The notes under the pieces are model-generated. The model was not told where the DNA came from, made no database searches, and was given only the letters and a program-made list of their open reading frames with translations. The position numbers were made by a program, and so were the translations under genes. Source: Paenibacillus pabuli (GTDB lineage Bacteria > Bacillota > Bacilli > Paenibacillales > Paenibacillaceae). Taken from it: a DNA stretch of 64,000 bases. The stretch is taken from assembly GCF_039831995.1 (NCBI RefSeq), contig NZ_JBDOIO010000003.1:2170001-2234000 (forward strand), in the 5' to 3' direction. This document shows, one piece after another, positions 1 through 64,000 of the stretch; within the stretch, counting starts at the first letter, position 1; each line of letters opens with the position of its first letter.

Positions 1-270
1 GATGGCAAAATGTCACCTGCCTACAAAGTCCGTGGGAAAAGGGAAAAGGCTCTGGATCAAATGCTGCAAAACACACTCAGCGAAAAGCATCAGATCGACA
101 CAGACCTAATCATTGTTGTACATACCATGGCTGAAGAGGATGCACTTGAGCTGCAGAAATCCCTGCAGGAACAAACAGGTGCACGGGTTGAATTAACTAC
201 AGCTGGATGTGTCATCTGCAGCCATTGCGGACCCAAAACGATCGGTATCATTTATAATACGGTTTTGTAA
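1..270 (+). CDS. DegV family protein, C-terminal fragment (gene begins before the window)
   Basis: The reading frame is open from base 1 and reads DGK directly before MSPAYKVRGKREKAL, so this is the 3' end of a longer gene rather than a gene starting at base 10. The pattern G-K-(M/L)-S-P followed by K-x-R-G-(K/R)-x-K-A, and the ending C-G-P-K-T-I-G-I-I, is what DegV (fatty-acid-binding, FakB-type) proteins show at the end of their second domain. DegV proteins bind a fatty acid in the cytoplasm; in some Firmicutes they present it to the FakA kinase. Only about 90 residues are visible, so the class within the family cannot be decided. Confidence 0.85.
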   Translation, partial: DGKMSPAYKVRGKREKALDQMLQNTLSEKHQIDTDLIIVVHTMAEEDALELQKSLQEQTGARVELTTAGCVICSHCGPKTIGIIYNTVL

Positions 271-326
271 GGCTTTGTAAAATGCACATTACGTTGACGT
301 AGGTTAACGGGTATAACTGACACCAT

Positions 327-366
327 AAAGGGCATCCTGGCTGTACACAGCCAAGGATGCCCTTTT
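327..366. terminator. Bidirectional rho-independent terminator
   Basis: Stem AAAGGGCATCC (327-337) pairs with GGATGCCCTTT (355-365), with an inner TGGCTGT/ACAGCCA extension. There are T residues on one side and A residues on the other. It lies between the convergent degV-type gene and the deacetylase gene and can serve both. Confidence 0.85.
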
Positions 367-383
367 ACATTGTTCCTATACCT

Positions 384-1166
384 CTAATAACTTTTTGTTT
401 TCAGGTCATTCAAGCTTTTGAACGCATATCCCTGTTTCCGTGCTTCATCTATGATCGAGCCCAGCGCCTCTGTGTTATCTTTGGAGACCGAATGCAGGAG
501 AATGACAGCGCCAGGATGTAATTGTTTGAGCACCTGTTGACGTGCATAATCAGCTCCGCGCTGTACATTGACATCCCAGTCCTTGTAAGCCAATGACCAG
601 AACACATTGATGTACCCCTGAGCATGGCTCTCTGCAAGTGTGCGGTTATTAAAAATACCGCGCGGCGGACGCAAAAAGGTGGCTTGCTGGCCGGTTAAAC
701 GATTCACTTCCGATTTAACCTGTTCAAGTTCTGTTTTCAGCTTTTCATTGGATACCCGAGTCATATCCGGATGATTCCAGGAATGGTTGCCAACAATATG
801 TCCCTCTGCTGCCATGCGCTTGACCAGTTCCGGCTGATCCTTCAGATAATGACCAGTGACGAAAAAAGCGGCAGGAACTTTCTTATCGCGCAGCACATCC
901 AGAATGGCTGGAGTAAATCCATTCTCATATCCGTTATCAAACGTGAGATATAATTCTTTCTGTTTGGTATCCCCCAAAAAGATGGCGTCATTCTGCTGCA
1001 GGATCGATTTAAATCCTTCCTGATCAATGGAGGGCAGCTGCCCGTTCTGGCTTCTCTTGAAGCCAAAGTGATACGCTCCGGTAACGGGCGATGCTTCAGT
1101 CTGCACCGGAAATATGCTGAACGCCAATACGGCAGTCAACAGCATATATAAAACCAATCGCTTCAT
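384..1166 (-). CDS. Polysaccharide deacetylase, PdaA-like (delta-lactam-biosynthetic type)
   Basis: A 260-residue exported protein with an N-terminal hydrophobic signal (about residues 3-25) followed by a NodB deacetylase domain. Visible catalytic motifs are TFDNGYE (75-81, motif 1), NHSWNHP (127-133, the two metal histidines), RPPRG (166-170) and ILLHS (222-226). The order and the TFD-N-G-Y spelling match PdaA, which deacetylates N-acetylmuramic acid on the way to muramic delta-lactam in spore cortex. The ATG at 1166 was chosen because AGGAG lies nine bases upstream. A longer reading to 1265 adds a Cys/Arg-rich stretch with no family counterpart. It is convergent with the upstream degV-type gene. 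The cortex role is inferred from the family. Confidence 0.85.
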   Translation of the reverse strand: MKRLVLYMLLTAVLAFSIFPVQTEASPVTGAYHFGFKRSQNGQLPSIDQEGFKSILQQNDAIFLGDTKQKELYLTFDNGYENGFTPAILDVLRDKKVPAAFFVTGHYLKDQPELVKRMAAEGHIVGNHSWNHPDMTRVSNEKLKTELEQVKSEVNRLTGQQATFLRPPRGIFNNRTLAESHAQGYINVFWSLAYKDWDVNVQRGADYARQQVLKQLHPGAVILLHSVSKDNTEALGSIIDEARKQGYAFKSLNDLKTKSY

Positions 1167-1285
1167 TTTCAACCGCTCCTGTTCCTGAATAATTGGCTGT
1201 CGCTTCCTATCACGAGCCCCTTCAGGTAATATGCCACAGGAACAGCAAATGTATGTACCTTTCAATGGCGCTTGCCATTACAGAA

Positions 1286-1684
1286 TTAGAACCGTTTGTT
1301 GCTTTGTTCGGGTTGATGCAGCAGTTCAATTAATGTTTGCGGCTTGCCGCTGGACGATAACCATTCTCTAACCGTTTCGATGGCTCGGGTCTGTCCGTCA
1401 CCACGATCACGCCAAGTCAGCAGTTCAATGACTTTAATGATAAGTGCAGACATGTTGTCATAATCCATCTCGGAACGGTCTGCCCGCATTTTATGATATA
1501 GCGCCTCTTGCTCCCAATCGAGCAATATTTCTTCACCAATCGTCGGTTTCATTAAGGTGTAAGCCCTATTACACCCCGAGCATCGTACGGTACTTACCTG
1601 CTGTGCAGCAAAACTCACATGGATGTCATGCTCACAGTCCGCACATTGAAAGCTAACCTGTATGTTCTGTATTTTTTCGTTCAT
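1286..1684 (-). CDS. Small protein with N-terminal zinc-ribbon (CxxC...CxxC), function unknown
   Basis: A 132-residue soluble protein. Cys14-x2-Cys17 and Cys35-x2-Cys38 form a likely zinc ribbon, followed by a helical region rich in charged residues (about 50-120). No known catalytic motif is visible. The gene is on the same strand as the deacetylase downstream and 120 bases from it, so the two may be co-transcribed, but nothing else links them. I do not recognise a named family. Confidence 0.6.
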   Translation of the reverse strand: MNEKIQNIQVSFQCADCEHDIHVSFAAQQVSTVRCSGCNRAYTLMKPTIGEEILLDWEQEALYHKMRADRSEMDYDNMSALIIKVIELLTWRDRGDGQTRAIETVREWLSSSGKPQTLIELLHQPEQSNKRF

Positions 1685-1832
1685 ATTGCTCTTCCTCCTG
1701 CTATGGGTGTACTACTTCTATACCCGAAAATGATGAAGTTCACGCTAAACCTCAGATCATTAAAGATCGTGCTATATTCTTGTAAATATGTTAAAATATA
1801 TTACATATCATGAGTAGGAGAGGCGGATATCC

Positions 1833-2468
1833 ATGTCGAAGGAAGAGCGCAATATTACCTGGCAGCAATCCAGTTTAAGCAGGCATGAACGGGAAATACA
1901 TAACGGCCATCGCAGCCGTACGTTGTGGTTTACCGGATTATCGGGTGCAGGTAAATCCTCGCTTGCATTTGCCTTGGAACAGCATCTGCATGATCGAGGC
2001 GTTCGTTGTTATGTACTTGATGGTGACAATGTACGTCATGGGCTCAATCGCGATCTCAGTTTTACAGCGGAGGATCGACAAGAAAATTTACGCCGCATTG
2101 GTGAAGTAGCCAAATTGATGGTGGATGCCGGGCTGCTCGTTCTTTCGGCCTTCATTTCTCCCCATGCACAGGATCGGGAAATGGTCAGACAGTTATTTAA
2201 GCCTGATGATTTTATAGAAATATATGTTCAGTGTTCCATCGAAGAATGTGAGCGGCGCGATCCAAAAGGTTTGTACAAAAAAGCCCGCAGCGGAGATATT
2301 CCCCATTTTACTGGAATCTCAGCACCTTACGATGTGCCGGAGGATCCGTCGCTTATTATTGATACGGAACAGCTCACTTTGCACGAAGCCATTCAAGAGA
2401 TTGTACAGTACCTGGAATTGACAGGAGCACTTCAGCTCCCTCTTGCCCCCACTACCCGTCAAGTTTAA
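1833..2468 (+). CDS. cysC: Adenylylsulfate (APS) kinase
   Basis: Phosphorylates APS to PAPS using ATP, in the cytoplasm. The 211 residues match the usual APS kinase length. Walker A is GLSGAGKSS (35-43). The APS-binding stretch DGDNVRHGLNRDLSF (63-77) and the FISP loop (107-110) are intact, and the DPKGLYKKAR segment typical of the family follows. GAGAGGCGG lies just upstream of the ATG. It stands alone: no ATP sulfurylase, PAPS reductase or cysteine gene is nearby. It converges on a lasso peptide operon that contains a PAPS-dependent sulfotransferase, so it may supply PAPS to that pathway (inference). A general role in sulfate assimilation is the alternative. Confidence 0.93.
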   Translation: MSKEERNITWQQSSLSRHEREIHNGHRSRTLWFTGLSGAGKSSLAFALEQHLHDRGVRCYVLDGDNVRHGLNRDLSFTAEDRQENLRRIGEVAKLMVDAGLLVLSAFISPHAQDREMVRQLFKPDDFIEIYVQCSIEECERRDPKGLYKKARSGDIPHFTGISAPYDVPEDPSLIIDTEQLTLHEAIQEIVQYLELTGALQLPLAPTTRQV

Positions 2469-2507
2469 CCGATTGCGTGTACAGGCAGGATGAGGACTAT
2501 TGCAGAC

Positions 2508-2538
2508 AAAAGGCACAGTGACTATCCTGTGCCTTTTT
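2508..2538. terminator. Bidirectional terminator between cysC and the lasso operon
   Basis: AAAAGGCACAG (2508-2518) pairs with CTGTGCCTTTT (2527-2537) around an 8-base loop. There is a T tract on the plus side and the matching A tract opposite. It ends cysC and, read in the other direction, the lasso peptide operon. Confidence 0.88.
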
Positions 2539-2572
2539 GGAATGTAAGTGATTATGAATTTTTATCCAGTTA

Positions 2573-4411
2573 TTACTGCCCTACGACATCGGCCTGCATA
2601 TTCAATAACTTGCTGAAGGTCCCCACCGGATCTGTAGATAATTGTTGGTACCCACCCTGCTGAATCACTCGGCCTTCCTCCAGTACAATTACTCGATCCG
2701 CTGTACGGATCGTGGACAAACGATGGGCAATCACAACAATGGTTACATGTCCTTTGAGTCGTTCAATTGCCTCATGAATGTGCTGCTCGTTCTCACTATC
2801 CAGTGCACTTGTAGCTTCATCCAAAATGAGCACTGACGGATTACGCAGTATCGCTCTGGCCAGTACTAGACGCTGGCGTTCCCCACCGGATAAACGAATC
2901 CCCCGATCACCAATCATCGTATCCAATCCATGAGGAAGTTTGCGGACAAATGCTGCTGAGGAAGAAAACTGCAAGGCTTGCCACATCTGTTCTTCACTCG
3001 CGTCATGATCAACCAACCGCAAATTCTCACGGATGCTTGTATGGAATAGAAACGGATCCTGAGATACATATCCAATCGAACTTCTCCACGCCAATAATTG
3101 CTCCTCGGACAGTGGGACACCGTCGATGAGAATTTGCCCACTCTCTGGACGAATCAGACCCATAATAAGATCAATTAAGGTACTCTTTCCGGCACCTGAT
3201 TTACCCACAATGGCTGTCATTCCTTTGGCAGGAATGGATGCATTAACGTTTGCGAGCGAGTAAGACGAACTGCCCTCGTAACGGTAATTGACATTCGTAC
3301 ACTCGATAGATCGCATCAGTTCAAGAGGCTGAATGATGTGGTGACCATCTCTCCAGCTATTTCGATTTAATTCTGCTGATGCATTTAGTTCACTAATTTC
3401 ACGGCTCATTTCCGTCTCAGCCTGTAGCTTCCTGACCAGCTGAAATGCCGGCAGCATCGAGCTAATATACTCCAGGTTGGACTGAATGGATGTAAACCTG
3501 GGCCATAGCCGGGAGAAAATGAGAATGATCAGCAATAAACTCGCCGGGGGTACGGCAAGAACACGCAGTGACAGGTAGATGAAGGCGGCAATAATAACAG
3601 CGGAGGATACGCGGTGAATAAGCTGTGTTCCACTGTTCAACTGGCTGAATTGAATGACGTTTCGCTCGATTCGTTTGCATATTTTTTCAAACCATCCGAT
3701 ATGCGACTCCTCGAGCATGTTGCTTTTGATATCCTTAATACCATTAAAATGCTCTGTAATACCATTATAATAGTGCTGGGATAGTTCGGATGTCTGATCG
3801 CCGATCTGCTTGGCCCGCTGCACAAACTGCTTGAGAACGAAGAACAACAGAACCCCGAAAACAAGTACAATAACCGTTAACTTCGCGGACAGCCAAAAAG
3901 CCAGCCCAATCTGAATCGCTGTAAAAATCAAGGACGCAGCCATTTGCAGGATCAGATTCGTGCCTTGACTGACTCGTGCAAGTTCGGTCGTTAATATATG
4001 GTTAAAATCGGATTTTCGTTTTTGGAGAAAAAAAGACCATTTGGCCATAATGATGGCCCGATAAGTTTCCTGTCGCAATGTTCGGATAAACTGCTGCTGG
4101 ATCCGGGTGTTTCGAATCGTCTGCAGACGCTGGAGCCATGCCTGTCCGGAGAGGATGACCACAAAAACGCCCAATACCAACACTAATTGACTATTGTCGG
4201 AGAGCTGACCTAACCATTCGGAGAGCCAGGGCAATTGTAGCCCGGTTGAGCTCATTTCAAATATACCGATTAAACTTAACATGGGGACTAGCATATAAAT
4301 GCCGATTCCCTCCATTAAACTAATGCAGATCATGCCTAGCAAGTTCCAATAGAGAACAGGTCCTGTTACATCACGAAGCTTGCGCATATAAAATCGAAGT
4401 TCTGATATCAT
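2573..4411 (-). CDS. Lasso peptide ABC exporter (transmembrane domain fused to ATPase, LarD/PadeD type)
   Basis: A 612-residue half-transporter that would dimerise in the membrane and export the mature lasso peptide, also giving self-immunity. Residues about 15-310 hold six likely membrane segments (for example 20-50, 75-92, 155-195 and 270-300). The ATPase follows with Walker A GKSGAGKST (403-411), signature LSGGE (507-511), Walker B VLILDE (527-532) and the H-loop AHR. There is no C39 peptidase domain, as expected when leader removal is done by B1/B2. It is the last gene of the operon, three bases after the nucleotidyltransferase, with AAAGGGG before the start. The export role is inferred from position and family. 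Confidence 0.9.
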   Translation of the reverse strand: MISELRFYMRKLRDVTGPVLYWNLLGMICISLMEGIGIYMLVPMLSLIGIFEMSSTGLQLPWLSEWLGQLSDNSQLVLVLGVFVVILSGQAWLQRLQTIRNTRIQQQFIRTLRQETYRAIIMAKWSFFLQKRKSDFNHILTTELARVSQGTNLILQMAASLIFTAIQIGLAFWLSAKLTVIVLVFGVLLFFVLKQFVQRAKQIGDQTSELSQHYYNGITEHFNGIKDIKSNMLEESHIGWFEKICKRIERNVIQFSQLNSGTQLIHRVSSAVIIAAFIYLSLRVLAVPPASLLLIILIFSRLWPRFTSIQSNLEYISSMLPAFQLVRKLQAETEMSREISELNASAELNRNSWRDGHHIIQPLELMRSIECTNVNYRYEGSSSYSLANVNASIPAKGMTAIVGKSGAGKSTLIDLIMGLIRPESGQILIDGVPLSEEQLLAWRSSIGYVSQDPFLFHTSIRENLRLVDHDASEEQMWQALQFSSSAAFVRKLPHGLDTMIGDRGIRLSGGERQRLVLARAILRNPSVLILDEATSALDSENEQHIHEAIERLKGHVTIVVIAHRLSTIRTADRVIVLEEGRVIQQGGYQQLSTDPVGTFSKLLNMQADVVGQ

Positions 4412-4414
4412 TGG

Positions 4415-5605
4415 TTAACCCCTTTCCGTCATCGCGTTCCTTTTCATTCGCCGCCAGAACCAGAGGAATGGACGTAACGGAAAATACAGAAAGTGCAAAG
4501 AGCGCGGAAGCGGCAATTGTTCCACATCCCAGGTACTTGGATATAATCGTTCAATGAAGAAAAACATTTTCTGTCTGGTACTTCTCAGCGCAAACAGATA
4601 GGAGCGGTAACTTCGCAAATTCGCTGGTGTGTCCAGCATATCATTCATAAATAACACGCCATGTTTAGCCAGCCGTTCTCCCGCGCGTTCTTGGGAGGAT
4701 AATAAACTGCGATAGCCCGCATCCAGTGGTGTATTCATCAGTACGGATGCAAGGCGCAGCGCTTGGGCACCAATAACGAGCCGTCCTTCAGCTTTCAGGC
4801 GTCTGGTTAACAGGTTTACATCCAAAGGCATACTGCGAATCATCTGATCGATGTCCATGAGCCAGCGCAGTCTGAACCACCCATGACGGGCGCCGTGGGT
4901 CACCAGATATGCCCATAAATCTTCTCTCTCCAGCATGCGGATCGGGGTCTGCGTGTACGTACTGAACCGACTGCGCTGCCACAGCAACTCAAAATCCGTT
5001 TCTTTTCCAGAATCCGGATTAAGCCGCCAGTGAATTTCCACTTGAGTCTTCTTCATAGGATGCTTGTAACAGATATGATGCTCGCGCCATTTCCAGCTCT
5101 GCACGGTTGGGCGCCGTTTTTCTTCCTTAGATACATAACCGAGCGTTTCCAAAATCTGTTCCGCAGACTCCACATCATCAAAAGGAATGAGAATGTCCAA
5201 ATCCTTGGATGTTCTTAAAGACACATCTCCGTAGAGATCGTGGGCTAGTGCTGGCCCTTTTAACGTAATACTCCGAATTCCCTGTTCATTGAAAGCCCCG
5301 CAGACCTGTTCCATCTCCGCCGTCAGGTGCAGCATGCGAAACGTATTCGCCGTATATTCCTGTCTTAAACTCTCTACAACAGACGCAGGAATGAAGGGAG
5401 ATTCTAATGTTTTGAGTTTCATGTATAGAACCGAGTACAATCTGTGATGATAGACAAGACGCAAAAAGAGCTTCCAGTCTATTCCTTTGGTTAAAGCCTT
5501 AACTGCTTCTGGAGCAAGTCCCTGCAGCTCATCTTTCATGATCGTCAAAATCAGCTTGAGCTCTTGCGGAAACCCTCTTGTGTAGTCATCAAATTCAAGA
5601 TTCAT
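4415..5605 (-). CDS. Nucleotidyltransferase-fold protein of the lasso cluster (NTP_transf_5 type)
   Basis: 396 residues. The core motif is LKGPAL (115-120) followed by a D-L-Y-G-D stretch, R-T-S-K and DLDIL (135-139). The K-G...D-x-D arrangement is that of the uncharacterised NTP_transf_5 family, whose two aspartates bind metal-nucleotide. Genes of this family recur in lasso peptide clusters of Bacillales; from memory, the one of the pseudomycoidin cluster modifies the C-terminal serine. Here a separate HPr-kinase-like enzyme is also present, so this protein may add a second group, or work on an already phosphorylated residue (inference). The start is ATG 5605, because GGAG lies nine bases upstream and it overlaps the B2 stop by 11 bases; longer readings lack a ribosome binding site. 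Its product is unknown. Confidence 0.75.
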   Translation of the reverse strand: MNLEFDDYTRGFPQELKLILTIMKDELQGLAPEAVKALTKGIDWKLFLRLVYHHRLYSVLYMKLKTLESPFIPASVVESLRQEYTANTFRMLHLTAEMEQVCGAFNEQGIRSITLKGPALAHDLYGDVSLRTSKDLDILIPFDDVESAEQILETLGYVSKEEKRRPTVQSWKWREHHICYKHPMKKTQVEIHWRLNPDSGKETDFELLWQRSRFSTYTQTPIRMLEREDLWAYLVTHGARHGWFRLRWLMDIDQMIRSMPLDVNLLTRRLKAEGRLVIGAQALRLASVLMNTPLDAGYRSLLSSQERAGERLAKHGVLFMNDMLDTPANLRSYRSYLFALRSTRQKMFFFIERLYPSTWDVEQLPLPRSLHFLYFPLRPFLWFWRRMKRNAMTERG

Positions 5606-6077
5606 AGACAATTTCTCCAGTTCCCTTCTCCGGACAACGCTTGCCAAACACGCCGACAACCGTATATTGGTCCATAGTATCCGCTCCGGTTACGATGATT
5701 TTTCCACTTCGCAGCCAGGCATGAGCCATCATTTGTCCTTGCTTATTGCGCGCAGTTCCCATATACAGCGTACTCTCTATGTTGCGGCGTTCTAGCATTT
5801 TCATTGCAGCGATCGCCATGACTAGACAGCGGCTTTCCCATAATGTGTACTTGCTCGCCAGCAAAATGGCTTTGGAAACATGTCTAATCGCTATAATCTG
5901 ATTTCTATCGATTCCGTTCATAGAGGTTTCATACTGTGCTGTGCCGAGCCCAGGGGCGATTTTGGCAAAAGGTCGCGCTTTGAGGATCCGTGCCCACCCC
6001 AAATGAATATACGCCTCCCATACCATAAGCCTGACTTCACGTGGCAATGAACGATAATTTTTGATTTTGCGTAACAT
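5595..6077 (-). CDS. Lasso peptide leader protease B2 (transglutaminase-like cysteine protease)
   Basis: Cuts the leader from the precursor so the cyclase can use the new N-terminus. The 160-residue protein shows the catalytic set of the family: Cys84 in SRCLVMA, His119 in AHAWL and a likely Asp133 in VTGAD. The C...HAW...D spacing is typical of stand-alone B2 proteins. The start is ATG 6077, with GAGG and AAGG upstream. A TTG at 6098 would add seven residues and overlap B1 more. It sits between B1 and the nucleotidyltransferase, with overlaps that imply translational coupling. Substrate recognition should be delegated to B1. Confidence 0.9.
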   Translation of the reverse strand: MLRKIKNYRSLPREVRLMVWEAYIHLGWARILKARPFAKIAPGLGTAQYETSMNGIDRNQIIAIRHVSKAILLASKYTLWESRCLVMAIAAMKMLERRNIESTLYMGTARNKQGQMMAHAWLRSGKIIVTGADTMDQYTVVGVFGKRCPEKGTGEIVYES

Positions 6078-6081
6078 CGCC

Positions 6082-6381
6082 TTAATCCTCGTGGACAACG
6101 TCGATTAATCCCTCACGGGACATATGTTCAAGAAACGGAATGACTTGTGCGTGACACGTATCTGCATCAATTTCGTACTCGGAAGCCAGCACGCCAACGA
6201 GGTCGGCGATGGTCCGTTCCTGAGACAAAAGTTCCCAAATGCGTCCGCCAGTACTGCCAAGATTATAGTATTTTCCACTTTGGATACTCATCATGACTTT
6301 TTCCCCGCCCATATCACTGACGAGATTCCCTTCCTTCTGCTTCACACGATCTTTCCAATCAAACTGTTTTGTACTTTTCAT
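6082..6381 (-). CDS. Lasso peptide leader-binding protein B1 (PqqD-like RRE)
   Basis: A 99-residue PqqD-fold protein that captures the precursor leader and hands it to B2. The family signature G-x-Y-Y-x-L-x-x-x-G-x-x-I-W-x-L-L is present (KYYNLGSTGGRIWELL, about residues 37-52), followed by the helical part ending DVVHED. It begins within the last bases of the kinase gene (4-base ATGA overlap) and is followed closely by B2, the usual order in Firmicute lasso clusters. The leader motif it would bind, W-x-x-P-x-L-x-x-L, is visible in the precursor at 7460-7591. Confidence 0.92.
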   Translation of the reverse strand: MKSTKQFDWKDRVKQKEGNLVSDMGGEKVMMSIQSGKYYNLGSTGGRIWELLSQERTIADLVGVLASEYEIDADTCHAQVIPFLEHMSREGLIDVVHED

Positions 6382-7322
6382 TGTTCTGTGTGCACTCCTT
6401 TGCGTACATGATCTGTAATTCGTTCAACCATCTCAAATGCAGTAAATTCAGAACCTGACCTGGTCAATCTACAAATTTCTATGCTCGCAGATAATCTTGA
6501 AACTGTTTCGAACAGCCACTGCGCAAGGCCTTGCCTTGCCACAAGAGTACTTCGGAAGGTATGTGTACACAGCAGATGAAGTCTTTCCAAGCCTTGAACC
6601 TGTGTCAATTGAATAGGCTCCCTTACGGCATCCGGTTTGGGATTCAGCTCAAAAATGCCAGCAAGCGGGACAGCTCTCTCATGAAAATAATGCTGAACCG
6701 GTATCGCATACTTCGTTATCTCGGCATGTACGGTGGCATAGTTCTCTTCTTTCATGCCAAACCCATCTAGGCTGGGCTGCCACAGTTTCTGCTGTGGATA
6801 CCCTGGAGATACGATAGCTCTGCCTCCGGCGTCCCATGTTAGTGCAACGACATCATCGGTCAGAAGTGGATACCCACGTGAAGCCAGAGCTGCCGATAAA
6901 GTGGATTTCCCAGCGCCCGAATGACCCACAAATGCATAAGCCCAGCCATCAATAACTACGGCACTTCCGTGTAGTGGCAGGATGCCCCGCTGCATCATGA
7001 TAACGGCCATGCAGGTACCAAGAATAAACAATCGGACTTTTTTTTCATCAGCGTTCTGCTTAGGATTAACAATTATTCTGCGTCCTTGCTCAATCAGGAA
7101 GATGCCTGTATCTTCAATTCGAAAAAAAAGACTGCCGTCACGAGATACGAAATTTTCATTCCCCACATTCCACGCTTCCCAAAGCGCGGTTAAATCGGCA
7201 GACTGGATATGTACGTCAATATCACCAGCATCCTGACTACTGTTCTGCACGATCTGGAGTTCTGGCATTTGAAATTGGCTTAGCCAACGCAATCCATATG
7301 CTTCATACTGCACAGGCAACAA
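6378..7322 (-). CDS. HPr-kinase-like lasso peptide kinase (PadeK type)
   Basis: Predicted to phosphorylate the C-terminal serine of the lasso precursor with ATP, as shown for paeninodin (from memory of that work). The 314-residue protein has Walker A GHSGAGKST (133-141) and the HPrK-type DDVVAL (156-161). It lacks the N-terminal regulatory domain of true HPr kinases and starts with the V-x-Y-x-A-Y-G-L stretch usual for this class. I place the start at TTG 7322 because AAGGAGGA (7331-7338) lies eight bases upstream. ATGs at 7373 and 7409 are in frame but lie inside terminator/antiterminator hairpins and would translate them. Between this gene and the precursor lies a candidate attenuator (7354-7426). 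Confidence 0.85.
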   Translation of the reverse strand: MLPVQYEAYGLRWLSQFQMPELQIVQNSSQDAGDIDVHIQSADLTALWEAWNVGNENFVSRDGSLFFRIEDTGIFLIEQGRRIIVNPKQNADEKKVRLFILGTCMAVIMMQRGILPLHGSAVVIDGWAYAFVGHSGAGKSTLSAALASRGYPLLTDDVVALTWDAGGRAIVSPGYPQQKLWQPSLDGFGMKEENYATVHAEITKYAIPVQHYFHERAVPLAGIFELNPKPDAVREPIQLTQVQGLERLHLLCTHTFRSTLVARQGLAQWLFETVSRLSASIEICRLTRSGSEFTAFEMVERITDHVRKGVHTEQ

Positions 7323-7353
7323 TGAATGACTCCTCCTTAGCAATGCTGAATGT

Positions 7354-7426
7354 AAAAAAGCCCTTATATTCATAGGAATCAAATATAAGGGCGGAGGCGA
7401 AAAGATCATGTTGTCTTTCCGCCCTT
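7354..7426 (-). promoter_or_regulatory. Candidate terminator/antiterminator (attenuator) between precursor and kinase genes
   Basis: On the minus-strand RNA three segments compete. Segment 1 (7426-7418) reads AAGGGCGGA. Segment 2 (7395-7382) reads TCCGCCCTTATATT. Segment 3 (7370-7360) reads AATATAAGGGC and is followed by six U (7359-7354). Segments 2 and 3 form an 11-bp perfect stem with a U tract, a standard terminator. Segments 1 and 2 form a 9-bp perfect stem that would prevent it. The pairing is read directly from sequence. Regulation is inferred; the simplest version is a leaky terminator that keeps precursor mRNA in excess over the enzymes downstream. Confidence 0.75.
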
Positions 7427-7459
7427 TAAGTATGATAGCTCTTCGTAAAACTTAATAAC

Positions 7460-7591
7460 TTAGGAAGTTGGATCGTAGAGATCAGCGTCGTGCTCAGAGA
7501 TCCAGTCAATTTGTCTGAAACCAGTTCCAGCCATAGTTTGGTTTACTTCCAACACTTCCAGTGCAGGTGCTTGCCATTCTTTCTTTTCCAT
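7460..7591 (-). CDS. Lasso peptide precursor (class II, paeninodin-like)
   Basis: A 43-residue open frame with an excellent ribosome binding site (AAAGGAGGTGA, AGGAGG eight bases before the ATG). The leader begins MEKKEWQAPALEVLEV and carries W6-x2-P9-x-L11-x2-L14, a Trp variant of the Y-x-x-P-x-L motif bound by B1, plus the conserved Thr at the penultimate leader position (NQT-M). Cleavage after TM would release a 23-residue core starting AGTGFRQID, so an Ala1-Asp9 macrolactam ring of nine residues is predicted. The tail is acidic and ends DADLYDPTS. Paeninodin (from memory) also has a 23-residue core, begins AG, closes at Asp9 and ends in Ser. Ser23 is the expected phosphorylation site; Tyr19 between Asp residues is a plausible sulfation site. 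Confidence 0.93.
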   Translation of the reverse strand: MEKKEWQAPALEVLEVNQTMAGTGFRQIDWISEHDADLYDPTS

Positions 7592-7646
7592 TGTTGTCAC
7601 CTCCTTTCAAGAGTTTACAATGCTGCCTAGTATGTAAATCTCACGT

Positions 7647-9584
7647 TCAAAATTTGCGGATGAAGCGGTATACGATCAGGCTGTGCATCATCAAACGCAT
7701 ATCCGGGTGAGAGGCGAGCTCAGGCCGTGGATGCGGAATGTTTTTAAGCGCTGATTGTATTCGTTCGGTGTTTAATATGCCGGCTACACGACTATCAGAA
7801 CAAAGCGCCTGCACTTCTGCGGTAAAAGCGTCCCAATCAGGGATCATCCGATGCAGCCAATCCGCGGGCTGTATGCCCCGAACACGTTGATTGAGTCTTA
7901 CCTTATCAGGCAATTCTGGTGAGGTTGCACGCCGGATTAGGGAGCGATCTGTTCCCTTGCTGACATACTGTTCGATGGGTACCGACAGGCAAAATTGAAT
8001 GACGCGGGCGTCACTGGTGGGATCACGCTCCCATGCCCGGTAACGCAAGGAACATTTGGTAGCTACAGCTCCATTCTTGTTCGCAATGGCCAAATTGTTG
8101 AACTTCTCCGCTCTTACTTTCAACGCATCTGCTCTAGCGCCTCCCTGAAGCATAACCGATGATCCGAGTCGCTCAAGTACCCCTGTTCTGCTCGCAAATT
8201 CCGGATGAATGAGTTGGTTGGTCGCGACATTGGCCGCCCCTTTCGAGGCATTATGGAAACGTTCCGGATAGGCTTTTTGTGCGGTAATGCGAGCAATTCT
8301 TGAAAATTTCATTCCCGTTCGCTGAGAATATTGTCTCATCTCCTGCAGCATCAGGAGCCAGCGCCCGCGTTTCATCAGACTGGCGTAGTAGTCCAGTGCA
8401 GGTCCCCATGAAATGGTGAAATTTCCCCGGGCTCCGGTGAGCAGTACCCCTGCATCCTGCTGACTTGCCTTTTCGTAAAACCCCCGGATCCAGAATGAAT
8501 TTTCGAAATACTTATATGGCATTTCCATCATGTCCAGCCAAGTATCTATCTCACTAAAAGGACTCCTGCCTTCGAAATCCAGATAGTTCTCCGATATATT
8601 TCCGATATGATCCACTGTGGAGCGAATGAAAGGTCGTTCATCAGCCAGCAGCGTTTTGGAAGTATAATCCGTAAAATCAGACACAGGCACGTAGCTGTAC
8701 GCATTCAGCCTTTTCCCCTGGCTGCGCAAGGATCCCGAAGCAAAACCGACAACAGCACCCGAATCCAGTCCACCGCTTAATGCGGCGGCTACCTGCCGAT
8801 GGGTTCGCAAGCGGGCACTGACCGCCTGAGAGAATACATCACGAAATGCTTCAACGTATTCCCCATCGGATTTGAGAAGCAGCGGCTCCACTTCGTCCCA
8901 GCGATGATACTGCTTCAGTTCCACTTTGAAAGTGGATGCTCGGAAGACCAGGGTATGTGCAGGGGGTAATTGGTTCACTCCACGATATGCTGTCATGTGG
9001 ATATCTGCTGAGCCATGCATTTCCGGGATGGCCAGAAATTCGGATAACCAGGTCTCATTCAAATCCTTGGTTACCCCTTCGAGATCAAGCAAAGGGCCAA
9101 TTAGTGTGCAAAATGAGAAACGCTTGCCGTCATGCCGGTAATACAACGTTCTCATGCCGGTAATATCCCTCGCTGCAAACAGTATCCGTTTGCGGTCGTC
9201 CCAGATTGCAAAAGCAAAGTCCCCAATCAGCTTGCTCGCTGCCTGTTCACCCCATTGCTGATAGGCTCTCAAAATCAGTTCACTGTCCGATAGGACAGAC
9301 AACTGGCTTCTGGAGATGAATAACTGATCAGCGAGTTGTTCCCGGTTATCCAAAATAGCATCTGCGGTAATCGTAAGACCACTGACCTCATCAACCAGAG
9401 GCAGCTGCTCGTTGACTGATTCGGGTGTGATCCACTGGGCATGACAACTCAGGAATGCCTGGTTCCCTTTCCAAACCCCCGTTGTATCCGCCGGAATATG
9501 TCCTAGGCTTGCGTACAGGCGCCAGCTATCTTCCCAAAACGCTTCCTGACCATCGGCATGAACAATTCCCGCTATGGCACTCAT
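7647..9584 (-). CDS. Lasso cyclase C (asparagine synthetase homologue)
   Basis: Adenylates the side-chain carboxylate of the ring Asp and forms the isopeptide bond to the freed N-terminus. The 645-residue protein keeps the two-domain layout of AsnB: an N-terminal glutamine-amidotransferase-like domain (about 1-200) and the ATP pyrophosphatase domain with SGGLDS (270-275). The residue after Met is Ser, not the Cys2 nucleophile of active glutaminases, as expected for lasso cyclases, which do not use glutamine. The start is ATG 9584: it overlaps the sulfotransferase stop as ATGA, and GGAGG lies upstream. The reading to 9623 adds 13 residues the family lacks. The precursor gene follows 55 bases later. 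Confidence 0.92.
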   Translation of the reverse strand: MSAIAGIVHADGQEAFWEDSWRLYASLGHIPADTTGVWKGNQAFLSCHAQWITPESVNEQLPLVDEVSGLTITADAILDNREQLADQLFISRSQLSVLSDSELILRAYQQWGEQAASKLIGDFAFAIWDDRKRILFAARDITGMRTLYYRHDGKRFSFCTLIGPLLDLEGVTKDLNETWLSEFLAIPEMHGSADIHMTAYRGVNQLPPAHTLVFRASTFKVELKQYHRWDEVEPLLLKSDGEYVEAFRDVFSQAVSARLRTHRQVAAALSGGLDSGAVVGFASGSLRSQGKRLNAYSYVPVSDFTDYTSKTLLADERPFIRSTVDHIGNISENYLDFEGRSPFSEIDTWLDMMEMPYKYFENSFWIRGFYEKASQQDAGVLLTGARGNFTISWGPALDYYASLMKRGRWLLMLQEMRQYSQRTGMKFSRIARITAQKAYPERFHNASKGAANVATNQLIHPEFASRTGVLERLGSSVMLQGGARADALKVRAEKFNNLAIANKNGAVATKCSLRYRAWERDPTSDARVIQFCLSVPIEQYVSKGTDRSLIRRATSPELPDKVRLNQRVRGIQPADWLHRMIPDWDAFTAEVQALCSDSRVAGILNTERIQSALKNIPHPRPELASHPDMRLMMHSLIVYRFIRKF

Positions 9585-10831
9585 GACTTTCCTCCCCGAA
9601 GTATCTTGCGCTGGGATGCCCATGCACTGATTTGGTTTCCGAATGGGATCCAGGATTTAATTCGCTGAAGCTTGCTATGAGCAGTAGCCAGCTGCTTCTT
9701 CAATCGTTCCTGCTCACTGTATCCTCGCTCCAAGCGGTTGTCTGCTGCACGGAGTGCAGCTTCCAGTTGTCTAATTGTGGCAAGCGCAGCTAAGGTGGGA
9801 TCTGTATTGGACTCCGAAGGATGGGCTGCTACACTTGTTGATGGGGCTCCCTGTATGCAGTAATGCGGTTGCCATCTGCAGCCCGTTGCTTCCGCAAACT
9901 GACGGCTAAGTCGTTCAATGACTTCCTGATCCGGGGCTGCTTCATAACGGACTCCTGTCCATTGTTCCGCCTCTTGCAGCTGCTCAGAGTAACCCATACG
10001 ATGGAACACGTCTGCCCCCAGAACACGGCAATATGTTTCGACTTCCGTTGTATCCAGTATTCTTTTCCAGTTGTTAACAGAATTTTTGTGTGCTTCTTGA
10101 TGCGTGGACAAGAACGGGTCTCCGACCCCCATACTGTAGAACATGTTGGATTTCGAACTATCCGCATGAAGGCCATATTGCTCCATGCCTTCCTCATATC
10201 CAACGCCGAGAAACTCACATAACTTTTCGACTTCTTCTTTAGGCTTGGAGACTAGCTGTTCATAACGAAGCTCATGTGCATTTGCATGCTTTACTGCGAA
10301 ATAATCATTTAAGCGAAGCAAGCCGAGCGTAAGATCAACGGCTTTCATATTCAGATGTGGGCTTTCCAGACTGCTGACCAGATTAAACCCTTCTCCTTGG
10401 TTTCGATTAACTTTCTTGTAGGAAGCTGCGATGGAGAGTGGATTACGCTGAAGGTGGATACGCTTGGACTCTGGAAAAAGTCGATCCAGCCATTCGAGCA
10501 TATAGTAATAACGCGGAGATTTATCGACAACGAAATCTGCTGCATTTCCCTGCAGAAATCCGTTATATATTTCAAGAGCAAAGCTCCTGCATGCCTTTTC
10601 ATATACATCATCTGAGACCATGGCACTATAAAATTGACGAATAATGGGGCTTCCTCCATAAGGACGAGCATCCGCTTTTGACAGATCCACCAGGTTCATC
10701 AGAAACCACATTTCCTGTGTTGCAAATATACGGCTGTGGTTCTGCAGCATGACGGTGGATAGTGAGCTTCCACTACGAGGGACACAGAGTAAAAAGACAA
10801 GACCGTTACCTTGAACATCTACCACCGGCAT
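9581..10831 (-). CDS. PAPS-dependent sulfotransferase of the lasso cluster
   Basis: First gene of the lasso operon, 416 residues. The 5'-phosphosulfate loop is PRSGSS (18-23), with VDKSPR near 102-107 and the 3'-phosphate-binding RNPLSIAASY (129-138), so the PAPS site looks complete. It would transfer sulfate from PAPS to a hydroxyl, most likely in the lasso peptide. Tyr19 of the core, flanked by Asp, resembles an acidic tyrosine sulfation site (inference). An unusual C-terminal extension (about 335-400) is heptad-like and charged, a likely coiled coil that could dock on another enzyme. GGAGG lies only about two bases from the ATG; GTG at 10825 (third codon) has better spacing and may be the real start. 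The cyclase start overlaps its stop. Confidence 0.85.
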   Translation of the reverse strand: MPVVDVQGNGLVFLLCVPRSGSSLSTVMLQNHSRIFATQEMWFLMNLVDLSKADARPYGGSPIIRQFYSAMVSDDVYEKACRSFALEIYNGFLQGNAADFVVDKSPRYYYMLEWLDRLFPESKRIHLQRNPLSIAASYKKVNRNQGEGFNLVSSLESPHLNMKAVDLTLGLLRLNDYFAVKHANAHELRYEQLVSKPKEEVEKLCEFLGVGYEEGMEQYGLHADSSKSNMFYSMGVGDPFLSTHQEAHKNSVNNWKRILDTTEVETYCRVLGADVFHRMGYSEQLQEAEQWTGVRYEAAPDQEVIERLSRQFAEATGCRWQPHYCIQGAPSTSVAAHPSESNTDPTLAALATIRQLEAALRAADNRLERGYSEQERLKKQLATAHSKLQRIKSWIPFGNQISAWASQRKILRGGKS

Positions 10832-10968
10832 CCCCTCCTCTGTCCGAATATAATGAGCATGCAGTTGGTCATCGAATTCTCATCCTTTTTTTGACGAAAC
10901 AGAAGATGTACCATCTCGATTCTATGATGTTTCGACATCTTTCAGATACGGTGTGTATTCATAGTTTT
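10832..10968 (-). other. 5' untranslated leader of the lasso operon
   Basis: About 130 bases of AT-rich sequence separate the predicted promoter from the first gene. It can fold: CGAAACA near 10935-10929 pairs with TGTTTCG near 10901-10895, with an inner AGATG/CATCT stem. No known riboswitch class was recognised and no open frame with a ribosome binding site is present. Confidence 0.4.
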
Positions 10969-10997
10969 ACTCTATGATACAAAATGTATCATGTCAA
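10969..10997 (-). promoter_or_regulatory. Predicted lasso operon promoter with palindromic operator in the spacer
   Basis: On the minus strand TTGACA (10997-10992) and TAGAGT (10974-10969) are separated by exactly 17 bases. The spacer and its edges form a perfect inverted repeat, ATGATACA-AAA-TGTATCAT as read on the plus strand (10974-10992). A repressor bound there would block RNA polymerase. No regulator gene is adjacent, so the binding protein is unknown. Confidence 0.7.
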
Positions 10998-11115
10998 TCT
11001 TTTATTTTCACTTTTTCATAATTTCCTTTCCCGTTCTCTCTATTCTCTCCACCCTCAACTCAGCACTCCATACTTATTCCACTGTCCCTCCCAAATATGA
11101 CTGTGCACAAACATG

Positions 11116-11154
11116 AAAAAACTCCGAATCTGTTTCTGATGAACAGATCCGGAG
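11116..11154 (-). terminator. Terminator of the MFS transporter gene
   Basis: On the minus strand CTCCGGATCTGTTC pairs with AAACAGATTCGGAG and is followed by six T (11121-11116). It lies about 50 bases after the stop of the gene at 11202. Confidence 0.85.
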
Positions 11155-11201
11155 CAGCTATTTGTTTATTATTTATTTTTCCGAAAAGGTTTGTGACCTA
11201 T

Positions 11202-12539
11202 TTATCCACTATGGCTTGTACCCACTCCAGAAGAAGGTACAATCGAGTCCGAAATACGGCTGGCTTCCCGATCGGCCTCAAGCGCATCGTTCATGCCTTG
11301 CCCCACTTTTACTGTCATTAGAACGGCCATACCTGCGAGGAAGAAAAAGAGCAGGGAAAGGATGCCCCATCGGCTTGAGCCCGTAATCTGACCCACCCAG
11401 CCAAAAACAAAAGGACCGAAAATGGATGAAAATTTGCCTGTGATGTTCACAAAGCCAAAATACTCCCCTGTTCTGCCCGAAGGCATCAGGTTGCTGAACA
11501 ATGAACGCGCAGTCGATTGACTGACACCTTGCACTACGCCAACCAATCCAGCAAGCATGTAAAAATGGATGGCTTCCGTCATAAAATATCCGAGTACGAC
11601 AATACATACGTAGATGGACAGACTTAACATCAATACCTGCTTCGCCCCCCAGCGCTGCGCCCATGCCCCCAGCAGCAAGGTGCAAGGGAAACCGATAAAT
11701 TGGGTGAGCAGCAGCGCAAGCATCAGATCGGCTGTCCCGATGCCAATACTTGTACCATAGATCGTCGCCATGAGGATGATCGTATTAATCCCGTCATTGA
11801 AAAACCAAAAAGCCACCAGCATTCGAATCAACTGGGGAAAGCGCAGCATTTGGCGAAAAGTTTGGCGCAGTCTCCGTATCCCTACCTCTGCGTATCCCTT
11901 CCACGATCCAGGCATGTCCGGTGCCGCAGGACGACGGGGAGCATGACGGAACAGCGGGATGGAGAATAACAGCCACCAAAGCGCTACAGAAATAAAGGCG
12001 AGTCTGGTACCTGCCAGCGTACTTCCCATGCCGAACCATTCAGGCTGCTGAATCATGAGCATGTTGACCGCCAGCAGTAATCCACCGCCAATGTAACCAT
12101 ACGCATACCCTTTGGATGAAATCATCTCCCTGCGGTCCGCAGACACCAGATCAGGCAGCATTGCATCATAGAAGGTATTCCCGCCTGCAAATCCTATGGT
12201 CGAGATCACAAGCAAGGCGGAGGCCAGCAGCCAGTCCCCTTCCCCAACCGTGCTGAAGCCAAGTGTTGCAATCATTCCCGTGATAGCAAATACGCGTAGA
12301 AAATCCCCTTTACGGCCAGACAGATCCGACAACGCTCCCAGCAGCGGGGTTAACAAGGCCACACATAACATCCCGACCGAGTGTGTATAGGCCAGGTAAG
12401 ATGCCGCTGTGTCGGCATCCAGCGTTGCCGCAGCTACCGAAGCATAGAAGACGGGAAGTACGGCGGCCAGTACCGTGGTCGCGTATGCAGAATTGGCCCA
12501 GTCGTACATAATCCAAGCTTTAACGGCCCGTTTATCCAA
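11202..12539 (-). CDS. MFS transporter, UMF1/Atg22-like family
   Basis: A polytopic membrane protein of about 445 residues with twelve likely membrane helices. The opening DKRAVKAWIMYDWANSAYAT is the hallmark of the UMF1 (Atg22-like) family, and GALSDLSGRKG (after the second helix) is the MFS loop 2-3 motif. Substrates of bacterial members are not generally known; amino acid or drug efflux have been proposed for relatives. I place the start at TTG 12539 because AAGGAAGGA lies six bases upstream and the product then begins at the conserved DKRAVKAW. ATG 12563 has a poor site. It is separated from the lasso operon by its own terminator and about 370 bases, so I do not count it as part of that cluster. 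Confidence 0.82.
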   Translation of the reverse strand: MDKRAVKAWIMYDWANSAYATTVLAAVLPVFYASVAAATLDADTAASYLAYTHSVGMLCVALLTPLLGALSDLSGRKGDFLRVFAITGMIATLGFSTVGEGDWLLASALLVISTIGFAGGNTFYDAMLPDLVSADRREMISSKGYAYGYIGGGLLLAVNMLMIQQPEWFGMGSTLAGTRLAFISVALWWLLFSIPLFRHAPRRPAAPDMPGSWKGYAEVGIRRLRQTFRQMLRFPQLIRMLVAFWFFNDGINTIILMATIYGTSIGIGTADLMLALLLTQFIGFPCTLLLGAWAQRWGAKQVLMLSLSIYVCIVVLGYFMTEAIHFYMLAGLVGVVQGVSQSTARSLFSNLMPSGRTGEYFGFVNITGKFSSIFGPFVFGWVGQITGSSRWGILSLLFFFLAGMAVLMTVKVGQGMNDALEADREASRISDSIVPSSGVGTSHSG

Positions 12540-12800
12540 GTAAGATCCTTCCTTTTCCTGCATTCCCGACAGAATGCCAATTCATTGCCTGTACTTATTG
12601 TAAGGGAAGTTTGTCATACTTGTTCATCGTTTCTGTAAAAAAGTTCGGGTTGCAACAGGCATTTCGAGCTGTATCCGAAAACTCGGTTACGTAAATTGTA
12701 TCATTTTATCTCCTCTCGCATCACATATCGTCCCCGCCCGTGAATATACTTAATTACCGACAGGCCAAACTGTGCCGCGTAATCAATGGGGGGTGCCTAC

Positions 12801-13967
12801 ATGTCAAATTCACACCAGCCTTACTCGTTCGTCGTATCAAAGGAAGACTGGTCGCTTCACCGCAAAGGGTACCAGGACCAGCAGCGCCATCAGCAAAAGG
12901 TTAAAGATGTCATTAAGCAAAATCTGCCTGATCTGATTACGGAAGAAAACATTATCATGTCTGATGGACAACAAATCATCAAGGTACCGATCCGCAGTCT
13001 GGATGAGTACCGTTTTGTGTATAACTACCAGAAGCAAAAACATGTCGGTCAAGGTGACGGTGACAGTCAGGTCGGAGATGTCATTGGTCGTGATCCTGCC
13101 TCACAAAAACCGGGTAAGGGCGAAAAAGCCGGAGATCAGCCTGGTCATGATATCGTAGAAGCCGAAGTCAGCATTGAGGAACTGGAAGATATGCTATTCT
13201 CTGAACTGGAGCTTCCGGATCTGAAGCAGAAAGACAAGGATCAGATTGAAACACACACGGTGGTGTTCAACGATATCCGCAAAAAAGGCATGCAGTCCAA
13301 CATCGACAAGAAACGAACCATCCTTGAAAATCTTCGGCGCAATGCCACAACCGGGAATCCCGGTATTCACCATATCAGTCCGGATGATCTGCGTTACAAG
13401 ACATGGGAAGACAAAATTATTCCGCAGTCCAACGCCGTCATTATCGCCATGATGGATACTTCCGGGTCTATGGGTTCTTTTGAAAAATACTGCGCTCGCA
13501 GTTTCTTCTTCTGGATGACGCGTTTTCTGCGCCGCCAGTACGAGAAGGTTGAAATTGTGTTTCTGGCTCATCACACCGAAGCCAAAGAAGTGACGGAAGA
13601 AGAATTTTTCACACGCGGCGAGAGCGGAGGAACGATCTGCTCCTCTGTATATATGAAGGCTCTTGATATCATCGATCGGCGTTACCCTCCTTCCAGTTAC
13701 AACATCTATCCGTTTCACTTCTCGGATGGGGATAATCTCACCTCGGATAACGAACGTTGCGTGAAACTGATTGGTGAATTGATGAAGCGCAGCAACATGT
13801 TTGGATATGGAGAGGTCAATCAATATAACCGCAGCAGCACATTAATGTCGGCTTACCGTCATATTAAGATGGATCAGTTTATGTACTATGTGATCAAAGA
13901 AAAGGGCGAAGTGTACAAAGCTTTGCGCAGCTTTTTCCAGAAACGGGAAGGAGGCAGCGTAAGATGA
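12801..13967 (+). CDS. yhbH: YhbH-family sporulation/stress protein (UPF0229, VWA-like)
   Basis: A 388-residue protein with the YhbH layout: an N-terminal R-K-G-Y-x-D-x-x-R-H segment, a charged low-complexity linker rich in G, D, K and Q (about 85-120), and a C-terminal von Willebrand A-like half with the metal-site motif MMDTSGSMG followed by W-M-T-R-F-L-R-x-x-Y. In Bacillus, YhbH belongs to the PrkA-YhbH-SpoVR group needed for normal sporulation. The ATG at 12801 has GGGGGG seven bases upstream; the ATG at 12786 is too early. It overlaps spoVR by four bases (ATGA), so the two form an operon. PrkA, the usual partner, is encoded at 20711-22606 on the other strand. Confidence 0.9.
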
Positions 13968-15400
13968 CAGATGAAATCCGCGACCTTGAATACGCCATTG
14001 CCGAGATTATGGAGATTGCCGATGGATTCGGCCTGGATTATTATCCGATGCGTTACGAGATCTGTCCTTCAGACATCATTTATACCTTCGGAGCCTACGG
14101 GATGCCAACCCGGTTCAGTCACTGGAGCTTTGGCAAAACGTTCCACAAGATGAAGATGCAGTATGATTTTGGCCTCAGTAAAATTTATGAGCTCGTCATT
14201 AACTCCAACCCTTGCTACGCTTTCCTGCTGGATGGCAATTCCCTGATTCAGAACAAGTTGATCGTGGCACACGTGCTCGCACACTGTGACTTCTTCAAAA
14301 ATAATGCCCGTTTCTCCAAATCGAACCGCAATATGGTCGAAAGCATGGCCGCCACGGCGGACCGGATCAGCAACTACGAAATGGAGTATGGAACCGAAGC
14401 AGTTGAGTCATTTATTGATGCCGTAATCGCCATTCAGGAACATGTAGACCCTCAACTCATCAAACCCCGTCATTTGGACAAACAACGTTATATGGAGATG
14501 AAAATACGGGAGCAGCGTGGTGAAAAGGCACCACGTCCAGAAGGACGATATGACGACTTATGGGCGCTTGACGATATGCAGAAAGAGGAAACTCCATCCG
14601 AAGGAATACAGGTTCATCACTTCCCACCCGAACCGGAAAAGGACATCATGTGGTTTATTCAGGAGTTCTCGGAAGTGCTGACCGATTGGCAGCGGGATAT
14701 TATGAGTATGATGCGTGAAGAAATGTTGTATTTCTGGCCGCAGATGGAAACCAAGATTATGAACGAAGGCTGGGCTTCCTACTGGCATCAACGCATTATA
14801 CGCGAGCTGGACCTGAGTAGTGAGGATACCATTGAATTTGCCAAATTGAACTCTTCCGTGGTACAGCCGTCCAAGCAAAGTTTGAATCCGTATTATTTGG
14901 GGCTTAAAATTTTTGAAGATATTGAACGCCGCTGGGATCATCCATCCAGGGAAGAACAGGAGCGTTGGGGCCGCAAACCCGGTCAGGGCCGCGCCAAAAT
15001 GTTCGAAGTCCGGGAATTCGATTCCGACACCTCGTTCATCCGAAATTACATGACGAAGCAGCTGACTGAAGATCTGGACCTCTATGTGTTCGAGAAAAAA
15101 GGCCCGGACTGGAAAATCACCGACAAGTCCTGGGAAAACATACGTGATCAACTTGTATTTTCACGCATTAACGGAGGATCTCCGTATCTGGTCGTTCAGG
15201 ACGCCGATTACCTGCGGACAGGGGAGCTTGTGCTGAAGCACCAGTATGAAGGCATTGAGCTGGACCTGAAATATATGGAGCGCACCCTCCCTTATCTGTA
15301 CCGGCTCTGGGGACGAACCGTGCATGTCGAGACACGCGTCGAGGATAAACCCATCTGGTTTACGTATGACGGCAAGAAGCACCATCGCAAATTCATGTAA
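13964..15400 (+). CDS. spoVR: SpoVR family protein (spore cortex)
   Basis: 478 residues, full length for the family. The N-terminal part contains Y-P-M-R-Y-E-I-C-P and the conserved G-x-P-x-R-F-x-H-W-S-F-G-K block (about 45-60), then the NSNPCYAFL and [13 protein letters not shown] segments seen in SpoVR proteins. SpoVR is required for proper cortex formation in Bacillus subtilis; its biochemical activity is not known. The start overlaps the yhbH stop (GAAGGAGG upstream), implying translational coupling. It is followed by a strong shared terminator. Confidence 0.93.
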
Positions 15401-15423
15401 GTTTCTTCTATATAAATGGAGAC

Positions 15424-15468
15424 AAAAAAAGCGGCAAGTCCCTGGCAGATGGCGGGGACTTGCCGCTT
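15424..15468. terminator. Bidirectional terminator between spoVR and the EAL gene
   Basis: AGCGGCAAGTCCC (15430-15442) pairs with GGGACTTGCCGCT (15455-15467). The seven-A tract at 15424-15430 gives a U tract on the minus strand. Confidence 0.88.
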
Positions 15469-15485
15469 GGCATGTTCAATCTTAC

Positions 15486-16469
15486 TTATCCAAGAATGAT
15501 GGGATTTCCCGGCAGGCGCAGCGGAACAAAGAAATCATGTTCTACTTCACTTGCTGGCAGCGGACGGCTGAAGTAGTATCCCTGGATTTCCCGGCAGTCG
15601 TTCTGCATCAGAATATCCAGCTGTCCTTTGGTCTCAATGCCTTCAGCAATAACGTCCATCTTCAGATTCTGTGCCATGGTGATGATCGTCGCCACGATCG
15701 CCTGGTCACTCTGGTTCTCGGTGATGTCTGTAACAAACGAACGGTCGATCTTCAGCTTATGAATCGGAAAATGCTTCAGGTAACTCAGCGAGCTGTACCC
15801 TGTACCGAAATCATCTAGACTAATCTTGACTCCAAGTGAAGTAAGCTCATTCAGGATACCTGTCGAGACGGTGGCATCCATCATCATGCTTTCCGTAATT
15901 TCAAGTTCCAGATAGCGGGCTTCCAGTCCTGTCTCCGCCAGAGCATTCTGAACCTGCTCCACGAGATTAGACTGATGAAACTGCTGGCTGGACAGGTTTA
16001 CCGATACCGGAATCAACGGACCGCCGCTGGCATGCCATTGTTTCATCTGTCTGCAGGCTTCCCGCAGCGTCCAGTTCCCAATGTCATAGATGATACCCGT
16101 TTCTTCGGCAATGGGGATGAACACATTTGGTGCCAAAATCCCTTTGTGCGGATGCTTCCAGCGAATCAGGGCTTCCACGCCGATCATCCGGCTATCCACC
16201 GTGCGAATCTGCGGCTGGTAATACAGGAGCAATTCATTGCGTTCAAGCGCTTTGCGCAGATACCCCTCCAGCTCAATCCGCTCATACAATTCGGAATCCA
16301 GTTGTGTAGTATAAAATTGAAATCCGTTCTTTCCATTTTTCTTCACTTCGTACATGGCGGTATCTGCATGCTTCAACAGGGCATCCACTTCCGTTCCATG
16401 CTCCGGGTACATGGCAATACCGATACTGGCGGTAACATAAAAATCATTCTCTTTTAACCGGTACGGCAA
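15486..16469 (-). pseudogene. GGDEF C-terminus plus EAL domain, separated from its upstream half by one in-frame stop
   Basis: This is the downstream half of the gene at 16491-17966, in the same frame. After the TAA at 16493-16491 the reading continues QIVEAIQLPYRLKEN, then TASIGIAMYP and H-A-D-T-A-M-Y (the end of a GGDEF domain). A complete EAL phosphodiesterase domain follows: EALIRW, the N-x-S-S-Q-Q-F block, ELEITES, DDFGTGYSSLSYL and K-I-D-R-S-F-V. All metal and catalytic motifs look intact, so the half is well preserved. The only candidate start is a TTG (16469) with no ribosome binding site. It is therefore probably not translated on its own unless the stop is read through or is a sequence error. 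Confidence 0.75.
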
Positions 16470-16490
16470 TTGGATGGCTTCAACAATCTG

Positions 16491-17966
16491 TTATGCTAGA
16501 CTGCCCACACGTTCCTCATTCCCCTGTTCGTTCATGACGACCAGTGTGAATTCGTCACCACCCATTCGGGCCAGCATCACGTTATCCATGCCTTTTGCAT
16601 CTGATTCACGGATCGCCTTAAGAATTCTGTCGCTGACTTCCCTAAGAAAAACATCCCCGATGGAATGGCCCAGCGAATCATTGATCATCTTGAAACGATC
16701 GATATCCATCACCATCACGGCAAACGAACGATTGGATATTACGGAAGATGCAATCGTTTCAGCAAGGACCTCATCCAGTTTCCTTCTGTTCGGCAAGCCG
16801 GTAAGCGGATCATGCGTGGCTTGATGACGAATCATCTCCTGCGCCTGCTTCTCTTCTGTAATATCCTTGATTAGGATATGGCTGCCGACATCTTTGCCTT
16901 CAATCAAAACAGGCACGACGCTAATGCTTAAATCCAGATGCTGTCCATCGATCCCTGTCATACTTGCCGTATAATAACGTTGTTCAAGGCTTGCACTCGA
17001 TAAGCCCAAGCTTTGAAGCTGACTCGAACTCCAGTGGATATCAATATGCTTCGATATTTCATCCAGAGAGCGATTGACTACCAGTCGCTCCGGATATCCT
17101 GTAATACGCGTAACCGCGGCATTTATCCCTTTGACAATCCCCTCGTTATTTACCGATATAATGGCGTCTGAATGGTTCTCATACAGAGCTTGGTACCATT
17201 GTTCATTTTCACGAATTCGCTGATCTTTGATGGACATTCGTTGATTGATATAGATACCAAAGAGTGTCAGTCCAAGTGTAAGGAATGTACCTGCTGCAAC
17301 CAAGTATGCCAATAATCCCGGTTCAATCTGCATCATGGAATTTACCATCTGGGCATGCGAATGCTGATGAAATTGCGCAGCCGACATCCCTGTGTAATGC
17401 ATGCCTGTGATTCCCAGCCCCATAATGAGCCCGCTGCCCAATTTGAAAACCCATGTGAACCGGGTCTGATGCTGGCTCAAATAATACATTAGCCATAGTG
17501 CTGCAAAGGAGGCACCTGCTGCGATGAGTACAGATAAAAGCACCATGTTTGCCTCGTAACTTATTGGAACGGACATGGCAGCCATGCCTACATAATGCAT
17601 GCTGGTGATGCCCGCCGTCATGAGCAGACCGGCAATAACAATCTGGCGCAAATTGCCCGATTTCCGGCCTGCGATGTGTAACGCAATACCTGATGCAGCA
17701 ACCGCTAGCAGGACGGACAGGACGACTTTGTCCATGGAATAGGACACGTTCATAGGAAGAACAAAAGCCAGCATGCCCACAAAATGCATGGACCAGATGC
17801 CAAGTCCCATGGACATGGCACCGCTGGCAAGCCATACGGTTCTGGATATTCCTTTGGCCAAGCTTACCCGGCCAGCAAGGTCAAGCGCAGCATAAGATGC
17901 AAGGGCAGCAATAATGTAAGATAAAACAACCAGTTCCAAGTTATACGTTCCATGTAGGTGCTCCAC
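16491..17966 (-). CDS. MHYT-PAS-GGDEF c-di-GMP signalling protein, truncated by an in-frame TAA inside the GGDEF domain
   Basis: The N-terminus holds a membrane MHYT sensor of about seven helices, with the repeated M-H-(F/Y)-(V/T)-G-M motif seen three times (SMHFVGM, SMHYVGM, GMHYTGM), thought to bind a metal for gas or redox sensing. A PAS domain follows (YQALYENHSDAIISV onward), then a GGDEF domain with D-P-L-T-G-L-P-N-R and the active-site GGDEF. The frame ends at TAA 16493-16491, about 15 residues past GGDEF, while the rest of GGDEF and an EAL domain continue in the same frame. I place the start at GTG 17966, where AAAGGAAAG precedes and the conserved LHGTYN-x-x-L-V-V-L-S-Y begins. ATG 18065 is too early. 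The full gene would run 15486-17966. Confidence 0.8.
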   Translation of the reverse strand: MEHLHGTYNLELVVLSYIIAALASYAALDLAGRVSLAKGISRTVWLASGAMSMGLGIWSMHFVGMLAFVLPMNVSYSMDKVVLSVLLAVAASGIALHIAGRKSGNLRQIVIAGLLMTAGITSMHYVGMAAMSVPISYEANMVLLSVLIAAGASFAALWLMYYLSQHQTRFTWVFKLGSGLIMGLGITGMHYTGMSAAQFHQHSHAQMVNSMMQIEPGLLAYLVAAGTFLTLGLTLFGIYINQRMSIKDQRIRENEQWYQALYENHSDAIISVNNEGIVKGINAAVTRITGYPERLVVNRSLDEISKHIDIHWSSSQLQSLGLSSASLEQRYYTASMTGIDGQHLDLSISVVPVLIEGKDVGSHILIKDITEEKQAQEMIRHQATHDPLTGLPNRRKLDEVLAETIASSVISNRSFAVMVMDIDRFKMINDSLGHSIGDVFLREVSDRILKAIRESDAKGMDNVMLARMGGDEFTLVVMNEQGNEERVGSLA

Positions 17967-18137
17967 TCCGTCTTTCCTTTCAACCGGGAAGTATCTTGAA
18001 TGTAGGCATAATGTAAAAAAGAAGGCAGCGCACTGTCCGGGTGACAGGCACTCCCTTCGCATCATTTTGACTCGTGACCACCCGCTTCCATAGCACGGCA
18101 GCCATACATCAGAAACCCGTTAATAGTGATGTTATAT

Positions 18138-18166
18138 AGTCTAAACGTCCTAGGGACGAAAATCAA
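18138..18166 (-). promoter_or_regulatory. Candidate promoter of the MHYT gene
   Basis: On the minus strand TTGATT (18166-18161) and TAGACT (18143-18138) are 17 bases apart. The spacer contains the inverted repeat CGTCC-TAG-GGACG (18146-18158, plus-strand reading). The rest of the 17967-18322 gap holds the LacI-gene terminator and nothing else I can name. Confidence 0.35.
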
Positions 18167-18283
18167 CACTTTTTCCCAGTAAGGCGGAATATTAAGACAG
18201 ATTATTATCCTTCAAAAATGAAGCGATTTGACATAAAGATTCCTTTAGGACACCTATGTACTCTTCTCACATTTTACATACCC

Positions 18284-18309
18284 AAAAAGCACAGCCAGCG
18301 GCTGTGCTT
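18284..18309 (-). terminator. Terminator of the LacI-family gene at 18323
   Basis: AAGCACAGCC pairs with GGCTGTGCTT around a 3-base loop. The five-A run at 18284-18288 gives a U tract on the minus strand. Confidence 0.85.
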
Positions 18310-18322
18310 GGTTCGCAGACTG

Positions 18323-19327
18323 TCACACTTTGACAGGTGCCGTGGTCTGCCGGACAACCAGATTGGAAGGCTCCGTAACGACCGGCGGAGAATAGTCCGG
18401 GTTTTCAATCATCGCAATCAGATACTCAATCGATTTGATGCCGATCGAATAGATGTTTTGGTTAATTGTGGTTAAACCCGGCTTAAACACCTGAGCATAG
18501 TACGTGTTATCAAATCCAACGACAGAAATGTCTTCAGGCACGCTTAGGCCGTGTTTCTCAATCTCATGAATGGCACCAAATGCGGCCATGTCTGAAGCAC
18601 AGACGATCCCTGTCGGTTGGTCTTTCAATGCCAGCAATCGCCGTGCAGCCTTACTTCCCTCTTCAAAGGAATAATCACATACTTCCAGATAAACAGTCGA
18701 ATACGGAATACCGCATTCGCGCAGCCCTTCACGGTAGCCTTCCAGGCGAAGATTAGCTACGGCAGGCCCAAGTGTACCCGAAATATAGGCAATCTTGTGA
18801 TGGCCCAGCTCATGCAAATGCTTGACGCTCATTGCAATGGCATTGGAATTATCCGTAGTAATGTATCCGGCCCGTTTGCCAAACAAATCCGTGTCAATAA
18901 ACATGGTCGGAATCTCTGCTTGAACCAATTCCTCGATACTTTTGTTGTCTCTTCCTTCTCCGAACACAACAACACCATCCACATTCCGGCTGCGGCAATG
19001 TTTGATAAACGAGTATCCCGGATCGTCGAAACGTGTGGACAATCGGACAAGATCATAACCGCTATTCTCCAGTGCTGTCTTGATCCCTTCCAGCAATTCC
19101 GAAACAAACGGATTGGTAAAGGGAACCGTGAGCAGCACCCCTACCGTCCATGAACGGCGTTTTACAAGTCCGCGCGCCACCACATTCGGTTGATATTTCA
19201 ATAGTTCGATGGCTATATTGACTTTTTTGCGAGTTTTGTCACTTACATCGGGATAATCGTTCAGCACTTTGGAAACGGTTGCAACAGATACGCCCGCTTC
19301 TTTGGCCACATCATGGATAGAAGCCAC
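18323..19327 (-). CDS. LacI-family transcriptional regulator (orphan)
   Basis: 334 residues. The N-terminal helix-turn-helix reads ASIHDVAKEAGVSVATVSKVLN (2-23) with the hinge helix near YQPNVVARGLVKRR, followed by a periplasmic-binding-protein-like effector domain ending in the F-x-N-T-Y-Y-A...P-x-L-T-T-I block. Such proteins usually repress sugar genes and respond to a sugar or sugar phosphate. The start is GTG 19327, with GAGGTGATCA upstream. No sugar gene is adjacent (a signalling gene on one side, a chemoreceptor on the other), so the target and ligand cannot be told from context. Confidence 0.9.
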   Translation of the reverse strand: MASIHDVAKEAGVSVATVSKVLNDYPDVSDKTRKKVNIAIELLKYQPNVVARGLVKRRSWTVGVLLTVPFTNPFVSELLEGIKTALENSGYDLVRLSTRFDDPGYSFIKHCRSRNVDGVVVFGEGRDNKSIEELVQAEIPTMFIDTDLFGKRAGYITTDNSNAIAMSVKHLHELGHHKIAYISGTLGPAVANLRLEGYREGLRECGIPYSTVYLEVCDYSFEEGSKAARRLLALKDQPTGIVCASDMAAFGAIHEIEKHGLSVPEDISVVGFDNTYYAQVFKPGLTTINQNIYSIGIKSIEYLIAMIENPDYSPPVVTEPSNLVVRQTTAPVKV

Positions 19328-19457
19328 CTGATCACCTCAACCTCTTTCAAATCCCCTGTCTCCGGCTGCATTTACTATGACATTCGGCAGGTTTGTCTAC
19401 CCATTATAGCTTAAAACAGCCAGAAACGGTATCACAGGATCCTTGGGTATTAGCAGC

Positions 19458-20462
19458 CTATATTTGCCTGTCCAGTTTTCTCAGATCCAGTGCAAGTTTC
19501 TCCATCGTGGTTGCGAATACCGCAAGTTCCTCCGAACGGGAAGCTTGGCGTCTCGCCCCTTGGGATGTGTTCTGGGACTCGTGTTGTACACTTCCAAGCT
19601 TCCTCATAATCTGTTCGAGATTCATCTGGATTTTCCCCTGTGCCTCACGTGAACTGGCCGCGAGCTTCCGGACTTCACTTGCAACAACCTCGAACCCCCG
19701 GCCGAATTCGCCTGCATGCGCAGCTTCGATGGCTGCATTCAGACCAACCAGATGACTTTGCTCCGAAATTTCACGAATAAGTTCCCCCATCTTGCCGATC
19801 TGATGGATCTCGTCGGTTAATGCCTCCAGCAATTCATGGGCTTGATCCTGTGAAGCTGCCGTTTCTCTCGCAACGTCCGAAATAGCCCGGGCATTCTCGT
19901 TCAATTCGCAGATCATTCCTGTCAGTTGCTGGGTAATCTGCGTCACTGCCTGCAATGTATGCTCCTGTTCTGCGGCGAGCTGATGCAATTTTTCTTTTTC
20001 CTTCTTCTCGTAAGCCTCAAGAACAAGCTGGGAATCCAGATTAAACATTTTGCTGAGTGCCTGGATGACACGATGCCAGGAATCAGGGATCACCTGCTGA
20101 AATATGCTTGTGGCAATATCAAGATAAACCATATATGTCCCCAGATAATAATCTTCGGATAATCCAATGCGTGAATGCACCAATCCAATCGCAATACGCT
20201 GTTCAATATAAGCCTCGTCCACGATGCCGTCAGTCATAGACAGCCAGTACATTTGCTGCGTTTCTTTCAAACGTTCAATGGAAGAAAACCGGGTAATCAT
20301 CTCTTCGAGTTCCGGATAACTCCCGACATGATTGTAGAAGTGATCCACCACGTCATGCACAACCTTTTTAAATACCGATCTGTGGTCGGCAAGCAGTTGA
20401 AGATCTGTCCTGGTCAGTCCAATATAATCGAGTTGCTTTTGTCTTGCTGCAGTAACACTCAT
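19458..20462 (-). CDS. HemAT-like globin-coupled chemotaxis transducer (soluble)
   Basis: The 334-residue protein has no membrane segment. Residues about 10-170 form a protoglobin sensor domain. His96 in GLVHSRIG, followed by Y-Y-L-G-T-Y, is the expected haem-proximal histidine. A linker (about 170-190) leads to a methyl-accepting signalling domain with [22 protein letters not shown] and [13 protein letters not shown], the CheA/CheW hairpin tip. HemAT proteins sense oxygen and steer aerotaxis through CheA. The start is ATG 20462 in [10 protein letters not shown], with AAGGAG upstream. The signalling domain is short, with little beyond the hairpin, as in other HemATs. The gene stands alone. 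Confidence 0.88.
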
Positions 20463-20632
20463 AACTAGTTCCGTCAACTCCTTAATAACTACTAAAAAAC
20501 ACCAAATTGTTAAATTACTGTACCGATTATAGACTAAATGACCTAAATTTACATATACCATTAGAACTAATTTGCCACAAATTTAACCTTTGGTGTCAGT
20601 TTATTAGCGTGTATTGTAACAATTGTTCATGT

Positions 20633-20664
20633 AAAAAGGCCCCTTCACCTGCCGTGAAGGAGCC
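20633..20664 (-). terminator. Hairpin downstream of prkA
   Basis: GGCCCCTTCAC (20638-20648) pairs with GTGAAGGAGCC (20654-20664) with one mismatch. The A run at 20633-20637 makes it a terminator for the minus-strand prkA gene. Confidence 0.8.
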
Positions 20665-20710
20665 TCACAGCAGGCATCAGGAGCCTGATCCGGAATGGTT
20701 TTGATACAGA

Positions 20711-22606
20711 TTAGCGATTTAACAGACTGCCCACATAACGCAGCAGTTCATTCGCGCTGGCTGCCGTATATCCATGTTCCTCAATTAAGCGTTTGATTAC
20801 TTCGTTCATGCGTTTCAATTGTGTAGCATCCGGTGTTTTGGTTGAGGTAGTAATCTTGACAATGTCTTTCAGGTCTGCGAACAGCTTCTTTTCAATCGCT
20901 TCCCGCAGTCGGTCGTGGCTGCTGTATTCAAACTTGCGCTCTTTGCGGGAGTATGCCGAGATTCGGATCAGAATCTCTTCCCGGAATGCCTTTTTCGCAT
21001 TTTCGGAAATGCCGATCTGCTCCTCAATCGAACGCATTAAACGCTCATCCGGGTCCATCTCCTCATCGGTTAACGGATCACGAATTTTGGACCAGTTGCA
21101 GAAGGCCTCGATGTTATCGAGGTAATTTTCGAACAGCGTTTTGGCAGACTCTTCAAACGAGTACACAAATGCTTTTTGCACTTCCTTTTTGGCCAGTTCG
21201 TCATATTCTTTACGCGCCAGGGCAATAAAGTTCAGGTAACGCTCGCGTTCTTCTTTGGTAATGGAAGCATGCTGATCCAGACCGTCCTTGATTGCCCGCA
21301 AAATATCCAACGCGTTAATGCATTGAAGGTTTTGCTTAATCAAAGCACTGGATATCCGGTTGATGACATAACGTGGATCGATGCCGGACATGCCTTCATC
21401 CAGATACTCATTTTGCATTTCACGCAGATCGGCTTCCTTGTAACCCTCAACTTCCTCACCATCATACATCCGCATCTTTTTGACGAGATCCATGCCTTGT
21501 TTTTTCGTTTCCTTCAAGCGGGTAAGTATGGAGAAAATGGCTGCGGTCCGCAGCGCATGCGGTGCAATATGAACATGTTTCATATCACTTTGCTGAATGA
21601 GCTTTCCATAAATCTTCTCTTCTTCGGAGACCTTCAGATTATATGGAATCGGCATAACAATCATCCGGGATTGCAAGGCTTCATTCTTTTTATTCGAAAT
21701 AAACGATTTGTACTCCGACTCATTGGTATGAGCAACAATCATTTCATCGGCACTGATCAAGGCAAACCGGCCTGCTTTGAAATTGCCCTCCTGCGTGAGC
21801 GATAAGAGGTTCCACAGAAACTTTTCATCACATTTCAACATCTCCTGGAACTCCATCAGTCCACGGTTCGCTTTGTTTAACTCCCCGTCAAAACGATACG
21901 CACGTGGGTCCGATTCGGAACCAAACTCGGTAATGGTCGAGAAGTCGATGCTGCCCGTGAGATCTGCGATATCCTGCGACTTCGGATCGGACGGACTGAA
22001 TGTCCCGATGCCTACCCGATTGTCCTCGGAGATGATGACACGCTCTACCTTGACGCGGCTGATATCCCCGCCATATTCAGTACGAAGTCTCATCTGGCAG
22101 GATGGGCACAGGTTGCCCTCAATGCGGACACCGATTTCTTTTTCCACTTCGGGACGAAGCTCCAGAGGAATCAAGTGCAGGGGTTCCTCATGCATCGGGC
22201 ATCCCTCAATGGCGTAAACGGCACCTTTTTCCGTCCGTGAGAACTGTTCAAGACCACGTTTCAGCAATGTAACGAGCGTCGACTTCCCTCCACTTACAGG
22301 ACCCATAAGGAGCAAGATCCGTTTCCGAACATCCAGTCGGCGTGCTGCCGAATGGAAGTATTCCTCGACCAGCTTCTCAATGGAGCGATCCAGTCCAAAA
22401 ATCTCCTGTTCAAAAAACTTGTACCGTTTATGCCCCCCGACTTCTTCCACGCCAAACGATTCAATCATCTGGTACACTCGTGCGTGAGCCGTCATTGCCG
22501 GAGTCGGATCCTCTCTCAGCAGAGCAATATAATCTTCAAATGTTCCATTCCATGACAAACGGTCACTCTCTGCCTGATATTCCGCAACGCGTTCAAAAAT
22601 ATTCAT
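20711..22606 (-). CDS. prkA: PrkA serine protein kinase / AAA+ protein (sporulation)
   Basis: 631 residues, the same length as Bacillus subtilis PrkA. It starts MNIFERVAEYQAE. The P-loop GPVSGGKST lies near residue 100, followed by C-P-M-H-E-E-P and a C-P-S-C-Q motif, and the C-terminal kinase-like part runs to L-R-Y-V-G-S-L-L-N-R. PrkA works with YhbH and SpoVR in sporulation and stress; recent work on relatives suggests a AAA+ protease-like activity (from memory). The start is ATG 22606, with GGGAGGTACC eight bases upstream. The other two members of the group lie at 12801-15400 in this window rather than adjacent. Confidence 0.93.
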   Translation of the reverse strand: MNIFERVAEYQAESDRLSWNGTFEDYIALLREDPTPAMTAHARVYQMIESFGVEEVGGHKRYKFFEQEIFGLDRSIEKLVEEYFHSAARRLDVRKRILLLMGPVSGGKSTLVTLLKRGLEQFSRTEKGAVYAIEGCPMHEEPLHLIPLELRPEVEKEIGVRIEGNLCPSCQMRLRTEYGGDISRVKVERVIISEDNRVGIGTFSPSDPKSQDIADLTGSIDFSTITEFGSESDPRAYRFDGELNKANRGLMEFQEMLKCDEKFLWNLLSLTQEGNFKAGRFALISADEMIVAHTNESEYKSFISNKKNEALQSRMIVMPIPYNLKVSEEEKIYGKLIQQSDMKHVHIAPHALRTAAIFSILTRLKETKKQGMDLVKKMRMYDGEEVEGYKEADLREMQNEYLDEGMSGIDPRYVINRISSALIKQNLQCINALDILRAIKDGLDQHASITKEERERYLNFIALARKEYDELAKKEVQKAFVYSFEESAKTLFENYLDNIEAFCNWSKIRDPLTDEEMDPDERLMRSIEEQIGISENAKKAFREEILIRISAYSRKERKFEYSSHDRLREAIEKKLFADLKDIVKITTSTKTPDATQLKRMNEVIKRLIEEHGYTAASANELLRYVGSLLNR

Positions 22607-22961
22607 GCTTGGTACCTCCCATGGCTCCTTTAGTGTGATTGTCAACCATTCCGAATGGTATGAAGAAATCAATAGAATTGCAGCTCCTGCTTGAATACCA
22701 ATCTGCGGTCCGGATTAGTCCCGCCACCCTCTGTCCAAACGTATTGTATTGTTGTGAAAAGTGTATTACATACCTATGCGGCAAATCGGATAAGTTGACC
22801 TCTTTTTTTTCAATTCACGGTTCACAATTTCGGCTTTTCCCTGTTCTATCAGACATCTTGTGCCTTCAGAAAAAAAAGCACGCTTATGGTATAATGAAGG
22901 TTCTAATTCAGGAAACCGGACAACGTCCCGCCACGGACAACTTCTTGGGAAAGGAGCAGGA
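22607..22961. other. Divergent intergenic region between prkA and the DUF2161-like gene
   Basis: An AT-rich 355-base gap. It carries an extended -10 (TGGTATAAT, 22887-22895, plus strand) that would serve the gene at 22962. I could not pick a convincing sporulation sigma factor site for prkA. Confidence 0.4.
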
Positions 22962-23828
22962 ATGATGGCAGTAAAATACGAGACCGAGTTATATTCGCCT
23001 CTAAAAGCCTTTTTCGAACAGCGAGGGTTTCTCATCAAGGCTGAAGTCAGACATTGCGACCTCGTCGGTGTCAGATCTGATCAGGACGAACCACTAATTG
23101 TGGAGATGAAGAAAACGTTCAATCTTTCGTTGTTGCTCCAGGGAATGCAGAGACTAAAACTGAGTCCATTTGTATATCTGGCTGTAGAGCGCAATCGGAG
23201 CAAACGCGGGGCTGTTAACCAGCGCTGGAGCGAACTCGCAGGACTGTGCCACCAGCTCGGGCTTGGCCTGATTACGGTGACGTTCTATAAGACAAAATCA
23301 CCACTCATTGATGTGTTGTGTGAGCCTGCGGCTTTGAACCGCCCAAACCATGTCCCTTCCCGCAGAGGTGGAGTACGGCGTCAACGGTTGCTGCGGGAAT
23401 TTGAAGAACGCAGCGGAGACTATAACACGGGCGGCAGTACCCGCAGGCAGTTGGTAACCGCATACCGGGAGAAGGCGCTGCGTGTTGCTTCTGCCCTGCG
23501 AACCCAAGGTGAAGCTTCCCCTGCCCTACTCGCGAGACAAACCGGAGTTGGGTCAGCTGCAGCCATTTTGCAAAAAAATTACTATGGCTGGTTCGAACGA
23601 TTGTCACGCGGGAAATACGTACTTACGATCAAAGGAGCTCAAGCCCTTACCGAGCATTCTCACATGCTGGAAGACCATGATACGTTGGAACAGCATATAG
23701 TGGTGCCAGGGAGTCTGGTCTCTTCAGAGGATTTTATGGTGGAAGAGCTAGGGGAAATCGCGGAGGCAACAGAGCAGTATCTGGTACATCAAGTCGGAGC
23801 TTCTGGCCCCATGTCCAAAAACAAATAA
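22962..23828 (+). CDS. DUF2161-like protein with a PD-(D/E)xK-type motif
   Basis: A 288-residue soluble protein beginning MMAVKYETELYSPL. The stretch HCDLVGVRSDQDEPLIVEMKK has the D-(x)n-E-x-K spacing of restriction-endonuclease-fold nucleases, with a conserved N-terminal E and a following Q-G-M-Q-R-L. The C-terminal half (about 160-250) looks like a winged-helix part (ALRTQGEASPALLARQTGV...LSRGKYVLT). This arrangement is what I recall for DUF2161 proteins, sometimes named phosphodiesterases. Activity is unproven. AAGGAG lies five bases before the first ATG and eight before a second ATG (22965). It ends at a strong bidirectional terminator and has no operon partner. Confidence 0.7.
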   Translation: MMAVKYETELYSPLKAFFEQRGFLIKAEVRHCDLVGVRSDQDEPLIVEMKKTFNLSLLLQGMQRLKLSPFVYLAVERNRSKRGAVNQRWSELAGLCHQLGLGLITVTFYKTKSPLIDVLCEPAALNRPNHVPSRRGGVRRQRLLREFEERSGDYNTGGSTRRQLVTAYREKALRVASALRTQGEASPALLARQTGVGSAAAILQKNYYGWFERLSRGKYVLTIKGAQALTEHSHMLEDHDTLEQHIVVPGSLVSSEDFMVEELGEIAEATEQYLVHQVGASGPMSKNK

Positions 23829-23843
23829 ATCGTGATGCATACA

Positions 23844-23881
23844 AAAGAGCCTGTTATCTCAGAGGAGATAACAGGCTCTTT
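23844..23881. terminator. Bidirectional terminator
   Basis: A perfect 17-bp stem, AAAGAGCCTGTTATCTC (23844-23860) with GAGATAACAGGCTCTTT (23865-23881), between convergent genes. Confidence 0.92.
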
Positions 23882-23905
23882 ATAAATGATTCTATATCAT
23901 TGCAA

Positions 23906-24532
23906 TTAGAAGCTTGCTGCTACATCAGCTGCCAATTTCAGGCCGGCATCCACGATCTCTTGGGAACGATCAGGAGAAGCGTTGTGACCTTCAACGATAA
24001 CGAGCTCAGGGTTTTGGATACCCCAGAAGTTAAGTACGTTTGTTACATATTTTACGGACATTTCAGCAGATGCCATTGGCTCTACGGAGTAAACGCCGCC
24101 ACGTGCATTCAGCAATGCCACTTTTTTGTCGCCAACCAAACCTACAGGGCCTTCAGCTGTGTATTTGAACATTTTTCCAGCTTGGCTCAAATAGGAAATG
24201 TAGTTTACCAGTGGTGCAGGGACTGTGAAGTTCCACAGCGGGAATGCAAATACCACTTTGTCTGCTGCCAGGAATTGATCTTGCAATTGTGCTGCGAGTG
24301 CAGCAGCTTGCTGCTCTTCAGCAGTTGCTTCGATACCGTTAGCTGCTTTATATCCACCTGTAATTACAGTATTGCCGTAGTAAGGGATATCTGTATTGTA
24401 GAGATCCAGCTCAGTGATCGTATCGCCTGGGTGGGATTCTTTGTATGCGCTCAAAAATGCATCGTACAATTTGACGCTGACTGCTTGATCTGCAGGACGG
24501 TCGTTTGCTTTTACAAATAAAATGTTGGACAT
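23906..24532 (-). CDS. azoR: FMN-dependent NADH-azoreductase
   Basis: 208 residues beginning MSNILFVKANDRP, a flavodoxin-like fold. The FMN phosphate loop follows beta-1; F-P-L-W-N-F-x-V-P-A-P-L-V-N-Y-I (about 100-115) and ARGGVYS are the flavin-contacting loops typical of AzoR/YocJ/YvaB. These enzymes reduce quinones and azo dyes by two-electron steps using NADH and protect against thiol stress. The start is ATG 24532, with GGGGGAACGAAC upstream. The longer reading upstream has no ribosome binding site. It is a single-gene unit. Confidence 0.93.
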   Translation of the reverse strand: MSNILFVKANDRPADQAVSVKLYDAFLSAYKESHPGDTITELDLYNTDIPYYGNTVITGGYKAANGIEATAEEQQAAALAAQLQDQFLAADKVVFAFPLWNFTVPAPLVNYISYLSQAGKMFKYTAEGPVGLVGDKKVALLNARGGVYSVEPMASAEMSVKYVTNVLNFWGIQNPELVIVEGHNASPDRSQEIVDAGLKLAADVAASF

Positions 24533-24778
24533 GTTCGTTCCCCCGTTTGTTAAAATATATGAGTGCTTCTCCTGAAATCGTGTTGAATACAGCTTATATA
24601 AAGAAAATAACAACTCATTAATACATATTATATATAAAAATGTTAGTGGATGCAATAACGTAATTACTTTGGGTTATGATATCCTTTATTTGTTTTTCTT
24701 AATTTCAACTTTTCACTTCGAAATCGCTGTTCTCACTGTTTTTTGATGAAAGCCGTTCTCGCTCTCGTTACCCTCCTG

Positions 24779-26002
24779 CTAATTGCGGGCAGTGAATTCC
24801 GAGATGGCTTCACTGATCAGGTTCATGCCCAGCAGCAGCTCGTCGCGCCCAGGATGACTAAAATTCAATCGAATGTGACGCTGATCCTGAACGCCTGTGG
24901 AACAGAGAGAACCTGGCAGAAAGGACACACCTTTGGAGAGTGCCACTTTGAGCAATGCTCCGCTATCCAATCCCTCGGGAAGTTGAACCCACAAATACAT
25001 GCCTCCTTTGGGGATGGAATACTGGACTCCTTTCCAGCCGGGCCTTTTGAGCAACTCAAGCATCAGCTTCAGTCTGATTTTGTACTCCCGGTTCAGCATG
25101 GAGAGATGGTCACTCCATTTAAATGGAGACTGGGCAAGCAGCTGATATAATAACCGCTGATTCATTGGACTGGATTGTCCGTCCGCAATCCGTTTGACCG
25201 AAGCCATGGCTTGTATCAAGGCAGGATGACCTGCCGCCCAGCCCGTGCGCAGCGCAGGTGCAACCGTTTTGCTGAACGAACCAATATATAGTACATGCCC
25301 GCCTTGATCAGCTGTATCGAGCGCAAATAACGAAGGAAACTTGCGGTAGAAGTCTGCCGTCTCCAGACCGTCGAAGTGGAGCTCGCCATACGAGTCATCC
25401 TCTACGAGCAGCACTCCGTAACGAGAGCACAGATCAAGCACGGCCTCTCTCCGTTCCATGGACCATAACATGCCGGTCGGATTCGAGAAGCTGGGCGCAG
25501 CAAAAAGCAGCTTTGGTCTCAGCTGCTGCATGTGGTGCTCCAATAGATCAGGCAATATACCGTCTGAATCGCCAAGGACAGGCACAATTTTGGCCCCTTG
25601 CATTTCCAGAACTTCAAGACAGCCTGGAGAGGTAGGATGTTCCACCAGTACGGAGTCCCCCGGCTCCAGCAGCAGACGCATCACCAAATCAATCGCCTGC
25701 TGGGTTCCTGTGGTCAATAAAATTTGCTCTGGCACTGTACGTATGTCTTTTCGGATATTCCAGTCCGTGTCCAGCCATTCTCTTAAAGGCCTGTAGCCTG
25801 CCAGCTCACCATACTGAAGAGCAGATGGCCCAGAACTGAATACAGACACTGCCGCTTCTTCCAGCAGCTTGAACGGAAATAATTCCTCTGCAGGTAACTC
25901 TTCGGCCAGAGAAATGAAATAATCCCGGCCAGACATTTCACGAATATCCCGGAGTGGTGAAGACAACAGCTTGTTTGTACGGGAGGCGAAGAAATATTTC
26001 AT
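24779..26002 (-). CDS. PLP-dependent aminotransferase class I/II (MocR/LysN-like aminotransferase without DNA-binding domain)
   Basis: 407 residues of fold-type I aminotransferase. It shows Y-G-E-L-A-G-Y-x-P-L-R, T-x-G-T-Q-Q-A-I-D-L, the S-N-P-T-G block and D-D-S-Y-G-E-L, then GSFSKTVAPALRTGW with the PLP-binding Lys, and the C-terminal R-H-I-R-L-N-F-S substrate arginine. The sequence type resembles 2-aminoadipate/valine-pyruvate aminotransferases and the catalytic part of MocR regulators, but there is no N-terminal winged helix. The substrate cannot be named from sequence. Single gene, opposite in context to neighbouring regulators. Confidence 0.87.
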   Translation of the reverse strand: MKYFFASRTNKLLSSPLRDIREMSGRDYFISLAEELPAEELFPFKLLEEAAVSVFSSGPSALQYGELAGYRPLREWLDTDWNIRKDIRTVPEQILLTTGTQQAIDLVMRLLLEPGDSVLVEHPTSPGCLEVLEMQGAKIVPVLGDSDGILPDLLEHHMQQLRPKLLFAAPSFSNPTGMLWSMERREAVLDLCSRYGVLLVEDDSYGELHFDGLETADFYRKFPSLFALDTADQGGHVLYIGSFSKTVAPALRTGWAAGHPALIQAMASVKRIADGQSSPMNQRLLYQLLAQSPFKWSDHLSMLNREYKIRLKLMLELLKRPGWKGVQYSIPKGGMYLWVQLPEGLDSGALLKVALSKGVSFLPGSLCSTGVQDQRHIRLNFSHPGRDELLLGMNLISEAISEFTARN

Positions 26003-26141
26003 CGGTCCGTTCCCCTTTCATCAATTCCGAACTGTGCTAGCAGTCCGCAGCCACTACAACCTATTCCTGCTGAACGCCGAATATGACGATCGGACCTGCC
26101 TCCTGTTCCAAACTCTGTACCTTAATCATGAAGAAAGGTTA

Positions 26142-26798
26142 TCAGGAAAGCGTCTTGGCCTGTCTCGCATATAAGGCATAACGTTCAATAGCTTGCGCGC
26201 GACTGCTTACATCCAGCTTCACATAGATTTTGCGCAGGTAGTTATCAATAGAACGTCGGCTGACGTTAATCTCACTGGCTATTTTATCATAGGTTACGCC
26301 CTGAACAATTCTTTCCATAATAAAAGTTTCTGTTTCTGTCAGTTCCACCAGAAATTCTTCTATCGGGGAGTCAGACGGTTGAGCCCATTCAGTACTTTTA
26401 AGCCAGGAGATCGGAATCGATACGCATCCCTCCCGCAACCCGGAAATAAGGTGAATCAGCTGGCTAGGGGAAGCCTGTTTCGACAGCATGCCGCTTGCAC
26501 CAAGACCTATAAGATGACGAAACAGCTTCACATTGTCTTCATCTGTCAAAATGATGACATGACTATGCGCGGAAGCGCTTTTCATCTGGGTAATATATGG
26601 ATCTGCTTGCCCTTCAGGAAGCCGATAATCCATCAAAATGAGATCGGGTTGATGGTTTTTCACCAATTCTAGTCCTTCTGTACCTGTTGATGTCATCCCC
26701 CGTACAAGTAAATCCTGCTGCTCTTCCAATATCAATTTGGTACCCAGCATGCTGGTGGGGTGGATATCTACGATGACCACCTGCCATACTTTTTTCAT
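26142..26798 (-). CDS. ComA-like response regulator (NarL/LuxR family), no adjacent kinase
   Basis: 218 residues. The receiver domain has VDIHPTSMLGTK near the N-terminus, the phospho-acceptor in LILMDYRLPE (Asp near 56) and Lys in L-S-K-Q. A LuxR-type helix-turn-helix follows (T-E-T-E-x-x-I-M-E-R-I-V-Q-G...I-A-S-E-I-N-V-S-R-R-S-I-D-N-Y-L-R-K-I-Y). The D-x-H-P-x-x-M-x-G-T-K opening is close to that of ComA of Bacillus subtilis. One acidic pocket residue (usual D-D) reads VDI here, so phosphorylation may be altered. No histidine kinase is adjacent. GGGGGAACAATC precedes the ATG. Confidence 0.8.
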   Translation of the reverse strand: MKKVWQVVIVDIHPTSMLGTKLILEEQQDLLVRGMTSTGTEGLELVKNHQPDLILMDYRLPEGQADPYITQMKSASAHSHVIILTDEDNVKLFRHLIGLGASGMLSKQASPSQLIHLISGLREGCVSIPISWLKSTEWAQPSDSPIEEFLVELTETETFIMERIVQGVTYDKIASEINVSRRSIDNYLRKIYVKLDVSSRAQAIERYALYARQAKTLS

Positions 26799-27164
26799 GA
26801 TTGTTCCCCCTGGTTATGTATTGGACAAATACTTTTCTACTTTTTTGCTTTGATTCTATCACCATACTTGCGACAGTCCACGTATAGAAGAAGCAAAGTC
26901 GAATAATGTCGGAATATGGCGAATAATAAGTTGATCAGCCATACTGCTGATCTATTTCTGATTTATTGCACCATAACTGCATCATGACATTGCATTATAT
27001 AAGCCTCATCTATGCAAAATATAGTATAATTTTCCTGTATCCCTAGCTAAAAAGGTCGAAAATCCTGCCCAAAGTTCCTACTTATTGCATCTATAAGAAA
27101 TTGTATCCTAGGACTTCCATCCGATGCAATCTCTTTTTATCCTATTACTTAAAGAATTTCATTT
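26799..27164. other. Intergenic region between divergent genes, with a spaced inverted repeat
   Basis: A 440-base AT-rich gap, including the promoter at 27165. It holds ATTGCATC (27084-27091) and GATGCAAT (27123-27130) as an inverted pair 31 bases apart. I see no open frame with a ribosome binding site and no known RNA family. Confidence 0.3.
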
Positions 27165-27193
27165 TTGCGTAATCAATAGTGGCATGATAGAAT
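27165..27193 (+). promoter_or_regulatory. Predicted sigma-A promoter of the 27239 operon
   Basis: TTGCGT (27165-27170) and TAGAAT (27188-27193) with a 17-base spacer, 45 bases before the start codon of the gene at 27239. Confidence 0.6.
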
Positions 27194-27238
27194 GAGGATT
27201 GGAATTTTTTTTACCTATTAATAACCAGGAGTGATGAT

Positions 27239-27649
27239 ATGAAACCTTCTGCTCAACCTTCTGACATCCATCACACCCGGAGCGCCAAAGGCAAGGCCGG
27301 ATCTTCAGTCAAGCTATTTCTGGTCATGTGGATTGTTCTCATTGCACTGGGAGTTGTGGGAACCTACTATTATAGTAACCACCTTCAGAAGCAGATGCTT
27401 AGTCAGATTCAGGCCCATAATCAGCAGCAGATTGCCGCGCTAAAAGCGGACTACGAAAATCAGCTAACAACGATATCGAAGGAAGTAGCCGACCTGCAGG
27501 GACAAGTTCAATCCTTTAATGAGCTACTGACGTTTACTAAGGATAATGCAAGCGACAAAACGGATAACAGCAATAAATTGTACACCCAGCTGAGCGAAGT
27601 CAAAAAGCAACTGGAAACCCTCCAGAAAAAGATGGACCTGCTCAAATGA
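27239..27649 (+). CDS. Single-pass membrane protein with extracytoplasmic coiled coil
   Basis: 136 residues: a basic N-terminal tail, one membrane helix (about residues 26-47, LFLVMWIVLIALGVVGTYYY), then a heptad-rich coiled coil to the end (LQKQMLSQIQAHNQQQIAALK and KKQLETLQKKMDLL). AGGAG precedes the ATG. The stop overlaps the start of the phosphodiester glycosidase gene (ATGA), so the two proteins are likely made together. It may be a scaffold or membrane partner for that enzyme (inference). I do not recognise a named family. Confidence 0.7.
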   Translation: MKPSAQPSDIHHTRSAKGKAGSSVKLFLVMWIVLIALGVVGTYYYSNHLQKQMLSQIQAHNQQQIAALKADYENQLTTISKEVADLQGQVQSFNELLTFTKDNASDKTDNSNKLYTQLSEVKKQLETLQKKMDLLK

Positions 27650-28710
27650 TTACACCCGTCAAACAGGTTAATCGTTTTTTTATGCTTGCACTTGCTCCTT
27701 TTATTGGATTGATCATCTGTTTGCTGCTGCTTCGCCCCCCGCTTGAACCCGGGGAATTGATTCATTCCGGACTGTCAGAGGAAACCATTACTCCCCAGAC
27801 CCAGGCTATACGCCAGGAGCTTGCTGGGGCCAAGGAAGCTGCCGTTCAAACTTCTTCTTCTATTAAAAGAACTACCGAGCTGTATAATCGGACGACCAGT
27901 ACGATGTCTACCATCGTACAATCGGCATCGGTACAGGCAGCACGCCCTGAAACGATATACAATCAGCGTATTTCGTCCAAGCTGGGCGTTCCTATCGAAC
28001 GGGTTAACAGTGACCGGCTTACGATTGAACTCTATCGAGTGAACCCAGGCACGTATAAGGGTTACGCGATGAAAGTTAAACTAAAGGACCCTACAGCCAT
28101 GAAAATGGCTCTGAGCAGCGAACCTGGAAAAGCCGAGACAACCATGCAGGCCGTTAAGCGAAACGGTGCGATCGCCGGAATCAATGCAGGCGGATTCGCA
28201 GATAGCGGTGGCAAACGTTACCCTCTAAGCACAACGGTCATGAACGGTAAATATGTGAACGGCTTCCAAGCCAGCTTCAAGGATCTGTTTTTTGTAGGAC
28301 TTAACGATACGGGCAAACTGGTAGGCGGCAAATTTTTTGATAAAAACTCCCTGGACCGCCTTAAACCACAGTTCGGGGCAACTTTTGTACCTGTCCTGCT
28401 TCAGAACGGCAAGAAAACAGCCATTCCAGCCAAGTGGAAGGTGTCCCCCAAGAGGGCTCCTCGTACCGTAATTGGCAATTACAAGGATGATCAGCTGCTC
28501 ATTATCGTCGTGGATGGATATAACGAAACCGGAAGCTCTGGGGCCACTCTTGAAGAGCTTCAGGGTCGATTATACAAGCTGGGCGTAGTGGATGCCTATA
28601 ATCTGGATGGCGGCGGCTCCTCCTCGCTAATCCTGAACAATCGGGTTGTGAATAATCCATCAGACGGCAATCTCAGACCTGTGCCGACTCACTTTTTATT
28701 TTACAAATGA
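27646..28710 (+). CDS. Phosphodiester glycosidase family protein (NAGPA-like), membrane-anchored
   Basis: 354 residues. An N-terminal membrane anchor (about 10-28) is followed by a Ser/Thr-rich linker (about 45-100) and a NAGPA domain. Family marks are G-A-I-A-G-I-N-A-G-G-F, the P-R-T-V-I-G block near residue 275 and Y-N-L-D-G-G-G-S-S-S-L near the end, which builds the metal/active site. NAGPA-type domains cleave N-acetylglucosamine-1-phosphodiester bonds; bacterial members (YngK/YbfO-like) probably act on wall or exopolysaccharide phosphodiesters outside the membrane. It is coupled by overlap to the coiled-coil membrane protein upstream. Confidence 0.87.
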   Translation: MITPVKQVNRFFMLALAPFIGLIICLLLLRPPLEPGELIHSGLSEETITPQTQAIRQELAGAKEAAVQTSSSIKRTTELYNRTTSTMSTIVQSASVQAARPETIYNQRISSKLGVPIERVNSDRLTIELYRVNPGTYKGYAMKVKLKDPTAMKMALSSEPGKAETTMQAVKRNGAIAGINAGGFADSGGKRYPLSTTVMNGKYVNGFQASFKDLFFVGLNDTGKLVGGKFFDKNSLDRLKPQFGATFVPVLLQNGKKTAIPAKWKVSPKRAPRTVIGNYKDDQLLIIVVDGYNETGSSGATLEELQGRLYKLGVVDAYNLDGGGSSSLILNNRVVNNPSDGNLRPVPTHFLFYK

Positions 28711-28788
28711 TCCTGTATAGGCATTCCTTTTCTTCCTTTATTGGTTATAATAGAAGAAAGTGCTAATTGTACAGGAGGTGGCAAGTGT

Positions 28789-28893
28789 ATGTCGTTTTCA
28801 TTGACATTCTGGATTATTGCAATTGTACTCGCATTGTTTATGACAGGCATCTTCACTGCAGCCTACAACAACGACAAAACGAAGGGCCTCTAA
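28789..28893 (+). CDS. 34-residue single-helix membrane peptide
   Basis: A short frame, MSFSLTFWIIAIVLALFMTG followed by IFTAAYNNDKTKGL, with a very good ribosome binding site (AGGAGGTG, eight bases before the ATG). A TATAAT is present at 28745-28750, and a terminator comes directly after the stop. The first 25 residues are a membrane helix and the last ten are polar and charged. This architecture (own promoter-like box, strong ribosome binding site, own terminator) argues for a real small protein. The function is unknown. Confidence 0.7.
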   Translation: MSFSLTFWIIAIVLALFMTGIFTAAYNNDKTKGL

Positions 28894-28898
28894 AGGCC

Positions 28899-28925
28899 AA
28901 GCCTCTCTAGTGAGAGGCTTTTTTT
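28899..28925 (+). terminator. Terminator of the small membrane peptide gene
   Basis: AAGCCTCTC pairs with GAGAGGCTT around a 4-base loop, then a T run to 28925. Confidence 0.88.
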
Positions 28926-28942
28926 ATGTTGTTCATATACCA

Positions 28943-28990
28943 AGAGACAAGGCTTAAAAGAATGCTGTAATTCTTCTAAGCCTTGTCTCT
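28943..28990. repeat. Long perfect stem-loop
   Basis: AGAGACAAGGCTTA (28943-28956) pairs perfectly with TAAGCCTTGTCTCT (28977-28990), with an inner AGAAT/ATTCT extension. There is no U tract on either side. It may end the LacI-gene transcript from the minus strand. Confidence 0.6.
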
Positions 28991-29056
28991 CGGGGTACAG
29001 CATCAGCATAGTTGAGCTAATCGTAATGATACAATTTGTATGTCTCTTCCCTGCCA

Positions 29057-30073
29057 TCAAGAGCTGACCGCCCGTTCATGGCGAATGGGCGATGGGATCT
29101 CTTGCGGAAGCTGACTGCAAACTGAACCGCCATCCACCAATGTCACGTAGATTCGTTCATGATCCACCGGTTCTCCGGCAATAATTTTGATTAGCTGCTC
29201 CGCAGCAAGGGAACCCCATTTTCTTTTGGAATAATCGATGGTGACCAGCCTCGGTTGAACATACTTGCTCAGTTCGATGTTGTCAAAACCGATCACATCA
29301 ATATCCCGGCCAATCTGCAGCTCACTTTCCGCCAAGCGATTACACAGTCCAATGGCCATCTCGTCATTAAGACAAAATACCGCAGCCGGTCTCGTATACT
29401 CCTGAATAATCAACTCAGCTGCCTGCTCTCCGCCACTTTTCTCAAAGTCTCCCATAATCTCGACCCATTCCACACTTGCTTCCCGCTCGGTCACTTGCCT
29501 TACCGCTTTCATCCGCTGAGCCGAGTCAAATGAACCCTCCGGCCCTGTTACGACATAAATCTTCGTATGTCCCTGCTCAATGAGATGTTCCATTGCTAGT
29601 GTAGCTCCTGCCTTGTTATCCAGCAGTACCTGATTGATATTCGGGTGATTAAGCTCTCGGTCAAGAACGACAATCTTGTGTCCCCGATCAGCATATTGCA
29701 GCAGCTCCTCGCTGGCAAATGTATGATCGAGAATAACTGCGCCATCAATCATTCGCTCCGGAAGCATCCGGTGAGACTGCTTGCCACTGCAGACAATCAG
29801 ATCATAACCCTGAGCGTTGCAAACCGTCTTCATGCCACTAAGCAAATCCCCGTATACATCTCCGCTAAAGTCTGTCAGAAATACCCCGAGAATTTTGGAT
29901 TCCCTTTTCTTCAACGTTCTTGCAGCAGCGTTCGGAACATAGTTCAGCTCTTTAGCAATGGCCAAAATTTTGGAACTGGTCTCATCTGTCACTTTATTGC
30001 TGCCATTCAGCGCATACGACACGGTGGAGATCGAAACTCCCGCCTTTTTGGCGATATCCTTGATACTGACCAC
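29057..30073 (-). CDS. LacI-family regulator of the 1,2-beta-glucan locus
   Basis: 338 residues. The DNA-binding domain reads VSIKDIAKKAGVSISTVSYALNG with hinge Y-V-P-N-A-A-A-R-T-L-K. The effector domain ends in F-D-N-I-E-L-S-K-Y-V-Q-P-R-L-V-T-I-D-Y. It is the last gene behind the esterase-permease-GH3-GH94 operon and probably its local repressor. Two matched palindromes lie at the operon promoter (40422-40445 and 40499-40522), and a third lies in front of the divergent serine hydrolase. The ligand is likely sophorose or a related sugar (inference from the locus). The start is GTG 30073, with GGGGAGCG upstream. Confidence 0.87.
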   Translation of the reverse strand: MVSIKDIAKKAGVSISTVSYALNGSNKVTDETSSKILAIAKELNYVPNAAARTLKKRESKILGVFLTDFSGDVYGDLLSGMKTVCNAQGYDLIVCSGKQSHRMLPERMIDGAVILDHTFASEELLQYADRGHKIVVLDRELNHPNINQVLLDNKAGATLAMEHLIEQGHTKIYVVTGPEGSFDSAQRMKAVRQVTEREASVEWVEIMGDFEKSGGEQAAELIIQEYTRPAAVFCLNDEMAIGLCNRLAESELQIGRDIDVIGFDNIELSKYVQPRLVTIDYSKRKWGSLAAEQLIKIIAGEPVDHERIYVTLVDGGSVCSQLPQEIPSPIRHERAVSS

Positions 30074-30156
30074 AATCTTCGCTCCCCTGTTATGTTCATC
30101 AGGCCCTCCGGGCTGGAGGACCTGACTTCTTGAATATTTGGTAAACGGACTAACCT

Positions 30157-30197
30157 TGATCTGATGACACTCCGGTTACAGATTGATCATCAGATCA
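30157..30197 (-). repeat. Inverted repeat between GH94 and LacI genes
   Basis: TGATCTGATGA (30157-30167) and TCATCAGATCA (30187-30197) form an 11-bp perfect stem with a 19-base loop and no U tract. It is a likely mRNA-processing or stabilising hairpin that would lower expression of the regulator relative to the enzymes. Confidence 0.55.
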
Positions 30198-30224
30198 CTG
30201 TTGTCCCGAGTTCTTCTGCAATTT

Positions 30225-33200
30225 TTAGCTGTAAATCTCGATCACGTTACCTTCGTCCAGGCCCTGTTCGAGGGTTGCACGAGAAATACGCAGTCCACCC
30301 TGACGATAAGGCTGTTGCAGTCTCGTCGTCTCCAGTTCCTTGCCGTTCAACAGCACACGTTGTACCGTTTCTCCGCTAAGATGATAGACAAAGGTCACTT
30401 TCTTTCCGTTATATTGAAAATCAAAGTGCAGGCCATCCAGACTTGCCGGAAGGATGGGATCGAGTACGAGATCCTCTTCCTCTTGACGAATGCCCAGTGC
30501 GTTCGAGATCAGTTGGTTCATGTAAATCCCTGGTCCGCTGGAATAGATTCTCCAACCGCCTTTTACCTGAACATCACCGGTGCGAAGCTTATCAAACTGT
30601 TCCTGTGCATCATAGCGGTTGTTAAATTTACCATCAGAACTGCTGAAGTAAGCATTGCTTTGGCGAAGATCCGCATTAGGGACGACTTGCTGAATACCCA
30701 CTGGATTGATGATGCCAAGACCGTTCCATACTTCCTCCGGATTACCGAGCTTCGCCATGGCTTCAATGTAGCGGATATGTGCATGCACATATTGCAGGCC
30801 AACTTCACGTCCGAAGTTGGACGCCTGTTCAGCACGTTTGAAATGGGTGCTTACCCCTCCATCGTAGTGAGCCGGGCGGTTCATAAGCCGCACGCCGTCC
30901 GGGCAGAATAATTTTTCCTTAATCAGACGATAGTGGGACGCGGCCTGTTCAGGCTCCAGGAGCTCGGCAATCATGCTGCGTGTCATCGGCAGGAGTCGGT
31001 ACTGAATGCCTGTCTCGCTGTCATCCGGATGCAGCATCCGTTTAGCTTGTTCCGGGTCTTCCATATATACGAACCCAGGAATAACCTCGGTATCCAGCAT
31101 ATATTTGTTGAAGTCCTTTTTAACCCCTGCAGCCATGCTGCTCAATTCTGCTGCCAGTTCCGGCTTCACAGGCACAAGTGCTCTGGATAGCTGGCTCAGT
31201 GTTTGATACGTAAGAGCAACGGTCCAGCTGCTGACCATGTACTGTTTCAATTGGGCATTCGCCGGTTGAAGCGTATCATCCCAGTCTCCATCACCATATG
31301 AGGAAAGGAATGTATCATGCAGGAAGTGGCTGCGGATATATTCGAGCTCTTTCTGTGCATGCTCCAGCACCGATGCCTTGGCTTCACTGAAATGGAAACC
31401 GTGTTTAACGGTGTAAGGAACCTCTTCATCCAGAATGGAGTAATCCTTGGTAGCAATCAGGTAGTCACTCAGTACTTTAAGCGGCCATACAATGATGTCC
31501 CCATGGCTCTCTTCCTGCTGAATTTTGAAATAACGGTCAAACATGAACCATTGCGGCCAGTTGCCGTCATCCTCATACTGGTGCGAATACACCATTTTTA
31601 ATATATCGCGGACCTGCTCATATTTCTGCGTAGCCATGAAATATTCGACCGGTCCCTGACATACATCCCGTGTTCCCCAAGCTGCACCACCATATTGTTC
31701 CAAACCATGCGGAACGGAGTAATGTACCAGCATATTATGGGTATACCACCATGCAAGCGCGTTGACCTTGAACAATTCTTCTGCATTCGGCTTCCCAGGA
31801 CGTGACAGATGGAACCCGTTCATGACTTCCGCATAAAACGTACGATAAGCATCCACTTCCTCCTCGAAGCTGCGTGTGGACAAAACCACATTCTCGCCTT
31901 CAAGCAGGCCTTGTATCGTCATTGTCCATTCATTCGTACTGCCCAGCTGCAAGGTGAAAATGGAACCGTCCCCTGAATTCACACCACTCGCCAATCGGGT
32001 CTCATCGCCAACTTTCACGGCTGCTCCGCTTACCGACATGTGGTATTCCAGATTCGGGTATTCCTTGGCGCTGAGGGAATCCAAATTCGCCTTAATGCGT
32101 AGTTCGCCGTTCTGTTCGGTGACACGGGCAGGCAGTTCATATTCATTCGCGTTCATGGTGATCTGATTGGTGATCAGGTAGCGATAAGCTATTCCTTTTT
32201 CCGATTTCACATGCAAACGTATTTCAGGAGTATCCAGTGTTGTATAGTTCGTGACAATCAGCGTATCCTGAGCCGTTTGGTAATACCAGCGTACATAGTT
32301 GAAGCCCATCTCGAAGAGAGACGGCATGGTGAGCAAATGGAAGACTCCGTCCATCTCCACGTAGATCCGCTGACCGGAGGATTTCGCGATATTCAGCGCA
32401 CTGCGGGCATTGCTCATCATTTTGTTAAAATTCGTATTGCCCACAACGATGTGTGAGTTGAAAATACCGTACATATAGGAAGTGGTCGTGATTACATTCT
32501 GACCAAGTTTCACATTGTTTCCGCTCATCAGAATATGACCGTGCGGACGCTCCACGCGCATTTCTTTTTCCTTAAGGACGATATGTTCATAGGTGTCTGT
32601 GAAAAACGCCAGCAGCTCACCTTCGGCACGTTCTTCCTGATGTCTTGTTGAAGCCGGGAAACGGGAATTCACTTCGTCTTCGGACATGGCCAAAGTACGC
32701 AGCGGCTCACCCAGAGCCGGGTTCAGGGAAACTTTAGGCAAAGCGTTACTGGATCCAGCTGCAGCAGCTTCGTTCCCTGCACGTTTCGCTTCATGCTCAT
32801 TCCAGGCTTGTTCCACCACATCCGTATATTCCAGTTCCTTAATGGCTGCTGCATGGTTTGCCTGGAAAAGGCCGTAGAACACAAAGCGGGCTTCGCCATT
32901 CAAAACGACTGTTTCTGACTGAAGGGCGGTATAAGCGAATTCATACTGATATACTTCATTCGCCAGCGACCGTTTAAGCAGGCTCTCGGGAATATTTGTT
33001 TCCTTGTAACTTAAGCCAAAGAACTGGAATCCATCTGTTGAGTACCCCGTGGCACGGGTTAAAGACCCCTGCTGCACATAAGGAAATACCCCGCCCTGCG
33101 GCTGATTTTGCCGCGAAGCTACAATATAACCCCATTTGTCATCCTCAAATACGGCATGATCAATATATTGGGACAGATAAGCTTCGTTACTGCGTACCGC

Positions 33201-33596
33201 TCCTGGATCAGCGATGCCAATGTCTTGGCCGTAGATGACATCCACTTTTTCCCCTTGGCCGTTCACCGTAACATCCCAGAACCAGACTCCCTGGGCTGAA
33301 GGTGCAAAAACAACCTGATACGTTGCACCTTCCGCATTTCCCGTCCACACCAAACGCTCTCCGTCCTGATGAACCTGGCTGTCAGAATGGATGCCAAGCA
33401 TTGGAACAAAACGAATCCTGGATTCGTCATGAAAACGCAAATAGAGATTGTTCATGGCCCCGTCCACCGGGCTCGCCATTAATTGATTGATCATGGCCTG
33501 TCCGCTTACGGCCTGGAACAGATCACCACTCCCCCAGAATGTGAAGTTCAGTTCACCGGCTTGAATGTTGATTTGCGATTTAGTCATTGTACTCAT
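30225..33596 (-). CDS. GH94 glycoside phosphorylase, probable 1,2-beta-oligoglucan phosphorylase
   Basis: A 1,123-residue cytoplasmic enzyme with no signal peptide. The C-terminal half is a GH94 (alpha/alpha)6 barrel: Y-G-G-A-A-W-G-T-R-D-V-C-Q-G-P, W-P-Q-W-F, and Y-G-D-G-D-W-D-D-T containing the general-acid Asp, plus V-G-L-Q-Y-V-H-A-H-I and G-W-R-I-Y-S-S-G-P-G. The length fits the long 1,2-beta-oligoglucan phosphorylases (about 1,100 residues) better than cellobiose phosphorylase (about 800). The gene order GH94-GH3-binding protein-two permeases is that of the Listeria innocua sophorooligosaccharide cluster. It would split 1,2-beta-glucans with phosphate to glucose 1-phosphate. AGGAGG lies 14 bases from the start. 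Substrate is inferred. Confidence 0.83.
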   Translation of the reverse strand: MSTMTKSQINIQAGELNFTFWGSGDLFQAVSGQAMINQLMASPVDGAMNNLYLRFHDESRIRFVPMLGIHSDSQVHQDGERLVWTGNAEGATYQVVFAPSAQGVWFWDVTVNGQGEKVDVIYGQDIGIADPGAVRSNEAYLSQYIDHAVFEDDKWGYIVASRQNQPQGGVFPYVQQGSLTRATGYSTDGFQFFGLSYKETNIPESLLKRSLANEVYQYEFAYTALQSETVVLNGEARFVFYGLFQANHAAAIKELEYTDVVEQAWNEHEAKRAGNEAAAAGSSNALPKVSLNPALGEPLRTLAMSEDEVNSRFPASTRHQEERAEGELLAFFTDTYEHIVLKEKEMRVERPHGHILMSGNNVKLGQNVITTTSYMYGIFNSHIVVGNTNFNKMMSNARSALNIAKSSGQRIYVEMDGVFHLLTMPSLFEMGFNYVRWYYQTAQDTLIVTNYTTLDTPEIRLHVKSEKGIAYRYLITNQITMNANEYELPARVTEQNGELRIKANLDSLSAKEYPNLEYHMSVSGAAVKVGDETRLASGVNSGDGSIFTLQLGSTNEWTMTIQGLLEGENVVLSTRSFEEEVDAYRTFYAEVMNGFHLSRPGKPNAEELFKVNALAWWYTHNMLVHYSVPHGLEQYGGAAWGTRDVCQGPVEYFMATQKYEQVRDILKMVYSHQYEDDGNWPQWFMFDRYFKIQQEESHGDIIVWPLKVLSDYLIATKDYSILDEEVPYTVKHGFHFSEAKASVLEHAQKELEYIRSHFLHDTFLSSYGDGDWDDTLQPANAQLKQYMVSSWTVALTYQTLSQLSRALVPVKPELAAELSSMAAGVKKDFNKYMLDTEVIPGFVYMEDPEQAKRMLHPDDSETGIQYRLLPMTRSMIAELLEPEQAASHYRLIKEKLFCPDGVRLMNRPAHYDGGVSTHFKRAEQASNFGREVGLQYVHAHIRYIEAMAKLGNPEEVWNGLGIINPVGIQQVVPNADLRQSNAYFSSSDGKFNNRYDAQEQFDKLRTGDVQVKGGWRIYSSGPGIYMNQLISNALGIRQEEEDLVLDPILPASLDGLHFDFQYNGKKVTFVYHLSGETVQRVLLNGKELETTRLQQPYRQGGLRISRATLEQGLDEGNVIEIYS

Positions 33597-33715
33597 TTAT
33601 CTAATCATATCCTCCTATCCTGTCTTCTTCCCCTGCCAGGCAGCAATGGAAGAAGACAGTGCAGCTTCACTGCATTTTTATGCTAAAATCCTCACGCTTG
33701 CGTTACTTGCATCCA

Positions 33716-35881
33716 TTACACCAACTTGAACGTACGTTCCAGGGTATCGCGGCTGTTGGGTCCGACAAAAATCTGGAATGTCCCCTTGTCACTGCGATAA
33801 CTCAGATCGGAATGATGGTAGCGAAGTTGTTCCTCGTTTAACGAAAATGTTGCCGTACTGCTCTCGCCTGGCGCGAGTGCAAGTTTCGTATAGCCCTTCA
33901 GCTCACGCATTGGACGTACCACTTCACCGGATACATCACGTACATAGAGTTGTACGGTCTCCACACCTGCACGTTCGCCGGTATTGGTTACACGAACCTG
34001 AATGCTGATCGGTTGATCGGCAGTCATTTCTTGGCTGGATACTTCCAGATCACCGTATTCAAATGTGGTGTATGACAAGCCATAACCAAACGGAAGCAGC
34101 GGATCATTCGGGCTGTCAATATATTTTGAAACATAACGTTCTTCCGTTTTTTCCGGGTTCAGAGGACGTCCTGTATTGAAATGGTTATAATATACAGGGA
34201 TCTGACCTACGGACTGCGGGAACGACATCGTCAGACGTGCAGATGGATTCACTACGCCTGTGAGAACGTCAGCAATCGCTGCTCCGCCTTCGCTGCCTGG
34301 GAACCACGCTTCAAGTACGGCATCCGATTCTTCAAACACTCCGTTCAGATCCAAAGGACGACCATTGAAAATCACGCTGGCCATCGGTTTACCCGTCGTC
34401 TTCAACTGCTTGATGAGCTCCAGCTGAGCTGCTGGCAGACGAATATCGGTACGCGAACCACCTTCACCGCTCATTTCAGAGTCCTCACCCAGGGCCAGAA
34501 CAATAAGGTCCGCCTTGCTAGCCGTTTCCATTGCTTCAGCGATCTGTTCCGATGTGATGGTGTGAACACCACTTCCTTGGGCAATGTGCACCTGTCCGTG
34601 CTGTAAACGCTCCTGCAGAGCAGCTCCCAGCTTGACAGCATCCGCCTTCACGCCTTCACAGGACCACCAGCCGAGAATGTCTTCACTTTGGGCAAACGGC
34701 CCGATCAATGCAACATTCGCTTCCGGTTGAAGCGGAAGTACACTGTTATCATTTTTCAGCAAAACAGCTGATTTGGTTGCAAGCTCGTAGGATACCTGAC
34801 GATGCTCCTTCGAAAACACAACCTCGCGCTCGCGTTCCGGATCAGCGGCACGTAGTGGATTGTCGAACAATCCCAGTTTTTCTTTTAGCTGCAGAATACG
34901 GAGTACCGCTTCATCGATAAGCTTCTCTTCCACTTCACCGCTCTGGATCAGCTCAGGCAGATGACTAACATAACAAGGAGTCATCATCTCAATATCCACG
35001 CCTGCGCGAATGGCCCGATATGCCGCTTCACGATCATCTTCAGCTGCACCATGAGCAATCATCTCGCGGATGGAAGCCCAATCCGAGATCAATACCCCAT
35101 CAAAGCCCCACTCGTCACGTAAAATGTCACGCATCAACTTTTCATTACCGCTCGCAGGAATACCATCTACCGTATTGAACGAAGCCATCACCATTTCGAC
35201 ACCTGCATCCAAGGCAGCCTTGTATGCTGGCAAATAATATTCACGCAGATTGCGCTCAGACATATCTACCGTGTTATAGTCGCGTCCACCTTCAGCAGCA
35301 CCATACGCCGCAAAGTGTTTGACACAGGCAGCGAGACGATCCGGCTCATCCTTCAAACTGTCGCCTTGGTATCCACGTACAAATGCCGCAGAAAACAGGC
35401 TGTTGAGATACGGATCTTCGCCTGTCGTCTCCATAACTCTGCCCCAGCGCGGGTCACGAACCAGATCGACCATGGGCGCAAATGTTACATGCAAACCGGA
35501 TACTGCTGATTCGCGTGCAGCAATCTCTGCACTTTTCTCTGCCAAATCTGTATCCCATGAACAGCCGATTGCTAGTGGGATGGGGAAAATCGTTTTAAAA
35601 CCATGCACTACATCCGCCATAAACAAGAGCGGAATACCGAGACGGCTTTTTTTCAGATAGGCTTGCTGTACATCAATAATGGCCTGTGCGCCTGACAAGC
35701 CCAGGATAGAACCACTGGCAACGACAGATTGCTCTGTAATCCCCATCTCTTCCATCGGTCCAGTAATCTGGCCTTGGGCATCCGTCCCTTCGTAGAAATT
35801 GGCGGTCAATTGAAGGAGCTGGGCTGTTTTCTCCTCCAGCGTCATCTGTTTGACGAGGTCAAGCAACTGCTCATTATTCAT
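33716..35881 (-). CDS. GH3 beta-glucosidase, cytoplasmic (BglX-like layout)
   Basis: 721 residues without a signal peptide. The N-terminal TIM-barrel domain has K-H-F-A-A-Y-G and the nucleophile region G-V-L-I-S-D-W-A-S-I (Asp of SDW). A second domain carries L-A-L-G-E-D-S-E-M-S-G-E-G-G-S-R, likely giving the acid/base, and a C-terminal fibronectin III-like domain (about 620-715) completes the BglX arrangement. It would hydrolyse short beta-glucosides such as sophorose left over by the phosphorylase downstream. The start is ATG 35881, with GGAGGATAACGG upstream. It is the gene between the binding protein and GH94, in the same direction. Confidence 0.9.
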   Translation of the reverse strand: MNNEQLLDLVKQMTLEEKTAQLLQLTANFYEGTDAQGQITGPMEEMGITEQSVVASGSILGLSGAQAIIDVQQAYLKKSRLGIPLLFMADVVHGFKTIFPIPLAIGCSWDTDLAEKSAEIAARESAVSGLHVTFAPMVDLVRDPRWGRVMETTGEDPYLNSLFSAAFVRGYQGDSLKDEPDRLAACVKHFAAYGAAEGGRDYNTVDMSERNLREYYLPAYKAALDAGVEMVMASFNTVDGIPASGNEKLMRDILRDEWGFDGVLISDWASIREMIAHGAAEDDREAAYRAIRAGVDIEMMTPCYVSHLPELIQSGEVEEKLIDEAVLRILQLKEKLGLFDNPLRAADPEREREVVFSKEHRQVSYELATKSAVLLKNDNSVLPLQPEANVALIGPFAQSEDILGWWSCEGVKADAVKLGAALQERLQHGQVHIAQGSGVHTITSEQIAEAMETASKADLIVLALGEDSEMSGEGGSRTDIRLPAAQLELIKQLKTTGKPMASVIFNGRPLDLNGVFEESDAVLEAWFPGSEGGAAIADVLTGVVNPSARLTMSFPQSVGQIPVYYNHFNTGRPLNPEKTEERYVSKYIDSPNDPLLPFGYGLSYTTFEYGDLEVSSQEMTADQPISIQVRVTNTGERAGVETVQLYVRDVSGEVVRPMRELKGYTKLALAPGESSTATFSLNEEQLRYHHSDLSYRSDKGTFQIFVGPNSRDTLERTFKLV

Positions 35882-36013
35882 ATCCGTTATCCTCCACTGC
35901 ATGTTGTTGAAATAAAGAACCCGGCTGCGTTCGGGGAGAGACCGCGCACCGGGTTCAGAATGGTGGGCCGACAGAATATTCTGTCATGTCCCATCTTGCT
36001 AACTACTGAATGA

Positions 36014-37612
36014 TTACTTGAATTCGTTGTTCAGTTCATCCAGATAAGGTTGAACCAGGGACATCTTGCTGTTCACCCATTCTTTCCAGTTAGCTTCAAG
36101 ATCTCCACTTTTGAGGATCAGGTTGGCATATTCGTTCTGGTAGTCGAATGAAGCCTGGCTCTTAGCTTTGGAATCGTACAGGTTGATATCCCAGTCGTAT
36201 GTTGCGAGCGATTGGCCTTCTGTACCGAGTTTTGCTTTTTCCTCGAACAGTTTCACGGCTCTATCACGGTAATCCTTTTTAATAGCAGGGTTTACAACAC
36301 TGAAGTCGTCACCCAGAAGATACAGACCTTCGAAGCGTGCTGGGTATTTGTCTTCCAGAACTGTTCCTTCTGGCAACAAGCTAACCAGTTCGTTGTTTTC
36401 ATCATATTTCCAGTCCGTTCCTTCGAAGCCCATGTTAATAAGCAGCTGTCCTTCTTTTGTCGCGGAGTAGTCGATCAGATCCATAATACGTTCAAATTTC
36501 TCGTCACTGATCTCAGGGTTGAAAATCAGCGCGGACCAGAAGTTTGCTTGCTCCAAGTTGCGGTATTTTCCGTCATCGCCAAGAACAATTGCAGTGTGTA
36601 CCAGCTCATCACTATCTACACCAAGGTTCTTCCTCATATCGGTGTCCAAACCTTGTCTGTACGAAGCGAGTCCACCCAGACTTGTTACTGCAGCGGTGCC
36701 TGTTACTTTAAAGTTGTTTTGACCTTCATTGTTTTTCCATGTGTAGAACTCCGGATTGAGCAGTCCATCCTTATAGGCTTTCTGCATCAATTTCAGTCCT
36801 GTCAGCGTCTCAGGATCTGCTGGTCCCCAGTGGAACTGACCATCTTCACCTTTATAGAACGGAGCATCCGTCATGGCATGCACACTGTTCGGCATAATCA
36901 TGTTTGTCATAGCGTCTGCCGCATTGTAGGACAGAGGTACAAGTTTGCTGCCTACTTTGCCTGGATCTTTTTCTTTCACCAGCGCAGCATATTCATTAAT
37001 TTCTGATGTTGTATACGCATCTTTCAACTCGAAACCAACCGCTTCAGCCCAGTCCTTACGGAGAGCAATAACACCGATTTGGTTTGTGAGTGGATCAGCA
37101 GGTTTGTTCTCATAATAAATCGGTCTAGGCAAGAGATAAGTTCCACCTGTAAGTTCTTCCAACTTATCACCAAGTCCCGTCAAGTTGTAGGCTGCTGCTA
37201 CGTTTGGCCAGCGTTCCTTCCAGTCATCCGGGAATTTGTAGAACAGTCCTTGATCGATATTGTTCAAGGCATCACCGTGAACATAGTTCCATACGGATAC
37301 ATCCGGCAAATCACCTGAGTTGATCCACAGGCGAAGCTTCTCGCCCCAGGAATCCCAATCAATATAGTTGTAATCCCAAGTTACATTGAATTTGTCTGTC
37401 CAGAATTTATGGAATTCATTATCCATGTTCCCGTTTTTCACTTCTGTCAGATTGGCTACGGAGATGGTCAGGTTATCTGTATAATTTCCCTCTGCATCCT
37501 TCTCGTTGCTACCTTCAGAACTTCCGCTGGAACAAGCTGTCACCACCAACATCAACAAACAGAGCGTGATGGCAAAAATGGATCTAACAGACAACTTTTT
37601 GTTCGTCTTCAT
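36014..37612 (-). CDS. Extracellular solute-binding lipoprotein (family 1, LplA-like), probable 1,2-beta-glucan binding
   Basis: 532 residues. A signal peptide ends in the lipobox L-V-V-T-A-C27-S-S-G, so the protein is lipid-anchored outside the membrane. The mature part is a large Paenibacillus-type sugar-binding protein, rich in Trp and Asp (Y-I-D-W-D-S-W-G-E-K-L and similar). It feeds the two CUT1 permeases encoded just upstream in the operon. GGGGGTAAAAGC precedes the ATG. No ATPase gene is present, as usual for CUT1 systems served by a shared MsmX-type ATPase. Sugar specificity is inferred from the enzymes. Confidence 0.87.
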   Translation of the reverse strand: MKTNKKLSVRSIFAITLCLLMLVVTACSSGSSEGSNEKDAEGNYTDNLTISVANLTEVKNGNMDNEFHKFWTDKFNVTWDYNYIDWDSWGEKLRLWINSGDLPDVSVWNYVHGDALNNIDQGLFYKFPDDWKERWPNVAAAYNLTGLGDKLEELTGGTYLLPRPIYYENKPADPLTNQIGVIALRKDWAEAVGFELKDAYTTSEINEYAALVKEKDPGKVGSKLVPLSYNAADAMTNMIMPNSVHAMTDAPFYKGEDGQFHWGPADPETLTGLKLMQKAYKDGLLNPEFYTWKNNEGQNNFKVTGTAAVTSLGGLASYRQGLDTDMRKNLGVDSDELVHTAIVLGDDGKYRNLEQANFWSALIFNPEISDEKFERIMDLIDYSATKEGQLLINMGFEGTDWKYDENNELVSLLPEGTVLEDKYPARFEGLYLLGDDFSVVNPAIKKDYRDRAVKLFEEKAKLGTEGQSLATYDWDINLYDSKAKSQASFDYQNEYANLILKSGDLEANWKEWVNSKMSLVQPYLDELNNEFK

Positions 37613-37666
37613 GCTTTTACCCCCATGTTTTTAGTAGAATTTTAAGTCAAAATCCTATACGTATAA

Positions 37667-38569
37667 TCAGGTCTTGATAGCCCCTGTTAATACCCCTTTG
37701 GCAAAATGTTTTTGCAGCATTGGGAAGAAACACATAATCGGTACCATAGTGACAAATACCGCCGCCATTTTCATCCCCATTGAGAAATTGCTGACTTGGG
37801 TTGCATCCACGCTGGAAGCATTGGAGGCATTGGTTTGCGATGTAGAAATAATCGTCCTAAGTACATTCTGCAGTGGTAACTGATCCGCCTTTCGCAGGAA
37901 GATCATCGCATCATACCAACTGTTCCAGTAAGCCACACCGTAGAACAGCGTGATCGTAGCAATAATCGGTGTAGCGAGTGGTAGAACGACGTTGAACAGT
38001 ATTCTCCACTCTCCTGCACCATCCAGTCGCGCTGATTCCATTAGCGATTCCGGCAAAGTGTAGAAGTAGTTCATCATCAGGATCATGTTGAATGCACTGA
38101 AGCTTCCCGCCAGAATAACGGACCATAGCGACCCGGTCAGATGAAGGGATTTCATGATCAGGTAGAGTGGTACGATACCACCATTGAAGATCATGGTGAA
38201 CAACACTAAGAAAAAGATAAATTTCTTAAACGGAAAATTGCTGCGACTTAGTCCATACGCCATGCTTGTAGTCAGGAACATGCTGAGAGGCAAGCCGATC
38301 ACCAGCAGGATCAGTGTATTTTTGTACCCCGAAAGAATCGTTCCGTCCGCAAACAGCGCTTTATAGGAATCCAGAGTGAACTCTTTAGGAAACATCAACA
38401 ATGGATTGTCGGCATATTCTTTTTGTGTTGCGAATGAAATCATGATGACATTCCAGAACGGAATCAGAATCATCAGGGCAAGCACAAGTAAGATGGCGAA
38501 GATAACGTAATCAAGAAGCGTCATTCGTTCTGTACCAATCTTCGACTTTTTGGTAGCATTCTTGCTCAT
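37667..38569 (-). CDS. CUT1 ABC sugar permease (LplC/YtcP-like)
   Basis: 300 residues with six membrane helices. The EAA loop for ATPase contact reads E-S-A-R-L-D-G-A-G-E-W-R-I-L-F-N-V-V-L-P-L. The C-terminus ends G-V-L-T-G-A-I-K-T, typical of LplC/YtcP permeases. AGGAGG precedes the start and the gene follows its partner permease by 18 bases. It forms one half of the importer with the gene at 38588. Confidence 0.92.
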   Translation of the reverse strand: MSKNATKKSKIGTERMTLLDYVIFAILLVLALMILIPFWNVIMISFATQKEYADNPLLMFPKEFTLDSYKALFADGTILSGYKNTLILLVIGLPLSMFLTTSMAYGLSRSNFPFKKFIFFLVLFTMIFNGGIVPLYLIMKSLHLTGSLWSVILAGSFSAFNMILMMNYFYTLPESLMESARLDGAGEWRILFNVVLPLATPIIATITLFYGVAYWNSWYDAMIFLRKADQLPLQNVLRTIISTSQTNASNASSVDATQVSNFSMGMKMAAVFVTMVPIMCFFPMLQKHFAKGVLTGAIKT

Positions 38570-38587
38570 TTCATTTTTCCTCCTTTC

Positions 38588-39547
38588 TTATCGGAACAAT
38601 CCGTCTCCGCCAAGCAGCTTCGCAAATCTGTCAGCGAGTAGCAGCAAGACCATATTCACAAGGGAACGGAACAAGCTGACCGCTGTCGAGAAGGAGAAGT
38701 CGGTTGATGATTGGAACGTAATCCGATAAATGTATACATCGAGTACTTCCGATACATTTTTGGTTGCGGCATTTGCCAAGTTGAAGATCTGATCGAATCC
38801 GGATGACATCAATCCGCCGACAGACAGGATAAACATAACGGTGATGGTCGGTAGGATGTTCGGCAGCGTAATGCGGAACATTTGCTGCAAACGTGATGCT
38901 CCGTCGATCTGTGCAGATTCGTATTGATCCTGATCGATACCCGAGATCGCAGCGAGGAAGATGATGGCACTCCAGCCGCTTGATTTCCAGATATCTGTTA
39001 ACAGAAGCATCGGTACAAAGTTGGATTCGGAACCCAGGAAGTTAATCGTTGGCAATCCAAGCAATGCAAGCGTGCTATTCACCAATCCGTCATAAGCCAG
39101 TACATTGATGACAACCCCGGATACGATAATCCACGAAAGGAAGTGAGGGAATGTAAGAACCGTTTGGAACCACTTTTTCCCTCTGCGCATACGCAGTTCG
39201 TTCAGTAACAGGGCCAATATAATCGGGAATGGGAATTGGATAATCAGCTTCAAAATGTTGATATACAATGTCCGCCATACCGCGTCGATAAACGTCGGAT
39301 CCCGGAAAACGTATTTGAAGTTCTCAAATCCGCTCCATGGGCTTCCCCAGATCCCCAGGTTCGCTTTGTAATCCTTAAATGCCAGAGATAGACCGCCCAT
39401 TGGCATGTAAGCAAACAGGATTAGCCAGACAAGCCCCGGAATAAGCAGGGTGTACGTCATTCTGTGCTTCCAGATTTCACTCCAAAGCGAATTCCCTTTC
39501 AAGTTTCCCTTCAGCTTTTTGCTAGGTCCTTCGGCTGCAGGTTTCAA
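38588..39547 (-). CDS. CUT1 ABC sugar permease (LplB/YteP-like)
   Basis: About 319 residues with six membrane helices. The EAA loop reads E-S-A-Q-I-D-G-A-S-R-L-Q-Q-M-F-R-I-T-L-P-N, and Y-M-P-M-G-G-L-S-L-A-F-K-D-Y near the N-terminus is typical of LplB/YteP. TTG 39547 is the best start: AGGAG lies seven bases upstream, formed by the bases around the esterase stop. GTG 39562 overlaps that stop and is the alternative. The gene is coupled to the esterase gene before it and the second permease after it. Confidence 0.9.
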   Translation of the reverse strand: MKPAAEGPSKKLKGNLKGNSLWSEIWKHRMTYTLLIPGLVWLILFAYMPMGGLSLAFKDYKANLGIWGSPWSGFENFKYVFRDPTFIDAVWRTLYINILKLIIQFPFPIILALLLNELRMRRGKKWFQTVLTFPHFLSWIIVSGVVINVLAYDGLVNSTLALLGLPTINFLGSESNFVPMLLLTDIWKSSGWSAIIFLAAISGIDQDQYESAQIDGASRLQQMFRITLPNILPTITVMFILSVGGLMSSGFDQIFNLANAATKNVSEVLDVYIYRITFQSSTDFSFSTAVSLFRSLVNMVLLLLADRFAKLLGGDGLFR

Positions 39548-39558
39548 TTTGCATCTCC

Positions 39559-40323
39559 TCACTCTACTTTGGTCTTGTCGTTATACAGAAAATCAAACAT
39601 GGTTCTCAGGTGCTGCTCCCAAAATCTCCATTCATGTGCTCCAGGAGATTCGACATACCGGAAATGATACGCAGTTCCCTGCATGTACTCGGCGAACCTA
39701 CGGTTCATTTCAATAAATGGATCACTTTCACCGCAGCAGCTCAGCACATCCGGTAAAGGCCGGCCCTCTTGCAACAATTTGGCTGACAGTGCGTAGATGT
39801 CCTGGTCGGGCTTTACCTGTAACCGTTCTCCAAAAACCGCTTTCATTTCCTTGATCATGCCTGGTGGCATATGGGGATCATGAAGCCGTGTCTGAATGTC
39901 GGTTACTCCGGATAAGGAAGCCACCTTGCGATAACGTTCGGGATAAGTCAGTGCACATTTCAAAGCACCGTATCCACCCATGGACAACCCCGCAATGTAA
40001 GTCTTCTCGGGATCCGTATTCAGGTTGAGCTGACGTCTGCAAAACTCAGGCAACTCCTGAGTAATGTAATGGAAGTAATTCAGGCCGTATTCCATATCGG
40101 TATAGTAGCTTCGGTTTGCCTCCGGCATGATGATGGTACAGCCATATTGTGCAGCGTACATTTCGATTGTAGTCAATCGTTGCCATGTACTCGCATTATC
40201 GCCTGCCCCATGCAGCAGATATAGCGTACCGCCTGAAGTCTCTCCGGAGTCACTGGACACTACATGTATGCTTGTGTTCATGCATAATGTAGGCGATCCG
40301 GTTTCGATCGTGATGTGCGCCAT
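39559..40323 (-). CDS. Esterase D-like alpha/beta hydrolase
   Basis: 254 residues with no signal peptide. It has the oxyanion segment L-L-H-G-A-G, the nucleophile elbow GLSMGGYGA and the histidine in S-P-G-A-H-E-W, as in the EstA/FrmB/esterase D family of small-acyl esterases. It is the first gene of the glucan operon. Natural beta-1,2-glucans of rhizobia and agrobacteria carry succinyl and other groups, so this enzyme may remove acyl decorations from imported fragments (inference). GAAAGGGGTCCC precedes the ATG. The Listeria cluster, as I recall it, lacks this gene. Confidence 0.82.
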   Translation of the reverse strand: MAHITIETGSPTLCMNTSIHVVSSDSGETSGGTLYLLHGAGDNASTWQRLTTIEMYAAQYGCTIIMPEANRSYYTDMEYGLNYFHYITQELPEFCRRQLNLNTDPEKTYIAGLSMGGYGALKCALTYPERYRKVASLSGVTDIQTRLHDPHMPPGMIKEMKAVFGERLQVKPDQDIYALSAKLLQEGRPLPDVLSCCGESDPFIEMNRRFAEYMQGTAYHFRYVESPGAHEWRFWEQHLRTMFDFLYNDKTKVE

Positions 40324-40421
40324 ATGGGACCCCTTTCATCATCAGTTGATGCCTGTACTCTCTCTACTCTCGCTATTCTGCGACGACTTCTTGCCGTTCC
40401 CCCATTACCTACTAGGTTATC

Positions 40422-40445
40422 GAAACGATTTTCTCGAATCGTTTC
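40422..40445. promoter_or_regulatory. LacI-type operator 1 of the glucan operon
   Basis: An inverted repeat GAAACGATT-N6-AATCGTTTC. Its centre is 77 bases from an almost identical repeat at 40499-40522, about seven helical turns, which would suit looping by a tetrameric repressor. Confidence 0.65.
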
Positions 40446-40498
40446 AAAACATAGCTAACGTTGATTCACATGGACTTAAAAACAGCACTTTTTACTTG

Positions 40499-40522
40499 GA
40501 AGCGATTTCTTCGAATCGTTTC
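40499..40522. promoter_or_regulatory. LacI-type operator 2 at the glucan operon start site
   Basis: GAAGCGATT-N6-AATCGTTTC, one mismatch from operator 1 and the same 6-base spacing. It lies immediately downstream of the predicted -10, so it overlaps the expected transcription start. Confidence 0.65.
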
Positions 40523-40528
40523 GAATAA

Positions 40529-40558
40529 ATCATAATCCCGATGAGTAAATCCTGTCAA
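40529..40558 (-). promoter_or_regulatory. Predicted promoter of the 1,2-beta-glucan operon
   Basis: On the minus strand TTGACA (40558-40553) and TATGAT (40534-40529) with an 18-base spacer. Transcription would run into the esterase gene at 40323 after a leader of about 200 bases that contains both operators. Confidence 0.7.
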
Positions 40559-40680
40559 TAACCTTTTTACAAATTTCGCGTTATTTTCTCAAAAAACTTC
40601 TTTTCCAAGTGTAAATTTGCGTCAAAAGGCACTTTATTTGTGAAAATATAACCTTTTGGTAACCGTTTGCACATCTTTCA

Positions 40681-40709
40681 TTGACATCACTTTCGGATTG
40701 TACTAACAT
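40681..40709 (+). promoter_or_regulatory. Predicted promoter of the serine hydrolase gene
   Basis: TTGACA (40681-40686) and TAACAT (40704-40709) with a 17-base spacer, about 80 bases before the start codon at 40789. Confidence 0.7.
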
Positions 40710-40736
40710 AAATCCTAATTTTGGTTCCAGATTACG

Positions 40737-40746
40737 GAAACGTTTC
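40737..40746. promoter_or_regulatory. LacI-type palindrome downstream of the serine hydrolase promoter
   Basis: A perfect palindrome GAAACGTTTC, placed about 25 bases after the predicted transcription start, a position where a bound repressor would block elongation. It links this gene to LacI-family control, possibly the regulator at 29057. Confidence 0.5.
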
Positions 40747-40788
40747 ACCAACTCAAAAATGTCGTCTTTTTATGGAAAGGATGTTAAT

Positions 40789-41712
40789 ATGTCCAGCATC
40801 GTTAATAGCTTTGTTCATCATATCGAGGCACAGCAATTAAACGTATTGTCCGTCCGTGTGCTGAAGCATGGAGAAACACGTGGAGTGTGGGACCGTACTG
40901 AGGATACACGGCGCTTACAGCATTCGATCAGTAAATCGTTTACCTGTATGGCTGTAGGATTGGCACTTGAAGAAGGAATATTTACACTCGAATCCCAACT
41001 GGGAGAATACTTCACATGGCCAACACCTGCTTCGGACCTAACGGCCTTCCCTCCTGCGAATCTCACGCTGTATGATCTACTGCGGATGTCCTCAGGGCAT
41101 GATGTTCCCGTACTCTGGGCGGAGGAACGGGCCACTCTTGCGGAAAAGGATTGGGCTAAATATTACATGTCACTTCCACTCGACAGAATCCCTGGCGAAG
41201 CATTTACATACAGCAGTGCCGATACTTTTATGATCTCGGCCATGTTTCAAGCAGCCTCAGGTCAGACCGTAAAAGATTATCTAATTCCCAGGCTGTTTGA
41301 ACCGCTGGAGATTTTCGACGTGGAATGGGAAACCTCTCCCCTGGGCATTACATTAGGCTGTGCGGGCTTACAGCTTACGAATGAGGAATTAGGCCGATTC
41401 GGACAGTTCTTGCTTCAGAAGGGCAATTGGAAAGGCACTCAGCTGGTTCCTGCGAAATGGATAGACCTTGCAACAACTCGCCAGATCGCGACGCCGGGTG
41501 AAGGCGATTGGGGACAAGGATACGGTTATCAATTTTGGCTGTGTTCTCACAACGCATTCCGCGCCGACGGGGCTTATGGTCAACTATGCGTGGTTCTACC
41601 GGAATTGGATGCAGTGGTTGCCGTCAGTAGTGACGAATTGAACATGCAGGCCATTTTGGACCTGATATGGTCGGATATACTTCCCCATCTTGAAAGTAAC
41701 CCATCAAGCTAG
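40789..41712 (+). CDS. Beta-lactamase-fold serine hydrolase (class C type), cytoplasmic
   Basis: 307 residues with no signal peptide. S-I-S-K (in QHSISKSFTCMAVG) is the catalytic S-x-x-K. A Y-S-S motif (TYSSADTFM) takes the place of Y-x-N, and the C-terminal G-Q-G-Y-G-Y-Q-F-W-L block is typical of esterase/peptidase-like members rather than true beta-lactamases. The start is ATG 40789, with GGAAAGGA seven bases upstream; an earlier ATG at 40681 lies on the promoter. It is divergent from the glucan operon and shares LacI-type sites with it, so it may act on the same material, for example as a second de-esterifying enzyme (inference). Confidence 0.82.
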   Translation: MSSIVNSFVHHIEAQQLNVLSVRVLKHGETRGVWDRTEDTRRLQHSISKSFTCMAVGLALEEGIFTLESQLGEYFTWPTPASDLTAFPPANLTLYDLLRMSSGHDVPVLWAEERATLAEKDWAKYYMSLPLDRIPGEAFTYSSADTFMISAMFQAASGQTVKDYLIPRLFEPLEIFDVEWETSPLGITLGCAGLQLTNEELGRFGQFLLQKGNWKGTQLVPAKWIDLATTRQIATPGEGDWGQGYGYQFWLCSHNAFRADGAYGQLCVVLPELDAVVAVSSDELNMQAILDLIWSDILPHLESNPSS

Positions 41713-41755
41713 TTCATATGGTTGTAAGCTAATTGTATGAAGCCAAAAACATATC

Positions 41756-41803
41756 AAAAAAAAGAAGTATCATGTCTTTATCAGTCATGATACTTCTTTT
41801 TTT
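41756..41803. terminator. Bidirectional terminator
   Basis: AAAGAAGTATCATG (41761-41774) pairs with CATGATACTTCTTT (41786-41799), flanked by A and T runs, between the convergent serine hydrolase and AbrB-like genes. Confidence 0.92.
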
Positions 41804-41805
41804 GC

Positions 41806-42060
41806 TTACCCGTGCTGTGGGAGCTGGGTCATCTCATCTAGACATTGTGCGCATATGTAACGCTCTTTGAATTCATTGACTTCTTCCATCGATCCGCAGA
41901 AAATACATTTTGGACGGTATCTCTCCAGAATGATATGGTCCCCTTGTACTAAGATCTCTACAGGATCTCCCTCATTCATTTGATACCTTTTACGCAAAGA
42001 TTTAGGCAATACGATCCTACCCAATTGGTCAACTTTGCGAACTACTCCAGCTGGCTTCAT
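41806..42060 (-). CDS. AbrB-like transition-state regulator with C-terminal zinc-ribbon motif
   Basis: 84 residues. The first 50 form an AbrB/SpoVT swapped-hairpin DNA-binding domain (AGVVRKVDQLGRIVLPKSLRK...EGDPVEILVQGDHIILERY). The C-terminal part is not the usual AbrB multimerisation region but a C-x2-C ... C-x2-C pair (CIFCGS and CAQC), a likely zinc ribbon. AGGAGAGGTG precedes the ATG. Upstream are two candidate Spo0A boxes. If they are real, the gene would be shut down at the onset of sporulation as abrB is in Bacillus subtilis (inference). Confidence 0.85.
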   Translation of the reverse strand: MKPAGVVRKVDQLGRIVLPKSLRKRYQMNEGDPVEILVQGDHIILERYRPKCIFCGSMEEVNEFKERYICAQCLDEMTQLPQHG

Positions 42061-42100
42061 AGCTACGGCACACCTCTCCTATCTTACTCTAAATTTCTAG

Positions 42101-42144
42101 GTACAATTGTACTATGTTTAAAGATTCGCCAAGATTTTGTCGAA
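42101..42144 (-). promoter_or_regulatory. AbrB-like gene control region: palindrome and two candidate Spo0A boxes
   Basis: On the minus strand a possible -10 TACAAT lies at 42111-42106 within the palindrome GTACAATTGTAC (42101-42112). Two matches to the 0A box TGNCGAA follow upstream in opposite orientation: TGGCGAA (minus strand, 42131-42125) and TGTCGAA (plus strand, 42138-42144). Spo0A represses abrB through paired boxes in Bacillus subtilis. The boxes are short, so chance matches are possible. Confidence 0.5.
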
Positions 42145-42231
42145 TCCTGCTGGAAATAAACATTTTTTGTCCTTTTTTTTGAAAAATGTTTTTTTAGCGA
42201 ATTCTAACAAGCACTTATACGCGAGTCGAGA

Positions 42232-42696
42232 TCAATCCAAGCCCGGGAAATTCAACTGTCGTAAAGCTTCATATACGATAATTGCCGCCGAATTGGACAA
42301 GTTTAATGAACGCACATCACCTGTCATGGGCATTCTCATACACGTTTCCGGATTGGCAGCAATTAATTCAGGAGGTAGTCCTTTGGTCTCTTTGCCAAAA
42401 ACCAAAAAATCTTCATCCTGGAATGTAAAATCGCTATAGCGGTTCTTCGCCTTCGTGGTTGCGTAAAAAAAGCGACCCTCCGGATACTTTTCCTGAACCT
42501 CAGCAAATGAATCATGATATTCAATGTGAACTGCATGCCAGTAATCCAGGCCAGCCCGTTTCAAGGTAGCATCATCCGTCCGGAACCCGAGTGGCCGAAC
42601 CAAGTGCAGATGCGTACCCGTAGCCGCGCAGGTACGAGAAATATTGCCGGTATTTGCGGGGATCTCCGGTTCAACCAGAACGATATGCAAAGCCAT
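42232..42696 (-). CDS. trmL: tRNA (cytidine(34)-2'-O)-methyltransferase
   Basis: 154 residues, a minimal SPOUT methyltransferase. Motif 1 is V-L-V-E-P-E-I-P-A-N-T-G-N-I-S-R-T-C. The trefoil-knot AdoMet site is seen in L-V-F-G-K-E-T-K-G-L-P and M-P-M-T-G-D-V-R-S-L-N-L-S-N-S-A-A-I. The enzyme methylates the wobble ribose of tRNA-Leu. AAAGGAGATTGAACACAT precedes the ATG. It is probably not in an operon with serC, since a terminator-like hairpin lies between them. Confidence 0.95.
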   Translation of the reverse strand: MALHIVLVEPEIPANTGNISRTCAATGTHLHLVRPLGFRTDDATLKRAGLDYWHAVHIEYHDSFAEVQEKYPEGRFFYATTKAKNRYSDFTFQDEDFLVFGKETKGLPPELIAANPETCMRMPMTGDVRSLNLSNSAAIIVYEALRQLNFPGLD

Positions 42697-42751
42697 ATGT
42701 GTTCAATCTCCTTTAAGTTCATGTATCTGTTGCAATCCTCTAATTCTAAAG

Positions 42752-42782
42752 AAAAGCCTCCCACACGTCAATGTGGAAGGCT
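42752..42782 (-). terminator. Terminator of serC
   Basis: On the minus strand AGCCTTCCACA pairs with TGTGGGAGGCT (one mismatch) and is followed by TTTTC. Confidence 0.75.
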
Positions 42783-42833
42783 CTGGAAGGGCTGGATCGG
42801 AACGATAAGGCCCGTCATCCATTCCCCTATGAT

Positions 42834-43922
42834 TTATCCATTTGTCTTCTGAAAGTGGCTCATAAAGTCGGTGAGGGCTTTAACACTCTCGTAAGGAGCT
42901 GCATTGTAGATGGAAGCACGAAGACCTCCGACACTGCGGTGTCCTTTCAATCCTACGAACCCTTCCTGTTCGGAAGCTTTGATGAATTGTTTCTCCAATT
43001 CTTCCGAAGCAAGACGGAACGTCACGTTCATCAGGGAACGGTCTGCTGCATCGACACAGCCACGGTAGAAGCCGCCTGAGGAATCAATTGTGTTATAGAG
43101 CAATTCTGCTTTCTTGATGTTCTTTTGTTCGATCCCTTTCAGTCCACCTTGTTCTTCAATCCATTTCAAAACTTCATTTACCATGTAAACAGAGAAAGAA
43201 GGCGGGGTATTATATAGGGAATTGTTTTCGGTATGTGTACTGTAACGAAGCATCGTTGGGATCGTTTTTGGTGATTCGCTTACGAGCTCCTCCCGAGCAA
43301 TTACCACTGTAATTCCAGATGGTCCAAGGTTTTTCTGCGCACCTGCATAAATCATGCCAAACTGATTAAGATCGAATGGTTTACAGAAAATATCACTCGA
43401 CATGTCAGCAATTAGCGGTACAGATCCCGTATCCGGGAAAGACTTGAACTGCGTACCCTCGATCGTTTCATTGGATGTCAGATGTACATAAGCTGTACGG
43501 TCAGGCAAACTCAGATTCGATACATCAGGCAATTTCATGTATTTGTCAGCCTCGGAAGAAGCTGCAACGTGGGTTTCACCAATCAGCTTCGCTTCAGACA
43601 ACGCCTTTTTGGCCCAGCTGCCTGTCATGACATAACTTGCGGTTTGATCTGCCCCTAGCAGGTTCATTGGCAGCATGGCGAACTGGGTGCTTGCTCCGCC
43701 CTGAAGAAACAGAACCTTGTATCCCTTCGGATTACCTAAGAGCGACAACAAACGCTCCTGTGCTTCATTATGTACGGACTCGTACACTGCCCCACGGTGA
43801 GACATCTCCATAATCGACATGCCCGTATTACGAAAATCAACAAATTCTGCTTGCGCACGCTCCAAAACCTCTAGTGGCAGTGCCGCTGGTCCTGCATTAA
43901 AATTATACGCTCTCTTTGTCAT
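42834..43922 (-). CDS. serC: Phosphoserine aminotransferase
   Basis: 362 residues, family length. The N-terminus reads R-A-Y-N-F-N-A-G-P-A-A-L-P. The PLP lysine is in Y-A-G-A-Q-K-N-L-G-P-S-G, and the C-terminal substrate-binding part has G-H-R-S-V-G-G-L-R-A-S-I-Y-N-A. It makes 3-phosphoserine from 3-phosphohydroxypyruvate and glutamate in serine synthesis, and also serves pyridoxal phosphate synthesis in some bacteria. GGGCGGGGGAAAA precedes the ATG. Single-gene unit. Confidence 0.96.
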   Translation of the reverse strand: MTKRAYNFNAGPAALPLEVLERAQAEFVDFRNTGMSIMEMSHRGAVYESVHNEAQERLLSLLGNPKGYKVLFLQGGASTQFAMLPMNLLGADQTASYVMTGSWAKKALSEAKLIGETHVAASSEADKYMKLPDVSNLSLPDRTAYVHLTSNETIEGTQFKSFPDTGSVPLIADMSSDIFCKPFDLNQFGMIYAGAQKNLGPSGITVVIAREELVSESPKTIPTMLRYSTHTENNSLYNTPPSFSVYMVNEVLKWIEEQGGLKGIEQKNIKKAELLYNTIDSSGGFYRGCVDAADRSLMNVTFRLASEELEKQFIKASEQEGFVGLKGHRSVGGLRASIYNAAPYESVKALTDFMSHFQKTNG

Positions 43923-44092
43923 TTTTCCCCCGCCCTTTCCATCCGTAGCTTACATGTGAAGTGAATATTATCGCTATGATATCAGTATTCCCTATCCGCA
44001 TCAAGGGCAATAAGCACTGAAGCTAGCAATTAGGGTCATCAAAATACTTTATCACCCTGCAAAGTTAACGTACTGCATCGTCTATTCATGGA

Positions 44093-44123
44093 AAAGCCTC
44101 CGAGAGCGAGTCCCGGAGGCTTA
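44093..44123 (-). terminator. Terminator of glnA
   Basis: AAGCCTCCG (44094-44102) pairs with CGGAGGCTT (44114-44122), 30 bases after the glnA stop, with TTTTCC on the minus strand. Confidence 0.85.
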
Positions 44124-44152
44124 AATTGTAGGTACAGAATGTTTCGACTGGA

Positions 44153-45577
44153 TTAGCAGTCGAAGTAGAGGCTGTATTCGTGCGGATGAATGCGGATCGC
44201 TACTGCTTTTGCTTCATCGCGTTTGAGGTTGATGTAGTTCTCGATGAATTCTTTAGTGAATACGCCGCCTTCAGTCAAGAACTCATTGTCTGCTGCCAGA
44301 GCATCAAGCGCCTCTTCCAGGGAAGCTGGAACGCTGCGGATATTTTCTTTGTCAGCATCTGACAAATCATAGATGTTCTTGTCGAGTGGACCGTAACCAA
44401 GCTCAGTTGGGTTGATTTTGCGTTTGATTCCGTCCAGACCCGCCATCAGCATTGCGGAGAATGCCAGGTAAGGGTTAGCTGTGGAGTCAGGAGTACGGAA
44501 CTCGATACGACAACCTTTAGGTGTCACGGCTGCAACCGGGATCCGTACTGCTGCAGAGCGGTTACCTTTGGAGTAAACCAGGTTTACCGGTGCTTCGTAA
44601 CCAGGTACAAGACGTTTGAATGAGTTTGTACTTGGGTTCGTCAATGCGATCAAAGCTGGTGCGTGATACAGAATTCCTCCGATGTAGTGCAGTGCCATTT
44701 CGCTCAGGTTTGCATATCCCGCTTTGTCGTAGAACAATGGGGAATCGCCATCGAAGATCGATTGGTGAACGTGCATTCCGCTACCATTATCACCGAACAA
44801 TGGTTTCGGCATGAATGTGGCTACCTTGCCATATTGACGTGCAGTGTTATGCACGATGTATTTGTATACAAGCAGGTTATCTGCTGTTTTCTTCAACGTA
44901 TCAAAACGGAAGTTGATTTCAGCTTGACCGGCAGTTGCCACTTCGTGGTGATGACGCTCGATCGACAGGCCAGCTTCTTCCAACAGACGACACATTTCAC
45001 TACGGATATCTTGTTGAGTATCCACCGGTGCTACAGGTACATATCCGCCTTTTGTGCGAACTTTGAAGCCCAGGTTGCCGCCTTCTTCCTTGCGGTTCGT
45101 GTTCCATGATGCTTCTTCGGAATCAACGTAGTAAGAAGAGCTGTTCGTGCCGCTCTCATAACGTACATCGTCGAAGATGAAGAATTCGGACTCAGGTGCG
45201 AAGAATGCTGCTGTACCTACACCGCTCTCTTTCAGGAAAGCTTCGGCTTTAACAGCGATGCTGCGTGGGTCACGCTCATAGCGCTCGCCATCTGGTGTAA
45301 AGATATCACACATAACATTCAATGTAGGGTGTGCAGTGAACGGATCGACATAAGTCGCTTCAGGATCTGGCATCATAACCATATCGGACTCTTCGATTCC
45401 ACGGAAACCTTGGATAGAAGAACCGTCAAAAGCTACTCCATTTACGAACGTGTCTGCATCAACAGCCGAAGCTGGCAACGAGATGTGATGTGCACGACCA
45501 GCTAAATCTACAAAACGAAAATCTACCCACTCGATGTTGTTCTCTTGAATTGATTTCAATACGTTTTCAACCGACAT
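44153..45577 (-). CDS. glnA: Glutamine synthetase, GSI-beta type with adenylylation-site region
   Basis: 474 residues, longer than the 444-residue GSI-alpha enzyme of Bacillus subtilis. Substrate and metal motifs are intact: D-G-S-S-I-Q-G-F, F-A-P-E-S-E-F-F-I-F, A-G-Q-A-E-I-N, N-G-S-G-M-H-V-H-Q-S and the R-I-P ATP site. The segment D-K-N-I-Y-D-L near Tyr403 corresponds to the adenylylated tyrosine region of proteobacterial GSI-beta (Escherichia coli Tyr397). It joins glutamate and ammonia using ATP. The start is ATG 45577, with GGGAGG upstream. A GlnR/TnrA-type box and a good promoter precede it, and there is no glnR gene next to it. Confidence 0.92.
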   Translation of the reverse strand: MSVENVLKSIQENNIEWVDFRFVDLAGRAHHISLPASAVDADTFVNGVAFDGSSIQGFRGIEESDMVMMPDPEATYVDPFTAHPTLNVMCDIFTPDGERYERDPRSIAVKAEAFLKESGVGTAAFFAPESEFFIFDDVRYESGTNSSSYYVDSEEASWNTNRKEEGGNLGFKVRTKGGYVPVAPVDTQQDIRSEMCRLLEEAGLSIERHHHEVATAGQAEINFRFDTLKKTADNLLVYKYIVHNTARQYGKVATFMPKPLFGDNGSGMHVHQSIFDGDSPLFYDKAGYANLSEMALHYIGGILYHAPALIALTNPSTNSFKRLVPGYEAPVNLVYSKGNRSAAVRIPVAAVTPKGCRIEFRTPDSTANPYLAFSAMLMAGLDGIKRKINPTELGYGPLDKNIYDLSDADKENIRSVPASLEEALDALAADNEFLTEGGVFTKEFIENYINLKRDEAKAVAIRIHPHEYSLYFDC

Positions 45578-45657
45578 GTATTCGTCCTCCCAAATATTCC
45601 GAACAATAAACAACCCCACGAAAGAAAATGTCCATATTCGAATTTTTTTCTGTCGTC

Positions 45658-45687
45658 ATTATAAATTCTTAAACATGACATCGTCAA
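45658..45687 (-). promoter_or_regulatory. Predicted glnA promoter
   Basis: On the minus strand TTGACG (45687-45682) and TATAAT (45663-45658) with an 18-base spacer, about 75 bases before the start codon. Confidence 0.75.
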
Positions 45688-45715
45688 TACTTATGTAAGG
45701 TATTTTTTGCGACTA

Positions 45716-45732
45716 TGTTAGCTATACTTACA
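45716..45732. promoter_or_regulatory. GlnR/TnrA-type box upstream of glnA
   Basis: TGTTA-GCTATAC-TTACA matches the TGTNA-N7-TNACA consensus exactly. Its centre is about 70 bases upstream of the predicted transcription start, a position used for activation by TnrA-like or repression by GlnR-like proteins. Confidence 0.65.
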
Positions 45733-45897
45733 TTTTATAAATCTGCTAATTTCACTTAACAAGGGATTAAGAACATATTTAACCGAGTTAATGCGGTAAA
45801 GTAACCATAATAACATCCTAAAAAATGGAAAAAACATTACATCATAAATGTTTCTTATCACTATTGATTAATAAATGCATTCAATACCCACTTGATA

Positions 45898-45955
45898 TGA
45901 AAAACCGGACATCCCCCCTGCTTCATTCTCAAGAACGAAACAAGGGAAATGTCCG
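45898..45955 (-). terminator. Terminator-like hairpin of the DAHP synthase gene
   Basis: On the minus strand CGGACAT (45955-45949) pairs with ATGTCCG (45912-45906), extended by CCCTTG/CAGGGG, then GTTTTTC. It lies 25 bases after the stop at 45981. Confidence 0.7.
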
Positions 45956-45980
45956 ATTGTGTTGGGATTGTGTATATGAT

Positions 45981-47045
45981 TTATACGCCTACTCTTGCCG
46001 GGAAGAATTCAGCAGGTTGTTTGGCTGTATTAAACGTTTTGCCCACGATTGGAGCGAGTTTCTCCAGATCCTGCAGCAAGTTTGCGAATTGGTCAGGGAA
46101 CAGGGATTGCACCCCGTCGCCTGTCATGGAGTTGTCTGGATCTGTGTGCATCTCGATAATCAAGCCATTGGCACCAGCAGCAACGGAAGCTTTCGTCATC
46201 GGTTCTACCAGCTCACGACGTCCTGTACCATGGCTTGGATCGGAAATGACAGGGAGATGACTAAGAGACTGCAGCACAGGAATCGCCGACAGGTCGAGCG
46301 TATTGCGAGTATAGGATTCAAACGTACGAATGCCACGCTCACAGAGCATTACATTAGGGTTACCTCCAGCAAGGATGTACTCAGCCGCGTTCAGCAGCTC
46401 ATCGTACGTCGCACTGAAGCCGCGTTTCAGCAATACCGGTTTACCGCATTCACCCAGCTTACGCAGCAAATCGAAGTTTTGCATGTTCCGGGTACCGACT
46501 TGCAGAATATCCGCGTACTCCGCGCAAATATCAACGTATTCCGGAGTCATTACTTCTGTGATGGTCAGCAGATCATGTTTCTTGCCAGCTTCAGCCATCA
46601 TGATGAGCCCTTCTACACCTGTCCCCTGGAAGCTGTATGGACCTGTACGAGGTTTAAATGCACCACCGCGCAGAACCTGACCACCAGCTGCTTTCACAAG
46701 ACCTGCAATTTCGTCAATTTGGGCAGCAGATTCAACCGCACAGGGTCCGCCCATAACGACGAGTTCTTTTCCGCCGATATCGACTCCCTTAATAGAAATG
46801 ATGGTATCTTCGGGATGGAAGTCACGGCTGGCCAGTTTGTAGGACTTCGAGATTCTTACGACATTCTCTACGCCCTTCATTTGACGAAGGTGCTCCTGCA
46901 TTTTGGGTTCCACTTTACCAATCAATCCGATAATGGTACGATCCTCCCCGCGAGAGATATGCACCTGAAGCCCTTCCTTTTCAATCACAGCGACGATATC
47001 CTGAATCTGTTCCTCTGGTGTTGCTTTACCTGCAATAACGATCAT
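45981..47045 (-). CDS. aroF: 3-deoxy-7-phosphoheptulonate (DAHP) synthase, type I-beta with N-terminal ferredoxin-like regulatory domain
   Basis: 354 residues. The first 75 form a ferredoxin-like domain (MIVIAGKATPEEQI...), as in the Thermotoga-type enzyme, where it mediates feedback inhibition by tyrosine or phenylalanine. The barrel domain has V-M-G-G-P-C-A-V-E-S, L-R-G-G-A-F-K-P-R-T, Q-V-G-T-R-N-M-Q-N and D-P-S-H-G-T-G-R-R for the metal and phosphoenolpyruvate sites. It condenses phosphoenolpyruvate and erythrose 4-phosphate at the start of the shikimate pathway. The start at MIVIAG fits the family; the frame is open further upstream. Confidence 0.93.
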   Translation of the reverse strand: MIVIAGKATPEEQIQDIVAVIEKEGLQVHISRGEDRTIIGLIGKVEPKMQEHLRQMKGVENVVRISKSYKLASRDFHPEDTIISIKGVDIGGKELVVMGGPCAVESAAQIDEIAGLVKAAGGQVLRGGAFKPRTGPYSFQGTGVEGLIMMAEAGKKHDLLTITEVMTPEYVDICAEYADILQVGTRNMQNFDLLRKLGECGKPVLLKRGFSATYDELLNAAEYILAGGNPNVMLCERGIRTFESYTRNTLDLSAIPVLQSLSHLPVISDPSHGTGRRELVEPMTKASVAAGANGLIIEMHTDPDNSMTGDGVQSLFPDQFANLLQDLEKLAPIVGKTFNTAKQPAEFFPARVGV

Positions 47046-47220
47046 AATAATTTCCCATCCTTCCTTGTATAAGAGCACCTAACTGTTTCGATGTGCGTCT
47101 GATTATAACTTAAAGTTCTGTCACGCTTAAACGCTTGTTCGCTTTTAAGCTTTTATCCGCTAAAGTAAATATATCATAGTCTGCCTTTCATGTCAAGGTG
47201 ACTACGGGTCCTCTTCATAC

Positions 47221-47270
47221 AAAAAAATCCTGCGCTGCAAACCCAAATTCGGGACTGCAACACAGGATTT
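47221..47270 (-). terminator. Terminator of ispH
   Basis: On the minus strand AAATCCTGTGTTGCAGTCCC pairs with GGGTTTGCAGCGCAGGATTT (a few mismatches), followed by a T run (47227-47221). Confidence 0.85.
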
Positions 47271-47280
47271 CTCGTATTTG

Positions 47281-48234
47281 TTAAGTTGTGCGGGTCTTCT
47301 CCCGCACTGGCGGCAGCAGCTTGCTCATGTTGACCGTACGCTTAATTTCCCACGTCTCCGGTTGATCATGCTCATATTGCTCCAGATAACGGATAACTTC
47401 CTTCGTAATTGGTGTCGGCGTCGAAGCACCTGAAGTTACAGCTACCTTGTTTACACCTTTCAGCCATTCCTGCTTGATCTCGGACACATCCGATACGCGG
47501 TAGGCCGTTACACCCGCAATCTCTTCCGATACTTGTGCAAGCCGGTTCGAGTTGTTGCTGCGCGGGTCACCCACAACGATAACCAGATCAGCCTGACCTG
47601 CCTGCTCAGCCACAGCTTCCTGACGAACCTGTGTAGCTAGACATATTTCGTTATGAATTTCAGCACCAGGATATTTCTCCAGAAGACGGCTCATGATGTG
47701 TTTGATGTCCCACTGGCTCATGGTTGTCTGATTGGTAATGAGAATTCTGCCAGATGGCACATTCAGTGCATCAATTTCTTCTTCCTTCTCAATCAGGTGC
47801 ACCTGGTCAGGCGCTACCCCAACAGCACCCTCGGGTTCAGGATGATTCTTTTTGCCGATATAGATGATCTGATAACCTTCAGCCGTCTTCTCCCGAATAA
47901 GGTCATGGGTCTTGGTTACATCCGGACATGTTGCGTCCACTGTAGTCAGCCCTTTGTCCCGTGCCATCTTGCGCACCTCAGGAGATACACCGTGGGCCGT
48001 AAAGATGACCGTACCGCTCTCCACCTGACTCAAGATTTCAATCCGGTTCGGACCATCCAGTGTAATGATTCCCTCATCTTCAAAGGAATCCGTCACATGT
48101 TTGTTATGCACAATCATACCCAATATATATATAGGCCGTGGTAAATCAAGATTACGTGCTGCCTGACGTGCCAATACCATGGCATCCACAACTCCGTAAC
48201 AATACCCTCGCGGCGAAATTCGCAGTACTTCCAC
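47281..48234 (-). CDS. ispH: 4-hydroxy-3-methylbut-2-enyl diphosphate reductase
   Basis: The last enzyme of the MEP isoprenoid pathway, making IPP and DMAPP with an iron-sulfur cluster. The three cluster cysteines are in [14 protein letters not shown] and E-I-C-L-A-T-Q. Substrate motifs V-H-N, A-H-G-V, T-T-M-S and R-S-N-N-S-N-R-L are present. GTG 48234 gives the usual N-terminus (M)[11 protein letters not shown] and has GGGTGG seven bases upstream. ATG 48264 adds ten residues without a good site, and still longer readings overlap the histidine kinase gene. The gene follows that kinase closely, which may only reflect position. Confidence 0.94.
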
Positions 48235-48301
48235 TTGGTTGCCACCCGCTTTCTTTTTCGGCATCGCTGCCGATGTAATTGCAGTCCAGTCTATTATACC
48301 T

Positions 48302-49762
48302 TTATTCGATAGGTGGAGCAAAGACAACCGGCATCCAGACGATGAAAGTCGTTCCTTCACCGCGTCTGGTCACGACCTCAACGGAGCCCATATGCTCCTC
48401 AATAATCCATTTAGCAATGGATAACCCCAGTCCGATACCCGGTGTAGCGCCGCGGGATTCATCCGCACGATAAAAACGATCGAAGATAAACGGTACCTCA
48501 TCCTTATCCATCCCGATTCCTGTATCACTGATCCGGAGGCCAACCTGGCCTTTGTATAGGATGGCATCAAGCGTTACCGAACCGTCCGGCGTGTATTTAA
48601 ATGCATTTTCAATGAAAATAAAGAGCATCTGCTGAAGATAGTCTTTGCTGCCGTTCACATAAATCCCATTCAAAATCGATAAATCGCCAACCCGCCATTC
48701 CGCCTGGTGATCCAGGAAATGCGCCCTGCGTGCCACCTCTTGCACCAAAATTTGCAGCGGAATCGGATTCAATTCTATTTTCTGTCCCGTATCGGCCCTT
48801 GCCAGTGACAGCATGTCGCTAATCAACCTGCTCATGCGTTTGCCTTCATCCGCCATGTCTTCAATTGCTTCAAGCGACATCTCCTTGACGGTCTCCTCAT
48901 CCAGATTCGGTCGATCGTTGCCCTCCTGATCCCATAACTTTTTCAGGAAATCCACATTCCCCCGAATGGTAGTGAGCGGTGTACGCAGCTCATGGGAGGC
49001 ATCCGACACAAATCTGCGCTGAGCAGCATTCGTTTCTTCCAAGCCGCGGAAAGACAGTTCTGTCCGCTCGAGCATGTTATTCACCGTTTCAATTAGACGG
49101 CCAATTTCGTCTTTGGGACCGGTATACTGTATCCGGACACTCAGGTCATCGCCGGACTGAATCTGATTGGCTGCATCAATGACATTGACGAGTGGACGCA
49201 TCGATTTGCGGGCAAGAATGAGACCTGAAGTAATCGCCAGCGCCATAGCTACAAGCCAGCCAAAGACCAAAATGTTAAGCAGTGCCTCCAGTAATCGTTC
49301 CTGTGAACTCACATTGGCGCCGACCTGAAGAAGCCCTCTGATTTCATTGGTTCCCTGGAGAGACAGGGGCTGCTGATTGACTAAGAATGGAGTCCCATTC
49401 ACGTATATCTTGGATATCCCGCGTTTTTCCAATATTTCATTCGTTTTCAAAACAGGGAATTGGATGCGAACCTTCTCCATGTTCCCAGAGATTTTGCCGG
49501 ACTGGCTCTGGTAATCCCAGAGTTGAATATAAATTTGAGCTTCCTGCAGCTGACTCTCGGTAAATGGGTCCAGATCAAGCGTTTGAGATAGCGGGTTAAC
49601 CCCGATCTGGTCCGTAATTCGTGCACTCTTCGACTTTAGCTGCTGTTCGACTTCCTGATACGTATTGAAATATACAAAGGCATAGATTACGACACCCCAA
49701 AAAATAAGCACAGCTGCCAAGATGCCAGAATACCATGCGGTTAGTTTTAACCGAATGGACAT
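48302..49762 (-). CDS. Sensor histidine kinase (HAMP type), likely CssS-like by context
   Basis: 486 residues. Two membrane helices (about 8-32 and 160-185) enclose an extracytoplasmic sensor of about 125 residues. HAMP follows ([13 protein letters not shown]), then the phospho-acceptor His257 in [11 protein letters not shown] and the ATP-binding boxes [15 protein letters not shown] and G-I-G-L-G-L-S-I. The start is ATG 49762, one base after the response regulator stop, with AGAGGTGA upstream. Because the HtrA protease gene is next to the pair, a role like CssRS (secretion and misfolded-protein stress) is plausible but inferred from position only. Confidence 0.88.
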
Positions 49763-49763
49763 A

Positions 49764-50453
49764 TCAGGAGTCACCTCTCAAAATATAACCCGCTCCACGA
49801 ATCGTCTGGATTAAACGTTTACCTCCATGCTCTTCCGTTTTTTGCCGGAGCATCGCTATATATACTTCCAGTACGTTTGATTCTCCGCTATAGTCATAAC
49901 CCCAGATTTTATCCATGATCAGATCACGGGAGAGTACTCTTTTCGGATTTTGCATAAATAAATTCAATAGCTCGAATTCCTTGGCTGTCAGCTCAAGACG
50001 TTTGCCGTCACGCAGCACTTCGCGAGAGTCATTGTCCAATATAATGTCTTCATAGACAAGCCGATTATCCGGCGTTTCCGCAATGTCCGATTTACGGCGT
50101 AACAAGGCGCGGACACGTGCCAGCAATTCTTCAAGTGCGAAGGGCTTCACCAGATAATCATCCGCTCCTGTATCTAGTCCGGTCACCCGGCTCTGAACCT
50201 CATCCTTCGCAGTTAACATGAGCACAGGTACTTTGCTTCCTGCTTCCCTTAAGCGGCGACACACTTCGAAACCATCGATCTGGGGCATCATGACATCCAG
50301 TACCACCACATCTGGTTCCTTATCCATCAATTTACTGAGACCCTCAGCCCCATTGGCGGCTGTCTGCACCTCATAACCTTCAAATGCCAGCCCCCGGCGG
50401 AGCATGGACACGATTTTTTCATCATCATCCACAATCAAAATAGTTGAGCGCAT
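49764..50453 (-). CDS. Response regulator, OmpR/PhoB family
   Basis: 229 residues. The receiver domain has I-V-D-D-D-E, the phospho-acceptor Asp in V-V-V-L-D-V-M-M-P, and K in Y-L-V-K-P-F. A winged-helix DNA-binding domain ends in V-Y-I-A-M-L-R-Q-K and I-Q-T-I-R-G-A-G-Y-I-L. AAAGGAGAAAGACC precedes the ATG. It forms an operon with the kinase that follows immediately. The upstream neighbour in the same direction is the HtrA gene. Confidence 0.92.
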   Translation of the reverse strand: MRSTILIVDDDEKIVSMLRRGLAFEGYEVQTAANGAEGLSKLMDKEPDVVVLDVMMPQIDGFEVCRRLREAGSKVPVLMLTAKDEVQSRVTGLDTGADDYLVKPFALEELLARVRALLRRKSDIAETPDNRLVYEDIILDNDSREVLRDGKRLELTAKEFELLNLFMQNPKRVLSRDLIMDKIWGYDYSGESNVLEVYIAMLRQKTEEHGGKRLIQTIRGAGYILRGDS

Positions 50454-50579
50454 GGTCTTTCTCCTTTATTCTCACGTTTTAATTTCATTGTAACAGGCAG
50501 AAGCACAATCTGCATCTTGGCAGCTTTTTTCGTCTCTTCGAGCTATCCCTGGCATTTATGATCATACCTACTTTGGGAC

Positions 50580-50613
50580 AAAAAAAGCGAAAGGGCCCTC
50601 AAACCCTTCCGCT
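50580..50613 (-). terminator. Terminator of the HtrA gene
   Basis: On the minus strand AGCGGAAGGG pairs with CCCTTTCGCT, then a U run (50586-50580). Confidence 0.88.
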
Positions 50614-50640
50614 CTTCTGAACCTCGAACTACCATTTTAG

Positions 50641-52320
50641 TTATGGTTGTGTTTGTTGCTGTTGATCAGATGTTTGTGAAGTATCATAGTCGTTTTTGTT
50701 ACCGATTTTAATTTTGATATCCATCTTCTTGCCATCCCGTACCACATTCAATGTAACTTCGCTGCCGATTTCCTGAGTTTTGATGAAATCAATCAGGTCT
50801 TGGCTTGTGCTGTACGGCGTTCCATTTGCACCCGTGATGATATCATAGGCACGCAGATCGGCTTGATAAGCTGGAGACTGGTAGATGGTGCTGGCTACGA
50901 CAGAACCTTCAGTAATATCGGTTCCCATTTGTTTCGCCACTTCAGGCGTCAGTGCCATTAGAGATGCACCAATGAACGGTACCGGCTCTTTTGGAACCTC
51001 TTTGTTTTCTTTCAGATATTTCACGGCATCCGAGATAACGCTCGAAGGAATCGCAAATCCAATACCTTGCGCGTCAGCGCTAACGGCTACGTTCATACCA
51101 ATGACTTCACCATTAAGGTTAAGCAATGGGCCACCAGAGTTACCCGGGTTAATCGATGCATCGGTTTGCAGCAGGTGGCTGTATTCACGGGTTTTGCCTG
51201 TTTCTTCGTCCGGGATGCTGATTGTACGTTCTTTGGCGCTCAGAACACCGGCAGTTACGGTGTGCTCGAAGCCTTCAGGGTTACCAATGGCAACGAGCCA
51301 TTCACCAACTTGCGTGCTGTTCGAGTCGCCAAGTGGAGCAACAGGGAAATCATCGTCACCGCTGTTTTTTTCGATTTTCAATACGGCAAGGTCAAGATCG
51401 AAGCTGCTTCCCAGCAGTTTGGCTTCGTAAGGTTTGCTGTTGTTCTCCAATGTAACCTGAATGACATCTGCACCTTGAATAACGTGCTGGTTTGTCAGGA
51501 TATATCCTTCTTTGTCAAAAACAAATCCGGAACCAATGCCGAGCGGAACAAGTTGATTGCTTCCCTGCTGCTGCTGCTGCTGCTGGCCTTGGTTGCTATC
51601 CATTCCACCGTTACTTCCGTTACCGAAGAAGTATTGATAGAGTGGATCACTCATTGTGGATCCACCTTGACTTCCACTACGTGTGGACTGGGTAGCCAAA
51701 GTTTCAATTTTGACAACCGCAGGACTTGTGCTCGTCACTACAGAAGAGACATCCTCTTTACCTGTTGGAAGAAGTGATGCAGTCACATTGTTGCTGCTGC
51801 CTGTATTCGTAGAAGTGGATTCCTGACTTGTGCTCTGATTCTTTGCACTTGTTAAGGCTTCTTGCGGAGTAAACAGGTTCGTGCGATCTGCCGTGTACAT
51901 CAATACCGTAATGACCAGCATCCCTGCAATAAAGGAAAACAATAGTGATCTGATCGAGGAGCGCGGCTTACGGTTATTGTAATTCCAGTTTCCATTTCCG
52001 TTTTTGCCACCATTTCCGCCATCTCCACCGTTCCCGGTACCGCTGCTTCCGTTGCTGCGGCCCGCCTGTTCAGAAGATCCGTTGTTGTAGTACATCGGAA
52101 GCGGCTTGACAGGCTCCGGTCTCGTAATCTGTACATTGCCTTCTTCACGGTCGCTATGATTCACATGACTGCTTGCTGTATCTTCCTGATTCACGGACTG
52201 AAAAGGTCCATAAGAATAATAATAAGAGGATTCGTCTGTTCCGGATGTATTGCGGTTATCCGCTTGCTTTGTTTGGTCTTCCTCGTCTTGACGGTTCGGT
52301 CTGTAATTACGTTCGTCCAT
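50641..52320 (-). CDS. htrA: HtrA/DegP-type membrane serine protease with PDZ domain
   Basis: 559 residues. A long polar N-terminus rich in Asn, Gly and Ser (about 1-120) is followed by one membrane helix (S-L-L-F-S-F-I-A-G-M-L-V-I-T-V-L-M-Y). The outside protease domain has catalytic His in T-N-Q-H-V-I, Asp in D-L-D-L-A-V-L-K and Ser in N-P-G-N-S-G-G-P-L-L, and one C-terminal PDZ domain ends D-I-K-I-K-I-G-N-K. A poly-Gln run just before the protease domain comes from seven tandem CAG codons. The start is ATG 52320, with GGGAGG upstream. It degrades or refolds damaged secreted proteins. Confidence 0.94.
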   Translation of the reverse strand: MDERNYRPNRQDEEDQTKQADNRNTSGTDESSYYYSYGPFQSVNQEDTASSHVNHSDREEGNVQITRPEPVKPLPMYYNNGSSEQAGRSNGSSGTGNGGDGGNGGKNGNGNWNYNNRKPRSSIRSLLFSFIAGMLVITVLMYTADRTNLFTPQEALTSAKNQSTSQESTSTNTGSSNNVTASLLPTGKEDVSSVVTSTSPAVVKIETLATQSTRSGSQGGSTMSDPLYQYFFGNGSNGGMDSNQGQQQQQQQGSNQLVPLGIGSGFVFDKEGYILTNQHVIQGADVIQVTLENNSKPYEAKLLGSSFDLDLAVLKIEKNSGDDDFPVAPLGDSNSTQVGEWLVAIGNPEGFEHTVTAGVLSAKERTISIPDEETGKTREYSHLLQTDASINPGNSGGPLLNLNGEVIGMNVAVSADAQGIGFAIPSSVISDAVKYLKENKEVPKEPVPFIGASLMALTPEVAKQMGTDITEGSVVASTIYQSPAYQADLRAYDIITGANGTPYSTSQDLIDFIKTQEIGSEVTLNVVRDGKKMDIKIKIGNKNDYDTSQTSDQQQQTQP

Positions 52321-52467
52321 GCTTTCTACCTCCCAATCTCTTCTTCGCAAGAGATATTCTTTAACTGTCCTTATTTTGTACTTTAAACCTTAACCGTACC
52401 TTAAAAACAATTAAAAAGGAGATAAAAGCACGCAATTATAGAACATTTTTCCCGTTAAATCAGCATT

Positions 52468-53130
52468 TTAATCCTTCTTCTTCACCCAACCTTGACGATG
52501 AGCATAAATGGCCAGTTGTGTACGATCATCCAATTCACACTTCATTAGCAGGTTGCTTACATGTGTTTTGACGGTTTTGATACTAATATGTAGTTCTTCT
52601 CCAATATCTTTGTTGGTTTTGCCTTCTGCAATGAGTAAAAGGACTTCCTTCTCCCGTTCGGTCAGACCGGATTCGTTCTCTCTCGCCGTGCGCTGCCTGA
52701 TTCCCCGGGTTAACGCCTGGGACACATCTCCTGTCATGACAGGCATTCCCCGATAGGCTCCCTGAAGAGCATAGATTAATTCTTCAGCAGATACAGTCTT
52801 CAATACATAGCTGACGGCTCCCGCTTCAATGGCCTGCACCACCAGATCATCCTCGAGAAAACTGGTAAGCATCACTATTTTGGATCCCGGAAATTCACTC
52901 ATGATGGCTTGCGTAGCCTCAGCACCGTTCATGACAGGCATCATCAGATCCATCAATATAAGATCAGGCATCTCACTCTGATCCAGCTTGCGCAGCTGGT
53001 TCAGCGCATCCTGTCCATTTCCCGCTTCTCCCATGACATGAAATGTCGGCTCAAGCATCAGGTACGTTTTTAAGCCCATTCTCACCATATCATGATCGTC
53101 CACAATCATTACATTCACTTTTCCGTTCAT
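52468..53130 (-). CDS. liaR: LiaR/VraR-like response regulator
   Basis: 220 residues. The receiver has M-I-V-D-D-H-D-M-V-R-M-G-L, the phospho-acceptor Asp in L-I-L-M-D-L-M-M-P and Lys in V-L-K-T. The LuxR-type helix-turn-helix reads L-T-E-R-E-K-E-V-L-L-L-I-A-E-G-K-T-N-K-D-I-G. It overlaps the kinase gene by four bases. It is the output of a LiaFSR cell-envelope stress system; targets usually include its own operon and lipid II-antibiotic defence genes. Confidence 0.92.
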   Translation of the reverse strand: MNGKVNVMIVDDHDMVRMGLKTYLMLEPTFHVMGEAGNGQDALNQLRKLDQSEMPDLILMDLMMPVMNGAEATQAIMSEFPGSKIVMLTSFLEDDLVVQAIEAGAVSYVLKTVSAEELIYALQGAYRGMPVMTGDVSQALTRGIRQRTARENESGLTEREKEVLLLIAEGKTNKDIGEELHISIKTVKTHVSNLLMKCELDDRTQLAIYAHRQGWVKKKD

Positions 53131-54164
53131 TCCGTTTCCCCCTCTGGTTCATCTGGGAATTTCGGGATAAGCACCCGTACTGTCGTTCCCGCTCCCGGTT
53201 TCGAAATAATCTGGACATCTCCGCCAAGCTTTTCTGCCCGTTCACGCATGGTGGACAATCCATAGGACCCTGGTCGCTCAACTTGCTGCATGAAGCCCTG
53301 ACCGTCATCGCTTATGCTCATGCTGATCTGATGCTCGCTCTCCCGTATGGACAGACTGACAAGACCAGCCTCCGCATGCTTCACCACATTGGCAACGGCC
53401 TCCTGAATAACAAGAAACAGCTGGTGCTCGATGGCATCCGAGACACCGCCATCCAGTTCCAGCTCTTTTACTCCCTTTAATCCATTCTGTCTGCAATAAT
53501 CCGGAAACCATCGATCCAGTGCCTCAGCCAGATCCCTGCCCTCAAGCTCCACCGGACGAAGCTGTGCAATGAGACCGCGCATCTGTCGTTGTGCGACATG
53601 CGACATCTGGATTAATTGCTCCAGTACCTTATGTCCATGTTCCGGATTCATTTCCAGCAGTCGTGGCAAGGAGGACGCTGACATATGAATGGCGAACAAC
53701 TGCTGGCTGACCGTATCATGCAGGTCCCTCGCCATCCGTCTGCGTTCTTCAAGAACGGCCCTTTCGGAAGCCTGTTCTTTTTCGATGACTTCCTGCTCAC
53801 CAAGGCGCTGAAGCAGTCTCATTTTTTTCTCGATCGAATCCATCATTACGTTAAACTCCTGGTATACCCGGCCGAACGAGGCATCATCTGCTTCAGGCAT
53901 GCGAACGGCTAGGTTCCCCTTGGATACTTTCAGCATATTCAGATCCAGAAGATCGATTTTGCGCTGAAGCCGCAGTGCAGCAATATATCCAGTAACCACA
54001 GTCGCCAGCACGACGACAGCAACATACGTCCAAGCACGCTGCCGTCCTGTTCCCATCAGCACCTCTCCATACAGCAAGTAGAACCCGCCCAGTGTAATCA
54101 GCCCCGTCAGGGCAAAATACATCATCAGTTCCCACTTGTTGGCTTTGAGAATCGTTCGAATCAT
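53127..54164 (-). CDS. liaS: LiaS-like sensor histidine kinase
   Basis: 345 residues. It has two membrane helices (about 14-33 and 45-64) with a very short outside loop, as in intramembrane-sensing LiaS/VraS kinases. HAMP and coiled coil follow (E-R-A-V-L-E-E-R-R-R-M-A-R-D-L-H), with the phospho-acceptor His149 in D-L-H-D-T-V-S-Q-Q, then the HATPase boxes (Q-E-A-V-A-N-V-V-K-H-A, D-D-G-Q-G-F, G-L-S-T-M-R-E-R-A). AAGGTGG precedes the ATG. It lies between liaF and liaR. Confidence 0.92.
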   Translation of the reverse strand: MIRTILKANKWELMMYFALTGLITLGGFYLLYGEVLMGTGRQRAWTYVAVVVLATVVTGYIAALRLQRKIDLLDLNMLKVSKGNLAVRMPEADDASFGRVYQEFNVMMDSIEKKMRLLQRLGEQEVIEKEQASERAVLEERRRMARDLHDTVSQQLFAIHMSASSLPRLLEMNPEHGHKVLEQLIQMSHVAQRQMRGLIAQLRPVELEGRDLAEALDRWFPDYCRQNGLKGVKELELDGGVSDAIEHQLFLVIQEAVANVVKHAEAGLVSLSIRESEHQISMSISDDGQGFMQQVERPGSYGLSTMRERAEKLGGDVQIISKPGAGTTVRVLIPKFPDEPEGETE

Positions 54165-54167
54165 GCG

Positions 54168-55211
54168 TTAACCCACCTTATTTACTTTGACGTCTCCGAT
54201 AAATACACTTACTACGATCCGCACCTTTTTTCCTGCTTCGCGGTAATGGGAAGTTTCAGCCTGCGCGCTGCTGAGAAATCCACCCCGTTTTTGGTTCAGC
54301 AGAGACATATCTCCGATAAACGAGTTAGTCGTGACGGTAACTCCCAGATCCATGTCTGCCGGTACAAATACCTTAACATCCCCAATAAAAGAAGAAATGT
54401 TGATTTTGGTCTCGCCATAAGGGATTTGTGCTTTCGTCAAGTCTATAACCGTATCACCGATAAACGCCGAGATATTCATTGGTTTAAGGGAAAACACTTC
54501 CTGTCCCATGTAGAGATCACCAATAAAAGCTGATTTGTTAATGGTATTTCTGCTGCCGTAATCTTCATATTCACTACCGTATCCGCCATCATTATAGTGC
54601 TTTCCATACCCGTTACCATCTGGACCATGAGAATGATGTTTTTTCTTATGATGATGTCCCTGATGCTGATGCCCCTGATGCGTTTCACCTTGAGCCCCTG
54701 TATAGAAAGGACCGGAATGATCGTCTTTTGGTTCCGGTTCAGGTTTACCAAACGTCTTTTCGAATTGTTCATCAAAAGAAGAAGGCATTTCCAAATCCTC
54801 GGAAGACAAAGGTTGATAAGGTTCGGGCGGCGGAGGTGGCTGCATTTGGTCTTGATGTTTGCGATCACGGCGACGAGGCCCGATCAGGACAAACAGTCCA
54901 CCGCCAATCAACATGATTGGAATGAGATAACGAATGAACTCACCCATGGAATAGTCAATCCAGCCGAGATTTCGTGACAGGAAGTATCCGCCTATAGCCA
55001 GTACAATGACAGGTCCGATCATGGCGTAACCACCATTGCGACGAATTTCGGTCACTCCTTTGACGCCCCACCAGATTAAAAACAGCGGCCAATATGTTCT
55101 GAATATATATCCTATATCAATGTCATAACCCAATTGCCGAAATAAAATGATCGCACCAACAGCAATCAGCGGTATGCCAACCCACCAGCGGTCTCGCATA
55201 GATCGTTTCAT
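54168..55211 (-). CDS. liaF: LiaF-like inhibitor of the envelope stress kinase, with His-rich linker
   Basis: 347 residues. The N-terminal half has four membrane helices (G-I-P-L-I-A-V-G-A-I-I-L-F onward). The C-terminal half is a beta-repeat domain in which F-I-G-D occurs five times (SAFIGDLY, SAFIGDTV, SSFIGDVK, NSFIGDMS, SVFIGDVK), the DUF2154 pattern of LiaF/VraT proteins that hold LiaS inactive. Between them lies a long linker with a proline run and a stretch of many His and Lys residues (about 175-195), which could bind metal. AAGGAG precedes the ATG. It is the first gene of liaF-liaS-liaR, three bases before liaS. Confidence 0.92.
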   Translation of the reverse strand: MKRSMRDRWWVGIPLIAVGAIILFRQLGYDIDIGYIFRTYWPLFLIWWGVKGVTEIRRNGGYAMIGPVIVLAIGGYFLSRNLGWIDYSMGEFIRYLIPIMLIGGGLFVLIGPRRRDRKHQDQMQPPPPPEPYQPLSSEDLEMPSSFDEQFEKTFGKPEPEPKDDHSGPFYTGAQGETHQGHQHQGHHHKKKHHSHGPDGNGYGKHYNDGGYGSEYEDYGSRNTINKSAFIGDLYMGQEVFSLKPMNISAFIGDTVIDLTKAQIPYGETKINISSFIGDVKVFVPADMDLGVTVTTNSFIGDMSLLNQKRGGFLSSAQAETSHYREAGKKVRIVVSVFIGDVKVNKVG

Positions 55212-55349
55212 CGCTCATGTCTCCTTCGTCTGTATTCTGTATCCAGTGTACCTCAGACAAGAGTTGGTTAACAGCGGCGGCAGATGGAATTCGTCTCGGT
55301 CTCGAGACTGAGGCGGGAGGATATTTATGTAAGATCCCAAAAATCAAAA

Positions 55350-55375
55350 CACCCTGGAGCATTTGCCCCAGGGTG
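55350..55375 (-). terminator. Terminator of the SASP gene
   Basis: CACCCTGG (55350-55357) pairs with CCAGGGTG (55368-55375). On the minus strand it is followed by TTTTGATTTTT. Confidence 0.8.
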
Positions 55376-55388
55376 CATGAATCTTTAT

Positions 55389-55607
55389 TTATTTTTGAAA
55401 TTTGCCTGCGCGGCCTACTTGGCCTGTTTGTCCAGTGTTTTCTACACCGAACTCTGCATTGTATTTTTCATCAGGTGTTTGGAAATTTTCCTGTACTTTG
55501 TTTTGCTCGGATTGTTTCACTTTGCTTGCCGCAGTTTCTTGCCCAAACTCTGCATTGTACTTCTCGTTTGGCGTTTGATACCCTTGTCCTTGTGTTCTTT
55601 TAGCCAC
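55389..55607 (-). CDS. sspE: Gamma-type small acid-soluble spore protein
   Basis: 72 residues made of two repeats, each holding (Q)TP(N/D)EKYNAEFG, rich in Gln, Asn, Gly and Glu and lacking Trp and Cys. This is the gamma-type SASP pattern: an amino acid store in the spore core that is degraded by the GPR protease at germination. The start is GTG 55607, with AGAGGTGA upstream. It should be transcribed in the forespore under sigma-G, though I could not define that promoter with confidence. Confidence 0.93.
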   Translation of the reverse strand: MAKRTQGQGYQTPNEKYNAEFGQETAASKVKQSEQNKVQENFQTPDEKYNAEFGVENTGQTGQVGRAGKFQK

Positions 55608-55719
55608 AACGAATCACCTCTCTCTTCATATTTACGCTGCACTGCTGCTGCGCGGGGTTCGTCCCCAGTCAGTATTATGTGAAGAGAGTACTTCAGTTAT
55701 TCATCCTTAACATTCCAAA

Positions 55720-56499
55720 TTAAACGGCCTTGTCTAACCATGAATCTGGCACGGATTTGTACACATCGATGGCTTCAGACAACTCGTCCAGCATCTTTTC
55801 CGTACACTTTCCATCACCTTGTTTGATCACCTGTACCTCGACGTCCTTCTTGCCCCATTCCTTATAAACTTGCTTCGTTGTCGGAAAATAAAGATCGATT
55901 TTATTACCCTTGATAGCTGAACCTGTGTCCGCAACGATGCCGTAACCGTACCCGGGAATATAGAGAATAGAACCAAGAGGAAATAATTTGGGATCAGCAG
56001 CGATGGTTGACACCGTCTCCTTATCTCTTCGTACCTTCACTCCAGAGTAAGTAATACCATATTGAGGATGCTTCGGACCTTTTCCGGTTGATTCTACACC
56101 CGCCGTGTAACCTGTCGCGGTCACCTTTTGCGTGCCCAGCACCTGTTCCGAGCGTGGTGCCATCACCGGCATGGATGGGTCCAGCGCGAGCTGCTTGCCA
56201 GGAACATCAGGCTTAGGAATGACAATGGGCTGTGGAGACCACAATAATGCCATATAGACCATCGTCGTGACCTGTGCCTGATCACTGTATTTATAATCAT
56301 GGATCGACACCTTGGGCTGGATTCCAACTTGCTGCGCTGCTGCCTGATCCTGCCTCTTGGTTACATGCAGCACCGCATTTTCCTCTTCGAATGTATAAGC
56401 CTCTGCCTGATTCCAAGTCAAGACCAACCCGATTGATATGGCAATGCTCGAAATGAGAACCCGTAATTGTTTTGTTTTCATTGCATTTTGCTTTTTCAT
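55720..56499 (-). CDS. 3D-domain protein (exported, YuiC/RpfB-like hydrolase domain)
   Basis: 259 residues. An N-terminal signal or anchor helix (about 12-32) is followed by a spacer and a C-terminal 3D domain. The three conserved aspartates are visible in T-A-x-A-x-D... ([13 protein letters not shown]), [10 protein letters not shown] and K-I-D-L-Y-F. The domain resembles the MltA catalytic barrel and is found in wall-cleaving proteins such as YuiC and YocH, so lytic transglycosylase activity outside the membrane is likely. GGGGGAGG precedes the ATG. Single gene. Confidence 0.87.
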
Positions 56500-56589
56500 T
56501 TTAAAACCTCCCCCTTACTGCAAAGGTTTTCCAAAAAGCAAAATGGTTATACATGCTCCTACTCCGGTGTATCCCATTACATAGATAGC

Positions 56590-56640
56590 AAAAAAAACCG
56601 TCCAGAGGACATGGTTTAGGGGCCATGCTCCAGACGGTCT
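56590..56640 (-). terminator. Terminator of thrS
   Basis: On the minus strand GACCGTCTGGAGCATGG pairs with CCATGTCCTCTGGACGGT, followed by eight T (56597-56590). Confidence 0.9.
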
Positions 56641-56657
56641 TTCATCACTGCGTAATA

Positions 56658-58595
56658 TTATATGGATCTTGTGCTAATTTCTTCTTTTAATTGAGCCACG
56701 ATTTCAGACACAGGTTTCATGCCGAGATCGCCTTCTCCGCGTTTACGCACGGACACGGATTCAGCACTGCGTTCATTTTCACCAACGACAAACATATATG
56801 GCATTTTTTCAAGCTGTGCCTCACGGATTTTATATCCAAGCTTCTCGTTGCGCAAGTCAGCCTCCGCAGAAATTCCCGCGCGCTTCAGTTTTGCTTCCAC
56901 TTCACGTGCGTACTCGTCGAAGTTTCCGGATACTGGAATGACTTTTGCTTGAACAGGAGAGAGCCACAGTGGGAATGCGCCCGCAAAGTTTTCCAGCAAG
57001 AATGCAGTGAAGCGTTCCATCGTACTGATTACGCCGCGGTGAATAACGACCGGACGATGTTTCTGTCCGTCATCTCCAACATATTCCAGTTCGAAGCGTT
57101 CTGGCAGCAGGAAGTCCAGTTGTACAGTAGACAACGTTTCTTCCTTGCCCAGTGCTGTTTTGATCTGCACGTCCAGTTTCGGACCATAGAACGCCGCTTC
57201 ACCTTCTGCTTCATAGAAAGGCAAATTGAGTTCTTCCACAACTTCACGCAGCATGCGTTGGGACATTTCCCACATCTCATCGTTTTGGAAGTATTTCTCG
57301 GTATCCTGCGGATCACGGTAAGACAGACGGAAGCGATATTCATGAATACCAAAATCCTTGTAAACCGTTTGGATCAATTCAATAACACGAGCGAACTCTT
57401 CCTTGATCTGATCCGGACGACAGAAAATGTGTGAGTCGTTTAGGGTCATCGCGCGAACGCGGTGCAGCCCTGTCAGAGCACCCGACATCTCGTATCGGTG
57501 CATCATGCCGAGCTCAGCAATCCGAATCGGCAGGTCACGGTAGCTGTGCATGCTGGACTTGTACACCATCATATGGTGCGGACAGTTCATTGGACGAAGA
57601 ACGAGTTCCTCGTTATCCATAACCATTTTCGGGAACATGTCCTCTTGATAGTGCTCCCAGTGTCCAGACGTTTTGTACAATTCCACATTACCTAGAACCG
57701 GAGTATACACGTGCTGGTATCCAAGGCTTTCTTCCAAATCCACAATGTAACGTTCCAACGTACGACGCAGTTTGGCACCGTTTGGCAGCCAGATTGGCAG
57801 ACCTTGTCCAACCAGTTGGGAGAACGTGAACATCTCAAGTTCTTTACCCAGCTTACGGTGATCCCGTTTACGTGCTTCCTCAAGGAAGTGCAGGTGCTCA
57901 TCAAGCTGAGCCTTTTTCACAAAAGCCGTACCGTAGATACGCTGCAGCATTTTATTTTTGCTGTCCCCACGCCAGTATGCACCAGCAACATTCATCAGTT
58001 TGAACACTTTGATTTTGCCTGTGGAAGGTACGTGTGGCCCACGGCACAGATCGAAGAACTCGCCCTGCTCATAAATAGTGATAACACTTTCTTCCGGCAA
58101 ATCACGAATCAATTCGAGTTTGTAAGGATCGCCCACTTCTTCAAACGTTTTGATTGCTTCAGCGCGGCTAACTTCCTTGCGTACAATCGGCAAGTTTTCA
58201 CTAACAATCCGTTCCATTTCCTTCTCGATCTTTTGCAGATCTTCCGGGTTAAGTGGATGCTCCAGATCCATATCATAGTAGAATCCATCTTCGATAACAG
58301 GTCCAACACCCAGGTGAACCTCTTTGCTGCCGTATAGACGCTTCACAGCCTGAGCGAGCAAGTGAGCTGTACTGTGACGCATAACTTCAAGTCCGTCTGG
58401 TGAATCGAAAGTCACGATCTCTACCAAAGCTCCCTCATGAAGTTGTGTCGACAAGTCCACTACGATTCCATCCAATTTGCCTGCTACGGCATTTTTGCGC
58501 AATCCGCTGCTAATGGATGCTGCTACGTCCTCAATGCTGCTGCCATCGGCATACTCACGTACCGAACCATCCGGTAGTTTAATGTTAACTGCCAT
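56658..58595 (-). CDS. thrS: Threonyl-tRNA synthetase
   Basis: 645 residues, full length. An N-terminal TGS domain ([18 protein letters not shown]), a second additional domain with [11 protein letters not shown] and [10 protein letters not shown], then the class II catalytic core with zinc-binding Cys in M-N-C-P-H-H, the R-M-H-R-Y-E-M-S-G motif 2 region and G-V-I-S-T-M-E-R-F motif 3, and an anticodon-binding domain. It charges tRNA-Thr and edits mischarged serine. The start is ATG 58595, with AGGAGG ten bases upstream. A threonine T-box leader precedes it. Confidence 0.97.
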
Positions 58596-58684
58596 TTGTC
58601 TCATTCCTCCTGTAAATGTAACCTTGTCCATCAATATCATGGACTGATGATCTATTGCTGTTCCTGCTGATTGGCAAAGAACGC

Positions 58685-58945
58685 AAAAAACACCCGTCCC
58701 GGCAAAGGGACGAGTGTTGTATACTCGTGGTTCCACCCTAGTTCAGCTGTTTCATTCTATAATTGAAAGTACAGCCCTCATTGGCATGACGATAACGGGC
58801 ATGACCCGGCATATCCTTACTCACGGAAATATCGATCCATCTCCGTTTTCAAAACTGCAGCTACAAAGGGGTAAACCAAACGTGGCATCCGGAGGAAATT
58901 TCAGCCTGGTTCCCTCTCTCTGCACCGACCGAGCGTATGGTCCTT
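58685..58945 (-). ncRNA. T-box riboswitch of thrS
   Basis: On the minus strand the T-box sequence AGGGTGGAACCACG (58739-58726) is present. It is followed by a terminator in which CACTCGTCCC (58716-58707) pairs with GGGACGGGTG (58700-58691) and a six-U tract (58690-58685). Stem I material extends upstream to about 58945. A possible Thr specifier ACC lies at 58872-58870, but the specifier loop was not proven. Uncharged tRNA-Thr would stabilise the antiterminator and switch on thrS. Confidence 0.9.
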
Positions 58946-59012
58946 GTCTTTGTCAACGCTTTTGCTTAATTAGTAGAGTTCATCCATAAAAACATGTTCA
59001 TTAATTCATGGA

Positions 59013-59957
59013 TCAACAGTTATTATAATTGCCGAGATCACTTGCGTCAAGGCCTGACAATAAGCCTGAACGAAGCACTTCACACTCCGGGCAATGATGG
59101 CATAATTGCACCTTGTCCTCGAAGATTTGGCGAATCGTCGATATAATCGGCAGATCGGGTGTGTTCGTATGCAGCATCACTTTTTCGGGAGATATCGATA
59201 TAAGTGTGCTTACAATCATGTCTTCAATATCCATTTCCAGTTCGAGACCCGGCATCTCCACGACGACTTGCTCATCTTTTTGCACAGGCAGCAGGTTCAG
59301 CCCCGCATCAAGCACCTGAAATTCATGCGAGCCTTTGTGTACCAGATGGACTAGAGGTACTTTGGCCTCCTGAAAGAACACAAAGTACTTTAGCAGTCCC
59401 ATGAACTCTTCGTATTGACGATCCATCCAGAACTCATCCAGTGCATATTCCACCAGTTCGTGCAGTTCCTGTTTGTATTGCTTCATTCGAAAATGGAGAA
59501 TGCCTTCAAGGTGAAAGAAATGAACCTCCTCCAGATCATGTCTAAGACCATTTGCGAGTGTTAAACGCCGTTTTTCTCGAAGTCCCGGCTGATCCAGATC
59601 ACCGTTGAATAACAAGGGCATGCAGATCCGGTTCACCTTCTCCACTTCATATTCGTCCATAACGGAACAAGCCTTGGAAATCATGTTTTCTACAATGGAG
59701 CGCTCCCGGGTATCCATAATAAAATCAGCCAGTCCTTTGGCAAGCAAATCACTGATTTGAGGCAGCCACTGCTGAAAGTCCACATGATTTTCATTCCCTC
59801 GGCAGACCCAGGCTGCTTTACCGTCATTATGTTTGAAGGTGAGCCGGAAACCTCTTTTGCTTATATGTAAACCTTTGGTTTTCTCTTTGATGCAGCGATA
59901 AAATTGATCTGCTTCCTCCTGCCCTGACACATCGGTCCATACGGCGAACAGCTCCAC
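59013..59957 (-). CDS. ytxC: YtxC-like sporulation-associated protein
   Basis: 314 residues, cytoplasmic. It contains the helical blocks V-E-Y-A-L-D-E-F-W-M-D-R-Q-Y-E-E-F and L-K-Y-F-V-F-F-Q-E that I associate with YtxC, and a C-terminal C-H-H-C-P-E-C. In Bacillus subtilis ytxC also lies directly upstream of thrS. The start is GTG 59957, with AAAGGAG nine bases upstream; the frame is open further but lacks a site. Its molecular role is not known; the name reflects sequence type and synteny. Confidence 0.72.
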   Translation of the reverse strand: MELFAVWTDVSGQEEADQFYRCIKEKTKGLHISKRGFRLTFKHNDGKAAWVCRGNENHVDFQQWLPQISDLLAKGLADFIMDTRERSIVENMISKACSVMDEYEVEKVNRICMPLLFNGDLDQPGLREKRRLTLANGLRHDLEEVHFFHLEGILHFRMKQYKQELHELVEYALDEFWMDRQYEEFMGLLKYFVFFQEAKVPLVHLVHKGSHEFQVLDAGLNLLPVQKDEQVVVEMPGLELEMDIEDMIVSTLISISPEKVMLHTNTPDLPIISTIRQIFEDKVQLCHHCPECEVLRSGLLSGLDASDLGNYNNC

Positions 59958-60136
59958 AAGAATCACTCCTTTCCTTCTGTTCAAAGTATATGGCAAGGCC
60001 GATGGGTATATACGAAGCGGATTGATGGAAAGCGTGTCATCATTTCTCAGTATATTTGTAAAGGGTTTGGAGTTCCGGCAAAAATGTGTTATTATTTTGA
60101 TAACAGTATGTTTCACGGAAAAGGGGGGAAGCCAAA

Positions 60137-60541
60137 ATGAGACAACAACCAAGAATGCTCCGCAGTGTTTTCATCATCATTTTGTGTTTGTTCCAAGCGT
60201 TGTGCTTCCCGATTCCGATGCAGACAGAATCCGCTGTTGGCGTATCCGTTGATGCCACTTCCAACAAGGAAGTGTTATTGCAAATACCCGAGACTCAGCA
60301 AAAACCTGCTATCCGCAAATACTCGCAAGTCATGGTCAAGCTGATTGCAGTGACAAATAACAAGCCTGTATTTCTGGTGCTTGCCTTATTGCTGATGCTG
60401 CGAATTCCTACTCCGCGTCTGCCCTTTAAACCGTTGATTTGTCTGTTTAAGCGCAGATTATTTCTGCTACCCATTAAATTCACCAGCATGTATTTGTCCC
60501 TCGCCCCTACTGCACCAAGATACGTAAACGTCCTTCGCTAG
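60137..60541 (+). CDS. Small membrane protein, function unknown
   Basis: 134 residues with GGGGGGAAGCC before the ATG. An N-terminal hydrophobic segment (about 8-25) may be a signal or anchor, followed by a polar loop and a second hydrophobic stretch (about 73-90). The C-terminus is strongly basic (K-P-L-I-C-L-F-K-R-R-L-F...). I do not recognise a family. The good ribosome binding site supports it as a real gene, but composition alone would not. It diverges from the ytxC-like gene. Confidence 0.5.
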   Translation: MRQQPRMLRSVFIIILCLFQALCFPIPMQTESAVGVSVDATSNKEVLLQIPETQQKPAIRKYSQVMVKLIAVTNNKPVFLVLALLLMLRIPTPRLPFKPLICLFKRRLFLLPIKFTSMYLSLAPTAPRYVNVLR

Positions 60542-60843
60542 GCGTTGCACCGTATGTTTGGTTGCCATGCATAGAGACACCTCTGTCCAATAGACGGTGT
60601 ACTTGTGCATAACTTATAACCCTTTAAGCAAACGTAAGATAACGACAAGTGAATAAGTGTAACGATGTTGTATTTGTTATATCCAATTTTGTTCAAAATT
60701 CAATGCATACGGCTGTGTGTCAGGAGTACCTGGCTCTGTTTGCCCGCATCATTTAATGTTCCTTCCAAATACAGATCATTCTATTTTCGGGAAATAAGCC
60801 TGTCTTCTGTGGCCAGCCCTCAATTTAAGGAGGCATACTATCC
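60542..60843. other. 302-base gap upstream of khtT
   Basis: AT-rich sequence with no open frame preceded by a ribosome binding site. GACACC/GGTGTA-type short repeats near 60575-60600 are too weak to call. I looked for a cyclic-di-AMP (ydaO-type) or potassium-linked riboswitch signature and did not find one. Confidence 0.35.
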
Positions 60844-61338
60844 ATGGATGTACGTGAAACAGATTTGCCGGGAATCGGCAAGAAATTTCAGGTTGAAACG
60901 AGCAGTGGAGATAAAATTATCATCATTATTCATGATGACGGACGGCGTGAAATGTACCATTTTGAATACGACGATCCAGATCAAAGCATCTCCATGATTA
61001 CGCTCGATGATTATGAAGCCAGACAAATTGCCGCTATCGTTGGCGGATTGACCTATAAGCCGAAACAGCTTGAAAACATTGAAGTTACTTTTGACGATCT
61101 GATTATCGAATGGTACAAAATCGAATCCTCCTATGGATGCATCGGCAAGTCCATTGGTGAACTGGACGTACGTCAAAACTCTGGGGCAACGGTTATAGCC
61201 GTTGTAGAGAAAAACCACAAAAAACATATCAGCCCCGGTCCTGAGGTCGTGATTACTGCAGAGTCTACAGTTGTTGCCGTTGGCGAACGCAATCAGCAGA
61301 AACTCTTCAAATCCCTCCTCCTGACCGGAAGGGGGTGA
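60844..61338 (+). CDS. khtT: KhtT-like regulatory subunit (RCK_C/TrkA-C domain) of a K+/H+ antiporter
   Basis: 164 residues. The N-terminal part ([14 protein letters not shown]) matches KhtT/YhaT. The C-terminal half is a TrkA-C domain ([20 protein letters not shown] and [10 protein letters not shown]). It binds a nucleotide such as cyclic-di-AMP in Bacillus KhtT and gates the membrane subunit. AAGGAGG lies ten bases before the ATG. It is followed by the antiporter gene after four bases. Confidence 0.92.
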
Positions 61339-61342
61339 GTCG

Positions 61343-62581
61343 ATGGATCATCTGATTTTTGAAGTTGGTCTGGCACTCGTTCTCATTGCTGCCGCTGGCC
61401 TCTTGTCTGCCAAATTACGTTTTTCGGTCGTCCCGTTTTACATTCTGATCGGGATGGCCGTAGGTCCACATGCCATGAAAATATGGCATCTGGACTTCCG
61501 TTTTATCGAAAGCCAGCCCTTCATCGAATTTATGGGCCGGATCGGTATCCTGTTCCTGCTCTTCTATCTCGGATTGGAGTTCTCGGTTGGACGTCTAATC
61601 AAATCGGGTAAATCGATTGCCGTGGGCGGTTCGATCTATATCGCGATTAACTTCACACTTGGATTAATTTTCGGATTTGCATCGAATTTCCCACCTGCTG
61701 AGGCACTTGTTATTGCAGGGATCACCACCATTTCCTCCAGTGCCATCGTGGCCAAGGTGTTAGTGGATCTGAAACGTACAGCCAATCCGGAAACGGAAAT
61801 GATTCTCGGGATAATCATGTTTGAAGACGTGTTCCTGGCTGTCTACATCTCCATCCTATCCGGATTGGTGCTCAGTGACTCATCCTCTATCGGAGGTGTC
61901 ATCGTATCCGCGCTTATTGCGCTTGGATTCATGCTCATTGTCATCATACTGGGTCGCAAAGCGACACCACTGCTCAACAAGTTGCTCAAAATACGCTCCA
62001 ATGAATTGTTCTCACTTGTGATTTTCGGTGCATTGTTCCTGGTCGCCGGATTCTCCGAAACCATTCACGTAGCTGAGGCCATTGGTGCATTGCTCGTTGG
62101 TCTGGTCCTGGCGGAGACAGAACATGCCAAACGGATTGAACATCTGATCCTGCCATTCCGTGACTTCTTCGGAGCCATCTTCTTCTTCAGCTTCGGATTG
62201 TCCATCGACCCTCTGTCCCTTGGCGGAGAAGCCGTATGGCTGGCTTTGATTGCTGTTGTCATTACACTATTCGGTAACTTCCTGGCAGGCATGCTGGCCG
62301 GACGCAGTGCGGGACTGTCTCCAAAAGCTTCTGCTAATATTGGTTTAACCATTGTATCCCGCGGTGAATTTTCAATCATCATGGCCAACATGGGTAAAGC
62401 CGGTGGACTTCTGCCGCTTCTCCAACCGTTTGCCGCACTGTATGTACTGATTCTGGCTATTCTTGGACCACTACTGACCAAAGAGTCCAAACATGTGTTT
62501 AGAATTTTGGATAAAATATTCAAGTTCAAAGATCCTCGGAAAAAGAAAGAGGAACCAAAGGTTTTGCAGAAAGAAGGATAA
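61343..62581 (+). CDS. khtU: KhtU-like CPA2 K+/H+ antiporter
   Basis: 412 residues with about twelve membrane helices and no soluble C-terminal nucleotide-binding domain, which is why KhtT is separate. CPA2 marks include F-L-L-F-Y-L-G-L-E-F-S-V, G-I-T-T-I-S-S-S-A-I-V-A-K-V-L and G-A-L-L-V-G-L-V-L-A-E-T. It exports potassium in exchange for protons, helping with alkaline or high-potassium stress. A GGAAGGGGGTG sequence at the end of khtT provides the ribosome binding site. The pair forms an operon, with the YitT-family gene about 110 bases further on. Confidence 0.93.
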   Translation: MDHLIFEVGLALVLIAAAGLLSAKLRFSVVPFYILIGMAVGPHAMKIWHLDFRFIESQPFIEFMGRIGILFLLFYLGLEFSVGRLIKSGKSIAVGGSIYIAINFTLGLIFGFASNFPPAEALVIAGITTISSSAIVAKVLVDLKRTANPETEMILGIIMFEDVFLAVYISILSGLVLSDSSSIGGVIVSALIALGFMLIVIILGRKATPLLNKLLKIRSNELFSLVIFGALFLVAGFSETIHVAEAIGALLVGLVLAETEHAKRIEHLILPFRDFFGAIFFFSFGLSIDPLSLGGEAVWLALIAVVITLFGNFLAGMLAGRSAGLSPKASANIGLTIVSRGEFSIIMANMGKAGGLLPLLQPFAALYVLILAILGPLLTKESKHVFRILDKIFKFKDPRKKKEEPKVLQKEG

Positions 62582-62691
62582 AAACCCCTGTCTGTTCAAA
62601 AACAGGCACGGGATCGAAACCGCGGCTCTTCGCCGATCTTTCTGTGAACACCCAGGGAGAATGGCTCCAGCCGCACCAAGGAGGATGACCT

Positions 62692-63597
62692 ATGAAAGCA
62701 CCTCTGATATCGGCTAATCCGGTGCCACAAACCGCCAAGACCAGAATATCATCCACGCGCCGCTTCCTGAATTTTATGCTGGTAATCGTAGGTGGAATTC
62801 TCGCCTCCGTGGGACTTGAATTATTCCTGCATCCCAATAAGATTATTATTGGAGGCATTACAGGCATATCTTCTCTGTTCGCCCATTGGACCGAGATGAG
62901 GATTGGATTGTTCCTATTTCTATTCAATGTTCCGTTTATATTTTTATCCTACAGGCTGGTGCAAAAGAAATTCGTATTGGTTACAGTACTGGGTCTGGTT
63001 GTCTTTTCGATCGGTGCCATCGTGCTTCATCCTATGCCGCCGCTGGTTGAACACCCACTAGCTGCCGCCATGTTTGGCGGATTATGTCTGGGTGTTGGAA
63101 TCGGACTTGTGGTGCGGTATGGCGGGACACTGGATACGCTGGAAATCGGTGATCCGTCCTCCCGGCCACCTGAACGGGTATTTAGCGGGAAACGGATGCT
63201 TATCGAAAAAATAATCATGCTGCTCAACTTGCTGATTCTGACAGCTGCAGGTGTTGTCTTTGGTTGGGATCAAGCGATGTACTCTGTGATTGCCTATCTT
63301 ATTGCATATGAAATGGTATATATTGCATTCCGTGGATTCACATCCACTCGCAAATTGTACATTTTGACTACCCAAAGCTCGCAGGTTGAAAAAGCCGTTC
63401 GCAAACGTCTGCGACGGGAACCTGGATCTCCTGTGCCATCATCTGAACTTGCTTCTTCCGTTCCTGCTGAAGGATGGATTCATAATATCCCGGGGGCATT
63501 GTACTATGAAGTTCATTTTCTGGAGATGGTGTGGTTGAAATCCATTGTGCGCCATATAGATCCGCACGCTGGAATTGTCACCTACTCGGAGAAATGA
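62692..63597 (+). CDS. YitT-family membrane protein (DUF161/DUF2179)
   Basis: 301 residues: five or six membrane helices in the first 200 residues (G-G-I-L-A-S-V-G-L-E-L-F-L-H-P-N-K-I-I-I-G-G-I-T-G-I-S is the family start) and a C-terminal DUF2179 soluble domain (R-K-L-Y-I-L-T-T-Q). The molecular function of the family is not established. AAGGAGG lies before the ATG. The 110 bases after khtU hold a small hairpin but no clear terminator, so co-transcription is possible. Confidence 0.9.
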   Translation: MKAPLISANPVPQTAKTRISSTRRFLNFMLVIVGGILASVGLELFLHPNKIIIGGITGISSLFAHWTEMRIGLFLFLFNVPFIFLSYRLVQKKFVLVTVLGLVVFSIGAIVLHPMPPLVEHPLAAAMFGGLCLGVGIGLVVRYGGTLDTLEIGDPSSRPPERVFSGKRMLIEKIIMLLNLLILTAAGVVFGWDQAMYSVIAYLIAYEMVYIAFRGFTSTRKLYILTTQSSQVEKAVRKRLRREPGSPVPSSELASSVPAEGWIHNIPGALYYEVHFLEMVWLKSIVRHIDPHAGIVTYSEK

Positions 63598-63616
63598 CTA
63601 CCACGCCTTGAACCAA

Positions 63617-63676
63617 AAAAAACTCTCTCTAAACGCAGTGATTAAGATATCACTTCAGCTTAGAGAGAGTTTTTTA
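63617..63676. terminator. Bidirectional terminator
   Basis: AAACTCTCTCTAA (63620-63632) pairs with TTAGAGAGAGTTT (63660-63672), with an inner AGTGAT/ATCACT stem, between convergent genes. Confidence 0.92.
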
Positions 63677-63712
63677 TGCTTGAATTCCTGTTTGCTCTCA
63701 ACTTCGATATGT

Positions 63713-64000
63713 TTACAGTTCAACTATAGCTTTTATGACATGTGTATCTGGCAGCAACCACTTGTCCATGGAGGAAGGCAGCTGAGTTAAATGTTCCCGA
63801 TGGGTAATATAGCCATCCATGCTGAGCTCCTTCTGCCGTAAGGTCGATATAACGTGCTCAAAATCCGCACGCGTTGCATTGCGGCTGCCCAGTATGCTCA
63901 TCTCCCGTTTATGAAATTCAGGATCATGAAACGTAATATCAGCTTTGACCAAACCTACATAAATCAATTGTCCTCCATGAGCTACATATCGAATGGCCTC
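63713..64000 (-). CDS. Zinc-dependent alcohol/polyol dehydrogenase (MDR family), C-terminal fragment
   Basis: The frame stays open to the end of the window and reads EAIRYVAHGGQLIYVGLVK at its upstream edge. The visible 95 residues cover the end of the Rossmann domain and the C-terminal catalytic-domain return: E-F-H-K-R-E-M-S-I-L-G-S-R-N-A-T-R-A-D-F, typical of RspB/threonine-dehydrogenase-like zinc MDR enzymes. The substrate cannot be told without the N-terminal zinc-binding part, which lies beyond the window. Confidence 0.8.
   Translation of the reverse strand, partial: EAIRYVAHGGQLIYVGLVKADITFHDPEFHKREMSILGSRNATRADFEHVISTLRQKELSMDGYITHREHLTQLPSSMDKWLLPDTHVIKAIVEL

What the first reader, a model, noticed from the sequence alone, without database searches (positions are those of the whole stretch)
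2573..10831. Lasso peptide operon with three candidate tailoring enzymes
One operon holds a complete lasso machinery (A, B1, B2, C, D) together with a PAPS sulfotransferase, an HPr-kinase-like kinase and an NTP_transf_5 nucleotidyltransferase. Phosphorylation by such a kinase is known for paeninodin. Sulfation of a lasso peptide by a cluster sulfotransferase, and a combined sulfo/phospho/third modification on a short acidic tail, would be unusual or new as far as I know.
Basis: partly seen in the sequence, partly recalled or inferred. Interest (0 to 1): 0.88.

Follow-up and report, generated by a model that had tools for sequence, protein, structure and literature searches.

The report
Lasso peptide operon with dedicated sulfotransferase
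A Paenibacillus operon makes a knotted peptide and carries kinase, probable sugar-adding and sulfate-adding enzymes; the layout was noticed in print before, but what the sulfate enzyme does is untested, and comparing relatives suggests it belongs to this pathway.

Summary
The operon is real and intact: eight tightly packed minus-strand genes, ST-C-A-K-B1-B2-N-D, at the given coordinates, with a paeninodin-family precursor (predicted core AGTGFRQIDWISEHDADLYDPTS). It is not unique. A 2021 review (PMC8498205, passages), citing Zhu 2016, already describes Firmicutes lasso clusters with a sulfotransferase gene at the start and a nucleotidyltransferase gene between B2 and D. K and N have precedents (paeninodin; pseudomycoidin, where N adds hexose to phosphoserine). 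The sulfotransferase's role is the open part.

New here: all 90 fetched ST places lie in lasso clusters. PAPS-binding and catalytic residues are kept. ST distances follow C and N. All 103 ST genomes encode an APS kinase (161 of 291 others do); it sits beside the cluster in 69 of 91 ST loci and 1 of 50 ST-less loci. Presence is nested K > N > ST.

Tyr19 is not required: three ST clusters encode Tyr-free cores, and most ST-less relatives keep Tyr19. Ser/Thr12 stays a serious rival. My best guess is sulfation of the sugar that N puts on the C-terminal phosphoserine; this is inference. Against it: in this genome the APS-forming genes that I saw do not read as single intact frames.

The parts
9581..10831 (-). 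ST: PAPS-dependent sulfotransferase (PF13469) with a conserved C-terminal extension; first gene of the operon
   Evidence: PRSGSS loop 18-23, E40, K104, R129, S137 present; closest solved structures by sequence are CurM sulfotransferase and TPST
7647..9623 (-). C: lasso cyclase (asparagine-synthetase-like); start overlaps the end of ST by 43 bp
7460..7600 (-). A: precursor, 46 aa; leader 7532-7600, core 7463-7531 (AGTGFRQIDWISEHDADLYDPTS, predicted ring Ala1-Asp9)
   Evidence: (NF033524); cleavage after Thr-Met inferred from the family pattern
7360..7392 (-). terminator-like hairpin plus T run between A and K (possible attenuator)
   Evidence: a hairpin with T-rich tail after A in 32 of 141 loci against 1 of 141 letter-shuffled stretches
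6378..7409 (-). K: HPr-kinase-like kinase (PadeK/PsmK type); true start may be the Met codon at 7373
   Evidence: H147, K168, D185, D186 in 91 of 91 ST+ and 49 of 49 ST- loci with K
6082..6381 (-). B1: leader-binding PqqD-like protein (RRE)
   Evidence: NF033536
5595..6098 (-). B2: leader peptidase (transglutaminase-like)
   Evidence: NF033537
4415..5623 (-). N: NTP_transf_5 protein (PsmN type, predicted to add hexose to phosphoserine)
   Evidence: K122, G123, D141, D143 conserved in 85 of 85 ST+ rows with letters there (3 further rows gapped)
2573..4411 (-). D: ABC exporter
1833..2468 (+). APS kinase (PAPS synthesis), convergent neighbour; only PF01583 match in this genome; probable functional partner, not part of the operon

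Best explanation
The operon makes a paeninodin-class lasso peptide that is phosphorylated, glycosylated and sulfated before export. Shown by sequence: a complete lasso machinery, an intact kinase K, an intact NTP_transf_5 protein N, and an intact PAPS-type sulfotransferase ST, which in every place examined stands in such a cluster, often with an APS kinase beside it. Inferred, by analogy with paeninodin and pseudomycoidin: B1 brings the precursor to B2; K phosphorylates the C-terminal Ser23 of the linear precursor; N adds a hexose to that phosphate; B2 and C cut and close the Ala1-Asp9 ring; D exports the product. Inferred, my commitment: ST takes PAPS made by the neighbouring APS kinase and sulfates a hydroxyl of the sugar added by N, as the rhizobial enzyme NoeE sulfates a fucose after fucosylation. 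The product would carry a strongly anionic sulfo-hexosyl-phospho end on its tail. That ST belongs to this pathway I hold at about 0.9; that the acceptor is the sugar at about 0.42.
For: Pathway membership: 90 of 90 fetched ST places (L002-L091) and the window lie in lasso clusters with C, A, K and B2; 78 of 78 ST loci from a pattern-based scan of 84,980 species genomes (at most 80 kept; they partly repeat the same genomes) also have C, A, K and B2. ST distances correlate with C (r 0.945) and N (r 0.975) over 67 loci. In one genome (G138) ST and C share one open frame of 1109 aa. Catalytic residues kept in 90 of 91 ST rows, the fragment L050 being the exception. PAPS supply: APS kinase in 103 of 103 ST genomes and 161 of 291 others (lists compared by eye); within the locus in 69 of 91 ST+ and 1 of 50 ST- loci; sole copy here; its distances follow ST (r 0.912). 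The CysH here has a CC...CxxC...ECGLH cysteine pattern, which by recalled family knowledge marks an APS reductase that needs no PAPS. ST is the only PF13469 and only PF00685 match in the genome (other sulfotransferase families not searched). Sugar as acceptor: nested presence, K in 140 of 141 loci; N without ST in 21 loci (6 on the strand of A, 15 on the other); ST without N in the locus in 3, of which L057 and L070 have N elsewhere in the genome and L062 is cut by its contig end. Closest named family is NoeE (142 bits over residues 11-319). Three ST+ clusters have Tyr-free cores with ST residues intact, while the terminal Ser is in 76 of 76 unique ST+ cores.
Against: ST scores below the NoeE family cut-off (142 against 500). 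By sequence the nearest solved structures are CurM (a polyketide-synthase sulfotransferase) and tyrosine sulfotransferases, not sugar enzymes. Ser/Thr12 is present in 75 of 76 unique ST+ cores, and one ST-less cluster (L237) has Lys12, so position 12 remains a serious candidate. The nested pattern may reflect shared ancestry of one cluster type rather than reaction order. APS kinase adjacency in genus g1 is largely one inherited arrangement; 22 of 91 ST+ loci lack it (some loci are cut short by contig ends); APS kinase is also common without ST. APS supply here is uncertain: the PF01747 sulfurylase match is partial (positions 149-211 of 212) and the gene reads as two short frames, and the second PF01507 place, which I read as CysD (recalled), lies in two overlapping frames; sequence errors or real decay cannot be told apart. 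PsmN's glycosyl transfer is known to me only from reviews, one of which leaves open that a host enzyme adds the sugar. No product has been seen.
Confidence: 0.48

Rival explanations
1. ST is a peptide sulfotransferase that sulfates the conserved tail tyrosine (Tyr19, Thr19 in some) in its acidic DxD[ILM]Y context, like eukaryotic TPST or bacterial RaxST (RaxST recalled).
For: Position 19 is Tyr in 58 and Thr in 12 of 76 unique ST+ cores, usually preceded by D15 and D17. TPST1/2 are among the nearest solved structures. One of three ST decays in the genus (L092) goes with Tyr19 to Phe.
Against: Tyr-free cores with ST residues intact: L042, L065 and L091 (L091's ST is distant, 37% identical); L219 also reads as Tyr-free by eye, but its ST-C stretch holds an assembly gap. 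Position 19 is G, A, V, D or absent in 6 of 76. ST-less clusters keep Tyr19: L094, L050 (fragment), and four g17 genomes L137 and L238-L240, so its conservation does not depend on ST.
Confidence: 0.17
2. ST sulfates the loop residue Ser/Thr12, just after the ring.
For: Ser or Thr at position 12 in 75 of 76 unique ST+ cores. Paeninodin-type cores without ST mostly have Gln there (43 of 67 ST- cores). The ST-less cluster L237, of a similar core type, has Lys12.
Against: Other ST-less clusters of the same core type keep Ser/Thr12: L050, L092, L094, L137, L238-L240. The distant member L091 has ST with Ile12 (but Thr10 and Thr11). Three orphan precursors in ST-bearing genomes carry Glu12 (L226, L227, L231), others Ser/Thr.
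Confidence: 0.18
3. ST does not modify the lasso peptide at all but another metabolite, and is only linked to the operon.
For: Three species of the same genus have lost or broken ST while C, A, K, B1, B2, N and D remain (L050, L092, L094), so ST is not needed for the rest of the pathway.
Against: In all 90 fetched places ST stands in a lasso cluster; here it is the first gene and overlaps C; it co-diverges with C and N, and shares one frame with C in G138.
Confidence: 0.08
4. Ordinary paeninodin/pseudomycoidin-type cluster in which ST is silent, inactive or starved of PAPS in this strain, giving only phospho and glyco forms.
For: No sulfated lasso peptide was found in the literature searches. 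The APS-forming genes seen in this genome do not read as single intact frames.
Against: Catalytic residues are kept in 90 of 91 ST rows, which argues for selection on activity.
Confidence: 0.1

Closest known systems
Firmicutes lasso clusters with leading sulfotransferase and nucleotidyltransferase genes (Zhu 2016, as told in PMC8498205)
   Same: ST gene at the start and N gene between B2 and D, as described there
   Different: The passage does not say whether those clusters also have K, and describes no product of an ST-bearing cluster; the original paper is not held
Pseudomycoidin (psm cluster, Bacillus pseudomycoides)
   Same: K and N tailoring genes, C-terminal Ser
   Different: No sulfotransferase mentioned for it in the review passages read; paper itself not held
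Paeninodin (pade cluster)
   Same: Precursor family NF033524; tailoring kinase K; C-terminal Ser; split B1/B2
   Different: Core type differs (paeninodin's own core recalled as AGPG-type; here AGTG...IDWIS..DADLY); no N or ST mentioned for it in the passages read
NoeE, rhizobial Nod-factor fucose sulfotransferase
   Same: Best named-family match of ST; NoeE acts after the sugar is added (PMC5080398, one passage)
   Different: ST scores far below the family cut-off; different substrate and host
CurM sulfotransferase and TPST1/2 (solved structures)
   Same: Sulfotransferase domain by sequence, PRSG loop, aligned Glu
   Different: Act on other acceptors (recalled: acyl-carrier-bound hydroxyls, protein tyrosines); ST has an extra C-terminal region

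Membership tests
Paeninodin-family lasso peptide cluster | Precursor matches NF033524 over its cut-off | tested here: met
   62 bits, cut-off 27
Paeninodin-family lasso peptide cluster | WxxP leader motif, Thr at position -2, Asp/Glu at core position 9 | tested here: met
   WQAP, TM before the core, D9 in the sequence; ring closure itself not testable here
Paeninodin-family lasso peptide cluster | Split B1/B2, cyclase C, exporter D | tested here: met
   NF033536 and NF033537 over cut-off; C and D by Pfam. C scores 368 on NF033535, a lasso cyclase model with cut-off 525, so below that model's cut-off
Phosphorylated lasso peptides (K type) | HPr-kinase-like K with H-K-D-D residues and C-terminal Ser in the core | tested here: met
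   core ends in Ser; the motif's role is from PMC9266682 (passage)
Pseudomycoidin-type phosphoglycosylated lasso peptides | N gene (PF14907) with intact DxD | tested here: met
   203 bits; D141, D143; that DxD is the catalytic motif is recalled
Pseudomycoidin-type phosphoglycosylated lasso peptides | Hexose on the phosphorylated Ser in the product | not testable with these tools
   needs mass spectrometry
PAPS-dependent sulfotransferase (PF13469) | Family match over cut-off; 5'-phosphosulfate loop, 3'-phosphate site, catalytic Glu | tested here: met
   100.7 bits; residues conserved; their roles inferred from the alignment with TPST/CurM and recalled knowledge
NoeE (NF052394) | Score over the family cut-off | tested here: not met
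   142.4 bits, cut-off 500
Tyrosine sulfotransferase acting on the core | A tyrosine in every associated core | tested here: not met
   no Tyr in any core of 3 ST+ clusters

The most novel reading that the evidence does not exclude
A widespread pathway of Paenibacillus and relatives that makes sulfated lasso peptides, in which a sugar attached through phosphate to the C-terminal serine carries the sulfate: three stacked modifications on one residue, fed by an APS kinase kept beside the cluster.
Probability: 0.38. Interest if true: 0.65.

Novelty: new member of a known kind. Interest (0 to 1): 0.45.

Why it matters
The sulfotransferase gene was noted, according to a review, in 2016, and the searches here show no tested role. 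The comparison makes it directly testable: it names and ranks the acceptor candidates, names an APS kinase to co-express (heterologous hosts may be short of PAPS), and supplies natural controls: related clusters with decayed ST, clusters with Tyr-free cores, and a possible ST-C fusion. If confirmed, it would add sulfation to the known lasso peptide modifications and perhaps a sulfo-glyco-phospho tail, which could bear on the role of these peptides, still unknown (PMC13381572, passage).

Tried and rejected
Core residues as a pointer to the sulfation site: Ser/Thr12 and Tyr19 looked promising in ST+ clusters, but most ST-less clusters of the same core type keep both, so they mainly follow the core type. 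On rechecking I saw that the ST-less cluster L237 has Lys12 and Thr19; for that I raised the Ser/Thr12 rival from 0.15 to 0.18 and lowered the sugar from 0.45 to 0.42 (best explanation 0.50 to 0.48, novel case 0.40 to 0.38). A clean argument that this genome makes PAPS: weakened by the broken look of the sulfurylase and CysD-like frames. A replacement sulfotransferase in the ST-less g17 clusters: none recognised by eye among the larger frames around C in L238; L137's frames were listed without translation only, and tblastn of the ST set found no remnant in L137. ST-C fusion in L219: artefact of an assembly gap. Structure prediction of ST and fold comparison: the service took no jobs. Promoter-like sites were hardly above chance (21 against 15.1, sd 4.2).
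Full report
What is there. On the minus strand at 2573-10831 lie eight genes, in transcription order ST, C, A, K, B1, B2, N, D, overlapping or less than 60 bp apart with the listed starts. Pfam and NCBIfam name them as a PF13469 sulfotransferase, an asparagine-synthetase-like cyclase, a paeninodin-family precursor (NF033524, 62 bits, cut-off 27), an HPr-kinase-like kinase, B1, B2, an NTP_transf_5 protein and an ABC exporter. The 46-residue precursor ends in the predicted core AGTGFRQIDWISEHDADLYDPTS. Facing the operon's end is an APS kinase gene (1833-2468, +). The genome is about 6.95 Mb and holds one PF13469, one PF00685, one PadeA and one PF01583 match: this ST (both sulfotransferase families), this A and this APS kinase. 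The closest named records by ST are Paenibacillus.

What was known. PMC8498205 (passages) says that some Firmicutes lasso clusters have a putative sulfotransferase gene at the start and a nucleotidyltransferase gene between B2 and D (citing Zhu 2016), and that pseudomycoidin's K phosphorylates the C-terminal Ser and its N adds one or two hexoses. PMC9266682 (passages) adds the H-K-D-D kinase residues and the caution that a host enzyme might add the sugar; it has no word beginning with 'sulf'. PMC13381572 (passages) treats HprK kinases and NTP transferases as typical of paeninodin-like clusters and says the biological role is unknown. The 2026 review PMC13352647 (passages) has no word beginning with 'sulfo'. 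The two primary papers are not held. Four searches of the open library, on lasso peptide with sulfotransferase, with sulfation, with sulfated, and with sulfotransferases plus tailoring, listed no paper whose title or shown abstract start reports a sulfated lasso peptide; most subscription papers are missing from it.

Distribution. Among 394 genomes of the family (own included), PadeA matches occur in 239 and ST at E<=1e-10 in 104. One of the 104 (G284, E 1e-11, inside a 3512-aa frame) I set aside; among the 103 left, G097 has a fragment and G154 a copy in two frames. Of 111 ST matches listed I took 90 places by choice, thinning the window's own genus, plus 50 PadeA places chosen mainly from genomes or loci without ST. 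All 90 ST loci and the window hold C, A, K and B2 (91 of 91), N 88, B1 88, D 89, APS kinase 69; the 50 others: C 49, K 49, N 21, B1 34, B2 33, D 38, APS kinase 1, ST 0. Some loci are short because the contig ends. A pattern-based scan of species genomes gave 78 ST loci (capped at 80), all with C, A, K and B2, 76 with N, 54 with APS kinase; many are the same genomes again. A protein search listed 120 of 147 relatives of ST; the names given are Paenibacillus, Cohnella and a few neighbours, without gene context.

ST looks active and pathway-bound. The PRSG loop is in 91 of 91 rows, and E40, K104, R129 and S137 are in 90 of 91, the fragment L050 being the exception. Profile search of solved structures puts CurM first (99 bits), then a second polyketide-synthase sulfotransferase (92), then tyrosine sulfotransferases (44-46). 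Over 67 loci with ST, C, N and APS kinase (L050, L090, L091 left out), ST distances correlate with those of C (0.945), N (0.975), D (0.897) and APS kinase (0.912), none reached in 999 permutations; shared species history contributes to this. In G138 ST and C lie in one 1109-aa open frame, which could also be a one-base error, since the genes overlap in the window. Three species of the genus have decayed ST beside seven remaining genes (L050, L092, L094), so ST is dispensable for the rest.

PAPS supply. Comparing the lists by eye, all 103 ST genomes have an APS kinase, against 161 of the other 291; within genus g2 it is 15 of 15 against 12 of 22. Position differs between genera (opposite strand downstream, same strand downstream, or just upstream of ST in L091), so adjacency is not one frozen arrangement. 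In 22 of 91 ST loci no APS kinase is in the locus, among them the P. terrae/P. brasilensis group. The CysH of this genome has the cysteine pattern that I recall as typical of APS reductases; CysH enzymes that use both substrates exist (recalled), so this is suggestive only. Against a smooth PAPS supply: the sulfurylase match next to CysH is partial and reads as two short frames (190 and 77 aa), and the other PF01507 place, which looks like CysD (recalled), lies in two overlapping frames of 209 and 145 aa. I cannot tell sequence error from decay.

Order of tailoring. In 141 loci K is nearly universal (140), N is present in 21 ST-less loci (6 on the strand of A, 15 on the other), and ST without N in the locus occurs in 3: L062, cut by a contig end, and L057 and L070, whose genomes carry N about 3 kb and 19 kb from ST. 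K > N > ST fits a sequence in which ST needs N's product. It could also be history.

Acceptor. Of 76 unique cores in ST+ loci (11 second precursors of the GGPN type set aside; one row, L219, not parsed), the last residue is Ser in 76, position 12 is Ser/Thr in 75, and position 19 is Tyr in 58, Thr in 12 and something else or absent in 6. Four cores have no Tyr; three of them are the only precursor of their locus (L042, L065, L091; the fourth, in L055, has a sibling with Tyr), and their ST residues are intact; L091's ST is a distant relative (37% identity). ST-less clusters of the same core type: L050, L092, L094, L137 and L238-L240 keep Ser/Thr12 and, except L092 (Phe), Tyr19; L237 has Lys12 and Thr19. 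So residue conservation does not reveal the site, tyrosine is not a general acceptor, and position 12 stays open. With the nested presence, the NoeE similarity (142 bits, below cut-off; NoeE sulfates a fucose after its addition, PMC5080398 passage) and the universal terminal Ser, the sugar on that Ser is my best guess, at about 0.42.

Verdict. A real, intact member of a cluster type already noticed in print; the sulfotransferase step is the open and testable part.

Noticed in passing
L050, L092, L094; L137, L238-L240; L237: ST is decayed (three species of the window's genus) or absent (four genomes of genus g17, one of g16) while the other seven operon genes remain; the four g17 loci still have the APS kinase beside the cluster.
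   Followed up: partly
L224-L233, L241, L242 (genus g1); L234-L236 (g15): Orphan precursor genes of the same core type, in genomes that also have an ST match elsewhere, with no C, K, B1, B2 or N in the locus (L234 is cut by its contig end); possibly matured in trans. Three have Glu12, and one (L231) ends in Phe instead of Ser.
   Followed up: partly
window 7360-7392 (-): Terminator-like hairpin between A and K that appears to contain the likely K start codon; hairpins with T-rich tails follow A in 26 of 91 ST+ and 6 of 50 ST- loci, against 1 of 141 letter-shuffled stretches.
   Followed up: partly
L063, L064, L066-L069, L071-L075 and L077: Clusters with a second lasso unit (another C, A and K in most) whose precursor has a GGPNG....DKNGKG-type core.
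   Followed up: no
L058, L060, L137, L238-L240: Three or four precursor genes in tandem in one operon.
   Followed up: no
G138:C1:1245205-1248390: ST and C lie in a single 1109-aa open frame: natural fusion or one-base error.
   Followed up: partly
window 9581-10060 (-): ST carries about 150 residues beyond the part that aligns with CurM (which ends at residue 258), with conserved positions (W320, Y324, R366, K387, P396, F397); function unknown.
   Followed up: no
window 11202-12563 (-): Atg22-like MFS transporter directly upstream of the operon, found in 32 of 141 loci, all of the window's genus in the table; probably just synteny.
   Followed up: no
L143 and L145 (own genome, outside the window): A CysD-like gene in two overlapping frames and an ATP-sulfurylase-like gene in two short frames: sequence errors or decay of the APS-forming step.
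   Followed up: partly
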